The notes beneath the pieces are model-generated. The model was not told the DNA's origin, made no database searches, and saw nothing but the letters and a program-made list of their open reading frames with translations. Below are positions 1-42,532 of a stretch of DNA of 42,532 nucleotides, piece by piece; position 1 is the first letter of the stretch; every line of letters begins with the position of its first letter. The position numbers and the translations under genes are program-made. The DNA is from a bacterium (GTDB lineage: Bacteria > Zixibacteria > MSB-5A5 > GN15 > FEB-12). Location of the stretch: the NCBI GenBank assembly GCA_030605565.1, contig JAUWIB010000013.1, positions 1 through 42,532 of the forward strand. Reading direction: 5' to 3'.

Positions 1-44
1 GGCTGTATCGCGTCCAGGAATTCTTGTTTGGAATCTCCACTCAT
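1..44 (-). CDS. 5' end of an unidentified gene running off the left edge
   Basis: Reading leftwards, an ATG at 44-42 follows a strong Shine-Dalgarno sequence (AAAGGAG, complement of about 53-59). The visible peptide is MSGDSKQEFLDAIQ, 14 residues, then the window ends. It is too short to assign a family. It is divergent from the selenoprotein gene at 206 and shares with it the 160-bp region that carries a duplicated operator-like motif, so the two genes are probably co-regulated. Confidence 0.6.
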   Translation of the reverse strand, partial: MSGDSKQEFLDAIQ

Positions 45-60
45 AATCGCGTCTCCTTTC

Positions 61-145
61 GGTAACATCAATTATGAGGCAACGTATCATTTGACACCTA
101 TCGTTTCTCGATCTTTGGTAACATTTATTGTGAGGCAACTCCTCA
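61..145. promoter_or_regulatory. Duplicated operator-like motif between divergent genes
   Basis: Two copies of a 23-bp motif lie 56 bp apart, at 61-83 and 117-139. They differ at three positions and share GGTAACAT and TGAGGCAAC. The second copy runs into a perfect inverted repeat, TGAGG-CAACT-CCTCA, at 131-145. The first is followed by a looser symmetric arrangement (ATGA at 74-77, TCAT at 87-90). A -10-like TATATT (154-159) lies just downstream. Spacing of about five helical turns between copies suits a dimeric repressor controlling both divergent genes. The regulator is unknown; Rrf2- or PerR-type redox regulators would fit an Fe-S-carrier-like target, but that is inference. Confidence 0.5.
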
Positions 146-205
146 TTTTGTGTTATATTCGGTTCTAACGGTTTGAACGTGCAAACAAAGAAAGGTTGAG
201 AATAC

Positions 206-547
206 ATGCTCCAGGTTACCGACACCGCCTCCAGCGCATTGACCAAGGTCCTCGCTGCCCCTGAACACAAAGACAAGAAACTTATCCTTTACTTTCAGGG
301 CGTCGGCTGAAGCGGTCCGAGTATCGGAATGACTCTGGATGAGTCAACGGACGAGCTTCAGGAAATCGAAGCTAACGGCATTTCCGCCTACATCGACCCC
401 AAGGTCCTGACCCACCTCAAGCAGTACGGCGATATCAACATCGACTTTGTCACTCGCGACGGTCAGTCCGGGTATATGATCTCGGTCGGCCAACCCGGCT
501 GCTCCCCGGACCAGTGCGCAGGTTGCAGTTCCGATCAGGGTCAGTAG
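206..547 (+). CDS. HesB/IscA-like selenoprotein (in-frame UGA = Sec35)
   Basis: The ATG at 206 opens a frame of 34 codons, meets TGA at 308-310, and continues without another stop to TAG at 545-547, giving 113 residues. The peptide around the TGA reads GVG-U-SGPSIGMTLDE. In A-type Fe-S carriers (IscA/HesB) this position holds the first conserved cysteine (G-C-SG), so Sec replaces the metal/cluster ligand. The C-terminus has a cysteine cluster, GCSPDQCAGC, where IscA has CGC. A SECIS-like hairpin lies 20-36 nt after the UGA. An AAAGG/GAG ribosome site (191-200) precedes the ATG. HesB-like selenoproteins are a known bacterial family. The likely role is Fe-S or thiol-redox chemistry in the cytoplasm. 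A conventional gene caller starts at 329 and loses the N-terminal third, including Sec. Confidence 0.9.
330..346 (+). promoter_or_regulatory. Bacterial SECIS element
   Basis: Downstream of the UGA (308-310) is a perfect hairpin: stem GACTC (331-335) and GAGTC (341-345), extended by a T330-A346 pair, with loop TGGAT (336-340). The second loop base is G, about 27 nt from the UGA. Known bacterial SECIS elements carry a G in the first two positions of a small apical loop placed 16-37 nt after the UGA. A second small hairpin (TCCGA-GTA-TCGGA, 316-328) lies closer and may stack with it. Confidence 0.8.
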
Positions 548-577
548 TCGCCTCGAAGTTCCTCACGAAAGTTGATC

Positions 578-611
578 AACGGCCGGTCCACAGACCGGTC
601 GTTTTTCTTTT
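578..611 (+). terminator. Rho-independent terminator after the selenoprotein gene
   Basis: The stem AACG-g-CCGGTC (578-588) pairs with GACCGG-t-CGTT (593-603) around the loop CACA. It runs into a T-rich tract (TTTTTCTTTT). It ends the transcript about 30 bp after the stop codon at 547. Confidence 0.85.
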
Positions 612-722
612 GTACCGATACTGGTCCGCACATCGGTGGCTGCGGGAAAACCGGTCTGAACTGCGCCTTTTCCGATACCGACAAGAAAAATGGGGAATCT
701 TCTGTAACAAAATCAAAACGTC

Positions 723-751
723 TTGACTTTCCAAAAGCGGGGGGATATATA
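723..751 (+). promoter_or_regulatory. Sigma-70-type promoter for gdhA
   Basis: A -35 box TTGACT (723-728) and a -10 box TATATA (746-751) are separated by 17 bp. The predicted start near 758 would give a leader of about 80 nt before the gdhA ATG at 839. The region 612-722 shows no gene or other clear signal. Confidence 0.75.
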
Positions 752-826
752 TGCCAACTATGTGAAGCGATTCACTTGTGTTGAGTGAAAGAAATCACAA
801 CGAACAAGTTCAACATAACTTCTTGA

Positions 827-2179
<1,353 letters not shown>

Positions 2180-2207
2180 TACTGCCGGTCTCCTGATTGA
2201 ACAGTAC

Positions 2208-2243
2208 GGTGGAGTCGTCGACGGCGGCTCCACCTTTTCTCTT
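2208..2243 (+). terminator. Terminator of gdhA
   Basis: The stem GGTGGAG (2208-2214) pairs with CTCCACC (2228-2234) and is followed by TTTTCTCTTT. It lies 29 bp after the gdhA stop. Confidence 0.8.
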
Positions 2244-2304
2244 TGACGCCTCCATCGTCACCGCCATATTTGTTAGGCATGTTGGATCCATCAGCAGAGG
2301 CAGA

Positions 2305-2928
2305 ATGATGTCCAAACCAAATCTGACTAACTTTCAGTCGAAGTTCCTCAAGTTCGATTCACTGATGCAGGCACGCGTGAAACAGGTGCTGCTGGTGTCC
2401 AGTCCATACGACTCCTTCGTGTTGGAGGAAGACGGCCGGTTGACGGAGCTTATCTACAACGAATACCTCGAACTCAATCTGTCCGCCACACCCAACGTGA
2501 AAAGGGCATCCAACTCTGAGGAAGCGTTGGATATACTGATGAAACAGGACATTGACCTGGTCATTGTATTCAAGCGTGTCGGTGATCTCGACGTTGCAGG
2601 CTTTGGGCATGACGTTAAGAGTGTCAAGCCGGACATGCCGGTGGTGTGGAATCAGATTTCGCAGGCCGGGGTGATTGTCGAAGCGGCCTACGGTGATTTC
2701 GCGCCGGACCCGTCGTTCGGTACGCATTTCTTTCACAACCTGACCTCGTTTCGGATCGGCTACATGACCATCAACGCCGCCATCGGTAACGGCTTTATCG
2801 AGTGGGACTGGTTCTCTTCACAGCCGACTTCCGATGAAACGGAATTCGTGCGACACGTTGTGCTGTCGGAGCCTCTTGAGGTTCGTATCGACGGCCACTC
2901 CGGCGCGGGGTTGATTTTGAAACCGTAG
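2305..2928 (+). CDS. Internally deleted PEP-synthase/PPDK-like protein (receiver domain joined to C-terminal tail)
   Basis: The frame starts at ATG 2305 or 2308; an upstream TTG at 2197 lies inside the gdhA terminator and is unlikely. Residues about 25-112 look like the receiver-like N-terminal domain found on large pyruvate,water-dikinase-like proteins of FCB bacteria (VLLVSSPYDSFVLEEDGRL). Residues about 113-207 (VVWNQIS, then PSFGTHFFHNLTSF, then PLEVRIDG) look like the extreme C-terminus of the same proteins. The central nucleotide-binding, phosphohistidine and PEP-binding domains, many hundreds of residues, are absent. The join lies near residues 111-116 (about 2635-2652) and keeps the frame. 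The product cannot be a dikinase. It is either a decaying gene or a retained mini-protein. A weak GAGG precedes the ATG. Confidence 0.7.
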   Translation: MMSKPNLTNFQSKFLKFDSLMQARVKQVLLVSSPYDSFVLEEDGRLTELIYNEYLELNLSATPNVKRASNSEEALDILMKQDIDLVIVFKRVGDLDVAGFGHDVKSVKPDMPVVWNQISQAGVIVEAAYGDFAPDPSFGTHFFHNLTSFRIGYMTINAAIGNGFIEWDWFSSQPTSDETEFVRHVVLSEPLEVRIDGHSGAGLILKP

Positions 2929-2994
2929 GGGGGGGAGTTGGGCTCATTCGGGGCAAAGCGCCGGTAAGGACAACGCACAAAACGGCGCAGACTG

Positions 2995-3023
2995 TTGACA
3001 GGGCTAAAACGCCCAAGTATATT
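2995..3023 (+). promoter_or_regulatory. Strong promoter for the two-TM gene at 3100
   Basis: TTGACA (2995-3000) and TATATT (3018-3023) are 17 bp apart, close to the sigma-70 consensus. The spacer contains the small inverted repeat GGGC-TAAAAC-GCCC (3001-3014), a possible operator. The upstream gap from 2929 starts with a run of eight Gs after the preceding stop and holds no terminator that I can see. Confidence 0.8.
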
Positions 3024-3099
3024 CAGTCATGCGTGATTAATGCGGGATGCGAGCCTTCCCATTAGGCTTAGGCTGGAAGAGTACTTAAAGGAGGTAGCC

Positions 3100-4218
3100 A
3101 TGAAAGTTCTTCGCATCAGATTTGTTCGGAATATAGCGATTTTGGGGGGTTGCCTAATTCTGGCGGGAGGACTCTGGTCAGCCGGCGAGAGAGGCGAAGG
3201 GTGGTTATGGTCAAATATCGTATTTAACTTTGTTCAAGAACTTGGCGTCGCACTAATAATAGCGGCCGTCGTGGCAGTCGGAGTTGAGAGATTCGTAACG
3301 GTCGAGCGCATCATAAAAATCCTCGGTATACTCGGTCCCTGGAAAGAAGCTGAGGACGTTGGGTTTCGACGTCTACTGGCAAGCCGTCAGGATGCATTTG
3401 AAGACCTAATACACAGCAGGATCCCTGAGGCACAGCACACTATAGAGATTATGGGTATTTGTGTATCGCTTTTTAGAGAAGTCCGTAAAGAGGCGGAAAA
3501 TACACGGGACAGGAACCTGGTGGCAACGTTCAAGGAGCAAATAGTAGGGAGACTGGAGAAGGGATGTAACGTAACAGTCCTCAGTCTCTGCAGGTATCCC
3601 ACTGATCAGCAAAGAGCAGAATACGGGATCGGAGATCGGGACATCTACTACTGGCGTGAACATGACGAGGAACGCACCAACGACCCGAATTTTCAAGAGG
3701 GTCGGCGTCTCAAGGGCATAGCTAATAAGACCTTGGGACGGTGGATCGAAGTTCTAGTCAGTGTTGCAGAGCGAGTACAATCTGCTCAAGAGAGAACGCG
3801 CCTGCTAGGGAATCTGCAGGTAATGGAGTACTTGGCTTTGCCTTCCATATCCGTATATCGGGTTGATGACCTGCTGTACTTCACACCTTATCTCTTCAAG
3901 CGTCACTGCCGAAACGTCCCAACTTATGCTATTCAGGGTGAAGACACACCGCTCTTTCAAGACTACGCGAACCACTTCAAGAATACGTTTGAGGACCCTC
4001 TAACAACATCTGCTATACCGGATGAGCTTCGCACGCGACTGGTCGAAAATCCGCTCAGCACCATAAGAGAGTATCGTGATGCCAAAGACGATCTCAAGGA
4101 CAAACTCGACAGAGGTATTGAAGACACATGGACGCGTCAGGACCTAGCGAAATTCCGTGTTGAGGAGTTGGCCGTCTGCAAGATACTCGGATGTCAAATG
4201 GCCCTGGACTTGGGGTAA
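3100..4218 (+). CDS. Two-TM membrane protein with a soluble C-terminal domain, possibly PLD-like; unknown function
   Basis: The start is set by a consensus ribosome site (AAAGGAGGT, 3087-3095) before ATG 3100; an in-frame ATG at 3040 lacks one. The 372-residue product has TM helices at about 11-27 and 39-63, then roughly 300 soluble residues. One stretch reads IEIMGICVSLF, a long helical region follows, then a strand-rich part containing YRVDDLLYFTPYLF. This arrangement recalls phospholipase-D-superfamily-like sensor or effector domains that lack a clear HKD motif, but I do not recognise a named family. Base composition and codon use (ATA, AGA, AGG) are visibly more AT-rich than in the neighbours, so it may have been acquired by transfer. 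It is monocistronic behind a strong promoter and converges on the gene at 4233. Confidence 0.7.
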   Translation: MKVLRIRFVRNIAILGGCLILAGGLWSAGERGEGWLWSNIVFNFVQELGVALIIAAVVAVGVERFVTVERIIKILGILGPWKEAEDVGFRRLLASRQDAFEDLIHSRIPEAQHTIEIMGICVSLFREVRKEAENTRDRNLVATFKEQIVGRLEKGCNVTVLSLCRYPTDQQRAEYGIGDRDIYYWREHDEERTNDPNFQEGRRLKGIANKTLGRWIEVLVSVAERVQSAQERTRLLGNLQVMEYLALPSISVYRVDDLLYFTPYLFKRHCRNVPTYAIQGEDTPLFQDYANHFKNTFEDPLTTSAIPDELRTRLVENPLSTIREYRDAKDDLKDKLDRGIEDTWTRQDLAKFRVEELAVCKILGCQMALDLG

Positions 4219-4232
4219 TCATGCTGCGATGT

Positions 4233-5708
4233 TCATGATGTCGACCTGAATCGCCACAGCGCGAAGAACGTCAGCGCCACAACCACGATCGGAATCACGA
4301 AGTACATCATCTGGACATTGATCACGTTTTGATACACGAAGACCGGCAGGTAGCGCAGAAAGGCGTCGAACAGAATCATGGCGGACAAAATTAACATGAG
4401 TCGGCGGGAGGTGAACCCTGCTGCCAGACCATAGCCGAGAAGGGCGCCGGAAGTAGTGTGGAACAGAATCATGAAACCGCGCTCCAGAAGATGCCATGAA
4501 AACAGCTCGACGTTCATGGCCAGCATGGCGAGATGGCAGCCTTCGACTATGCCGAATCCGGCGCCACAGACCGCGCCGATGATCACCAGGCGATCAGTGC
4601 GTAGTTTTGCCATAATTCCAAACAGCAGTATCACAGCAACTTTGAGAATCTGATGGATGACTCCGGCGGTCAGAGCCGGGAAGATACCCCAGAAATAGGG
4701 CGAACCTCCTGCGGCAATGCCGGGAATGAGCAGATGTTCGACGAGGTACATCTGCAGTGGCATCTGAGTCACGATGACCGGCAAGTATACAACCCCACCG
4801 GCGAGAAAGGCCAACCAGGTGACCGGTCGACGGTAGGCGCGGCCTGCGAAGAACACAAGCGAGAATAGTCCCAGGATCAGGTAGGCCGTGAACACGGGCA
4901 AGCGTGCGACGAAACCCCCAAGGGCATGATCGGTTTCTTCAGAGGCGCCGACATCGAACACACGCACGATATCGAGGTAAGCCTTCAACTGCTGACCGGG
5001 AATCTCCACCTTAACCAGACGTTTGTCCGGTGTGAAATAAAAGGCCTGGTGTTGCGGCTGCGAATAGACTATCACGAAAGTGGAGTCGAACGTACCCTTA
5101 TACACCTGCTTGTTGACGAACATATTGACGGTCGCTTCGACATACTGCTTTTGCATGATCTGCGGCACAAACATCGTATCGCGGATGGTATCCCCTACTT
5201 TGAAATCATGCATGGCCAGAAACAGTTCGTGCATGTCCAGAAGGTGGATATCGGCAGCGAAACCGTCGGTGCTGAAATGGTATTGCCGGTCTGTCTCCTG
5301 TCCTCCCTGCTCTACGTAACCGCGCAGGGTGTCACCATCGCGTTTCAGTTCCAGACGCGACGTCTGATCTCCGGTTTTAATTCGCAGGTCGCAGCCGAGA
5401 TAGGTACCGTCGGCGGCCACGAACTGCCTGCCCTCGACATCGATTATGGCGTCGGAGCCAGATCTCGTGTAGTCCAATCCCAGGCGCTGTTCGATTACGT
5501 GCGCCTCGACGCCGTTGATACTGGTCCGCCCCTTCACTGTTGAGAACAGCCGACCGATTGTGGAATCCTTGGCCACGAATGTCCACATTCGTAACTCGCC
5601 GTCGGGACGGAAATCTCCCAACGATGCCGCACCGGAAACTGACCGCTGCGCCTGGAGTGGCCCGCCGAGACAGACAAGGATAGCGATTAGGAACAGAGTT
5701 ACTCTCAT
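4233..5708 (-). CDS. Exported-domain membrane protein with PrsW-like C-terminal region
   Basis: The 491-residue product begins with a clean signal peptide (MRVTLFLIAILVCLGGPLQA), followed by about 240 exported residues rich in beta strands, with no family I recognise. From about residue 275 there are several TM helices. The membrane part contains GAGFGIVEG and FMILFHTTSGALLGYG, which resemble the E- and H-containing motifs of PrsW-type glutamic intramembrane proteases, but the full active-site set is not certain. An alternative start at 5777 would overlap the upstream nucleosidase stop as ATGA and add 23 uncharged residues before the signal peptide. The signal peptide and the promoter at 5719-5746 favour 5708, though no Shine-Dalgarno sequence precedes it. 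Confidence 0.75.
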   Translation of the reverse strand: MRVTLFLIAILVCLGGPLQAQRSVSGAASLGDFRPDGELRMWTFVAKDSTIGRLFSTVKGRTSINGVEAHVIEQRLGLDYTRSGSDAIIDVEGRQFVAADGTYLGCDLRIKTGDQTSRLELKRDGDTLRGYVEQGGQETDRQYHFSTDGFAADIHLLDMHELFLAMHDFKVGDTIRDTMFVPQIMQKQYVEATVNMFVNKQVYKGTFDSTFVIVYSQPQHQAFYFTPDKRLVKVEIPGQQLKAYLDIVRVFDVGASEETDHALGGFVARLPVFTAYLILGLFSLVFFAGRAYRRPVTWLAFLAGGVVYLPVIVTQMPLQMYLVEHLLIPGIAAGGSPYFWGIFPALTAGVIHQILKVAVILLFGIMAKLRTDRLVIIGAVCGAGFGIVEGCHLAMLAMNVELFSWHLLERGFMILFHTTSGALLGYGLAAGFTSRRLMLILSAMILFDAFLRYLPVFVYQNVINVQMMYFVIPIVVVALTFFALWRFRSTS

Positions 5709-5718
5709 GGTAGCGGTG

Positions 5719-5746
5719 AAATTACTGATCGGTCCCACCGTGTCAA
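5719..5746 (-). promoter_or_regulatory. Candidate promoter giving a near-leaderless transcript
   Basis: On the minus strand, TTGACA (5746-5741) and TAATTT (5724-5719) are 16 bp apart. The -10 box ends only 10 bp before the ATG at 5708, so the transcript would start within a few bases of the start codon. This would explain the missing ribosome site. Confidence 0.45.
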
Positions 5747-5773
5747 CCCAAAAAACGGGGACAAGTCCTGGAA

Positions 5774-6499
5774 TCATCCGTCGGTTGCAGCGGATGGACT
5801 CATCTCGGTTAATAGTTCGCTGGTTAATCTGAACGTTATCTTTGATGCTTCCTCGAGAAAGCATATGAATTCGGCGGCGGCGCCATCTCCGGCTCCATCT
5901 GAGATCACGCGGATAATCACAAAGGGCACTCGGTTCATCTGACACACCTGACCGACCGCGCCACCTTCCATTTCTGCGGCAACAGCACCGAACTCTCGCT
6001 GCAGCCAGCGTATCCTTTGCGGATCCGAGATGAACGAATCACCAGTGGCTATGGTGCCAACCAACATCTGTCCGGCCGCTGTATCGACTTCGCAGATACG
6101 ATCATAGGCATCGGTGACAGCCTTTACCAATTTGGGGGCAGCCTCAATCAGTCGGGTGACATCGGGTATCTCGCCGTGGCGACGTCCGAAGGCGGTCAGG
6201 TCAATGTCGTGCTGCACCACAAAATTCGAGACCACCAGGTCGCCGCGTTTGAGATGCGGCACCAGACTGCCGGCCAGACCGGTGAAAACCACAGCTTCCA
6301 CCCCGAAGCGGTCAATCATCAATTGCGTAGCCATGGCGGCGTTGACTTTCCCCACACCGCAGCGAAGCAGGATCACCTTCTGACCCCCTAACTCGCCCAG
6401 GTGAAAATCAAGGCCGGCATGTCTGACAACCTGATCCACGCGGTGGTTTTCTTTGAATAGCAGTAGTTCCTCTTCCAGCGCACTTATGAGACCGAACAT
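5774..6499 (-). CDS. mtnN: 5'-methylthioadenosine/S-adenosylhomocysteine nucleosidase
   Basis: This 241-residue cytoplasmic enzyme removes adenine from MTA and SAH in methionine salvage and the activated-methyl cycle. It has the family hallmarks: ALEEE at the N-terminus (catalytic Glu), GVGKVNAA, FTGLAGS, AAEMEGGAV (ribose-binding Glu near 178) and VISDGAG with the catalytic Asp201. Length is close to the E. coli enzyme (232). The start lacks a strong ribosome site. Futalosine hydrolase (MqnB) is a related alternative, but the EMEG motif and the overall pattern fit MTAN better. The methyltransferase immediately upstream on the same strand would produce SAH, the substrate. Confidence 0.85.
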   Translation of the reverse strand: MFGLISALEEELLLFKENHRVDQVVRHAGLDFHLGELGGQKVILLRCGVGKVNAAMATQLMIDRFGVEAVVFTGLAGSLVPHLKRGDLVVSNFVVQHDIDLTAFGRRHGEIPDVTRLIEAAPKLVKAVTDAYDRICEVDTAAGQMLVGTIATGDSFISDPQRIRWLQREFGAVAAEMEGGAVGQVCQMNRVPFVIIRVISDGAGDGAAAEFICFLEEASKITFRLTSELLTEMSPSAATDG

Positions 6500-6556
6500 G
6501 TTACCCCACGACTAACGGTGTTTATTCTATCAATTATCGGTAACTTTGGTCATAAC

Positions 6557-7324
6557 TCAACGACTCGGCCGTCGACCGACGATCACCAGGTCGCGCGACG
6601 ACCGCCCAAGCCGCTTCTTCAGATAAAGGTCGCCGAACTTGCGAATCCCGGTGAAGCCGGCTTGAGCCACTCCCCGGCTCATGATGTCCACGTTATAGTT
6701 GTCAGATTCATGCCGGAATATCTCGTAGCCCGGCGGTTTCTGGTTGAGATCGAGGCGGATTACATATACATAAATCCGGCTGCCCCGACGCTCTGAGAAA
6801 CGTTCGTAGACAATCCCGTTATTCTCAGTCACCTTGATCGGGAAAAGAGTATCCTCTTTGACGGCGGCGTAGTTCAACATCTGCAGCACCAGGTGTCCTC
6901 CCGGTTTCAGGACGGCTCGAAAATTCTTGAGGCTTCGCTTGAGTCCGGCGAGTGTGTTCACCCCGGAAATGCTGTTGGCCAGACAAACCACCAGGTCGAA
7001 TTTCTCATGAAGCTTTTTCGGAAGCCGCTCAAAGTCGCCCCAACGAAACTCAAGCGGCAGATCGACGTTCTTGAATTTCTTCTGTGCCACTTCGATCATC
7101 CGACGTGAGTGGTCCAGACCAACGGCCGCGACGCCGCGACGGGCGAAGAGCATCGCTGTCAATCCCGAGGCGCAACCGGCATCGAGGACTGACCTCGGAT
7201 GAAACCGAGCAATCAGAGCGTCGACTTCTTTCTGGTGATACTTTTCACGCTGGACCGCGTTGGTAATAAGATCGTATTCGTGAGCATACTTCTCAAATGC
7301 AGATAGTTGTCGTTTGACAGCCAT
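6557..7324 (-). CDS. Class I SAM-dependent methyltransferase
   Basis: The 255-residue protein starts at ATG 7324 behind AGGAG; a longer frame to 7450 has no support and runs into the divergent gene. Motif I is VLDAGCASG near residue 48, followed by an acidic motif II (VGLDHS), and FDLVVCLANSISG with LKPGGHLVLQMLN for the later motifs. These give a Methyltransf_11/25-type fold. The substrate is not evident. It lies 57 bp upstream of mtnN on the same strand and is probably cotranscribed with it. The 100-bp gap to the divergent gene at 7425 must hold both promoters, but I see no clean one. Confidence 0.85.
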   Translation of the reverse strand: MAVKRQLSAFEKYAHEYDLITNAVQREKYHQKEVDALIARFHPRSVLDAGCASGLTAMLFARRGVAAVGLDHSRRMIEVAQKKFKNVDLPLEFRWGDFERLPKKLHEKFDLVVCLANSISGVNTLAGLKRSLKNFRAVLKPGGHLVLQMLNYAAVKEDTLFPIKVTENNGIVYERFSERRGSRIYVYVIRLDLNQKPPGYEIFRHESDNYNVDIMSRGVAQAGFTGIRKFGDLYLKKRLGRSSRDLVIVGRRPSR

Positions 7325-7424
7325 AGGGTTGTTCTCCTGAACAAAAAACGTTTCTCTCGGAACTGAAAATACAGTAAAATGATCCCAAACTGAAGCAAAG
7401 ATTCGATACTGGAACAAACGCAGT

Positions 7425-8324
7425 ATGATACCCTTTCCCATCAGCGGCATTGAGATTCAATGGTGGCTGCCACCGCTGATCGCGTTTGTCGTAGCCGGGC
7501 TGTCGTCGATGGCCGGCGTGAGCGGCGCCTTCCTGTTGTTACCGATACAGGTCAGTCTGTTGGGAATTACCGGCCCTGTGGTCAGTTCGACCAATATGCT
7601 GTACAACATCGTGGCTATCCCCGGCGGCGTGTATCGTTACGTGCGCGAACAGCGCGTGATCTGGTCGCTGGTGTGGGCGATTATCCTCGGCATATTACCG
7701 GGGATTGTTCTGGGAGTTATCATTCGCATCAAACTGATGCCCGACCCGGCCACCTTCAAGCCCTTTGCCGGGCTGGTACTGCTCTACATAGCAGGCCGAC
7801 TGGCAGCAAATATCCTGAGGAATAAACGAGCCGACGAGGACACCACATCGGGATCTCAGACTGCGGGTGTGCGGTCGCTGGGACTCAATCGGCGGCAATT
7901 CGCCTTTGAGTTCAACGGACGCACCTACCAACAATCTACGGTCAAGATTCTGGCCGTCAGTTTTGTTGTCGGAATTGTGGGCGGCGCCTACGGCATCGGA
8001 GGCGGCGCTTTGATGGCGCCGGTGCTGGTGACGGTCTTTCGCTTCCCGATTCACTCTGTCGCAGGCACCACCTTGCTGACCACATTCATAGCCTCCTTAG
8101 TCGGCATCGCCGCTTACACCACTCTTGGCGCGCTCTCAGGTAACAGTTCGATGTCGGTCTCGCCTGATTGGATGTTAGGTGGTCTGTTCGGCGTGGGCGG
8201 GATGGTCGGCATGTACGTAGGCGCCCGATTGCAGCGTATCGTTCCAGCCCGCCTGATCAAGTCTGTTCTGGCGGTAATGGTGTTGTTCGTAGCGTTACGC
8301 TATGTGGCGGCGATATTCACCTGA
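7425..8324 (+). CDS. TauE/SafE-family permease
   Basis: This 299-residue integral membrane protein has eight or so hydrophobic segments in two homologous halves, each with the family's glycine-rich signature: AGLSSMAGVSGAFLLLP near residue 25 and GIVGGAYGIGGGALMAPVL near residue 185. A hydrophilic loop of about 40 residues separates the halves. The family exports sulfite, sulfoacetate or other organosulfur anions; the substrate here is unknown. The start codon lacks an obvious ribosome site. The next gene begins 23 bp after the stop. Confidence 0.88.
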   Translation: MIPFPISGIEIQWWLPPLIAFVVAGLSSMAGVSGAFLLLPIQVSLLGITGPVVSSTNMLYNIVAIPGGVYRYVREQRVIWSLVWAIILGILPGIVLGVIIRIKLMPDPATFKPFAGLVLLYIAGRLAANILRNKRADEDTTSGSQTAGVRSLGLNRRQFAFEFNGRTYQQSTVKILAVSFVVGIVGGAYGIGGGALMAPVLVTVFRFPIHSVAGTTLLTTFIASLVGIAAYTTLGALSGNSSMSVSPDWMLGGLFGVGGMVGMYVGARLQRIVPARLIKSVLAVMVLFVALRYVAAIFT

Positions 8325-8346
8325 GAACCACGGAGAGGATACTCGG

Positions 8347-10227
8347 TTGACACACCGATCACCACCCTGGCTGAATCAACTACCAGCGGTCGTGACCGTT
8401 GCGACTCTTATCGCAATTCCATTCGTCTACACGGAACGTTCTGTAGATCCGGTGTTGATGCCCCGCTTGGTGGCATTGTCGGTGGCGGTTCTGATAATCG
8501 GTATCACACAGCTTCTGGCCATCCGATGCTCTCGTCGCGGCGCACCGCCTCTTGAGGGTCACGTCATGCTTATCGTTCTCGCCGGATATGTCCTGACAGT
8601 TGCACTGTCACTCACCCAGGCCGGCAACGTGGCGGAAGGTGTTCTGGAAACTACCAGGGTGGCGCTCATGGCCGCCCTCGTTGTTCTGTTCGCAATCGTG
8701 CTCAGCCGTGAACCGCGCGCGTTCGGCCTGTTGGCGCGAAGCGTGACAGTTGTCGCCGCCGCCATTGCGGTTATTGGACTCTGTCAGTATTATGAGGTTG
8801 CCTTTGAGGGATACGTGCGGGATGGCGGTTTGGCCAATCGCAATCTGCTGGCCTCCGCCCTGTGTCTGATGTTACCGTTTATGGTTTTTGTGAACCTACA
8901 AGGCGGCGCCGCCTGGCGTTGGATAGCCACCGTCGCCGGGGCTCTGTCGGTAGCGGTGGTGGTGCTCAGCAACAGTCGCGCTACGTGGTTCGCTCTGGTG
9001 GTTGCCGGTGTCGCCACTCTGGTTGTTTGGTGGATTAACGTTCGGAAAAAGCAACCGGCAGCGAGGTCTCGGTCAATCCGGCGAAGGTTTGGTGTCGCAG
9101 CTATCTTTGTGGCGGTAGCAACGGCCACGCTGTTTGCGACTCCCTTTGTTCGTAAAGCTGATCAAAAATCGGTACTGACGCGAGTGGCGTCGACAACATC
9201 CTTCAGTGCGGGTTCAGTCGGCGAGCGACTGGCGATGTGGCAGAACAGTCTGGCCATGTTTGCCGATGACCCCTGGCTCGGCATCGGGGCCGGCAACTGG
9301 AAGCTGGTCAGTCCGGCCCACGGACCAATGAGTAAACGGTTGCTGAGAGGTGACTTGTTCTTTCAAAGACCGCACAACGACTACCTCTGGATACTGGCCG
9401 AATCAGGCCCCCTGGCTCTCCTGTGTTACCTGACCCTTTTCGTCTCTGCCCTGGTGTTCTGCGTGCGAGTCCTCAGGCGAAGCAGGAGCCGGGACGATGT
9501 CACCGCGGCTACGGCGCTGCTGTTTGGGCTTATCCTTTACATGGTTATTGCCTTCTTCAGCTATCCCAAAGAGCGCATGGTGCACACTATGCTGGTCTCG
9601 TTGATGTTAGCCGCGTCACTCTCCCTCTATGGCAGAACTGTCACGGCCCGTGTGCCATCCCGCATTAGAGGGCAGGCTGTCCTGACTGTCGTGGCGATTC
9701 TGTTGGCGGCGCCGGCGTTCTTGATCGGGCTGGTTCGATTAGAGGCGGAGTTCCACACCAAGAGAATGCTGACCGCTCGCGCCCAGGGGGATTGGACCTC
9801 CGTCGTACGCGAGATTGATCTGGTTTCATCGCGGTGGATTCAGATCGATCACACCGCCACACCACTGGCCTGGCACCGAGGCATAGCCAACTACACTCTG
9901 GGAAACCACGACACTGCCTTTGACGATTTCAACAGTGCCTTGAAGGTCCATCCGAATCATCTTCACGTGCTAAACAACCTGGCGACCTGCTACGAACAGA
10001 AAGGGATACATGATTCGGCTGAGTACTACTATCGACGTGCGCTTCAGATCGTACCGGGTTTCGAGGAGACAATTATCAATCTGGCCGCCGTGCTGTACAA
10101 CGCGGAGCGATATCAAGAGGCGCTATCGACTTTGGAATCGATATACGCGCCGCTCGACGATGATCGCTACAACCTATATCTGGAGCGCATTAGACAGAAG
10201 ATCGATTCGCTGCCACCCGGCCAATAG
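8347..10227 (+). CDS. O-antigen ligase-like membrane protein with C-terminal TPRs
   Basis: I place the start at TTG 8347 because GGAGAGG (8332-8338) sits 8 bp upstream; the ATG at 8302 would overlap the permease gene and has no ribosome site. The 626-residue product has about a dozen TM helices, then TPR-like repeats over the last 130 residues (around residues 500-615: NLATCYEQKGIHDSAEYYY, NLAAVLYNAERYQEAL). The periplasmic loop has the Wzy_C/WaaL signature GIGAGNW followed by RPHNDYLWILAESG. Such proteins transfer or polymerise glycans in the periplasm or glycosylate pilins. No other polysaccharide genes are nearby, so the substrate is open. Confidence 0.85.
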   Translation: MTHRSPPWLNQLPAVVTVATLIAIPFVYTERSVDPVLMPRLVALSVAVLIIGITQLLAIRCSRRGAPPLEGHVMLIVLAGYVLTVALSLTQAGNVAEGVLETTRVALMAALVVLFAIVLSREPRAFGLLARSVTVVAAAIAVIGLCQYYEVAFEGYVRDGGLANRNLLASALCLMLPFMVFVNLQGGAAWRWIATVAGALSVAVVVLSNSRATWFALVVAGVATLVVWWINVRKKQPAARSRSIRRRFGVAAIFVAVATATLFATPFVRKADQKSVLTRVASTTSFSAGSVGERLAMWQNSLAMFADDPWLGIGAGNWKLVSPAHGPMSKRLLRGDLFFQRPHNDYLWILAESGPLALLCYLTLFVSALVFCVRVLRRSRSRDDVTAATALLFGLILYMVIAFFSYPKERMVHTMLVSLMLAASLSLYGRTVTARVPSRIRGQAVLTVVAILLAAPAFLIGLVRLEAEFHTKRMLTARAQGDWTSVVREIDLVSSRWIQIDHTATPLAWHRGIANYTLGNHDTAFDDFNSALKVHPNHLHVLNNLATCYEQKGIHDSAEYYYRRALQIVPGFEETIINLAAVLYNAERYQEALSTLESIYAPLDDDRYNLYLERIRQKIDSLPPGQ

Positions 10228-10308
10228 AGTTGGGCATCACCCGGTGATTTCAGATCGAATAACAATCGCAAGTCTGCGTATATCCCATGTCCTCGAAAAA
10301 TGAGTCCC

Positions 10309-10455
10309 GTAGGTCGGAACCCCCTTGCGGGTTCCGACTCTCAAATCACTCACCAGAGTCCCGTGTCGGGAAACCTGAACTCTCGACATGTTGTCGGAAC
10401 CTCGTCCGTCGACTCCGCTCCGGACGACCCCTTCGGGGCAGGGGTTCCAACCTAC
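10309..10455. repeat. MITE-like repeat, copy 1 (147 bp)
   Basis: The ends are near-perfect terminal inverted repeats: GTAGGTCGGAACCCC at the left and GGGGTTCCAACCTAC at the right (14 of 15 match as inverted). The interior contains further palindromes, including TCGTCCG...CGGACGA. It is nearly identical to copies at 12908-13075 and 14618-14764. It has no coding capacity of its own; short frames crossing it are shadows. Confidence 0.85.
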
Positions 10456-10471
10456 GAAGCTGGTCGGGACC

Positions 10472-10570
10472 ATGTTTGGGATCATGGGAGGTTTGCTGGG
10501 TGTCTTTATGCCGGTTCTGGCCGTACTCATGATTGTGTCCGGAGTCGTCTGGTTGCTATCGCAAGCCTGA
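10472..10570 (+). CDS. Possible 32-residue single-TM protein
   Basis: ATG 10472 to TGA 10568-10570 encodes a peptide that is almost all one hydrophobic helix (MFGIMGGLLGVFMPVLAV...LLSQA). It begins 17 bp after the MITE-like repeat. There is no convincing ribosome site, so it may be the tail of a gene whose 5' part was displaced by the repeat, or a genuine small membrane protein. Confidence 0.3.
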   Translation: MFGIMGGLLGVFMPVLAVLMIVSGVVWLLSQA

Positions 10571-10645
10571 GCACGGAACCGTCTTATCGAGACCGCCATC
10601 GAATCCCCAAGTCGGGCCATAGGCGTTTCTCAGAATCTGCTTGTG

Positions 10646-10683
10646 GCCGGTCGCACTCGTGGCCGGCTTTTCTGTTCCTTTTT
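10646..10683 (+). terminator. Possible terminator before tex
   Basis: GCCGG (10646-10650) pairs with CCGGC (10663-10667), followed by TTTTCTGTTCCTTTTT. The stem is short but GC-only and the T-rich tail is good. Confidence 0.45.
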
Positions 10684-10737
10684 CCTGCTGCACTGTGTAT
10701 CTTAGCCATGATAGTTTAACAAATCGCCGAAGGAACC

Positions 10738-12870
10738 ATGAGTAGCATACATACCGCCAAAATCGCCCGAGAACTCAGCCTGTCTGCAAAGCAGGTTGAA
10801 TCGACTGTGACGTTGCTTGATGATGACGCCACCGTGCCGTTCATCGCCCGTTATCGCAAAGAAATAACCGGCAACCTCGATGAAGTGCAAATCACCGCCA
10901 TCCGTGACCGCATGGCGCAACTGCGCGATCTGGATAAACGACGTGAGGCAATCGTCAAATCGCTGACAGAACGCGACCTCCTGACCGATGAACTGCAAGC
11001 GAAGCTGGACGCAGCCGAGACCATGAGCGTTCTGGAGGACATCTACCTGCCCTTCAAACCCAAGCGTCGCACGCGGGCCACTATCGCTCGCGAGCGGGGC
11101 CTGGAACCGCTGGCCGAATTGCTGTTCGCGCAGGACAACATCGATCCGTACCACGAGGCGTCAGCGTTCGTTGACGAGGAAAAGGAAGTCGCCTCGGTTG
11201 AGGATGCTCTAGCCGGGGCGCGAGATATTGTCGCCGAGTGGATCAACGAAGCGGCCGACGCCCGCGCCTGCATGAGGCAACTGTTCGCCCAACGTGGCGT
11301 CATCAGTTCCACCATGATTCCCGGCAAAGAAGAAGAAGGCGCCAAGTTCTCAGACTATTTCGACTGGGAGGAACCGATCAGGGAGATCCCTTCGCATCGT
11401 TTGTTGGCTATGCGTCGCGGTGAGGATGAATCCGTTCTTCGGCTCAAGATCGCACCTCCTGAAGATGAAGCTCTGGCCATCCTGGAGGACATATTTGTCA
11501 TTGGCAACAACGCTGCCTCGCAACAGGTGGCGTTGGCGGCGCAGGATTGTTACAAACGCTTGCTGGCGCCGGCCATGGAAACCGAGTTGCGCAATCTCTC
11601 CAAGGAAGCGGCCGACCGCGAGGCTATCCGCGTCTTCGCCGACAACGTGCGCGAACTATTGATGACCTCTCCCCTGCCGCGCAAGAACGTCCTGGCTATC
11701 GATCCCGGTTTTCGCACCGGATGCAAGGTCGTGTGCCTCGATCGTCAGGGATCATTGCAGCATCACACCACGGTTTTCCCGCACGGCTCGGAGAAACAAC
11801 GCAACGAGGCAGCCGGGGATATCAAGGCCATGTGTGCCCGGTTCAAGATCAACGTTATCGCTATCGGTAACGGTACCGCCGGACGGGAGAGCGATGCTTT
11901 CGTGCGCGAGGTCGGTCTGCCCGAACACATCGTGGTTGAAATGGTCAACGAATCCGGCGCCTCGATTTATTCGGCGTCCGAAGTTGCCCGAGAGGAGTTT
12001 CCGGAGCACGATATCACCGTGCGTGGCGCGGTGTCGATCGGCCGTCGTCTGATGGACCCAATGGCGGAACTGGTCAAGATCGATCCCAAGTCGATCGGCG
12101 TCGGTCAGTATCAGCACGATGTCGACCAGACCGCCCTAAAGCAATCACTGGATGACACGGTGATGAGTTGTGTCAATACGGTCGGCGTCGAGGTCAACAC
12201 GGCCAGTAAGCAGATTCTTACTTATGTATCGGGGCTCGGCCCCGCACTGGCGCAAAATATGGTGGCGTACCGCAACGAAAACGGGCCGTTCAAATCGCGA
12301 GCGGCTTTCAAGAAGGTTTCGCGATTAGGTCCCAAGGCTTTCGAGCAAGCGGCCGGGTTTCTGCGCATCGCCGACACCAAGAATCCGCTTGACTCAAGCG
12401 CGGTGCATCCGGAGAGTTATCCCGTGGTCGAGAAGATGGCTCGTGATCTCGGCTGCACCGTGTCGCAACTGATGCAGGATGAAACGCTGCGCAAGAAGAT
12501 CAAACTACACGACTATGTCTCCGGTAAGGTCGGCCTGCCGACATTGACCGACATCATGGAAGAACTGGCCAAACCGGGGCGCGATCCTCGCAAGGAGTTC
12601 GAGTCGTTCTCCTTCGACGAATCGGTCACGAAGATAGAAGACCTCAAAGCCGGGATGGAGCTACCGGGCATTGTCACGAACGTCACGAATTTCGGCGCCT
12701 TTGTTGACATCGGGGTGCATCAGGACGGCCTAGTGCATATAAGCGAACTGGCCGACCGCTTCGTGAAGGACCCTGCTGAGATTGTCAAGGTGCACCAGAA
12801 GGTGCGCGTCACTGTGCTCTCCATCGACCTTGAGCGCAAACGCATCGGGCTAAGTATGCGGGCGCAGTGA
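10738..12870 (+). CDS. tex: Tex, RNA-binding transcription accessory protein
   Basis: The 710-residue protein has the Tex domain order: an N-terminal helical domain, a YqgF/RNase-H-like domain starting at VLAIDPGFRTGCKV (near residue 318), helix-hairpin-helix motifs (YVSGLGPALAQNMVAYR near residue 495, then FKKVSRLGPKAFEQAAGF), and a C-terminal S1 domain (GIVTNVTNFGAFVDIGVHQD, about residue 642). Tex is a conserved cytoplasmic nucleic-acid-binding factor linked to transcription and, in some species, toxin expression. GAAGGA just precedes the ATG. The gene stands alone between repeat-rich intergenic regions. Confidence 0.95.
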   Translation: MSSIHTAKIARELSLSAKQVESTVTLLDDDATVPFIARYRKEITGNLDEVQITAIRDRMAQLRDLDKRREAIVKSLTERDLLTDELQAKLDAAETMSVLEDIYLPFKPKRRTRATIARERGLEPLAELLFAQDNIDPYHEASAFVDEEKEVASVEDALAGARDIVAEWINEAADARACMRQLFAQRGVISSTMIPGKEEEGAKFSDYFDWEEPIREIPSHRLLAMRRGEDESVLRLKIAPPEDEALAILEDIFVIGNNAASQQVALAAQDCYKRLLAPAMETELRNLSKEAADREAIRVFADNVRELLMTSPLPRKNVLAIDPGFRTGCKVVCLDRQGSLQHHTTVFPHGSEKQRNEAAGDIKAMCARFKINVIAIGNGTAGRESDAFVREVGLPEHIVVEMVNESGASIYSASEVAREEFPEHDITVRGAVSIGRRLMDPMAELVKIDPKSIGVGQYQHDVDQTALKQSLDDTVMSCVNTVGVEVNTASKQILTYVSGLGPALAQNMVAYRNENGPFKSRAAFKKVSRLGPKAFEQAAGFLRIADTKNPLDSSAVHPESYPVVEKMARDLGCTVSQLMQDETLRKKIKLHDYVSGKVGLPTLTDIMEELAKPGRDPRKEFESFSFDESVTKIEDLKAGMELPGIVTNVTNFGAFVDIGVHQDGLVHISELADRFVKDPAEIVKVHQKVRVTVLSIDLERKRIGLSMRAQ

Positions 12871-12907
12871 GCGCGAATTACCGACTACCTTGTTTGCCAG
12901 TAGACCC

Positions 12908-13075
12908 GTAGGTCGGAACCCCCTTGTGGGTTCCGACTCTCTAATCACTCACCAGAGTCCCGTGTCGGGATACCTGAGCTCTCGACATGTTGTCGGAACC
13001 TCGTCCGTCGACTCCGCTCCGGACGACACGGTCAAGCCGTGTTTCTCGTCCTTCGGGGCAGGGGTTCCAACCTAC
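12908..13075. repeat. MITE-like repeat, copy 2 (168 bp, with 21-bp insertion)
   Basis: It has the same ends and interior as copy 1, plus 21 extra bases in the right half carrying their own hairpin (ACACGG-TCAAG-CCGTGT, about 13026-13042). The flank CCTACGAAGCTACGAAGCTGA is shared with copy 3. It lies 38 bp after the tex stop. Confidence 0.85.
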
Positions 13076-13120
13076 GAAGCTACGAAGCTGACCAACCTTG
13101 TTTGCCTGTCACCGTCTCTT

Positions 13121-13144
13121 GTCACCCTGAGCGGAGTCGAAGGG
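13121..13144. repeat. REP-like repeat (CCTGAGCGGAGTCGAAGG family)
   Basis: One copy of a short interspersed motif that recurs at 24171-24215 and three times in 24830-24943. It is an imperfect palindrome. Its 12-base core GAGCGGAGTCGA also occurs, inverted, inside the MITE-like copies. Confidence 0.75.
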
Positions 13145-13245
13145 TCTGTCTTCTCTTGCAGGCGATCACACAGCATAAATGGGTTCGTTTCGTGCATTTT
13201 TGTATTCGGATAATAGGATCGTTGGTGATTCCGAAGCCGGCATGA

Positions 13246-13826
13246 GTAAGTCCTTTAGTCGATAATGGCGGGTTCGAGGACGGCATCTACTTTTCTGTTA
13301 GCCATTGGTTGCTCCTTTACTGATGACTGTGCCATCGCTTTTTGGGGGTTATTGATACTGTTCTTGTGCGTGGCGTGGGGATCCTGGTCGGTAGCGGAGA
13401 TAACACACCCGTGAATCCGCTCTCTATTGGGAACTTTGAAAAAGAACTCCGTGCATAGTGTACGTCTTCGTGCACCAAAAAGTCCGCGTGACCGTCATTG
13501 CGAGGCGTCCGCCATCGGCGGATGCTGCGGCAATCTCATTGTCCACGTGATCGGGTGGCCCAGATGCTCGTCCTGGTTTCAAGTCTTCAACCGTAGGTCG
13601 AAACCCCTGCGGTTTCGACACCGGCGTAGCCGGTTCTTTGGTACCCCGTCTAAAGCGAAGCGACGGGTGGGATCTTGTGTAAGCATACTATTCAGGGCTC
13701 ACCCTTTCGGCGGGCTACGGGATCAGAAACCCGGGGCAAGCCCACGGGCCACCCAGCGACTCTGTTCCCCGCGTAGGGTCGGGGCTTGTCTCCGACCATT
13801 CGCACGGGGCGACACAAGGCCGCCCC
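13246..13826. other. Gene-free, repeat-dense region
   Basis: No credible gene is seen here. 13493-13540 is a dispersed palindromic repeat of the GTCATTGCGAGG...GCGGCAATCTC type. 13593-13620 is a truncated MITE end (GTAGGTCGAAACCCC followed by a hairpin). 13770-13797 matches, in inverse orientation, the repeats inside the gene at 26954-29605, and 13806-13830 holds a related ACACAAGGCCGCCCC piece. On the minus strand, 13305-13255 could encode a 16-residue peptide behind a strong AAAGGAG site, but it overlaps a repeat that recurs near 25027, so I do not call it a gene. Confidence 0.6.
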
Positions 13827-14483
13827 CTACGCGTTGAGGAGCCTCGACCGGAGCCAGGCGTGCAGGAAGCCGAGGACGTAGCATACCAACCCGACAATCA
13901 GCAGCCAGTACATGTACGGTTGGGGCATCTGGAAATTGCAGACGGCGTTGGTGTCGTGCATAAATGAATACAGGATGTCGCCCGTACCGAGAAGCGATAA
14001 CGTCACCAAAACCACCGTCGGTCGGAACGTCTTGCCGCGTGCATACAGTCTCGTGATGGCCAGGCCGAACAGGACCATCAACAGCGCGATCAATATCGGC
14101 GCGATCACCGGCGCCAGCCAGGGACGTGGGATCAAGAAGAGTACATCCCACTCGACCAGCGACGACGGCCAGTCGATCGTCACCCACAACCAGACATAAT
14201 AGAAGATGTCCCAGACACCGAAGATGATCAGGAAATACCCGAACCGCTCCCAGAAGCGCCGTCCGGCCAGCGCGGCTACCGACATTATCATGAGCAGTGA
14301 AGCTGCCTCGCGAGCGATCTCGACGCACAGGATATCGCCGGGAATGATTCTCAGCGGCAGCGAGAAGCCTTCCGGATAGATCAACTCGCGCAGGTACACC
14401 ACCACCGCCGCTTCGAAATAGGCCATGCAGAGACCGAAGAGAACGACGGATGTCAGACGATAGCCGTAGGGAATCCGGTTCAC
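13827..14483 (-). CDS. Multi-pass membrane protein, unknown function
   Basis: I choose GTG 14483 because GAGGA lies 4-5 bp upstream on the minus strand; a TTG at 14540 would add 19 residues but lacks a ribosome site. The 218-residue product has about six TM helices and recognisable islands FEAAVVVYLRELIYPEGF and WDIFYYVWLW, typical of a conserved uncharacterised bacterial membrane protein. There are no catalytic motifs. It is flanked on both sides by dispersed repeats and stands alone on its strand. Confidence 0.7.
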   Translation of the reverse strand: MNRIPYGYRLTSVVLFGLCMAYFEAAVVVYLRELIYPEGFSLPLRIIPGDILCVEIAREAASLLMIMSVAALAGRRFWERFGYFLIIFGVWDIFYYVWLWVTIDWPSSLVEWDVLFLIPRPWLAPVIAPILIALLMVLFGLAITRLYARGKTFRPTVVLVTLSLLGTGDILYSFMHDTNAVCNFQMPQPYMYWLLIVGLVCYVLGFLHAWLRSRLLNA

Positions 14484-14575
14484 AAAATCCTCGATGTTGA
14501 TGCTTCCATTTACCGGGTAATAAAGCGCGAGAAGGAGCAAAAGGCAACCAGGTTAGTTTGGAGAACACGCTATTT

Positions 14576-14603
14576 GGGGCAGACGAGGGCGTCTGCCGCC
14601 CAC
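14576..14603. repeat. Short palindromic repeat, identical to one inside the S16 gene
   Basis: This 28-bp sequence, with the palindrome GGCAGAC-GAGGGC-GTCTGCC, is identical to 28875-28902. Here it is intergenic; there it is part of a coding sequence. Confidence 0.8.
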
Positions 14604-14617
14604 AGAAGCTTGGTCCC

Positions 14618-14764
14618 GTAGGTCGGAACCCCCTTGCGGGTTCCGACTCTCAAATCACTCACCAAAGTCCCGTGTCGGGAAACCTGAGCTCTCGACATGT
14701 TGTCGGAACCTCGTCCGTCGACTCCGCTCCGGACGACCCCTTCGGGGCAGGGGTTCCAACCTAC
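14618..14764. repeat. MITE-like repeat, copy 3 (147 bp)
   Basis: It has the same length and ends as copy 1, with only a few differences in the interior. Only 14 bp separate it from the palindromic repeat at 14576-14603. The remaining intergenic DNA to 14923 holds no other clear signal. Confidence 0.85.
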
Positions 14765-14923
14765 GAAGCTACGAAGCTGAGAGTCTGATTACAGCAACCG
14801 GTTATAGCAGATCGTCGGGTCACACCGTCGATTGCATCGACGCCAAGACCCGACGGAACGATCCTGTGGGACAGCCTCAGGGTGTCGGCCGCCTACGGAG
14901 ATTAACAGAGCGCAAACCTAAAC

Positions 14924-14953
14924 TTGACAACAATTGGCCGATGATCTTACTAT
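14924..14953 (+). promoter_or_regulatory. Promoter for the lpoB operon
   Basis: TTGACA (14924-14929) and TACTAT (14948-14953) are 18 bp apart, about 43 bp before the ATG at 14996. Confidence 0.65.
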
Positions 14954-14995
14954 TGGATCAGAGAGAATGTTTTTACCAAGAGAAAGGAACCAGTA

Positions 14996-15592
14996 ATGAA
15001 GACGATGGCAATTGCCCTTTTGATTTTGGGCCTGACCTTAGGCTGCGGCGGCGGCAAGACCGTAACTCGGTTGGACACCGCAAGTGTCACCGATCTAAGC
15101 GGCAAGTGGAATGACACCGACTCGCGCCTGGTGGCCGAAGAGATGATCGCCGACTGTCTCAGCCGGGCCTGGCTGCAGAATTTCGCAGTGGCCAAGAGCA
15201 CGAAACCGGTCGTGACGGTGGGCGCCATCCGTAACGAAACCAGCGAGCATATCGCTATGGGGACGTTCATCGCCGATTTCGAGCGCAAACTTATCAACTC
15301 CGCCCAGATACGGTTCGTTGCCGCCAAGGAACAGCGATCCGAAGTGCGCGAGGAACGATGGGAACAGCAGGAGTTCGCCTCAAAAGAAACAGCCAAGCGG
15401 CTGCGGGAAGAACTCGGGGCGGACTTTATCCTGCAGGGCGCGATCAAGACTATCACCGATCAGGAGGGCAAGGACCGCGTAGTGTTCTACCAAACCGACC
15501 TTGAGATGATAAACATTGAGTCCATGGAGAAAGTCTGGATCGGGACCAGGAAGATCAAGAAAGGCATCACTCAGGGCGACTGGAAGCGGTAG
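14996..15592 (+). CDS. lpoB: LpoB-like penicillin-binding protein activator lipoprotein
   Basis: The 198-residue product has a lipoprotein signal (LILGLTLGC, lipidated Cys at 17) and the LpoB domain: LSGKWNDTDSRLVAEEM, VVTVGAIRNETSEHI, RFVAAKEQR, and LREELGADFILQGAI near residue 145. In E. coli, LpoB is an outer-membrane lipoprotein that reaches through the periplasm to stimulate PBP1b. The ATG follows AGAAAGGA. The next gene begins 7 bp after the stop, so the two are cotranscribed. This pairing (LpoB with a COG3014-type lipoprotein) recurs in many bacteria. Confidence 0.85.
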   Translation: MKTMAIALLILGLTLGCGGGKTVTRLDTASVTDLSGKWNDTDSRLVAEEMIADCLSRAWLQNFAVAKSTKPVVTVGAIRNETSEHIAMGTFIADFERKLINSAQIRFVAAKEQRSEVREERWEQQEFASKETAKRLREELGADFILQGAIKTITDQEGKDRVVFYQTDLEMINIESMEKVWIGTRKIKKGITQGDWKR

Positions 15593-15598
15593 GCAACG

Positions 15599-17002
15599 AT
15601 GGCGCACAGCGTCACCGCGGCACGATTCATCGCGCTCCTTCTCTCGACCGTGCTGGTCGGACTGGGGTGCTCCAGTCTGGCCACCAAGCAAGGGTTCTAC
15701 CAACCGATCACGGCTGAACTGCGCGCCGGAAACGCTGCGACGGCTCAGCAGATGCTCGAGGCAGCGCGTGATAAGGGCAAGTATGCCGAGAAGGACCGCC
15801 TGCTGTACTTCATCGATGCCGGCATGCTGGCTCACTACGCCGGCGATTACCAACTCAGTAATGAAAAACTGAGCGTCGCCGAAGAAGCGGCCGAGGAACT
15901 GTTCACCAAGTCGGTATCGCGAGCAGCCGCCTCGCTGCTTCTGAATGACAATATCCTCGAGTACGCCGGTGAGGACTATGAGGTTCTCTATACCAATCTG
16001 ATCATGGCCCTCAACTACGCTGCGCTGGGGAAGTTCGAGGATGCTTTCGTTGAGATCAAACGCGCCAACCTGAAACTGGAACTTCTCGAGCAAAAGTACG
16101 CCGACGCCGCTGCAACCTACCAGCGCGGCCTGGCTGAAGATACCAACAATGTCGAGATTGAGTACGACCTGCCGAAGTTGCGATTTCACAACGACGCCCT
16201 GGCTCGCTACCTGAGTATGCACATGTACGCAGCGGTCGGCAAGTATGATGACGCTCGAATAGATTTCGACTATCTCGGCGAGGCTTTCCGCCTCCAGTCT
16301 CATATCTACGATTTCGCCATGCCGGATGTGGCCTACTACTCCGATACGGCCGCCATCCTCAGCGTTGTTGCATTGGTGGGCCTGGCGCCGGTCAAGAAGG
16401 CAATCAGCCTTCGTATTCGCACCGACAAGGACCTTGGTCTGGTGCAAGTGCTTTACGATGACCCGTCGATGGCCGGCGCAGAATACGGACATCTCCCGGT
16501 CAACGTCAAAGCGGACTACTATTTCAAATTTGCCCTGCCCACGATAGTGCCGCGCCCTTCGCAGGTTGCAGGTGTGGAAGTGCTGGTGGACGGTCAACCG
16601 GTGGGGCGATTACAGTTAATTGAAGACGTCGGCGCGGTAGCTCGTGAAACGTTCGAGGCTCGAAAAACTCTGATTTACATTCGTTCGGTTGCGCGAGCGA
16701 TTGCCAAGGGTCTGGCCGCGCACAAGCTGAAGAAAAAGGCGGACACCGGAGGTCTCGAGGGCTGGCTTAAGAAAGCGGCCATCGATATCGGCGCCGATCT
16801 CATCGAGAACGCCGATCTGCGATCAACCCAGTTCCTGCCGGGTCGTGTGCTGGTGGGCGACTTTGAAGTTGCACCGGGTCAACACAACGTGGTCCTGCGC
16901 TATTTTTCTGCCGATGGCCACGAGATTGAACGAGTCCATCACGGCGAATTCGATGTTGTCCGGCAGGGATGGAACCTTATCGAGTTGTCTCTGCCGCAGT
17001 AG
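15599..17002 (+). CDS. COG3014-type TPR-like lipoprotein
   Basis: The 467-residue product has a lipoprotein signal peptide ending in VLVGLGC (Cys24). TPR-like helical repeats follow to about residue 230 (AGNAATAQQMLEAARDKG, IMALNYAALGKFEDAFVEI, AAVGKYDDARIDFDYLGEAF). A beta-rich C-terminal half contains VEVLVDGQPVGRLQLIEDV and a last domain resembling a PEGA-like surface fold (APGQHNVVLRYFSADG). It matches the uncharacterised COG3014 family by arrangement. It is coupled to lpoB upstream, so a role in cell-wall synthesis or envelope organisation is likely but not shown. Confidence 0.75.
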   Translation: MAHSVTAARFIALLLSTVLVGLGCSSLATKQGFYQPITAELRAGNAATAQQMLEAARDKGKYAEKDRLLYFIDAGMLAHYAGDYQLSNEKLSVAEEAAEELFTKSVSRAAASLLLNDNILEYAGEDYEVLYTNLIMALNYAALGKFEDAFVEIKRANLKLELLEQKYADAAATYQRGLAEDTNNVEIEYDLPKLRFHNDALARYLSMHMYAAVGKYDDARIDFDYLGEAFRLQSHIYDFAMPDVAYYSDTAAILSVVALVGLAPVKKAISLRIRTDKDLGLVQVLYDDPSMAGAEYGHLPVNVKADYYFKFALPTIVPRPSQVAGVEVLVDGQPVGRLQLIEDVGAVARETFEARKTLIYIRSVARAIAKGLAAHKLKKKADTGGLEGWLKKAAIDIGADLIENADLRSTQFLPGRVLVGDFEVAPGQHNVVLRYFSADGHEIERVHHGEFDVVRQGWNLIELSLPQ

Positions 17003-17163
17003 ACAGTCGGCATATTTCCTACGCGTAGAATCCTCTATCGGCTACGGGAGGGCGCAGGGTCTCAATCCGCCCACGTAGGATCAGGAACATGCAAAGCAAA
17101 CTTATGAGACAGTCTCTGTAGAACTGCTTCATGGGAGATGGCGATTGGCGAGCCGGAAATCCC

Positions 17164-17192
17164 TTGGTCAAATGGAGAATAAGCCCTATCTT
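17164..17192 (+). promoter_or_regulatory. Candidate promoter for the large secreted protein
   Basis: TTGGTC (17164-17169) and TATCTT (17187-17192) are 17 bp apart, about 47 bp before the ATG at 17239. Confidence 0.45.
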
Positions 17193-17238
17193 ACAGAGAT
17201 TCAGGTTACTGCAGACGAAAACCACAGGAGTGTATATC

Positions 17239-19911
17239 ATGAACCATCGCAACCGTTTGAACATCGGGGTTATTCTGTTGGTTATCATGCCGGTCGTGTG
17301 CATGGTCTCCAGCGTGTCGGCCCAGGGGCTGGCGGGGGAATCGATTTGGACTTTTGACGGCGAGTGGCCCACCAGGCATATCGAGACGGCCGACCTCAAT
17401 GGGGATGGTACCTTCGACGTGATTGCCGGAGAGCACAATAGTGATTACTACGGATACCCCCACCAGGTGGTAGCCGTGGACGGCAAGACCGGCGACACCA
17501 TCTGGATATACACGCTGCAAGACGCTGTCCGGTCGATGACCATCGGTGATGTGAACAACGATGGCGTGATGGATGTCATCGCCGCGGCCTCTTACCATTC
17601 CAGCATCACCCCGGACGGCTATGTCCACGCCATCAACGGCGTCACTGGTATTGCCCTCTGGACATTCTATGTCGGCGCCACCAATCAGGACGTCGCGGTC
17701 GGCGATTTCAACGGGGACGAGTATATCGATGTCGTCGTGGCCTGTTTTGACGACTACGTTTACGCTATTAACGGCGAGACCGGCGTGCAACTCTGGCGCA
17801 AGGAGATAGACGCCATGTGGGTCAACGCGGTCGCCACCGGTGACGTCAACGGTGACAACATCGACGACGTCGCTTTCGCGCACGAGTACCTGGCCGGCTG
17901 GGACAACCACTGCGGCGTAATCGACGGAGCTACCGGACAGTTCATCTGGGATTCCGTGGTGGCTTATGTTGTCCTGGATGCTATGATTGAGGACATCGAC
18001 AACGACGGCCAGCCGGAAGCGATCTTCGCCGGCATCGACGCCGGCGATCAGGGCCATCTGTACGTTCGTAATGCCTCCGATGGCACCCTTGAGTGGAGCT
18101 ACGATTTAGGGGCCATTAACCACACCAATGGTCAGATTGGCTTGTACACTTACGACATTGATAACGACACCGATCTTGATTTGGTCATCGGAAACTTTCT
18201 CGGCTGGCGAAAAGTGATCGCTTTTGACGGAACGGAACCATCGTTGATGTTCGAATCCGACAGCCTGGGGAGCTACCCCCGCGACCTGGCATTTGCCGAC
18301 GTGACCGGCGACGGGAATCTGAATATCGTGGCCGCCACCTACGACCGGGTCTCGGTCGTCTCGGCGGTCGACGGTTCTCTGGTGTGGTATTATGGTGTAT
18401 CGGGAACGATGTACGCCGTCGGTGTGGCCGAGTTCGATGGTGACGCGATTGTCGATGTCGCGGCGGGTGGCGGAGCTGAATTCATCGGAAGCCCCCCGAA
18501 TCCCGGCAAATCGATCTGGGCGCTCAGATCAACCCAGTCACCGCTTTTGTGGGAGTACGCATTTGGTGAGTATGGCAACGCCCTGGCCATCGCCGACCTC
18601 AACGGCGATGATTGCATGGACGTGCTAACGGTAGCCTCGTTGGACGACTGGGTGTGGGCGATCGACGGCTGCACCGGTGACACTCTGTGGCACTGGACCG
18701 GGACCGAGAATCTGTACGCCGTCACCACCGGCGATTTTGACAATGACGGACAAATAGATGTAGCAGTAGCCGGGAATGACGACATGGTGACCGCCCTTTA
18801 CGGTAACGACGGAACAGTCATGTGGCAGTTCACCGATCCGGGCGACCAAATTTATCGCAAGAACCTGCAGGCTGCCGATCTCAACAGCGACGGCGATTGT
18901 GATGTCATCGCGGGAAGTGACGACGGCACAATCTATGTTATCAGCGGCACTACCCGACTCGACCTGGTCTGGTCGCGCGCTTTTACCGGCGGCGATCCGG
19001 AGGAGATCGAGTTGGCCGAGATGAACGGTGTTCCGCCGATCGACGTGGTTGCGATCGTGGGCGGAAAAATGGTCGTGATGGACGGCGCTGACGGCAGTAC
19101 GCTTTGGGAGTACGCTGTCGGCACACAATACGCCGCACACTGTGAAGTGATGGATGCCAATGACGATGGTGTGCTGGATGTTGCTATTGGCATCAAGAAG
19201 ATGGGCGCCACGCCCGGCAAGGTACTCATGGTCGACGGCAATGCCCCCCACGATGAGATGTGGAGTTCCGGTCCTATGGAACCCTGCTCCGACTACGGAT
19301 TCAGTCATGCCTTACTGAACTGGGACAAGGCGGCTGATCTTATCGTAGGGACCAACTACAATGAGCGCATCGTGTACGCTTTCGACGGCACTAACGGTGC
19401 GGAACTGTGGAGCTTCGAGGCCGGTGACGAAATAAACTGCGTACTCGGTTACGACCTCAATGGCGACGGCCAGGATGACGCTCTGGTCGGTTCCGACGAC
19501 GGACTCGTGCGTGCTCTCGACGGCGCGACCGGCGAGGCATACTTCGAGCAGAGTTGTGCGGGTGATGTTATGCATCTCGGCGTCGGCGACATCAACGGCG
19601 ACGGCGCGGGGAATCTCGCCTGTGTCACGTTTGGGTCCTCAGGCGTGGTGTACGCCTATAGCTCGCTGTATGATGCCGGATGCTGTGTTGACATCGCCGG
19701 AAATATCGACTTCGATATTGACGATCAGATCACCATTGCTGATCTTGTCTACATGGTTGACTTCATGTTCAACGCCGGTCCGCCTCCGGAGTGCTGGGAG
19801 GAGGCGGAGTTGGACCCACCGTTCGGCGATGAGGCCTTGACTATCGCCGATTTGGTATACTTGGTGGACTACATGTTCAACCAAGGCCCGCCGCCGGTGG
19901 ACTGTCCGTAG
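17239..19911 (+). CDS. Secreted FG-GAP/VCBS-repeat beta-propeller protein with paired dockerin-like motifs
   Basis: AGGAG (17226-17230) and a signal peptide (IGVILLVIMPVVCMVSSVSA) fix the start. Residues about 35-810 are tandem repeats in which a calcium-binding-like DxNxDGxxDV motif (DLNGDGTFDVIAG, DVNNDGVMDVIAA and so on) alternates with PQQ-like WxxxG strands (DGKTGDTIWIY, NGVTGIALWTF). This points to extracellular beta-propellers. The last 75 residues hold two dockerin-like half-sites, ITIADLVYMVDFMFNAGPPP and LTIADLVYLVDYMFNQGPPP, and the protein ends VDCP. Ligand and role are unknown. It is 890 residues long and monocistronic. Confidence 0.85.
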   Translation: MNHRNRLNIGVILLVIMPVVCMVSSVSAQGLAGESIWTFDGEWPTRHIETADLNGDGTFDVIAGEHNSDYYGYPHQVVAVDGKTGDTIWIYTLQDAVRSMTIGDVNNDGVMDVIAAASYHSSITPDGYVHAINGVTGIALWTFYVGATNQDVAVGDFNGDEYIDVVVACFDDYVYAINGETGVQLWRKEIDAMWVNAVATGDVNGDNIDDVAFAHEYLAGWDNHCGVIDGATGQFIWDSVVAYVVLDAMIEDIDNDGQPEAIFAGIDAGDQGHLYVRNASDGTLEWSYDLGAINHTNGQIGLYTYDIDNDTDLDLVIGNFLGWRKVIAFDGTEPSLMFESDSLGSYPRDLAFADVTGDGNLNIVAATYDRVSVVSAVDGSLVWYYGVSGTMYAVGVAEFDGDAIVDVAAGGGAEFIGSPPNPGKSIWALRSTQSPLLWEYAFGEYGNALAIADLNGDDCMDVLTVASLDDWVWAIDGCTGDTLWHWTGTENLYAVTTGDFDNDGQIDVAVAGNDDMVTALYGNDGTVMWQFTDPGDQIYRKNLQAADLNSDGDCDVIAGSDDGTIYVISGTTRLDLVWSRAFTGGDPEEIELAEMNGVPPIDVVAIVGGKMVVMDGADGSTLWEYAVGTQYAAHCEVMDANDDGVLDVAIGIKKMGATPGKVLMVDGNAPHDEMWSSGPMEPCSDYGFSHALLNWDKAADLIVGTNYNERIVYAFDGTNGAELWSFEAGDEINCVLGYDLNGDGQDDALVGSDDGLVRALDGATGEAYFEQSCAGDVMHLGVGDINGDGAGNLACVTFGSSGVVYAYSSLYDAGCCVDIAGNIDFDIDDQITIADLVYMVDFMFNAGPPPECWEEAELDPPFGDEALTIADLVYLVDYMFNQGPPPVDCP

Positions 19912-19929
19912 CCGTGCGCTCGGAGTTAG

Positions 19930-20016
19930 TTGGTGGTCTGTGCGCGGTGGACGTCCTCGTCTACCGCGTTTACCCCAGTACGTAGTCGGCGCACGGGGAC
20001 GTACGCTGACCACCAT
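19930..20016. repeat. Palindromic intergenic element
   Basis: GGTGGTC near 19932 and GACCACC near 20008 form an inverted pair, with inner GCGC/GCGCAC and CGTCC/GGACG arms. It follows the stop of the preceding gene by about 20 bp and may act as a terminator-like structure, although there is no T tract. The rest of 19912-20212 holds only the promoter at 20075. Confidence 0.5.
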
Positions 20017-20074
20017 ACCGAATATCACCGTTCAACCCTTGGATGTTTTGGGGTAAGTGCAAGCGTAATTTGCC

Positions 20075-20103
20075 TTGACGTTCTTCAGGCTACCGGTTAA
20101 CTT
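20075..20103 (+). promoter_or_regulatory. Candidate promoter for the gene at 20213
   Basis: TTGACG (20075-20080) and TAACTT (20098-20103) are 17 bp apart, leaving a leader of roughly 100 nt. Confidence 0.45.
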
Positions 20104-20212
20104 GTAATCGTATCATATGGAAAATGTCCTCCGGCTGCCGAAGGCCAACAGCGAGCGTGCCGGGAACGATCGAAGGTTGCGAGTTCAAACCTGAACAAGG
20201 CAGGGATAGACC

Positions 20213-21403
20213 ATGAAACAACTGATTCTCACGGCAGTGCTGCTGGCAGCAGCGTCATGTGTGTTCGCCGACACCGGCCCAACCGGCGTTGTCAACAAAC
20301 CTACTTTTATACCCGCCGACCAACCCTTCGATTGGGCGACGCTAAAAGGCGCTGATGACACCTGCACACTCTGGAAACACTGGGAGAACGACACCATCCT
20401 GGGCTACAGCCACGGCTATGAGCCGGATCATCAGACGGTAACGTACTTCGATCCGTCCGAATGCGGCGCGCCTACTTATCCCTTTGAAATCACCGCTGTG
20501 TCCCTGGTGCTACTCGACCCACCGAATTACATCGATCCGCGTGTTTACCAGTGGCCGGTTACACTTGACATTGTGGTCTACGATCTGCAATACCCCCCTG
20601 ACAGTTGCTATGGACCTGGCGATGAACTTTGCCGCGTGCAGGTGGTGTGTGATTCGGCAGCTTTTGCCTATCCCAGTCTCGGCACTGTCACCTTCCCCAC
20701 TCCGTGCTGCGTCGATGGACCGGTTTTCGTCGGCGTCGATTACACCGATACCGGACCCGGACCGTATTGGCCGTCGATCATGTTCGACTACAGTTCCGAG
20801 CCGGACACCTGTCATATCTTTTACTACACCTGCGAAGCCTGGTATGGTTGGTACGCCTATTGGGTCACGCCACCGGGCTATCCATTCTTCTATGTGCATG
20901 GCGACACCTACTCGCTGAATTGCTGCCCCGATCCGGATGCCGACGGTATATGCGAAGCTGACGACAACTGCCCGAATGACTACAACCCGGATCAGTCGGA
21001 TGTTGACGGTGATGACATCGGCGATGTCTGTGACAACTGCCCCGATGACTACAATCCCGGCCAGGAGGACACCGATGGTGACGGTGTGGCCGATGCCTGC
21101 GACAACTGCCCCACTGTCTACAACCCCGGTCAGGAGGACGATGATGAGGACGGTGTCGGCAATGTTTGCGAAACTGTTGAGGAGTGTGTGGGCATACGCG
21201 GCAATATCGACGGCATCATCGGTGACGTAATCGATATCGCCGATCTTGTCTACCTGGTCGACTACATGTTCAACGGTGGGCCGCCGCCGCCATCCATGGA
21301 AGAGGCCGATGTTGACGCCAGCGGCCAAGTGGACATCGCCGACCTGGTGTATCTGGTCGATTATATGTTCAACGGTGGCCCGGCGCCCTTGCCGTGTCCG
21401 TAG
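20213..21403 (+). CDS. Secreted protein with thrombospondin type-3 calcium repeats and paired dockerin-like motifs
   Basis: The 396-residue product starts with a signal peptide (LILTAVLLAAASCVFA). Residues about 20-240 form an unrecognised domain rich in Cys, Tyr and Pro. Residues about 240-320 contain three thrombospondin type-3-like calcium repeats (DADGICEADDNCPNDYNPDQ and two similar). The C-terminus has two dockerin-like half-sites (IDIADLVYLVDYMFNGGPPP and VDIADLVYLVDYMFNGGPAP) and ends LPCP. The C-terminal plan matches the gene before it, and both may be anchored or sorted by the same route. No enzyme motif is visible. Confidence 0.8.
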   Translation: MKQLILTAVLLAAASCVFADTGPTGVVNKPTFIPADQPFDWATLKGADDTCTLWKHWENDTILGYSHGYEPDHQTVTYFDPSECGAPTYPFEITAVSLVLLDPPNYIDPRVYQWPVTLDIVVYDLQYPPDSCYGPGDELCRVQVVCDSAAFAYPSLGTVTFPTPCCVDGPVFVGVDYTDTGPGPYWPSIMFDYSSEPDTCHIFYYTCEAWYGWYAYWVTPPGYPFFYVHGDTYSLNCCPDPDADGICEADDNCPNDYNPDQSDVDGDDIGDVCDNCPDDYNPGQEDTDGDGVADACDNCPTVYNPGQEDDDEDGVGNVCETVEECVGIRGNIDGIIGDVIDIADLVYLVDYMFNGGPPPPSMEEADVDASGQVDIADLVYLVDYMFNGGPAPLPCP

Positions 21404-21417
21404 ACAGGTCAATCCCA

Positions 21418-21500
21418 GTAGGTCAGGAGCTCTGTGCTCCTGACACGCGCGAAGCGCGAAAAGCAGGCTTGCCTGTCAGGTTCCAAGGAACCTGACCTAC
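21418..21500. repeat. Second MITE-like family, 83 bp
   Basis: It is bounded by GTAGGTCAGG (21418-21427) and CCTGACCTAC (21491-21500), a perfect 10-bp inverted repeat. Each end is itself a hairpin (GTCAGGAGC...GCTCCTGAC; GGTTCC-AA-GGAACC). The end GTAGGTC is shared with the 147-bp family, suggesting one mobilising transposase. A half copy lies at 24888-24914. Confidence 0.75.
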
Positions 21501-21571
21501 AAGACAGTCCAATGGGGCTGAACAGCCAGATAGCCGGACGCGCGGCAGCATCACAAGACGCTGCCACACTG

Positions 21572-22549
21572 TTAGAGGTCCACGTCAGTGCCTATTCCAG
21601 ACTCACATGCACGGTCATACACAAGTTTCGCGGTCGCAGTGTCCTGGATCGCCAACCCGTTCGACTTGAACAGAGTGATTTCGCTATCGTTGGCACGACC
21701 CGGCTTTGTGCCTAACACGATCTCGCCAAGGTCGGCATAGATGTGTGACTCGTCCAGAGCGCCTTCCTGGATGGGAATCATCAGATCACCGGCTTCCTTG
21801 AGACAGGCCTCGGTCGAGTCCGCCACGAACCTGGACCGCTTGACAATTGTCGTGTCCAACTCCCGTGCGTTTGGGGTGTGACTGCCGATGCCGTTGATGT
21901 GAGTACCTTCGCGCACTTTCTCTCCATCGAATAGCGGCGTCGGCGACGATGTTGCCGTGCAAATGATGTCAGCGACCAGGAGTTCCTCGGCACTTCCCAC
22001 CTTGACAACCTCCATCTCCAGCTTGGCGCTCATTTCGGTCACGAATCTGTCGGCAGCCTCGCTGGAAATATCGTACACCATCGCTTTGGACAACTTGCGC
22101 GCCACCGCCACCGCCCACAGTTGCATCTTCGCCTGAACACCCGCCCCAAAGATACCAGCTACCTGATCGTCATTTTCGCGCGCCATGTATTTCGTGGCCA
22201 CACCGCTCACCGCGCCGGTTCTGACGGCCGTAAGGTAGCCGCCATCCATTATGCAGATGACCTGCCCGGTTTCTGCGTTCTGTAGCAGTACCGTTCCGAT
22301 AGTGGTCGGCAGTTTGTGTTTGGTCGGATTACCCTTGTATATGCTGACCACTTTGCAGGCCAGCGCGCCCATCTCCTTGAGGTAGGCGGGCATGTAGAGC
22401 GCCAACCCTTCCGGCGGCGTGATCGGTATTCTGAGCGGCAGAACCGCCGTACCATTGGCAAGCTCAGCGAACGCCTTCTCCACGACATCCATACAGTCGG
22501 GCATCTGCAGAACCTGTGTTACATCATCTCTGGAAAGCAATAACGGCAT
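21572..22549 (-). CDS. Ornithine cyclodeaminase / alanine dehydrogenase (mu-crystallin family)
   Basis: AGGAGG on the minus strand precedes ATG 22549; the longer frame to 22603 has no support. The 325-residue product has the family layout: LPLRIPITPPEGLALYMPAY with substrate residues, LACKVVSIY, a TVRTG-like segment (YLTAVRTGAVSG), a Rossmann loop GIFGAGVQAKMQL near residue 135, and the late GIGSHTPNARELD and ADSTEACLKEAGDL motifs. Members use NAD(H) for ornithine cyclisation, alanine dehydrogenation or imine reduction. The archaeal-type alanine dehydrogenase subgroup looks closest, but sequence alone does not settle the substrate. Confidence 0.85.
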   Translation of the reverse strand: MPLLLSRDDVTQVLQMPDCMDVVEKAFAELANGTAVLPLRIPITPPEGLALYMPAYLKEMGALACKVVSIYKGNPTKHKLPTTIGTVLLQNAETGQVICIMDGGYLTAVRTGAVSGVATKYMARENDDQVAGIFGAGVQAKMQLWAVAVARKLSKAMVYDISSEAADRFVTEMSAKLEMEVVKVGSAEELLVADIICTATSSPTPLFDGEKVREGTHINGIGSHTPNARELDTTIVKRSRFVADSTEACLKEAGDLMIPIQEGALDESHIYADLGEIVLGTKPGRANDSEITLFKSNGLAIQDTATAKLVYDRACESGIGTDVDL

Positions 22550-22748
22550 AGAAACCTCCTGATGTTTGGTTGCATTATACCAAACGGTGGGCCGTTCCGG
22601 CAAGGGATATGTGAACCGGCGTGTTCGGCCCCGCGTTGCCCCAGACCAGTCCGGTATTTCTTGCCAAATGCAGGAATTTGATTACTTTGGAGCCGATTGA
22701 TGACAAAGAAAACATAGAACTGTGCGAATACAATTGTGAGGCCCGATC

Positions 22749-24161
22749 ATGAATCTGACTGAACTGAAGAAGTTAACCAAAGACCGCAAGATCGAGTTTA
22801 TCGATCTGAAAATAAGTGACCTGCCCGGTCTGTGGCACCATATTACCATGCCCGTATCTTCCCTGAACAAGGATCTCTTCACCACCGGCGTCGGTGTGGA
22901 TGGTTCATCATTGCCCGGCTTTTCGTCCATTGAGCGCGGCGACATGATCATGATTCCCGACGCCGACACGGCCTTTGTCGATCCGTTTCATCATCGACCT
23001 ACGTTATCCCTTATATGCGACATAATGGACGTCCACGACAAGATTCTGCCTTACACACGTAACCCTCGGCGGGTCGCTCACCATGCCGAGGAATTCCTAA
23101 ACAAGATCAAACCGGGGTTGAAGGCGATTATAGGACCGGAGTTCGAGTTCTACGTCTTTGACAAGGTCAATTTCTTTCAGGGACCCGATAGAGCTTTCTA
23201 TTACCTGGACTCTTCCGAGGCTGAATGGAACGCGGAGCAGGACGACGAAAACCTTGGCTACAAGATTCCATACAAGAAAGGTTACCACGCCGCGCCGCCG
23301 ATGGATCGCACCTTCAATCTGAGATCGCAGATTTGCGCTATGCTGGCCGAGGTCGGCGTTCATCTGAAATACCATCACCACGAGGTAGGCGGTGGTGGCC
23401 AGCACGAGATTGAAACGAAGTTCTCGCCGTTGTTGAAAATGGCCGACCAGACAATGTTGACCAAGTACTTCGTCAAAAACGAATGCTTTCGCGAGGGCAA
23501 ATCGGCTACTTTCATGCCCAAACCGCTGTTCAACGAACCGGGATCGGGCATGCACGTACATCAGTATCTGGCTAACAAGAACGGTTCCGTCTTCTTTGAC
23601 AAGAAGGGACCGGCAAGATTCTCAAAAATCGGCCTCTACTACATTGGTGGCATGCTCAAGCATGTTGATTCCATTCTGGCCTTTTCCAATCCGTCGACTA
23701 ACTCGTTCAAACGGCTAGTGCCCGGTTTTGAAGCGCCCGTGGCGGAGACGTACTCCGTCGGCAACCGCACCGCATGCATACGTATCCCCGGCTACCAACG
23801 CAATCCAAAAACCATGCGCTTCGAGTTCCGCCCCGGTGACGGCACGATGAACCCGTACCTGGGCTTTGCTGCCATGTTGATGGCCGGCATCGACGGCATC
23901 AGGAACAAGATCGATCCCGGACTACCGATGGACAAGAACCTCGATCAGCTACCGCCCGATGAGTTGGCAAAGATACACCAGCTACCGACCTCGCTGACCA
24001 AAGCCCTCAACGCGCTCGAGACCGACTACGAGTATCTCCTGCAAGGCGGCGTTTTCACCGAAGACCTGCTGGAAAACTGGTCGGCCTTGAAGCGTAAAGA
24101 GGTCGACGAAATCCGCATCCGTCCCACCCCGTACGAGTTCCAGATGTACTACAACATTTGA
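22749..24161 (+). CDS. glnA: Glutamine synthetase, type I
   Basis: The 470-residue enzyme makes glutamine from glutamate, ammonia and ATP. GSI motifs are present: VGVDGSSLPGF near residue 50, IIGPEFEFYVFD (metal Glu residues), GGGGQHEIETKFSPL, NEPGSGMHVHQYL, NPSTNSFKRLVPGFEAPV, and RFEFRPGDGTMNPYL. Where adenylylated GSI enzymes have NLYDLPPEE, this protein has NLDQLPPDE, so the modified tyrosine is replaced by Asp and GlnE-type control is unlikely. GTGAGG precedes the ATG. It is monocistronic, with REP-like repeats immediately downstream. Confidence 0.95.
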   Translation: MNLTELKKLTKDRKIEFIDLKISDLPGLWHHITMPVSSLNKDLFTTGVGVDGSSLPGFSSIERGDMIMIPDADTAFVDPFHHRPTLSLICDIMDVHDKILPYTRNPRRVAHHAEEFLNKIKPGLKAIIGPEFEFYVFDKVNFFQGPDRAFYYLDSSEAEWNAEQDDENLGYKIPYKKGYHAAPPMDRTFNLRSQICAMLAEVGVHLKYHHHEVGGGGQHEIETKFSPLLKMADQTMLTKYFVKNECFREGKSATFMPKPLFNEPGSGMHVHQYLANKNGSVFFDKKGPARFSKIGLYYIGGMLKHVDSILAFSNPSTNSFKRLVPGFEAPVAETYSVGNRTACIRIPGYQRNPKTMRFEFRPGDGTMNPYLGFAAMLMAGIDGIRNKIDPGLPMDKNLDQLPPDELAKIHQLPTSLTKALNALETDYEYLLQGGVFTEDLLENWSALKRKEVDEIRIRPTPYEFQMYYNI

Positions 24162-24170
24162 ACATCCCCT

Positions 24171-24215
24171 ATCCTGAGCGGACCCCCACCTCATCCTGAG
24201 CGGAGTCGAAGGATG
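24171..24215. repeat. REP-like repeats after glnA
   Basis: A partial unit (ATCCTGAGCGGA, 24171-24182) is followed by a complete unit TCATCCTGAGCGGAGTCGAAGGATG (24191-24215). Confidence 0.7.
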
Positions 24216-24239
24216 GGTCCAGTGGATCAGATTTTTATG

Positions 24240-24268
24240 TTGCGGCATGGAGCACATAGTCCTATATT
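24240..24268 (+). promoter_or_regulatory. Promoter for the cNMP-binding gene
   Basis: TTGCGG (24240-24245) and TATATT (24263-24268) are 17 bp apart, with a leader of about 70 nt to the ATG at 24347. Confidence 0.65.
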
Positions 24269-24346
24269 ATGGGAGAGGACGGTCCACAGCCTGGAAAACC
24301 AACAGCACTAACTGAGCCCTAAGAGGCACAGACAAGGAGGACTGAA

Positions 24347-24817
24347 ATGAACCTTGACAAAACAGTAAGAGGTCACGACCTGTTTCAGGCGCTGAGCGTC
24401 GAGCAGACGGACCGGATCAGTGGGTTTTCATTGGTAAGAAAATACGAGGAGGGTGAATCGATTTTCAACCTCGGCGCTGCCGGTACCCATGTCTACATGC
24501 TGCTGAAGGGCTCGGTCAATCTTCGGCTTCCCGCCGATCCTTCGGATTTCAGCATCGTTGTCTCCAAGATCGAAAAGGGAGAACTGTTTGGACTCTCACC
24601 GTTGCTCGATTCTCCCAAGTACACCGCCACGGCCCAATGCACTGAGTATACCGAGGTGCTTGCTGTCGAGGCCAAGCCATTTCGGGAGTTACTGGTGAAC
24701 AGCCACCCGGTGGGGTTTGATATCATGAGCCGTGTAGCCCGGATCTACTTCAGTCGATACATCAACGTTCTGAAGGAACTCCAGGGAGTGGTGAGCCATA
24801 TCGCCCTGATCCGCTGA
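24347..24817 (+). CDS. Stand-alone cyclic-nucleotide-binding-domain protein
   Basis: AAGGAGG sits 6-7 bp before the ATG. The 156-residue protein is essentially one Crp-like beta-roll domain: GHDLFQALSVEQTDRI, YEEGESIFNLGAAGTHVYML (residues about 31-50), LLKGSVNLRL, IEKGELFGLSPLLDSPKYTATA (phosphate-binding-cassette region, about 83-104) and ECTEVLAV-like strands. The C-terminal helix ends at 156 with no helix-turn-helix, so it is not a DNA-binding Crp homologue. The classical PBC Arg/Ser pair is not obvious, so the ligand may not be cAMP. It probably acts as a sensor partner of another protein. Confidence 0.8.
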   Translation: MNLDKTVRGHDLFQALSVEQTDRISGFSLVRKYEEGESIFNLGAAGTHVYMLLKGSVNLRLPADPSDFSIVVSKIEKGELFGLSPLLDSPKYTATAQCTEYTEVLAVEAKPFRELLVNSHPVGFDIMSRVARIYFSRYINVLKELQGVVSHIALIR

Positions 24818-24829
24818 ACTTCTGATCAC

Positions 24830-24943
24830 GTCACCCTGAGCGGACATAACGTCACCCTGAGCGGAGTCGAAGGATGAGCGAAGTCCGGTAGGTCAGGATC
24901 CCTGTGATCCTGACACAACGTCACCCTGAGCGGAGTCGAAGGG
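24830..24943. repeat. Cluster of REP-like units plus half a MITE-like end
   Basis: GTCACCCTGAGCGGA occurs at 24830-24844, 24851-24875 and 24920-24943. Between the last two lies GTAGGTCAGGATC-CCTGT-GATCCTGAC (24888-24914), matching one end of the 83-bp family at 21418. It fills the gap between convergent genes and probably forms strong hairpins in both transcripts. Confidence 0.75.
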
Positions 24944-25051
24944 CAGCGCAACAAAGTGCGCGGCAGATGTCCACATCAGCCGCGCTAACCAAAGCCGTTC
25001 CCCACCCCCGTTATCTTAGCCGACAAAGGCGGGTTCGAAGACGGACTCGCC

Positions 25052-26872
25052 CTACTTCAGAAGCATCATCTTCTTCGTCTCGATGAACTCCGGCGTCTCG
25101 ATCCGGTAGAAATACACACCACTGGCGACGGCACTGCCATCCCATTCACAAGCATGCACACCCGCTCCGTAGAACCCGTCGGCGACCGTTGTGACCCTCT
25201 GCCCCATCACGTTGTAAACTTCAAGCGACACATGACTCGCAACCGGCAGACTGAACGATATCGTCGTCACCGGGTTGAACGGGTTGGGGTAGTTCTGGCT
25301 GAGAACGTACTCACTCGGCAATGAACCACCCTTGGCAGCTTCGCCGATTGTCGCTGCGTAGGTATGGTACCCGTCTGTCGCAACAACCGCTGAGACCACA
25401 TCGTACTCACCTGCGATCTGAATAACCCGGTTCTCACCGGCAGGGATAACGTTGGCGCCATCAAGATCGAGAATACCGATCTTGACCCGCTCGCCATCCT
25501 GCCCGAACACCATGTCGAGCGCATCACCCACCAGCTTCACCGGCGCAGCACCATCGGGACCGGCAAGCTGAAGGTCTAAACCACGCAGGTCAAACGGCGC
25601 CGCGAGTGAGATAGTCGTGAGGCCGTCCTTGAACACGGAACCGACCACTATGTCTGCATTCACGGCGACTCTTGCCAATACCCCGTTCGAGATACACCCA
25701 CATTCCGGAACCGGCCCGCCCAGGAACATGTAGTTGATGAGGTAGACCAGATCAGCTATATCCGGCCCCCCACAGTCGCCGTTGACGTCCACTGCATCCG
25801 TCACGCACGGCGCCGGACCGTCCCTGAACATATAATCAATTAAAGCAACCAAATCAGCAATGTCGACTGAACCGTCATTACCAAAATCACCGGGAGTGAA
25901 GCCAAGGATTTCAGTTGAGTCGCGACCGAAATCGAAGCCGGGATTGACAGCTTGGCCGAAAGCATCGGAAAACTTGAGTTGCCTTGAGGGGTCGTCTGAG
26001 AGAGTGGTATCCCAGTGGATGTAGGAACTAGTCAGGCATTCCGACTGGGTGTGGAAAAGCAAATAGGCCACGGTAGTAGTGCCGGGTTCGATGACATACC
26101 CTTGGAAATTGGCCAGGTTAATGAGGGCATAGTTCTCTGCCACCGTGTCGAAGACACAGTCCCACTCTTCAGTGATAAGACCTTCTCTCGACCAGCCGCA
26201 GACCTCGACACCGTCTGGTATATCAATCGGTATAGTAGCACCTGCAATCGCGTCTCTCGCCTGAATCTGCACCGGCTGCATCACACACTCGTCATCGCAT
26301 GGGAGGACGGCGACGGAGGGGATGAGGAGGGAATTGGATGGGAGTATCGACAGAGAAACGTCATCAAGTGCGAAAACGGCGTTTGCCGAAGTGGCGTATC
26401 CATGTAGCTGGAAATCAATCTCTGCGTTGCCACCAGTAGCAAACACTATTGTGTCCACCGAGTGTTGATAATCTACTGAAGGAGGGAACACTGCAACCCG
26501 AACCGCGCTTGTGTCAACGTGAATTATAGCATCTAGTATTGTCAATGAAGAACTGTAAGTATCATGAGTATCGACTTCACGGAACCAAAAGGAAAGGACA
26601 TAGGGTATTCCAGCCTGGACCGAAATCCCATAACTTCCTGTCTTTATAGAGGCATCGTAGTACCCGGCTCCGGCCGGAAATGAGAAGATGCAACATGAGG
26701 TGCCAGAGTGTGGATTGGTCGTGGTGGTACTCCATCCACTGGCATACTGATATGGATTCCACGAAGCCAGACCGCTTTCAAAACCACCGTTCTGCACCAG
26801 ATTGCTTGCGTCAATTGATGGCGACAACGCCAACAAGACCGACAGACTCAAGACAGTGAGGATCAGACGCAT
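25052..26872 (-). CDS. Secreted protein with dockerin-like pair and C-terminal FlgD/T9SS-like sorting domain
   Basis: AAAGGAGT precedes ATG 26872, and a signal peptide follows (LILTVLSLSVLLALSPSIDA). Residues about 25-185 look like a jelly-roll carbohydrate-binding module (LVQNGGFESGLASWNP, with later FALDDVSL). A beta domain follows. A dockerin-like pair comes next (VDIADLVALIDYMFRDGPAP, PDIADLVYLINYMFLGGPVP, about residues 350-410). After a cohesin-like or Ig-like stretch, the last 85 residues begin LSQNYPNPFNPVTTISFSLP and end in ETKKMMLLK, the pattern of C-terminal sorting or FlgD_ig domains in FCB secreted proteins. It lies 81 bp downstream of the S16 gene on the same strand, so read-through is possible. 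Confidence 0.82.
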   Translation of the reverse strand: MRLILTVLSLSVLLALSPSIDASNLVQNGGFESGLASWNPYQYASGWSTTTTNPHSGTSCCIFSFPAGAGYYDASIKTGSYGISVQAGIPYVLSFWFREVDTHDTYSSSLTILDAIIHVDTSAVRVAVFPPSVDYQHSVDTIVFATGGNAEIDFQLHGYATSANAVFALDDVSLSILPSNSLLIPSVAVLPCDDECVMQPVQIQARDAIAGATIPIDIPDGVEVCGWSREGLITEEWDCVFDTVAENYALINLANFQGYVIEPGTTTVAYLLFHTQSECLTSSYIHWDTTLSDDPSRQLKFSDAFGQAVNPGFDFGRDSTEILGFTPGDFGNDGSVDIADLVALIDYMFRDGPAPCVTDAVDVNGDCGGPDIADLVYLINYMFLGGPVPECGCISNGVLARVAVNADIVVGSVFKDGLTTISLAAPFDLRGLDLQLAGPDGAAPVKLVGDALDMVFGQDGERVKIGILDLDGANVIPAGENRVIQIAGEYDVVSAVVATDGYHTYAATIGEAAKGGSLPSEYVLSQNYPNPFNPVTTISFSLPVASHVSLEVYNVMGQRVTTVADGFYGAGVHACEWDGSAVASGVYFYRIETPEFIETKKMMLLK

Positions 26873-26953
26873 AAGAACTCCTTTGGTTAATTGTTTACAT
26901 ACTGTTTGTAGCCCCGAAATGTTGAGAATGTAGAGAAAATCCTTCAAGTGAGG

Positions 26954-29605
26954 CTAATTCGATTGCTCGTACTCAGAAGTCTCAGCTTCGGCGGTGCGAA
27001 GATCGCCCTCGGTCACCCAGCCGGAGTCAGTCCAATAGATGACGGCATTGAGAAGATTCTCTTGATAATCAGACCAAATGATCTGAGGTAGCTTCCCCGC
27101 ATCGACTAGAGAATCCCGTAGAGGTCTAAAACGATCATCGCATGATGCGCTGACAGCGCGTAGATTTGTATCCAAGTAATAAGCGACACCGGCCCAATCA
27201 CATTTCTCTTTACTTCGCACCTCCAAAACATCAAGCCGGAACGATCCATCATGCTGTCGCACAATCTCTTTTGGGTAATTGTACTTCTCGTGCACCTCTA
27301 CATTTAGATCGGTTCTTGGGAATAGAACATAGTGTGGTTGATTCCCATGCGTCAGGCCTTCGAGATCGTATCCCCTGTCCTTATAGGGCGGCCCAACTCC
27401 AAAACTCCCACATGGTTTGATGGTGAAAAAGCAAGTGCACTTCATCCGATTGTTATAACCCAGGAAGTATAGAGTACTATCGCCATCTGTAGACAAACAG
27501 CCCCCCTCCGCTCCTGCAAAACCTGGATTGATATACCAGCCAAGCAGATCTCCATACGCACTCCAGAACTTCAGATACAGACGCGCCGGGTTTTCTCGGT
27601 ACACTTCGGTTAATAGGATGGGTCCGTCTCTTAGTTCTATACGTGTAATGTGCTTGACTCCACACGCCATTACGTCACCGGTCGCATACTCACCTGGGAT
27701 ATCACAGTCCCTCTGATACAGGAGTTTTCCTCTGTAGTTGTACACGAAAAGCTCTGCATTGCTTTCACACAGTTCACTGCTGACAGCCATGGGTAAGAAA
27801 GCAACTTCGTTCGCACTGTCTTTGTCCAAGTCGCCAACATCCCACAATGATGCAGAGGTGATTGCCTCACACTCAAATTCTACATCCCACACCGGCACCG
27901 AGTCTTTATTCAATGCCTCAAACCCCCGTTCGGTCAGTCGAACATACTGAGGATTCCAGTCGAATCCCACCCACGCCTTCGGGTAGATGATGCAGATGAG
28001 GGCGTAGAGAAGCAAAAGTAGCAGCGGCACCTGGACTTTTGTGGCGCGGGAGTAGCGGGCGGCTTTCTTGGTTATGAATGCGCCCAGGCAGACTTTTTCG
28101 GAGCGGATGATGTTGCGGTCGTTGAGCACGTCATCGAGGTGAGCAGCAGACACAAGGCGCAGCCTCCGGCGGGGATATTGTTTGTTGAGGCGTTTGACGG
28201 TGTCGCGTGCGGTGGCGAGGTTGGCCTCCGGGAGGACAGCATAGCGGACGTGCGAGAAGAAAGCGCGCTCGATCTTGGCCGCGATGGTGTCATTGTTCAC
28301 AGGTGTGATGCGACCGTCGGCTGTGATGCTGCCGGTCACGGCGATGTCGGAGGCGATAAACCGCTCCTGACGCATCACCTCCGGTTTCAACAATTGTGTA
28401 AACGCGACCAGCGAAACGGCCAGTCCTATCGAGTCACCGGTGAAGGTCCGGTTGCTCCCGTCGATTGAAAGATACGCCCGATACGATCCCTGAGCGCGTT
28501 TTGCAAAGCCGGCACTGCGCAACCCTGTCCGCGCCGCCTTGAGCGAGTCGTAGGCCACGCCAATAAACGGATCGTCCGGCGTTTTGACCTGATTATCAAA
28601 CGCCACCATGTCACCCGATGGTGGGAGACCAGCCCCCACCCTACGCGAGTTCTGCAAATCGTTTTTGCCCCCAACCACCCTACGCGGCGTTTGCGAAGAA
28701 TGTCTGACAATTGAATCGTCGGTATCGCGTAGCGGCGTGCCAGATGCGTCATCACGAGTCTCGCGGAGCGGCGGGCCTTGTGTCCGCCGGTCACCGGTTG
28801 GTGGGAGACAAGCCCCCACCCTACGCGGCATTCCTGTGTCCGGAACATGTCCACGTGTGCCGACTTTCTCCACAGGGGCAGACGAGGGCGTCTGCCGCCC
28901 ACGAGGCAGGCCGATCAAGTCGGGCAGCAAGCTGCTCTCTTTTTTCGCGGCAACCTGCTCCACAGTGCCGCGCAGCAACCGCATGCGACCGGTGGCGGCG
29001 TTGCCCTTTCCATCCTTATCGACGAACAGACACCAAACCCGGTTATGCTCAACCGCCAAGGCGGCTTCTTCCCACTGCGCAAGAATGCCTTGCAACAGCG
29101 TACCCAACTCAGGATAATCGCGGCGGTACTTGTCATAGATTGTCCGCAGCGTATCGAGGGGCGACAGGCCGCGCAATTCGGAATCGGCAGGCAGAGCGAG
29201 GTCATTAACACCTCCCAGCTCCGCACAGAGCGATAGCGCCTCGTCGTACGCGCCCACATAGAAAAGCAGCGTCGCTACGCGAAGGCTCGCGCCCAGTGCG
29301 GCTATCAATAGGCTCGTCGACGCAGCATCGATACCGCTCACGTCAACCAGGTCATTCAGCACGCGGCGAACCTGGTTCAGGGAGTCTATCGTGAGGTCGG
29401 ACAGGGCGTCGGCCTGCACCAGGCCGATCACAAGCGAACAGTAGTCGTTTAGATAGCTCTCATAGGCGGACTCTCCGGCCATCGGCGCGAGTCGCTCCCA
29501 GAAACGCACAAGCAAAAGCAACCGCAGGTCCGCCGCGGGCAGTCGCGACAGTTCGCTTTTCAGCTTCTCGAAATCGCGGGCGAACTCAAGGGGTGATGGT
29601 TTCAT
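26954..29605 (-). CDS. Membrane-anchored Lon/S16-like protease domain protein with repeat-derived insert
   Basis: The 883-residue protein has four parts. Residues 1-230 are helical, with no known motif. Residues about 234-335 derive from dispersed DNA repeats. Residues about 345-500 resemble the Lon proteolytic domain: TGDSIGLAVSLVAF with candidate nucleophile Ser392, IAVTGSITADGRITPV, Lys444 in IAAKIERAF, then VRYAVLPEANLATARDTV. There is no AAA+ ATPase. After basic residues (KKAARYSRATK) comes a TM helix at about 525-541, and about 340 residues outside the membrane contain VCBS-like WDVGDLDKDSANEVAFLP. The ATG overlaps the stop of the zinc-finger gene as ATGA (29602-29605), so translation is coupled. 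I infer a membrane protease coupling external state to the upstream regulators. Substrate and activity are unknown. Confidence 0.75.
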   Translation of the reverse strand: MKPSPLEFARDFEKLKSELSRLPAADLRLLLLVRFWERLAPMAGESAYESYLNDYCSLVIGLVQADALSDLTIDSLNQVRRVLNDLVDVSGIDAASTSLLIAALGASLRVATLLFYVGAYDEALSLCAELGGVNDLALPADSELRGLSPLDTLRTIYDKYRRDYPELGTLLQGILAQWEEAALAVEHNRVWCLFVDKDGKGNAATGRMRLLRGTVEQVAAKKESSLLPDLIGLPRGRQTPSSAPVEKVGTRGHVPDTGMPRRVGACLPPTGDRRTQGPPLRETRDDASGTPLRDTDDSIVRHSSQTPRRVVGGKNDLQNSRRVGAGLPPSGDMVAFDNQVKTPDDPFIGVAYDSLKAARTGLRSAGFAKRAQGSYRAYLSIDGSNRTFTGDSIGLAVSLVAFTQLLKPEVMRQERFIASDIAVTGSITADGRITPVNNDTIAAKIERAFFSHVRYAVLPEANLATARDTVKRLNKQYPRRRLRLVSAAHLDDVLNDRNIIRSEKVCLGAFITKKAARYSRATKVQVPLLLLLLYALICIIYPKAWVGFDWNPQYVRLTERGFEALNKDSVPVWDVEFECEAITSASLWDVGDLDKDSANEVAFLPMAVSSELCESNAELFVYNYRGKLLYQRDCDIPGEYATGDVMACGVKHITRIELRDGPILLTEVYRENPARLYLKFWSAYGDLLGWYINPGFAGAEGGCLSTDGDSTLYFLGYNNRMKCTCFFTIKPCGSFGVGPPYKDRGYDLEGLTHGNQPHYVLFPRTDLNVEVHEKYNYPKEIVRQHDGSFRLDVLEVRSKEKCDWAGVAYYLDTNLRAVSASCDDRFRPLRDSLVDAGKLPQIIWSDYQENLLNAVIYWTDSGWVTEGDLRTAEAETSEYEQSN
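28620..28902. repeat. Dispersed repeats lying inside a coding sequence
   Basis: 28620-28647 and 28800-28827 are a 28-bp pair differing at one base (GGTGGGAGAC[C/A]AGCCCCCACC...). Each is a hairpin and both match 13770-13797 in inverse orientation. 28771-28790 resembles the ACACAAGGCCGCCCC piece near 13810. 28875-28902 is identical to 14576-14603. On the minus strand they are translated as RRVGAGLPPSGD, RRVGACLPPTGD and LPRGRQTPSSAP. Together they fill residues about 234-335 of the S16-like protein without breaking its frame. Confidence 0.85.
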
Positions 29606-30492
29606 TTGGTGAACAACCTGATATTGACGGTGCTGTCAGGATCGTCGATTGCGAATGTAGCCGTTTTATCGTCTCCGATCTGCGCATGACGGCTGGCTTG
29701 CGGTGTGCTGACAACGATCTTGACATCACCAAAGTCTTCGCGGCCATCCAGTTCGAGCACGCGCAACGTGATCTGTTTGCCCTCGGTTTTGCGCTCAAAA
29801 GTGACCTCAACCCTGTCCTGCCGGTCCGTCTCCAGGGTTACCTGCCGCGAGTATTCTGTTTTGTTGGGATCATACACCAACGGTTCGAGGTCGAAGACGG
29901 CGTCGGGCATTTTGAGTTGCCATTTGACCTCGTCGGTGATCTCCAGCCGCTCGTCCCCCAACTCAGCGCGGCCGTGGTCATCGGTAACGAATTCCCGATC
30001 CAATTGCGGCGCCTGGATCAACACGTGCGAGACGAGACTCATGTCATCACTGATAAGCTGCACGTAGTTGTCATCCGGCTGAGGACCGCGCATTATTCGC
30101 AGGACGATTTCCGGGTCCTCTGAATACAACGTAAGAACCTGATCGGAGGAAGAGCCGGCTTGCCGGTCGCCGTCGGCGGCCAGCGGCAGTTCGTGCTCGT
30201 CCGCACCCGGTCTGAGAACCTGCAAGGGGATCACCCGCCCGGTCAGCGCCGCGTGGTACAAGCGATCAGCCAGCGCCCGTGCTTCCAGCGGTAACTCTTC
30301 CTGTTCTGCGACTCTCAGGGATTCGTACAGCAAGTAGTAATCATCACAGAACTCGCGGCAAAACTCGCAGACCTCCAAATGTTGACGTATTTGCTCAATC
30401 CCGGCCTGCTCCAGCCGTTTTTCCACAAACGCGATCAGCGTCTCGCGCGGTGGGTGCAGTGAATCTCGTTTATACTCTTCCACATTAACCAA
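29602..30492 (-). CDS. Cytoplasmic zinc-finger (ZAS/zf-HC2-like) putative anti-sigma protein
   Basis: The 296-residue frame starts at TTG 30492 (a GTG three codons later is an alternative); neither has a clear ribosome site. Near residue 40, HLEVCEFCREFC gives the H-x3-C-x2-C zinc-binding pattern of anti-sigma factors, preceded by a helix (ETLIAFVEKRLEQAGIEQI). Residues about 85-296 are acidic and beta-rich, with no TM helix, unlike classical membrane anti-sigma factors. The C-terminal part (VTLETDRQDRVEVTFERKTEGKQ) looks Ig-like or like a carboxypeptidase-regulatory fold. It sits between the sigma-like gene (20 bp upstream) and the S16 gene (ATGA overlap). I infer that it binds the sigma-like protein and may be the substrate or partner of the protease. 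Confidence 0.65.
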   Translation of the reverse strand: MVNVEEYKRDSLHPPRETLIAFVEKRLEQAGIEQIRQHLEVCEFCREFCDDYYLLYESLRVAEQEELPLEARALADRLYHAALTGRVIPLQVLRPGADEHELPLAADGDRQAGSSSDQVLTLYSEDPEIVLRIMRGPQPDDNYVQLISDDMSLVSHVLIQAPQLDREFVTDDHGRAELGDERLEITDEVKWQLKMPDAVFDLEPLVYDPNKTEYSRQVTLETDRQDRVEVTFERKTEGKQITLRVLELDGREDFGDVKIVVSTPQASRHAQIGDDKTATFAIDDPDSTVNIRLFTK

Positions 30493-30512
30493 CTAGTAAC
30501 GAAGTTACTTCT

Positions 30513-31571
30513 TTATAGATACTTTCTCAACCGTCTCTCAAAATCATCTTTCGCCTTGTGGATAACAGTTTCGAAGATATGCTTGAAATCCGTCAGGTAC
30601 CGATCATGTTCCGACTCCGGCATCACCTCACGAAAATACTCAGGCAGCGAATCGGTACCCGATGAATGAGCAAGATCGATCAGGAACTGCTCGCAGGCGC
30701 CAAGCAGCCGTTGCGCATAATCTTCGGTAAGGCGGTCATTGGTCACGAACTTCGCAAGGACTATCTCTCGCACCCAGCGCAGGGTTTCGGTTCGAGCTTT
30801 GGTGATCGCCCTGATGAACAGGCCATGTTCTGCTCCCGGCGGGTGAGCCGGCGCGAGACCTTCGACATCAACATATTTCGTATTGACAATAACCACCGCC
30901 TGAATAAGCCGAAAAGTCTCGATGAAGTTCTGAACGGACGCGACTCGATTCAAGGCCTCGAAAATGGCGCGACACCATCGCGTGCGGTTGAGGCTTCGGA
31001 GATAGCACTCTTCAACCAGCGACAAGAGTTCCTCAAATGAGATCGGGGGACAGTCGACACGCATCGTCCGCTCGTACTTCAAAGCTCCAACATAACGCTC
31101 ATTGCCACCACCCGGCGAAAACGCGTGGTAGTCCGATCCGGCGAGGATGTCTTTGAAGCGTCTTTTGAGGTTGGCTTTGGCCGGGTCTGCCTCGCCGGCA
31201 ACATGACTCAACTGCTGGCGGATCTTTGTGAAAAGCCAGGGGCGGAACAGATCGTACAGGTGCGCCGGGTCCTCGTCCTCGAACGTGGTAATACCCTGCG
31301 TACGAAAGTAATCGAACAGTCCTCCACAGGTTCGGCTCTTGACAGGCGCCAGGACGCGGCTGAGGATATCGACAGCAAGATCATCCAGAGGGCTGCGCCC
31401 GGCAAACTGGTCGAGTGGGAGTCGCCGCCCCCTGGCATTCTGCGACCGCAGCCAGGCTTTCGTGTGGCGCCAGCAGAGTTCAAAGAAAGCGTCAAACCGT
31501 CGGCGATTCGCCGGACAACACAAGAACTCTTTCAGTATTGTAGGATTCGATTTACCGCTGTCGTCCTTCAT
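30513..31571 (-). CDS. Divergent sigma-factor-like regulator (first gene of the S16 operon)
   Basis: The frame is open from ATG 31610, but the promoter at 31613-31641 would start transcription at about that point, so I take ATG 31571 (AGGG upstream), giving 352 residues. The N-terminal third (RRRFDAFFELCWRHTKAWLRSQ, then PLDDLAVDILSRVLAP) has the size and pattern of sigma-70 region 2. The rest is helical and ends in a strongly basic helix (HKAKDDFERRLRKYL). I do not see an unambiguous region 4. The assignment leans on the next gene being an anti-sigma-like zinc finger, so treat it as a hypothesis. It could instead be an unrelated DNA-binding regulator. Confidence 0.45.
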   Translation of the reverse strand: MKDDSGKSNPTILKEFLCCPANRRRFDAFFELCWRHTKAWLRSQNARGRRLPLDQFAGRSPLDDLAVDILSRVLAPVKSRTCGGLFDYFRTQGITTFEDEDPAHLYDLFRPWLFTKIRQQLSHVAGEADPAKANLKRRFKDILAGSDYHAFSPGGGNERYVGALKYERTMRVDCPPISFEELLSLVEECYLRSLNRTRWCRAIFEALNRVASVQNFIETFRLIQAVVIVNTKYVDVEGLAPAHPPGAEHGLFIRAITKARTETLRWVREIVLAKFVTNDRLTEDYAQRLLGACEQFLIDLAHSSGTDSLPEYFREVMPESEHDRYLTDFKHIFETVIHKAKDDFERRLRKYL

Positions 31572-31612
31572 CAAACGCGCCCTGCAATCCTGGCTTGTCG
31601 GACAGTTCATAC

Positions 31613-31641
31613 AGAATAAGCAGGGAAGGCTCTGCTGTCAA
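31613..31641 (-). promoter_or_regulatory. Promoter of the sigma-like / zinc-finger / S16 operon
   Basis: On the minus strand, TTGACA (31641-31636) and TATTCT (31618-31613) are separated by exactly 17 bp. The predicted transcript start near 31605 rules out ATG 31610 as the translation start. It separates this operon from sixA, which ends at 31663. Confidence 0.75.
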
Positions 31642-31662
31642 GTTATTGGCGTAGTTCACCCC

Positions 31663-32133
31663 TTATTGGAGCAAAAGCTGTGGCGTGATTATCCAGGACA
31701 CAGACCAGACATTGTTATCGTCGAGTTTCAGCGCGACTACGCCGCTGTTCCTGAACGCTACCACCGTCCTGGTCTCGTCCTCGCAGACCAGGCGGGACAC
31801 CAGTCGGCTCAAGTGCGGCAGATGCCCGACCAGCATGATGTCTTTCTCCTCAGCAGTCAGCCAATCGATCCAAATCGCCGGATCATCCATTGGCTTGAGC
31901 CCATCGGTTGCGGCGACGCCACCTTCAGGTACAATGCCTTCGGCCAGAATTTCAGCCGTCTGCTGAGCACGCAGTTTCCCGCTGTGCAGTATGCGTGACA
32001 CACACAGGTTAGCTTGCATCGACAGGAAGCCGGCAATTCGAATCGTCTCATTCCGCCCTCTTTTCGAGAGCGGTCGTTGAATATCCTCCGTCTCCGGCAT
32101 GGCCAGAGCGTGCTGTACCAGGTAAAGATTCAT
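31663..32133 (-). CDS. sixA: SixA-like phosphohistidine phosphatase
   Basis: The 156-residue product starts MNLYLVQHALA, placing the histidine-phosphatase nucleophile at His8 (QHA instead of the RHG of the wider superfamily, as in SixA). The second conserved His is in LVGHLPHLSRL near residue 105, and SGKLRAQQTAEIL gives the phosphate-binding arginine. Length matches E. coli SixA (161). SixA dephosphorylates phosphohistidine proteins such as HPt domains or NPr. No histidine kinase is nearby. An in-frame ATG at 32163 would only add ten residues. Confidence 0.85.
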   Translation of the reverse strand: MNLYLVQHALAMPETEDIQRPLSKRGRNETIRIAGFLSMQANLCVSRILHSGKLRAQQTAEILAEGIVPEGGVAATDGLKPMDDPAIWIDWLTAEEKDIMLVGHLPHLSRLVSRLVCEDETRTVVAFRNSGVVALKLDDNNVWSVSWIITPQLLLQ

Positions 32134-32237
32134 AGTGTACTTCTCACACGTCATGCCTATCACAACGCTTAGTGGATTCCAGTGACAATTGTGGAATTCG
32201 ATATCTAATATGCGTTACAACCACAGCAAGTCCGCGT

Positions 32238-33761
32238 TCATTTGTGGGGCGCAAGTCCTGTTTTCATCGCCTCAAATATCTCCTGCGCGATGAGCCGATG
32301 GCCTTCTGCCGTGGGATGACAATGGTCAATGAAAAGCGACTCGCCGCCGTTCTGCGCAAAAACTGTCGGCATGTCGATAACCGTGACGTTCTCCCATTCC
32401 TCGCCGAGCGAATCGATCTGCTCCAGGTAGCTTCGCTTCACTCGCAACGACAGGTAGTCGCCTTGCAACGCCGAGTCGAGATAAGCGAAGGCAAGCGCTG
32501 TGTCGGATCGTACTGTGGCGGAATCATTCTGCGCCGCACTCAGGAGATTGATGCCGATGTTGAACAGAAACACGGTTCCCAGCGCATGTGATGCGGGACC
32601 GGGCAAACTGTCGCAAACGCGAACAGACTCCTGTCTGGCCTTGTGCAGGCAACTGTCGGCCTCAGCGTACCGTTCACTTTCCCAACAGGCAACTCCGAGG
32701 TTGTTCCAGAGTGTGGGTGACTGCGGATCAACATCGAGTTGTTTATTGTAGAACGATATGGCGTCTGCAGGCGGTAGAGTATCCCAGTATGCGGAGGCAT
32801 AGACGAGACGTGTGAACTTGTCCCCGCCTGCATACCCGGCCGGCAACCGCTCGCGGTCAAGACAGTATCGGATGGGTCGGTTCAGACATTCGGCCAGCGG
32901 TTCCGGTATGATGAGTTGTCCATCTGATCCCTTCAGCCGACAGAATGGCTTAAACTGCAGCCCAGCCGGCCACCTGAGGGGCACCGGTGGTTTCACGATT
33001 ATCAGCGGACAGTTTCGGCGATGGCATTGCTCAGCTATGGCAGCCAGGTTCTCGCCGTAGCTCTCAGGAGTCACTCTCACTTGGAGTGCCATTTCGTGCG
33101 ATGGCGCTGAAGAACAACCAGGCGCCAACACTGTACGCAAAAGTCGATACAAGGCTGTGCGCGATAACAGAGCGCGCAACTGACTGAGACGCTGTTTGCG
33201 CATCAGTTCGCGATCGTTTTGAAAACCGGAAATCGAGGCGTCGTTGTTGCCGCAATAGAGTATGACGATATCCGGCTCGAACGCCCATCCGTGCAGTTCG
33301 AGATAGCGGACCAGTTGCTCGCTGGTGTATCCGGATACGGCGGCGTTGACTAACTCCACATCTCGGCGTTCGCCATGCAAGTCCTGAAGACGCATCTGCA
33401 ACTGTGGCCCGAAACTCAGATGGCAAGAATCCAGACCCAGTCCCACCGGCGAGGAGTCGCCAAGCAGCAGGATGCGAAAGGAGGTCGGCGGTTTGGGATG
33501 GCTGATTTCAGGACCGATGGTATGCGTGCTGTTAGTTTGGATATAACGGTTAAGGAGGTTCGGTTTGAATCGCCATAGGAGGTCGGGATCCGGTTCGTGC
33601 CAGTCGAAAATGGAGCCGAAGAATTTCGCCTGCCAACCTGACAAACCCTCGGCGTCGTCGGTCCATCGTTCAGCGCCGCGCTCAACCAGACGGGCGCCCG
33701 TCTCTGCTAAAAGCAGGAACAGGCCAAACGCCACGACTGAGAAGACCAACCTTTTCAACAT
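32238..33761 (-). CDS. Membrane-anchored SGNH/GDSL hydrolase with TPR-like insert
   Basis: The 507-residue protein has an N-terminal anchor (LVFSVVAFGLFLLLAE). The SGNH motifs are block I ILLLGDSSPVGLGLD (nucleophile Ser103), block II-like VNAAVSGYTSEQ, block III YCGNNDAS and block V IDHCHPTAEGHR near residue 488. Between blocks III and V lies a TPR-like segment (LWNNLGVACWESERYAEAD). The family removes O-acyl groups from lipids or glycans; membrane-attached versions often modify exopolysaccharide. The substrate is unknown. The ribosome site is not clear. Confidence 0.85.
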   Translation of the reverse strand: MLKRLVFSVVAFGLFLLLAETGARLVERGAERWTDDAEGLSGWQAKFFGSIFDWHEPDPDLLWRFKPNLLNRYIQTNSTHTIGPEISHPKPPTSFRILLLGDSSPVGLGLDSCHLSFGPQLQMRLQDLHGERRDVELVNAAVSGYTSEQLVRYLELHGWAFEPDIVILYCGNNDASISGFQNDRELMRKQRLSQLRALLSRTALYRLLRTVLAPGCSSAPSHEMALQVRVTPESYGENLAAIAEQCHRRNCPLIIVKPPVPLRWPAGLQFKPFCRLKGSDGQLIIPEPLAECLNRPIRYCLDRERLPAGYAGGDKFTRLVYASAYWDTLPPADAISFYNKQLDVDPQSPTLWNNLGVACWESERYAEADSCLHKARQESVRVCDSLPGPASHALGTVFLFNIGINLLSAAQNDSATVRSDTALAFAYLDSALQGDYLSLRVKRSYLEQIDSLGEEWENVTVIDMPTVFAQNGGESLFIDHCHPTAEGHRLIAQEIFEAMKTGLAPHK

Positions 33762-33856
33762 ATCGCAAGGTAGGATTTCCTTTGCGAGCAGTCAAGCCGA
33801 TGGTCACCATAGCCGGGTAGCGAGCCGACTGCCACCCTGCCGCTCACTTTCGGACC

Positions 33857-33884
33857 TTGTGTTGTCCTCGGTTATGCGTATAAT
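33857..33884 (+). promoter_or_regulatory. Promoter of the trehalose operon
   Basis: TTGTGT (33857-33862) and a perfect TATAAT (33879-33884) are 16 bp apart. Transcription would begin near 33891, before the DUF5752 gene. Confidence 0.7.
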
Positions 33885-33976
33885 AGAGGGGAACGCGGAT
33901 GGGCGACATCGGCTGGTTGCGAGATTTGCCTGTCCGGCGCCGAAGAGACCAACAGAGAGATGAGGAATGTAAAGGA

Positions 33977-34663
33977 ATGGTCTGGAAAACCGAAAAGGTC
34001 AATATGCCATTCGAGGTTAAAGACTGCACGCTGATTACCCGCATGGGGGGCGTTCAAGCCGCCGTCAGCCTCCGCGAATTGCGGGAAGGGGTAGCGCGCT
34101 GTCCCCTGGAATGTCTGTTTCACCACTTTTGCGAGACGCAGTTGCGGCCTACTTTCGATGATCCTGAATTCAGCAACGACTTCGCCGTCTGGGCAGCCAA
34201 GCACGTGCGCGACCGGATACTGGCCGAGCGCCTCGGCGTAATCAACCCTTACGAGTTTGACAATTTGGAACAATTGCGGGAAGTGGTGCTGGAGGTGGTT
34301 GATGATCGCCTGTCGGAAGTCGGTCACCATCAGTTCGCCCCGGCCGGTGAGGATTTCCGGTTCATGCGGGCCGTCACGGTGGTGTTCGACGTCGGCATTC
34401 AACTGCGCACCCCGGATGATCTGGTGACCCGTTTACCGCAGTTCAGCACCAGTTCCATCTACTACCATTTTGTTGAAGCTCGCCGGCGCACTGAAACGCG
34501 TCTCGATGATTTCTCCAACTGGCTGGCCGGATTCGGGGCCGGCACGGAACCGCTTCTGGATGCGCTTCACGGCATCGACTTCTACTACCTGACCCTTCGG
34601 GAACTCAAAGACGCTCTGCTGGAAGCTGTCTGTCAACCATTCATGGAGACTGCGCATGGTTAG
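33977..34663 (+). CDS. DUF5752-family protein
   Basis: The 228-residue product starts at ATG 33977 (GAGG at 33963-33966) or at ATG 34004 (AAAAGG before it); the longer frame to 33899 begins at the predicted transcript start. Family features are FEVKDCTLITRMGGVQAAVS, LRPTFDDPEFSNDFAVWAAK, two SIYYHF-type helices (one as SSIYYHFVEARRRTETRLDD) and a final FYYLTLRELKDALLE. Members are uncharacterised and are typically encoded next to trehalose synthase genes, as here: its stop overlaps treT by 8 bp. A regulatory or scaffold role in trehalose synthesis is the natural guess. No catalytic motif is visible. Confidence 0.8.
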   Translation: MVWKTEKVNMPFEVKDCTLITRMGGVQAAVSLRELREGVARCPLECLFHHFCETQLRPTFDDPEFSNDFAVWAAKHVRDRILAERLGVINPYEFDNLEQLREVVLEVVDDRLSEVGHHQFAPAGEDFRFMRAVTVVFDVGIQLRTPDDLVTRLPQFSTSSIYYHFVEARRRTETRLDDFSNWLAGFGAGTEPLLDALHGIDFYYLTLRELKDALLEAVCQPFMETAHG

Positions 34664-35897
34664 TATGTCACTCGATTCATACGAGGACGTGGTCGGGCAG
34701 GTAGTCATTGCTCAGTTGCGGAAGCTGGCCCACCAACTGGCCGGAGCGCGGGTCGTTCACGTCAATTCCACCCGGGAGGGCGGCGGAGTGGCGGAAATCC
34801 TGAGCTGGCTGGTCCCGTTGATGAATGACCTGGGACTTGACACATCCTGGGAAGTGATCGACGGTCACGCCGAGTACTTCCACACCACCAAGAGTTTTCA
34901 TAACGGTTTGCAGGGCAGTCCGGCGGCTTTGACCGACCGCATGATTAAAGTATATGAAGACACGGTCAGCGCCAACGCCGAGCGGCTGCGCCCCAAGCTC
35001 TCGGAGGCTGACTTCGTGATCATCCACGACCCGCAGCCGGCCTTCCTCATTAAATGCTGCCCGGAACGGAAGGGACGGTGGGTATGGCGCTGCCACATTG
35101 ACGTCAGCCGTCCCAATCACCGCATCTGGAGGTACCTGAAAGACCTGGTCTCGCTCTATGACGCCTCAATCTACTCGATGCCTCATTTCGCCCGTCGGCT
35201 GGATCATCCCCAATTGATCATCGCGCCGTCGATCGATCCGTTGTCGGACAAGAACTGTGAGCTACCCCAGGGATACATCGACGCCACGCTTGACCGTTTC
35301 GGCATTGATCGGCGGCTACCGCTGCTCACTCAGATTTCGCGTTTTGATCGGTTCAAAGACCCGCTGGGAGTGATTCGCGCTTTCGATATCCTCAGCGGCT
35401 CACTGGATGCTCAGTTGGTCTTAGCCGGCGGCGGCGCCGACGACGACCCCGAGGGTCAGGCAGTGCTCAATGAAGTCCAGGAGACCGCCCGTGGTCGGGA
35501 GGATATTTTCATCCTGGATCTGCCACCCGACGCCCATAGGACCATCAACGCTCTGCAGCGCGCCTCGACTGTTGTGATACAGAAGTCGCTGCAGGAGGGC
35601 TTCGGCCTGACCGTCACCGAAGCGATGTGGAAAAGCAAACCGGTCATCGGCGGCAACGTGGGCGGCATCAGATTGCAGGTACACAATCACCACACCGGCT
35701 TCCTGGTCGATACCCCGGAAGGGGCGGCGCTACGCCTGAGGGAACTCCTCAGACAGCCCGGGAAAGCCGGCCGCATGGGGCGCACTGCCCGCGAATTCGT
35801 GACCGTTAACTTCCTCCTGACCCGCCACTTGCGTGAGTACCTGACATTGATGTTGGGCCTGCGGCACGGCTTGGAGAGCCGCCTGCTGGCCGGATGA
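34656..35897 (+). CDS. treT: Trehalose synthase, glycosyltransferase family 4 (TreT-like)
   Basis: The 413-residue enzyme has a GT-B fold. The N-terminal domain carries VVHVNSTREGGGVAEIL and VIIHDPQPAFLI; the C-terminal domain carries TQISRFDRFKDPLGVI, LAGGGADDDPEG and the donor-binding QKSLQEGFGLTVTEAMWKSKPVIGG (split here by eye: EGFGLTVTEAMWK is the E-x7-E motif). TreT joins a nucleotide-diphosphoglucose to glucose to make trehalose in one step. It overlaps the DUF5752 frame by 8 bp and is followed 10 bp later by otsB, so the three form one transcript. Confidence 0.88.
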   Translation: MVSMSLDSYEDVVGQVVIAQLRKLAHQLAGARVVHVNSTREGGGVAEILSWLVPLMNDLGLDTSWEVIDGHAEYFHTTKSFHNGLQGSPAALTDRMIKVYEDTVSANAERLRPKLSEADFVIIHDPQPAFLIKCCPERKGRWVWRCHIDVSRPNHRIWRYLKDLVSLYDASIYSMPHFARRLDHPQLIIAPSIDPLSDKNCELPQGYIDATLDRFGIDRRLPLLTQISRFDRFKDPLGVIRAFDILSGSLDAQLVLAGGGADDDPEGQAVLNEVQETARGREDIFILDLPPDAHRTINALQRASTVVIQKSLQEGFGLTVTEAMWKSKPVIGGNVGGIRLQVHNHHTGFLVDTPEGAALRLRELLRQPGKAGRMGRTAREFVTVNFLLTRHLREYLTLMLGLRHGLESRLLAG

Positions 35898-35907
35898 CTC
35901 CGGCGTG

Positions 35908-36693
35908 ATGAAACTGCTCAATTCGACACTCGATCTGGACGCGTTCTTCGACCGGCTGCACAAAGCTTCGCAGAGGGTTCTGCTTTTGGACTACGACGGC
36001 ACGTTGGCGCCGTTTCGCGCTGAGCGAGAGCAAGCCGCACCATACCCCCGGATTCCTCCCTTGCTGGATGAAATCGTCCAATGCCGACGCAGCCAGCTGG
36101 CCATTGTCAGCGGCCGGGCAACCACGGCGGTCGCTGCACTGTTGGGTCTGAAACGGACGCCGGAGATCTTCGGATCACACGGCGCCGAACGACTGAGCAT
36201 TGATGGAACATATCGTTCACCGACGGTTCCAGAGGCGACCCGCACCGTACTCGGAGAGGCGTATCGATGGGCGGGCGATCAGGGTCTACAGCGACAGACC
36301 GAACTGAAACCGGCCGGGATCGCTTTTCATTGGCGCGGTCTGGAACGCGAGGCCGCCGAACGGATAAGACAGTCCGTCCGGACACAGAGCAGCCGATGGA
36401 GCGACCGCTCGGGGCTGGAACTCCGTGAGTTCGACGGCGGTCTGGAGTTGCGACTGCCGGGCATCACCAAGGGTGACGTGGTTCGCACCGTTCTCGCCGA
36501 ATCGGACGATCAAGCAGTGGTAGCCTATCTGGGTGACGATACGACTGACGAGGATGCTTTTGAGGCCCTGGCCGGTCGAGGTCTTTCGATCCTGGTCAGA
36601 ACCGAGCTACGTCCCACCAAGGCTGACCTGTGGCTGATACCTCCTGAAGATCTGGTGTCCTTTCTGCATCGCTGGCTGGAATCTTGTAAGTAG
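35908..36693 (+). CDS. otsB: Trehalose-6-phosphate phosphatase
   Basis: The 261-residue HAD-family enzyme has motif I LLLDYDGTLAPF (nucleophile Asp28, acid Asp30), motif II-like AIVSGRATT, substrate region GSHGAERLS, and motif IV YLGDDTTDEDAFEAL. It removes phosphate from trehalose-6-phosphate made by OtsA. The ATG at 35908 follows a GTG at 35905, and either may be used; the ribosome site is weak, which suggests coupling to treT 10 bp upstream. Confidence 0.9.
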   Translation: MKLLNSTLDLDAFFDRLHKASQRVLLLDYDGTLAPFRAEREQAAPYPRIPPLLDEIVQCRRSQLAIVSGRATTAVAALLGLKRTPEIFGSHGAERLSIDGTYRSPTVPEATRTVLGEAYRWAGDQGLQRQTELKPAGIAFHWRGLEREAAERIRQSVRTQSSRWSDRSGLELREFDGGLELRLPGITKGDVVRTVLAESDDQAVVAYLGDDTTDEDAFEALAGRGLSILVRTELRPTKADLWLIPPEDLVSFLHRWLESCK

Positions 36694-36777
36694 ATTGAGC
36701 GCCGGTCACAGCTCCCTGCTCACCGGACATCATAGACCATAGCAGTCCATGTCCGCCGGTTCGACGCGACTTTAAGG

Positions 36778-36806
36778 TTGCGCACTGCCGGTAATTTGCG
36801 TAATGT
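36778..36806 (+). promoter_or_regulatory. Candidate otsA promoter
   Basis: TTGCGC (36778-36783) and TAATGT (36801-36806) are 17 bp apart in the 192-bp gap after otsB, leaving a leader of about 75 nt. otsA may therefore be expressed separately from the treT-otsB transcript. Confidence 0.45.
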
Positions 36807-36885
36807 GTTTAACAAGTGCAATCTGTGTCACCGTATCATGGTGTGGTTCTGTGCCTGGCGAGGGAATGATGGCAAAGGGGCGTGT

Positions 36886-38352
36886 ATGAGTAAATTGAGG
36901 AAGCCGCTTGTAATTGTCTCCAATCGGCTGCCGGTGGTGATTTCAAGGGACGAAAAGAACGACTGGCGGGTTGAACCGGCGGCTGGCGGATTGGTGACGG
37001 CGCTGGCGCCGTTAATGCGTCGCGAGCACGGCTTGTGGATCGGCTGGCCCGGTAGCCCCCCCGACAGTCCGGCCGCGGCCTTGCTTGACGAGTACCGCCA
37101 GGAGGCTGGTTTCGACCTGCGGGCGGTTCCGCTCACCGACTCGGAGGTTGAGAAATACTACCGCGGTTTTTCAAACGAAACGATCTGGCCGCTGTTCCAT
37201 GATCTGCTGGGCCACTGTCGTTTTGAGGCCGCCAACTGGGTAAGCTATGTCGAGGTCAACCGCAAGTTCGCCGAGGTCGTGGCGAGTTCAGTTCAGCCGG
37301 AGAGCCTGATCTGGATACATGATTACCAGTTGCTGCTGGTGGGGCATTTCCTGCGTGATCTGGGCTTGCATCATCGCCTGCATTTTTTTCTACATATCCC
37401 CTTTCCCTCGTACGATCTGTTTCGCCGTCTCCCCTGGAAGCAGGATTTGCTCGAGGCGGTGCTGGCTTACGATCATATCGGCTTCCAGACGGCGCTGGAC
37501 CGTCGCAATTTCGTGCAGTGCATTAGGAACCTTATGCCGGAGTCATCGGCCCGGATCGTCTCACGGCAATTAGGGATAGAGTACGACAGCCGCAGTATCA
37601 GGCTGGGACAATACCCGGTCAGCATCGATTTCGATGAGTTCGACACACAGGCGAGATCACCCGAAGTGAAGGAAGCGGCCTGGTTCATCCACAAGAACCT
37701 GCCGGGTCGCTCTCTCATTCTGGGAATCGACCGTTTGGATTACACAAAAGGAATACCGAAGCGCCTTCTGGCCTTTGAGAGAACGCTGGAAAAATACCCC
37801 GATTTGCGGGGGCATGTATCACTGGTGCAGATCGTGATCCCCAGCCGGGTCAAGGTGCCCGATTACCAGAATCTCAAGCAAGAACTCGATGAACTGGTGG
37901 GGCGCATCAACGCGCGCTTTTCCCAGCACGGCTGGGTACCTATCCACTACATGTACCGTCAACTCGACCGGGTTCAACTGCTGGGACACTATCGCGCCTG
38001 CGAGATCGCGCTCGTTACGCCGTTGCGTGACGGCATGAACCTGGTGGCCAAAGAGTATTGCGCCAGTTCGATAGACGACAACGGTATCCTCGTTCTATCA
38101 GAATTCGCCGGGGCCGCCACCCAGTTGTCGAAAGCGGCCATCATGGTCAACCCTTACGATCTGGAGGGCATGGCCGACGCCATCTATGCCGCCTTTATCA
38201 TGACCCCCCAGGAACGGCAGCGACGGATGCGGTTGCTCAGACAGGAAGTGAAGCGCAACGACGTAAACAAGTGGGTCGAGAGTTTTCTCAGTCCTGATGC
38301 CGAACAACCGACGCCGGCAGCGGTACCGGCCGAGACCTCGAAAGCCACTTAG
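36886..38352 (+). CDS. otsA: Trehalose-6-phosphate synthase
   Basis: AAAGGGG (36875-36880) and the conserved N-terminus [12 protein letters not shown] fix the start at ATG 36886. The 488-residue GT20 enzyme makes trehalose-6-phosphate from NDP-glucose and glucose-6-phosphate. Motifs are [80 protein letters not shown] and [11 protein letters not shown], all intact. It pairs with otsB upstream. Its stop codon overlaps that of the convergent peptidase gene (TAG 38350-38352; TAA on the other strand at 38351-38349). Confidence 0.95.
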
Positions 38353-40481
38353 GGCAGTGTCACTTTCAGCGGCGAGGATGAAACCTCCCACTGTCCTTTG
38401 CCGATATTGCGCGATCCCATAAAGACCAGATAGGAGTACTTGCCATAGTGCGGCACCAACTGTCCCAAACGCGGCAGGGATTCATAGTCATCTGTGATAA
38501 TCACCATGAACTTGTCGAAACCGTCATGCTTTTCTCCCGTAAGGACGAACGTATGACCGCTACGTGGGTAGCTGGTTTCCTGTACGCTTACCGAGTCGTC
38601 ACTAATCTTCACGCGGTCAACCAAGTACGCCGGCAATTCAGATGGGTTCAGCATGATCGGCACGAAGCTGCGATCAGGCTGTTGCAGCAGATCATAGTTA
38701 TTGACCGCCATTGAGTCCTCAGTGAAACTTGAGGCAAAAGCGGTGAACAACTCTGCCGCCATGGCGTTGTCCTTGTCGCACACAAATCGGTGTTTGTCCG
38801 CACCCATGATGGCTGAGACGATAGGCTCGACCTCTTCGGGATGCAGGCGGCGAAAGAGGTGGTAGTCGGGGTCGACTTCCAACGTCGTCACCGCTTCCGA
38901 CAGCGTAATGGCATAGGTCTGCTGGGCCGAGGTGAGCGATACCGCCGTGTCAAGAACAAGATCGGTCCCGCTGAATCGCAGCGGTACGCGGAGTCTATAG
39001 TCTTGTCCGCTACGCTCAGCAAGCGAGAATGACAGCACCTTGCTATCGCCCGACGTGTCTACAGCATTGTCCGGTATCGTCACCTCCAAAAGAGGCGCTC
39101 CCGTCCGATCTATCCACTGCGGAATAATGTGCGAAAGGTCCCGCTCACTCGTCTCCTCAAATGCTGCGACCCACTCCTCCCAACTGATCTTCTGTCCTAC
39201 ATGACGCTTGTAGACAAGCTTCCAGGCCGCAAAGAAGGCGTCCGTTCCGATCTCTTCCTCGATCATGTGGAACACCATCATCGCCTTGCCGTAGCCAATG
39301 CTTCGCGTGTCGGGGCTGCTGCGCGAGGTGAACTCACGAATGGGAAAGTCGTTGCCCTCGTCGACGTAGGCGAGATACTGCTTCAGGATATCTTTGCGAT
39401 AGCTCCTGGCCGCGTCTTCTGATTGCATCAGCTTGTAGCGATAGTCGGCGCCGTAGACCGTTGACCCCTCGCACCAGTTACCGCGGTCGTAATCGACATA
39501 GACGCTGTTGCCCCACCAGTTGTGGAGCACTTCGTGCCCCAGCGATGTCTTGACAATCCATGGCATTTGCAGCACCCGTTGTCCCAAAAGCGTCCAGGCC
39601 GGCATACCGTAACCGGTCGAGAAGAAATTCTCCGCCACCGTGAAGCGCTCAAATGGATAAGGTCCGATCAACTCGCTGTACATCTGAATATAATCAGCGG
39701 TGGCTGGGAGGTACTGGTCAAACAGACCGGTGTCGGCTTCAAAGAAATAGCACCACACTTCCACACTGTCGACCATCGTTGACTTGATCACATAGGGCGC
39801 GGCCATGAACATACAACCATCGGACTTGAACGGGTTTCCCCACGTTTGAACCTTCCGACCGTCACGAACTTCGGATGAAAGCCGATTGCCATCGCTGACT
39901 GACTCCCATGCTTCCGGAATGTCAGCCGTGAGTTTGAAGCTGACCAACGACTCATCACCAACCGGATAGTAGTAGGCCGCCGGGGACAAGTAGGCGCCTT
40001 GTTCGGAAATCGTACCCGACACCTCTCCCCCGACGCGCTCACGGGAAAACCGCATCTTGCTGACATCCTCAAAGAACTCGGCTGAGTATTTGATAGAAAA
40101 CGGCTGTTCCCCGATCACTCTGGAGTTAAACAGCACCAACCGCGCCGGTACATCCGCCTCGAACTCGACGAGATGCGGCACAATCTCGAGCGGCAGAGAA
40201 GCACTATCGGCCAGGGTCACCGCCAGATACTCCACCGGTTCACCCGCCAGCGTGAACGCATCCACTGTTGCTGTCAGTTTGAGGTAGAACAGATTCCATC
40301 CCGTTGTGACGGCGACTTCTCCCTCATCAATGAACGTCGCCTGATGCGCGGGTACGTCGATGGTCACACGGATATCATGGCTTTCAAACTCGACTCGTGA
40401 TACCTCGGTCGCACCGATGGGTGGGACATTGATCACAGAACTTCCTACTATCAGAAGGAGGACGAGAACAGCATAACGCAT
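38349..40481 (-). CDS. Exported M1-family zinc metallopeptidase
   Basis: The start is supported by GGGAG 8 bp upstream and a signal peptide (YAVLVLLLIVGSSVINVPPIGA). The 710-residue protein has the zinc motif HEVLHNWWGN (His316, Glu317, His320) and a downstream Glu338 in NWCEGST. The gap from His320 to Glu338 is 17 residues, one fewer than in classical aminopeptidase N. The GAMEN exopeptidase motif is replaced by STGYGMPAWTLLG, as in a divergent bacterial branch of M1 proteins, so strict aminopeptidase activity is uncertain. A final domain of about 150 residues is not recognised. It acts in the periplasm or outside the cell. Confidence 0.85.
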   Translation of the reverse strand: MRYAVLVLLLIVGSSVINVPPIGATEVSRVEFESHDIRVTIDVPAHQATFIDEGEVAVTTGWNLFYLKLTATVDAFTLAGEPVEYLAVTLADSASLPLEIVPHLVEFEADVPARLVLFNSRVIGEQPFSIKYSAEFFEDVSKMRFSRERVGGEVSGTISEQGAYLSPAAYYYPVGDESLVSFKLTADIPEAWESVSDGNRLSSEVRDGRKVQTWGNPFKSDGCMFMAAPYVIKSTMVDSVEVWCYFFEADTGLFDQYLPATADYIQMYSELIGPYPFERFTVAENFFSTGYGMPAWTLLGQRVLQMPWIVKTSLGHEVLHNWWGNSVYVDYDRGNWCEGSTVYGADYRYKLMQSEDAARSYRKDILKQYLAYVDEGNDFPIREFTSRSSPDTRSIGYGKAMMVFHMIEEEIGTDAFFAAWKLVYKRHVGQKISWEEWVAAFEETSERDLSHIIPQWIDRTGAPLLEVTIPDNAVDTSGDSKVLSFSLAERSGQDYRLRVPLRFSGTDLVLDTAVSLTSAQQTYAITLSEAVTTLEVDPDYHLFRRLHPEEVEPIVSAIMGADKHRFVCDKDNAMAAELFTAFASSFTEDSMAVNNYDLLQQPDRSFVPIMLNPSELPAYLVDRVKISDDSVSVQETSYPRSGHTFVLTGEKHDGFDKFMVIITDDYESLPRLGQLVPHYGKYSYLVFMGSRNIGKGQWEVSSSPLKVTLP

Positions 40482-40631
40482 AAAAAAACTCCCGGTTTAC
40501 ATTCAAGTCGCGACATGCGACAAAACAAATTCATCTGAGGCGCCAGCGGCCGTGTTCCAGAACCTATGACACTTTCCGAGTACTCATGGAACACCACAAC
40601 TTCACGATCATATAGTGTCCAGCTTGCCGGC

Positions 40632-40644
40632 GCCGGAGGCCGGA
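40632..40644. repeat. Possible att-site duplicate of the tRNA 3' end
   Basis: GCCGGAGGCCGGA here is identical to 40723-40735 at the 3' end of the tRNA-Leu gene, and a further T matches after one mismatch. In addition, ATAGTGTCCA occurs at 40612-40621 and again at 40872-40881, on either side of the tRNA. These could be remnants of recombination sites; the matches are short. Confidence 0.35.
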
Positions 40645-40721
40645 GTGGCAAGCCACTTTTTGGGACCATCCAACAGTTGTCTTGAACCTGTACGTTCTCT
40701 GCAAAAGAACTGATTTATCAG

Positions 40722-40806
40722 TGCCGGAGGCCGGACTCGAACCGGCACGGCCCTTAAGGACCAAGGGATTTTAAGTCCCTGGTGTCTACCATTCCACCAC
40801 TCCGGC
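40722..40806 (-). tRNA. tRNA-Leu (UAA)
   Basis: The 85-nt gene reads GCCGGAG at the 5' end (40806) and CTCCGGC plus discriminator A at the 3' end. It has a TTCGAGTCC T-loop, the long variable arm of leucine tRNAs, and the anticodon loop CTTAAAA (anticodon TAA). CCA is not encoded. The integrase frame runs into its 5' end, which marks it as the attachment target of the element to the right. Confidence 0.93.
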
Positions 40807-41946
40807 ATATCCTTTGTACGATAGGAACTTACCTGAAACTCCGCAACCTTCAAATTGGGGTCGGTGTCCAAATAGTGTCCATCAAAAAACTTCAGACGCT
40901 CGACCTCCTTCGCTTTCCACTCCGGACTCAAGTGTGCATACCGCGCCGTCATACGAATTGTCTTGTGTCCAAGCAACTCCTTGACCGTGTACAGGTCCAC
41001 ACCAGCCATCACCAAGTGTGAAGCGAATGTGTGTCTGAGGTCGTGAAAACGAAAGTCCTTAATGGCTGCCAACTTCCGTGCTCGTTCGAAAGCCGTTCGA
41101 AAGCACCGAACTTTTCCGCCCTCAGAATTGGTGAATACATATTCTCGATCCTGGGACAATTGCGACAGCGTAACCACAACCGCATCATTCATCGGGATGC
41201 GCCTTGATTCATGGTTCTTGGAAGTACTCACGAGAATCATGCGGGCAGTGAAGTTCACGTCCTGCCATTTGAGGTTCAGAATTTCACCCTTTCGCATTCC
41301 GGTATTGAGCGCAACCATCACGATGGGCTTTAGAGACTCGTTGCAGGATTCGTAAAATCGTATCACTTCCTCGTGGGTCAAAAATCTGGAGCGCTCACCG
41401 TTCTCCCTGAAAAAAGATACAAGGCGCACAGGATTCTCGCTGGCCATACCCCACCGGATTGACTTATTGAACAATGCCTTTAGACAGGCAAGCTCTCTGT
41501 TCACCGATGCCGGTGCGACTTCTTTTCGCCGTGCCGACTTGAATGCCTCTACGTCCAAAACGGAAATGTCCCCGAACTTGTTCTTGCCAAACCACCGTGA
41601 CAGAACCTTGAAACTTCTTTTGTCTCGTTCCCACGAGCGTTTGTTCGCCATAGACTATTCAAGGTACTTCGCGCAAACATCCTCAAACATATACTTCTGT
41701 TGGTGGTTGACGTCAAGAAATCTGCCTTCGGCCAGTTCAGTACGCCTCTTTGCCAACACCTGGACTGCCAGCTTTCGGTTCGGGCCGATCATCTCCCGCT
41801 TGCGCCGACCACTGACGTAGTAATCTATATAGTAGTTGCCGTGCTTCTCAAAAATACTCATATCACTAAGTCTCTCGCGTGTCGCATGCAAGTATACTGC
41901 AGACGGATAGTAAAGCAATCACAATCTTGACCGCTCGCCTGAATAT

Positions 41947-42147
41947 CTAATGGACTATAGGGCGAACCTTGTTCATATCGATCCAGTCCATCACGTCGGC
42001 AACGTCGAACATGACGCGATCTCCCATTCTGACGAATGGTATTTCGCGACGCTGGGATACCCAAGTGTCGATAGTGTAAACGCTCAATCCCAGCCACTCG
42101 GCCAGTTTCTTCTTGTCAACGAATTTCGGTTTCTCTTCTTTGGTCAT
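41947..42147 (-). CDS. Excisionase/AlpA-like helix-turn-helix protein
   Basis: AGGAGGT precedes ATG 42147. The 66-residue product is a single MerR-like winged HTH of the HTH_17 type: FVDKKKLAEWLGLSVYTIDT (recognition helix near 20-32), WVSQRREIPFVRMGDRVMFD and a final DVMDWIDMNK. Such proteins direct excision by partner integrases or activate their transcription. It lies 85 bp upstream of the integrase start on the same strand, the usual element-end order. Confidence 0.85.
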   Translation of the reverse strand: MTKEEKPKFVDKKKLAEWLGLSVYTIDTWVSQRREIPFVRMGDRVMFDVADVMDWIDMNKVRPIVH

Positions 42148-42157
42148 GTCTGACCTC

Positions 42158-42253
42158 CTATTGCCATCTGTTGGCCTGAATTTCTTGCTCCCCATCATCG
42201 GTTGTCCGCTCGACGGTGCCCTCAATCAGCCTGACGCGGCGCTCTGCGATCAT
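42158..42253 (-). CDS. Possible 31-residue protein upstream of the excisionase
   Basis: ATG 42253 to TAG 42160-42158 encodes a charged peptide (MIAERRVRLIEGTVERTTDD...). Its ATG overlaps the stop of an upstream frame as ATGA, and its own stop is followed immediately by the excisionase ribosome site. The tight spacing suggests translational coupling, but the size makes it uncertain. Confidence 0.3.
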   Translation of the reverse strand: MIAERRVRLIEGTVERTTDDGEQEIQANRWQ

Positions 42254-42339
42254 TCGGTCGATCTCGAGGGTGGGTATAAAGCGTACTTCGCCTTTGAACG
42301 CGCCACAGCCTTCTGCCTGTCTTTCTCGCGGACACGCAT
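42250..42339 (-). CDS. Possible short or truncated reading frame at the element end
   Basis: From ATG 42339 the frame reads MRVREKDRQKAVARSKAKYA and stops at 42250. It is open further upstream to 42504, but that part is antisense to the inverted repeat at 42433-42496. It may be the tail of a gene cut by whatever inserted at about 42433. Confidence 0.2.
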   Translation of the reverse strand: MRVREKDRQKAVARSKAKYALYPPSRSTE

Positions 42340-42432
42340 ATCATCAACGAACGTCGTTAGGATCGGAAATGTCTTGTCATCGCGGACCTTTAACTGAGAT
42401 ATAGTCGGAAGTTGTGGATGAGATAAAAGAAA

Positions 42433-42496
42433 GAGCGTATCCTCTAGTTGTGAAACTTTAACCTCTCGGATGATAACCGAGAGAAAGGATACGCTC
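42433..42496 (+). promoter_or_regulatory. Nested inverted repeats masking a start site
   Basis: An outer perfect 10-bp inverted repeat, GAGCGTATCC (42433-42442) with GGATACGCTC (42487-42496), encloses an inner perfect hairpin, CTCTCGG-ATGATAA-CCGAGAG (42463-42483). The right outer arm covers part of the AAAGGA ribosome site (42484-42489) and abuts the ATG at 42497. It could be an insertion-sequence end or a translational block on read-through transcripts. Confidence 0.6.
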
Positions 42497-42532
42497 ATGA
42501 GCAAGGATACGGTAGAGATCGAAGGAAGTCGA
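42497..42532 (+). CDS. 5' end of a gene running off the right edge, possibly a transposase
   Basis: ATG 42497 follows AAAGGA at 8 bp. The visible peptide is MSKDTVEIEGSR, 12 codons. The family cannot be assigned. The inverted repeats directly upstream and the location at an element edge make a transposase plausible. Confidence 0.45.
   Translation, partial: MSKDTVEIEGSR

Follow-up and report, generated by a model that had tools for sequence, protein, structure and literature searches.

A candidate outside-in transcription switch containing a membrane-spanning Lon/S16 protease in Zixibacteria

Three adjacent genes in a 42,532 nucleotide stretch of Zixibacteria DNA ("the window") probably act, together with the secreted-protein gene that follows them, as an outside-in transcription switch, in which an outer signal would cause the S16 domain of the gene 3 protein to cleave the gene 2 protein, releasing the gene 1 protein and allowing expression of gene 4. 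The proposal is built on the gene order and linkage, the S16 fold and catalytic dyad of gene 3, its membrane topology, the ZAS motif of gene 2, and a promoter-like element with its private location.

Gene organization and transcription

30513..31610, minus strand: gene 1, ORF of 365 aa, putative sigma-like transcription factor
29602..30492, minus strand: gene 2, ORF of 296 aa, soluble zinc-finger anti-sigma-like protein
26954..29605, minus strand: gene 3, ORF of 883 aa, membrane-spanning Lon/S16 protease
31613..31641, minus strand: housekeeping-type promoter TTGACA-N17-TATTCT of the trio (pattern search and shuffles)

The trio spans 26954-31610 with all three ORFs on the minus strand, and the ORF coordinates bear out the initial annotation of three linked genes, with a 20 bp gap between genes 1 and 2 and a -4 bp gap (an ATGA overlap) between genes 2 and 3. 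Conservation of this linkage, proposed then as a check, was found in that the identical order is present in 41 of 50 loci from Zixibacteria and one Abyssobacteria genome; contig ends interrupt most of the nine that are without the full trio. Two loci are broken, L093 by having no protease and G033 by a split protease gene, and both count against the model. PADLOC gave no match for the three trio proteins, and membership in a defence system was dropped.

Two copies of the pattern TTGACA-N17-TATNNT are present in the window, where shuffles predict 0.00, so the near-consensus promoter claimed earlier is well founded, and a TTGAC / TATAtt promoter precedes gene 1 in many relatives too. Because the trio promoter overlaps the annotated gene 1 ATG (31610), the real start is likely the second in-frame ATG at 31571, whose methionine lines up with the starts of the relatives. 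Autoregulation of the trio through the bipartite element described below was considered and rejected, since there is none before gene 1 and housekeeping-type promoters are found there instead.

The gene 3 protease

28106..29047, minus strand: S16 proteolytic domain, residues about 187-500, split by a repeat insertion (AF2 model and Foldseek)
28430..28432, minus strand: catalytic Ser392 in the motif T-G-D-S-[IL]-G (Ser in 30/30)
28274..28276, minus strand: catalytic Lys444 (Lys in 30/30)
28616..28942, minus strand: in-frame dispersed-repeat DNA insertion, residues about 222-330 (absent in relatives)
27980..28036, minus strand: TM helix, residues 524-542, N-terminus inside (hydropathy and charge)
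26957..27946, minus strand: outer beta-rich FG-GAP-like (propeller-type) domain, residues 554-883 (FG-GAP_3, profiles and model)

When the AF2 model of gene 3 was compared with the PDB by Foldseek, the best 50 matches were all Lon proteases (E about 1e-6), and the S16 domain reaches a TM-score of up to 0.71 against isolated Lon domains. Lon_C is matched in 5 of 16 members and the Ser392 and Lys444 dyad is invariant in 30 of 30 relatives; together with the unanimous fold search, this indicates that the Lon pattern noticed earlier is real and above chance. The AAA+ ATPase domain is absent from every gene 3 member searched, confirming that there is no such motor, and no match to a SAVED domain was found in the window's protein or its relatives.

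The previously predicted TM helix is placed at residues 524-542 and has positive charge on its N-terminal side in 30 of 30 proteins, following the positive-inside rule, which supports a cytoplasmic location for the S16 domain and an outside location for the sensor domain. Matches to FG-GAP_3 in 6 of 16 relatives agree with the earlier "VCBS-like" description of the outer domain; its profile matches are to FG-GAP-like segments of PL11 lyases, and the AF2 model shows beta strands there.

One correction to the earlier reading concerns residues about 222-330 of gene 3, which come from an inserted dispersed repeat not present in its relatives; these 109 residues lie inside the S16 domain of the window's protein, and pLDDT is about 30 there.

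The gene 2 anti-sigma-like protein

30358..30456, minus strand: ZAS zinc-binding motif H13-x24-H38-x3-C42-x2-C45 of gene 2 (H38, C42 and C45 invariant)

A ZAS motif of the form H/C-x(20-32)-H-x3-C-x2-C is present in the N-terminal helical domain of 38 of 39 gene 2 members, with residues H38, C42 and C45 invariant. The Pfam family zf-HC2 is matched in 8 of 15 members; the window's protein by itself falls under the Pfam threshold. In profile comparison of gene 2 with the PDB, the top three hits are all anti-sigma factors (RsiW, 3hug_B and DdvA), and the protein has no TM helix. These sequence features support its assignment as a soluble ZAS anti-sigma-like protein, in keeping with the cytoplasmic zinc-finger protein of the initial annotation.

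ZAS anti-sigma factors that are soluble often sense redox state in the cytoplasm (PMC7406223), and silencing of ECF sigma factors by proteolysis is known or proposed (PMC8999054), so gene 2 could itself sense redox state or zinc while the S16 protease has a separate role, for example in quality control or in ending the response by degrading the sigma-like protein. This is unlikely, as the outer domain and membrane topology of the protease are retained in every member and, in nearly all loci, its gene is flanked by the ZAS gene on one side and the output promoter on the other.

Gene 4 and the bipartite element

25052..26872, minus strand: gene 4, secreted protein (signal peptide, CBM_4_9-like module, dockerin and type IX secretion tail)
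26907..26936, minus strand: bipartite promoter-like element TCTCTACATT-N15-CTACA before gene 4, a degenerate copy of TTTCYRCAAA-N15-CTATT

Gene 4 is preceded by AAAGGAG and its likely start is the ATG at 26872. A secreted-protein gene lies directly downstream of gene 3 in 26 of 29 loci, compared with 20% for control genes. Between genes 3 and 4, at a fixed spacing, lies an element with the consensus TTTCYRCAAA-N15-CTATT, which scores at least 13/15 in 21 of 30 loci at one precise spacing, against 0-3 loci for any other. Its CTACA-N17-CTATT spacing is that of a sigma-70-type -35/-10 pair. The exact element occurs 10 times in 132 genomes, nine of these right after gene 3, and it is perfect in the Abyssobacteria locus L045, whose gene 1 is just 29% identical to that of the window. 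The -35-like base is A (CTACA, A-type) in 18 of 19 loci with gene-1 subfamily A and G (CTGCA, B-type) in 9 of 9 with subfamily B, counts that ignore phylogeny and include one B-type site (L033) assigned by eye. This difference in the -35-like half between gene-1 subfamilies is consistent with the element serving as a private promoter for the gene 1 protein.

Since the sigma-like activity of gene 1 is putative, the element might instead be read by an unrelated factor, or be a variant housekeeping promoter with gene 4 merely co-located. We regard this as very unlikely, given that the 132 genomes have the exact element almost nowhere but in these loci, that at its fixed spacing it varies with the gene-1 subfamily, and that near-matches elsewhere are at control level. 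The latter lie mostly within genes, and the idea of a wider regulon was dropped; a similar sequence at G000:C123:41012 was also discarded as it sits inside an unrelated coding ORF. An RNA structure was likewise set aside, as the element has neither conserved pairs nor an Rfam match.

The initial annotation had asked whether the secreted protein at 25052 is a target of the system. It is probably a transcriptional target of the trio; nothing points to it as a protease substrate, and that role is rejected because the S16 domain faces the cytoplasm. The window's own copy of the element scores 10/15, and this degeneracy and the S16 repeat insertion, which both count against the model, suggest that the window's copy of the system may be diverging.

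The gene 1 protein

Gene 1 belongs to a conserved family of 37 members. Its AF2 model (mean pLDDT 81, pTM 0.46) is all-helical with a helix-turn-helix-like C-terminal end, and sigma-S, SigA and AlgU are among its top 50 structure matches, which are weak and all non-significant; a fold search against viral proteins also gave nothing significant. Of the fold predictions suggested earlier, that of the S16 region thus gave a clear answer and that of gene 1 did not. No sigma-factor match was found in 16 + 15 family members with Pfam and NCBIfam, and profile searches of Pfam, NCBIfam and the PDB returned no sequence relative of gene 1. Alignment by hhalign to the genome's own ECF sigma factors gave scores at the level of reversed or shuffled controls, PF04542 picks up 12 of this genome's proteins as sigma factors, gene 1 not among them, and sigma regions 2 and 4 are unrecognisable in it by profile. 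Gene 1 as a sequence homologue of sigma factors is therefore rejected, and the earlier label "sigma-like" has no sequence similarity to sigma factors behind it by any profile search. That neither sequence nor fold comparison links gene 1 significantly to any sigma factor also counts against the model.

The same lack of matches favors a version of the circuit in which gene 1 is a new DNA-binding activator, or a different partner bound by the ZAS protein, with the element as its operator before a promoter. This version appears unlikely, because the two halves of the element are spaced as a sigma-70-type promoter, gene 1 occupies the sigma position with a ZAS protein gene next to it, and sigma factors recur, at non-significant scores, in the structure-match list. 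We infer that gene 1 encodes a putative sigma-like factor.

Proposed mechanism

In the switch that we favor, gene 3 would be a single-pass inner-membrane protease with a cytoplasmic, ATP-independent S16 (Lon-type) domain and an FG-GAP-like domain facing the periplasm or the outside. In the resting state, the sigma-like gene 1 protein would be bound by the soluble ZAS protein. A ligand or state sensed outside would activate the S16 domain, which we infer cleaves gene 2; gene 1, thereby freed, would bind the element TTTCYRCAAA-N15-CTATT, direct RNA polymerase to it and turn on just gene 4, which encodes a secreted, surface-sorted protein. As the trio is transcribed from an ordinary promoter, the sensor would be constantly present and gene 4 would be its dedicated output.

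Comparison with known systems

In textbook cases, outside-to-inside activation of sigma factors occurs by regulated intramembrane proteolysis, in which a membrane-spanning anti-sigma factor is cut stepwise. In the RseA/RsiW type (DegS/RseP; RasP) an outer signal likewise leads to loss of the anti-sigma factor, and gene 2 has the ZAS motif of RsiW, but there the anti-sigma factor spans the membrane and receives several cuts, whereas in the trio it is the protease that crosses the membrane, and the anti-sigma-like protein is soluble. The SigI/RsgI systems of Clostridium thermocellum similarly have an outer sensor that acts through an alternative sigma factor on surface (dockerin) proteins (PMC4711584, PMC12203970); they differ in that their anti-sigma factor includes the sensor, there is no S16 protease and there are several target genes. 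The membrane PDZ-Lon protein YlbL of B. subtilis resembles gene 3 in being a single-TM S16 protein with a Ser/Lys dyad and no AAA+ domain (PMC6051672), but its S16 domain is thought to be outside the cell, it has a PDZ domain, its substrate is the division inhibitor YneA and it has no sigma circuit.

The closest logic is found in CRISPR loci. In the type III CalpL/CalpT/CalpS system, which consists of a Lon-SAVED protease, an anti-sigma factor and an ECF sigma factor, the Lon-domain protease cleaves the anti-sigma factor when cA4, a cyclic nucleotide, is bound at its C-terminal SAVED domain (PMC11417357). The trio would share this three-part logic of an ATP-independent Lon-type protease, anti-sigma and sigma, for which CalpL/T/S is by analogy a precedent; the substrate there is a 33 kDa anti-sigma factor (PMC11417357), and gene 2, the putative substrate here, is likewise about 300 aa. 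The initial description of a protease type not usually used for such regulation must be qualified accordingly, though the trigger in CalpL/T/S is the cyclic nucleotide acting through SAVED (PMC11417357). Unlike CalpL, gene 3 is without SAVED, and its C-terminal part, which follows a TM helix, is an FG-GAP-like domain outside the cytoplasm; unlike in the CRISPR loci, the predicted output is one secreted protein. In the type III-E (TPR-CHAT) system Csx29/Csx30/CASP-sigma an inhibitor of a sigma factor is also cut by a protease (PMC10028731), but that protease is caspase-like, its trigger is RNA-guided and its ECF sigma factor is recognisable.

More tentatively, the trio may represent a new class of one-step transmembrane signalling, in which a membrane S16 protease with an outer propeller-type sensor cleaves a soluble anti-sigma factor in the cytoplasm, and a new, sequence-unrecognisable sigma family with a private regulon of a single surface-protein gene whose promoter and sigma factor co-evolve. 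If the model is true, the protease is itself the transmembrane receptor and acts in one step on a soluble anti-sigma factor, the Lon/anti-sigma logic of CRISPR CalpL/T/S extends from immunity to surface signalling, and a sigma-like family missed by profile searches is added. With a predicted regulon of one gene and a defined element, a heterologous reporter would allow every step of the chain to be tested directly.

Gene organization and conservation

The window belongs to a Zixibacteria genome. Three genes on its minus strand follow a single promoter and encode, in order, a putative sigma-like protein, a zinc-finger protein of the anti-sigma type and a membrane Lon/S16 protease. The one promoter, short gap and overlap described in the initial annotation were all seen at 26954-31641:

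31641-31613, minus strand, housekeeping-type promoter of the trio (promoter pattern search)
30513-31610, minus strand, gene 1
29602-30492, minus strand, gene 2, after a 20-bp gap
26954-29605, minus strand, gene 3, overlapping gene 2 by 4 bp
28616-28942, dispersed GC-rich repeat containing GTGGGAGACCAGCCCCCACCCTACGC, in frame within the S16 domain of gene 3
26936-26907, the window's copy of the promoter-like element, a weaker copy

Because the -10 of this promoter reaches the first ATG of gene 1, translation probably starts at the next in-frame ATG (31571), which is the start position in most relatives. Another near-consensus promoter, TTGACA-N17-TATATT, is present at 2995-3023 (plus strand).

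Gene 3 and gene 2 queries against whole genomes of the phylum, plus one GTDB contig scan, gave 50 distinct loci; the genes are kept together, with order and strand preserved, in 41 of these, and most of the others are truncated by a contig border. Locus L093, which has no protease, and genome G033 are truly broken. Through rearrangement or misassembly, the latter has its protease gene in two far-apart pieces on contig C1 (L028 and L040): an N-terminal one at 361 kb, next to genes 1 and 2, and a C-terminal one at 976 kb. A single locus, L045 (Abyssobacteria), lies outside the phylum. Genomes G014, G081 and G115 carry multiple copies, the window's genome has one, and G002, a relative of the same genus, also has a copy. 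The trio proteins are just ~30-45% identical between most loci.

The encoded proteins

Gene 3 encodes a Lon domain, and domain searches of the window protein and its relatives found no AAA+ domain. The best 50 PDB matches of its AF2 model are Lon proteases only (Foldseek, E about 1e-6), and its TM-score to isolated Lon domains reaches 0.71. The Ser392/Lys444 dyad is unchanged in 30 of 30 members, and all 30 have a TM helix whose N-terminal flank is positively charged. This places the S16 domain on the cytoplasmic side of the membrane and the C-terminal domain outside; the latter is FG-GAP-like by domain hits in relatives, profile matches and the model. The Lon dyad, missing AAA+ motor and TM helix noticed in the initial annotation are thus borne out. 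In the window, 109 disordered residues encoded by the repeat interrupt the S16 domain, an insertion absent from relatives; the GTGGGAGACCAGCCCCCACCCTACGC-containing repeat also occurs elsewhere in the window, at 13769-13833 and 14576-14603, and at many places in its genome (G000).

The gene 2 protein is soluble and carries a ZAS motif in 38 of 39 cases; zf-HC2 is matched in 8 of 15 members, and the top three PDB profile matches are anti-sigma factors. The region past the zinc finger is conserved within the family, and no Pfam family matched it in more than one of 15 members.

Gene 1 belongs to a conserved, all-helical family with two subfamilies, A (the window's) and B. No method used gave a sequence match to sigma factors, and Sigma-S, SigA and AlgU recur among its structure matches, none of them significant, so "sigma-like" is a hypothesis backed by context rather than homology. 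The helix order of the predicted model is, in our reading, reminiscent of sigma-2 and sigma-4.

The promoter-like element and the secreted protein gene

The element TTTCYRCAAA-N15-CTATT sits between gene 3 and gene 4, the downstream secreted-protein gene. It scores at least 13/15 in 21 of 30 loci with one spacing only and forms no RNA structure. Eighteen loci can be aligned over it with no internal gap, the second-box C-T-A being invariant. Across 132 whole genomes there are ten exact copies (with CTAT), nine of which directly follow gene 3 despite the divergence of the trio proteins, and near-matches elsewhere show no excess over the control level. CTACA-N17-CTATT is arranged like a -35/-10 pair. 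Of 19 subfamily-A loci, 18 have CTACA or CCACA as the first box, and all 9 subfamily-B loci have C[TCG]GCA there (one site, L033, was called by eye); this association with gene 1 subfamily has a Fisher p of about 1e-6, uncorrected for ancestry.

A B-type-like element, TTTCTGCATTTTCGGGTTTTGGGGACTAT, at L159:1501 (G019:C18:26770) may mark a second target beyond the trio; it lies 212 bp upstream of a gene for a putative lipoprotein. Another near-copy, TTTCTATAAA-N15-CTATT, is within the 3' end of gene 1 at L087 (G099:C152:6745-6774).

In 26 of 29 loci the gene directly 3' of gene 3, in the same orientation, encodes a secreted protein, compared with 20% of the other genes at these loci. The N-terminal modules of this protein vary (FG-GAP, PD40 or YNCE propellers, CBM), and a dockerin and type IX secretion tail are frequent. 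C-terminal tails are common between loci whose N-terminal modules are swapped (e.g. L021, L025, L027 and L031). The window's gene 4 has a good ribosome-binding site and ATG (26872) after the element. The ORF adjoining it (24347-24817, plus strand) reads, judging from its sequence, as a putative cyclic-nucleotide-binding (Crp-type) regulator.

Relationship to known systems

The logic of protease, anti-sigma and sigma factor has precedents: CRISPR CalpL/T/S employs a Lon-type protease (PMC11417357), and Csx29/Csx30 a CHAT protease (PMC10028731). YlbL is an example of a membrane S16 protease that lacks AAA+ (PMC6051672). The initial annotation's view that this protease type is unusual for the job therefore holds only in part: CalpL/T/S already has the Lon logic. 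The trio is not itself a CalpL/T/S member, since its protease has no SAVED domain. The trio's protease spans the membrane; in intramembrane proteolysis, by contrast, it is the anti-sigma factor that does so. A search of open-access literature, which takes in only a minority of subscription journals, found no description of the trio system.

In several genomes the trio has as neighbours an ECF-type sigma gene, a (putative) anti-sigma gene and a TPR or TPR-CHAT gene, a three-gene design parallel to its own:

L030:9906-13001, ECF-type sigma set
L033:1-3078, ECF-type sigma set
L035:10543-11500, ECF-type sigma set
L047:685-4914, ECF-type sigma set whose protease is caspase-like

The analysis establishes the order of the genes, the S16 fold with its dyad, the protease topology, the ZAS motif, and the element together with its location. 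The simplest reading of the trio and gene 4, in which the signal, gene 2 cleavage, gene 1 release and promoter recognition are what we infer, is a switch. The trio would be made constitutively, the outer domain of the gene 3 protein would sense a surface cue and its inner S16 domain would cut the gene 2 protein, and the gene 1 protein so freed would activate gene 4 through a promoter private to that gene.
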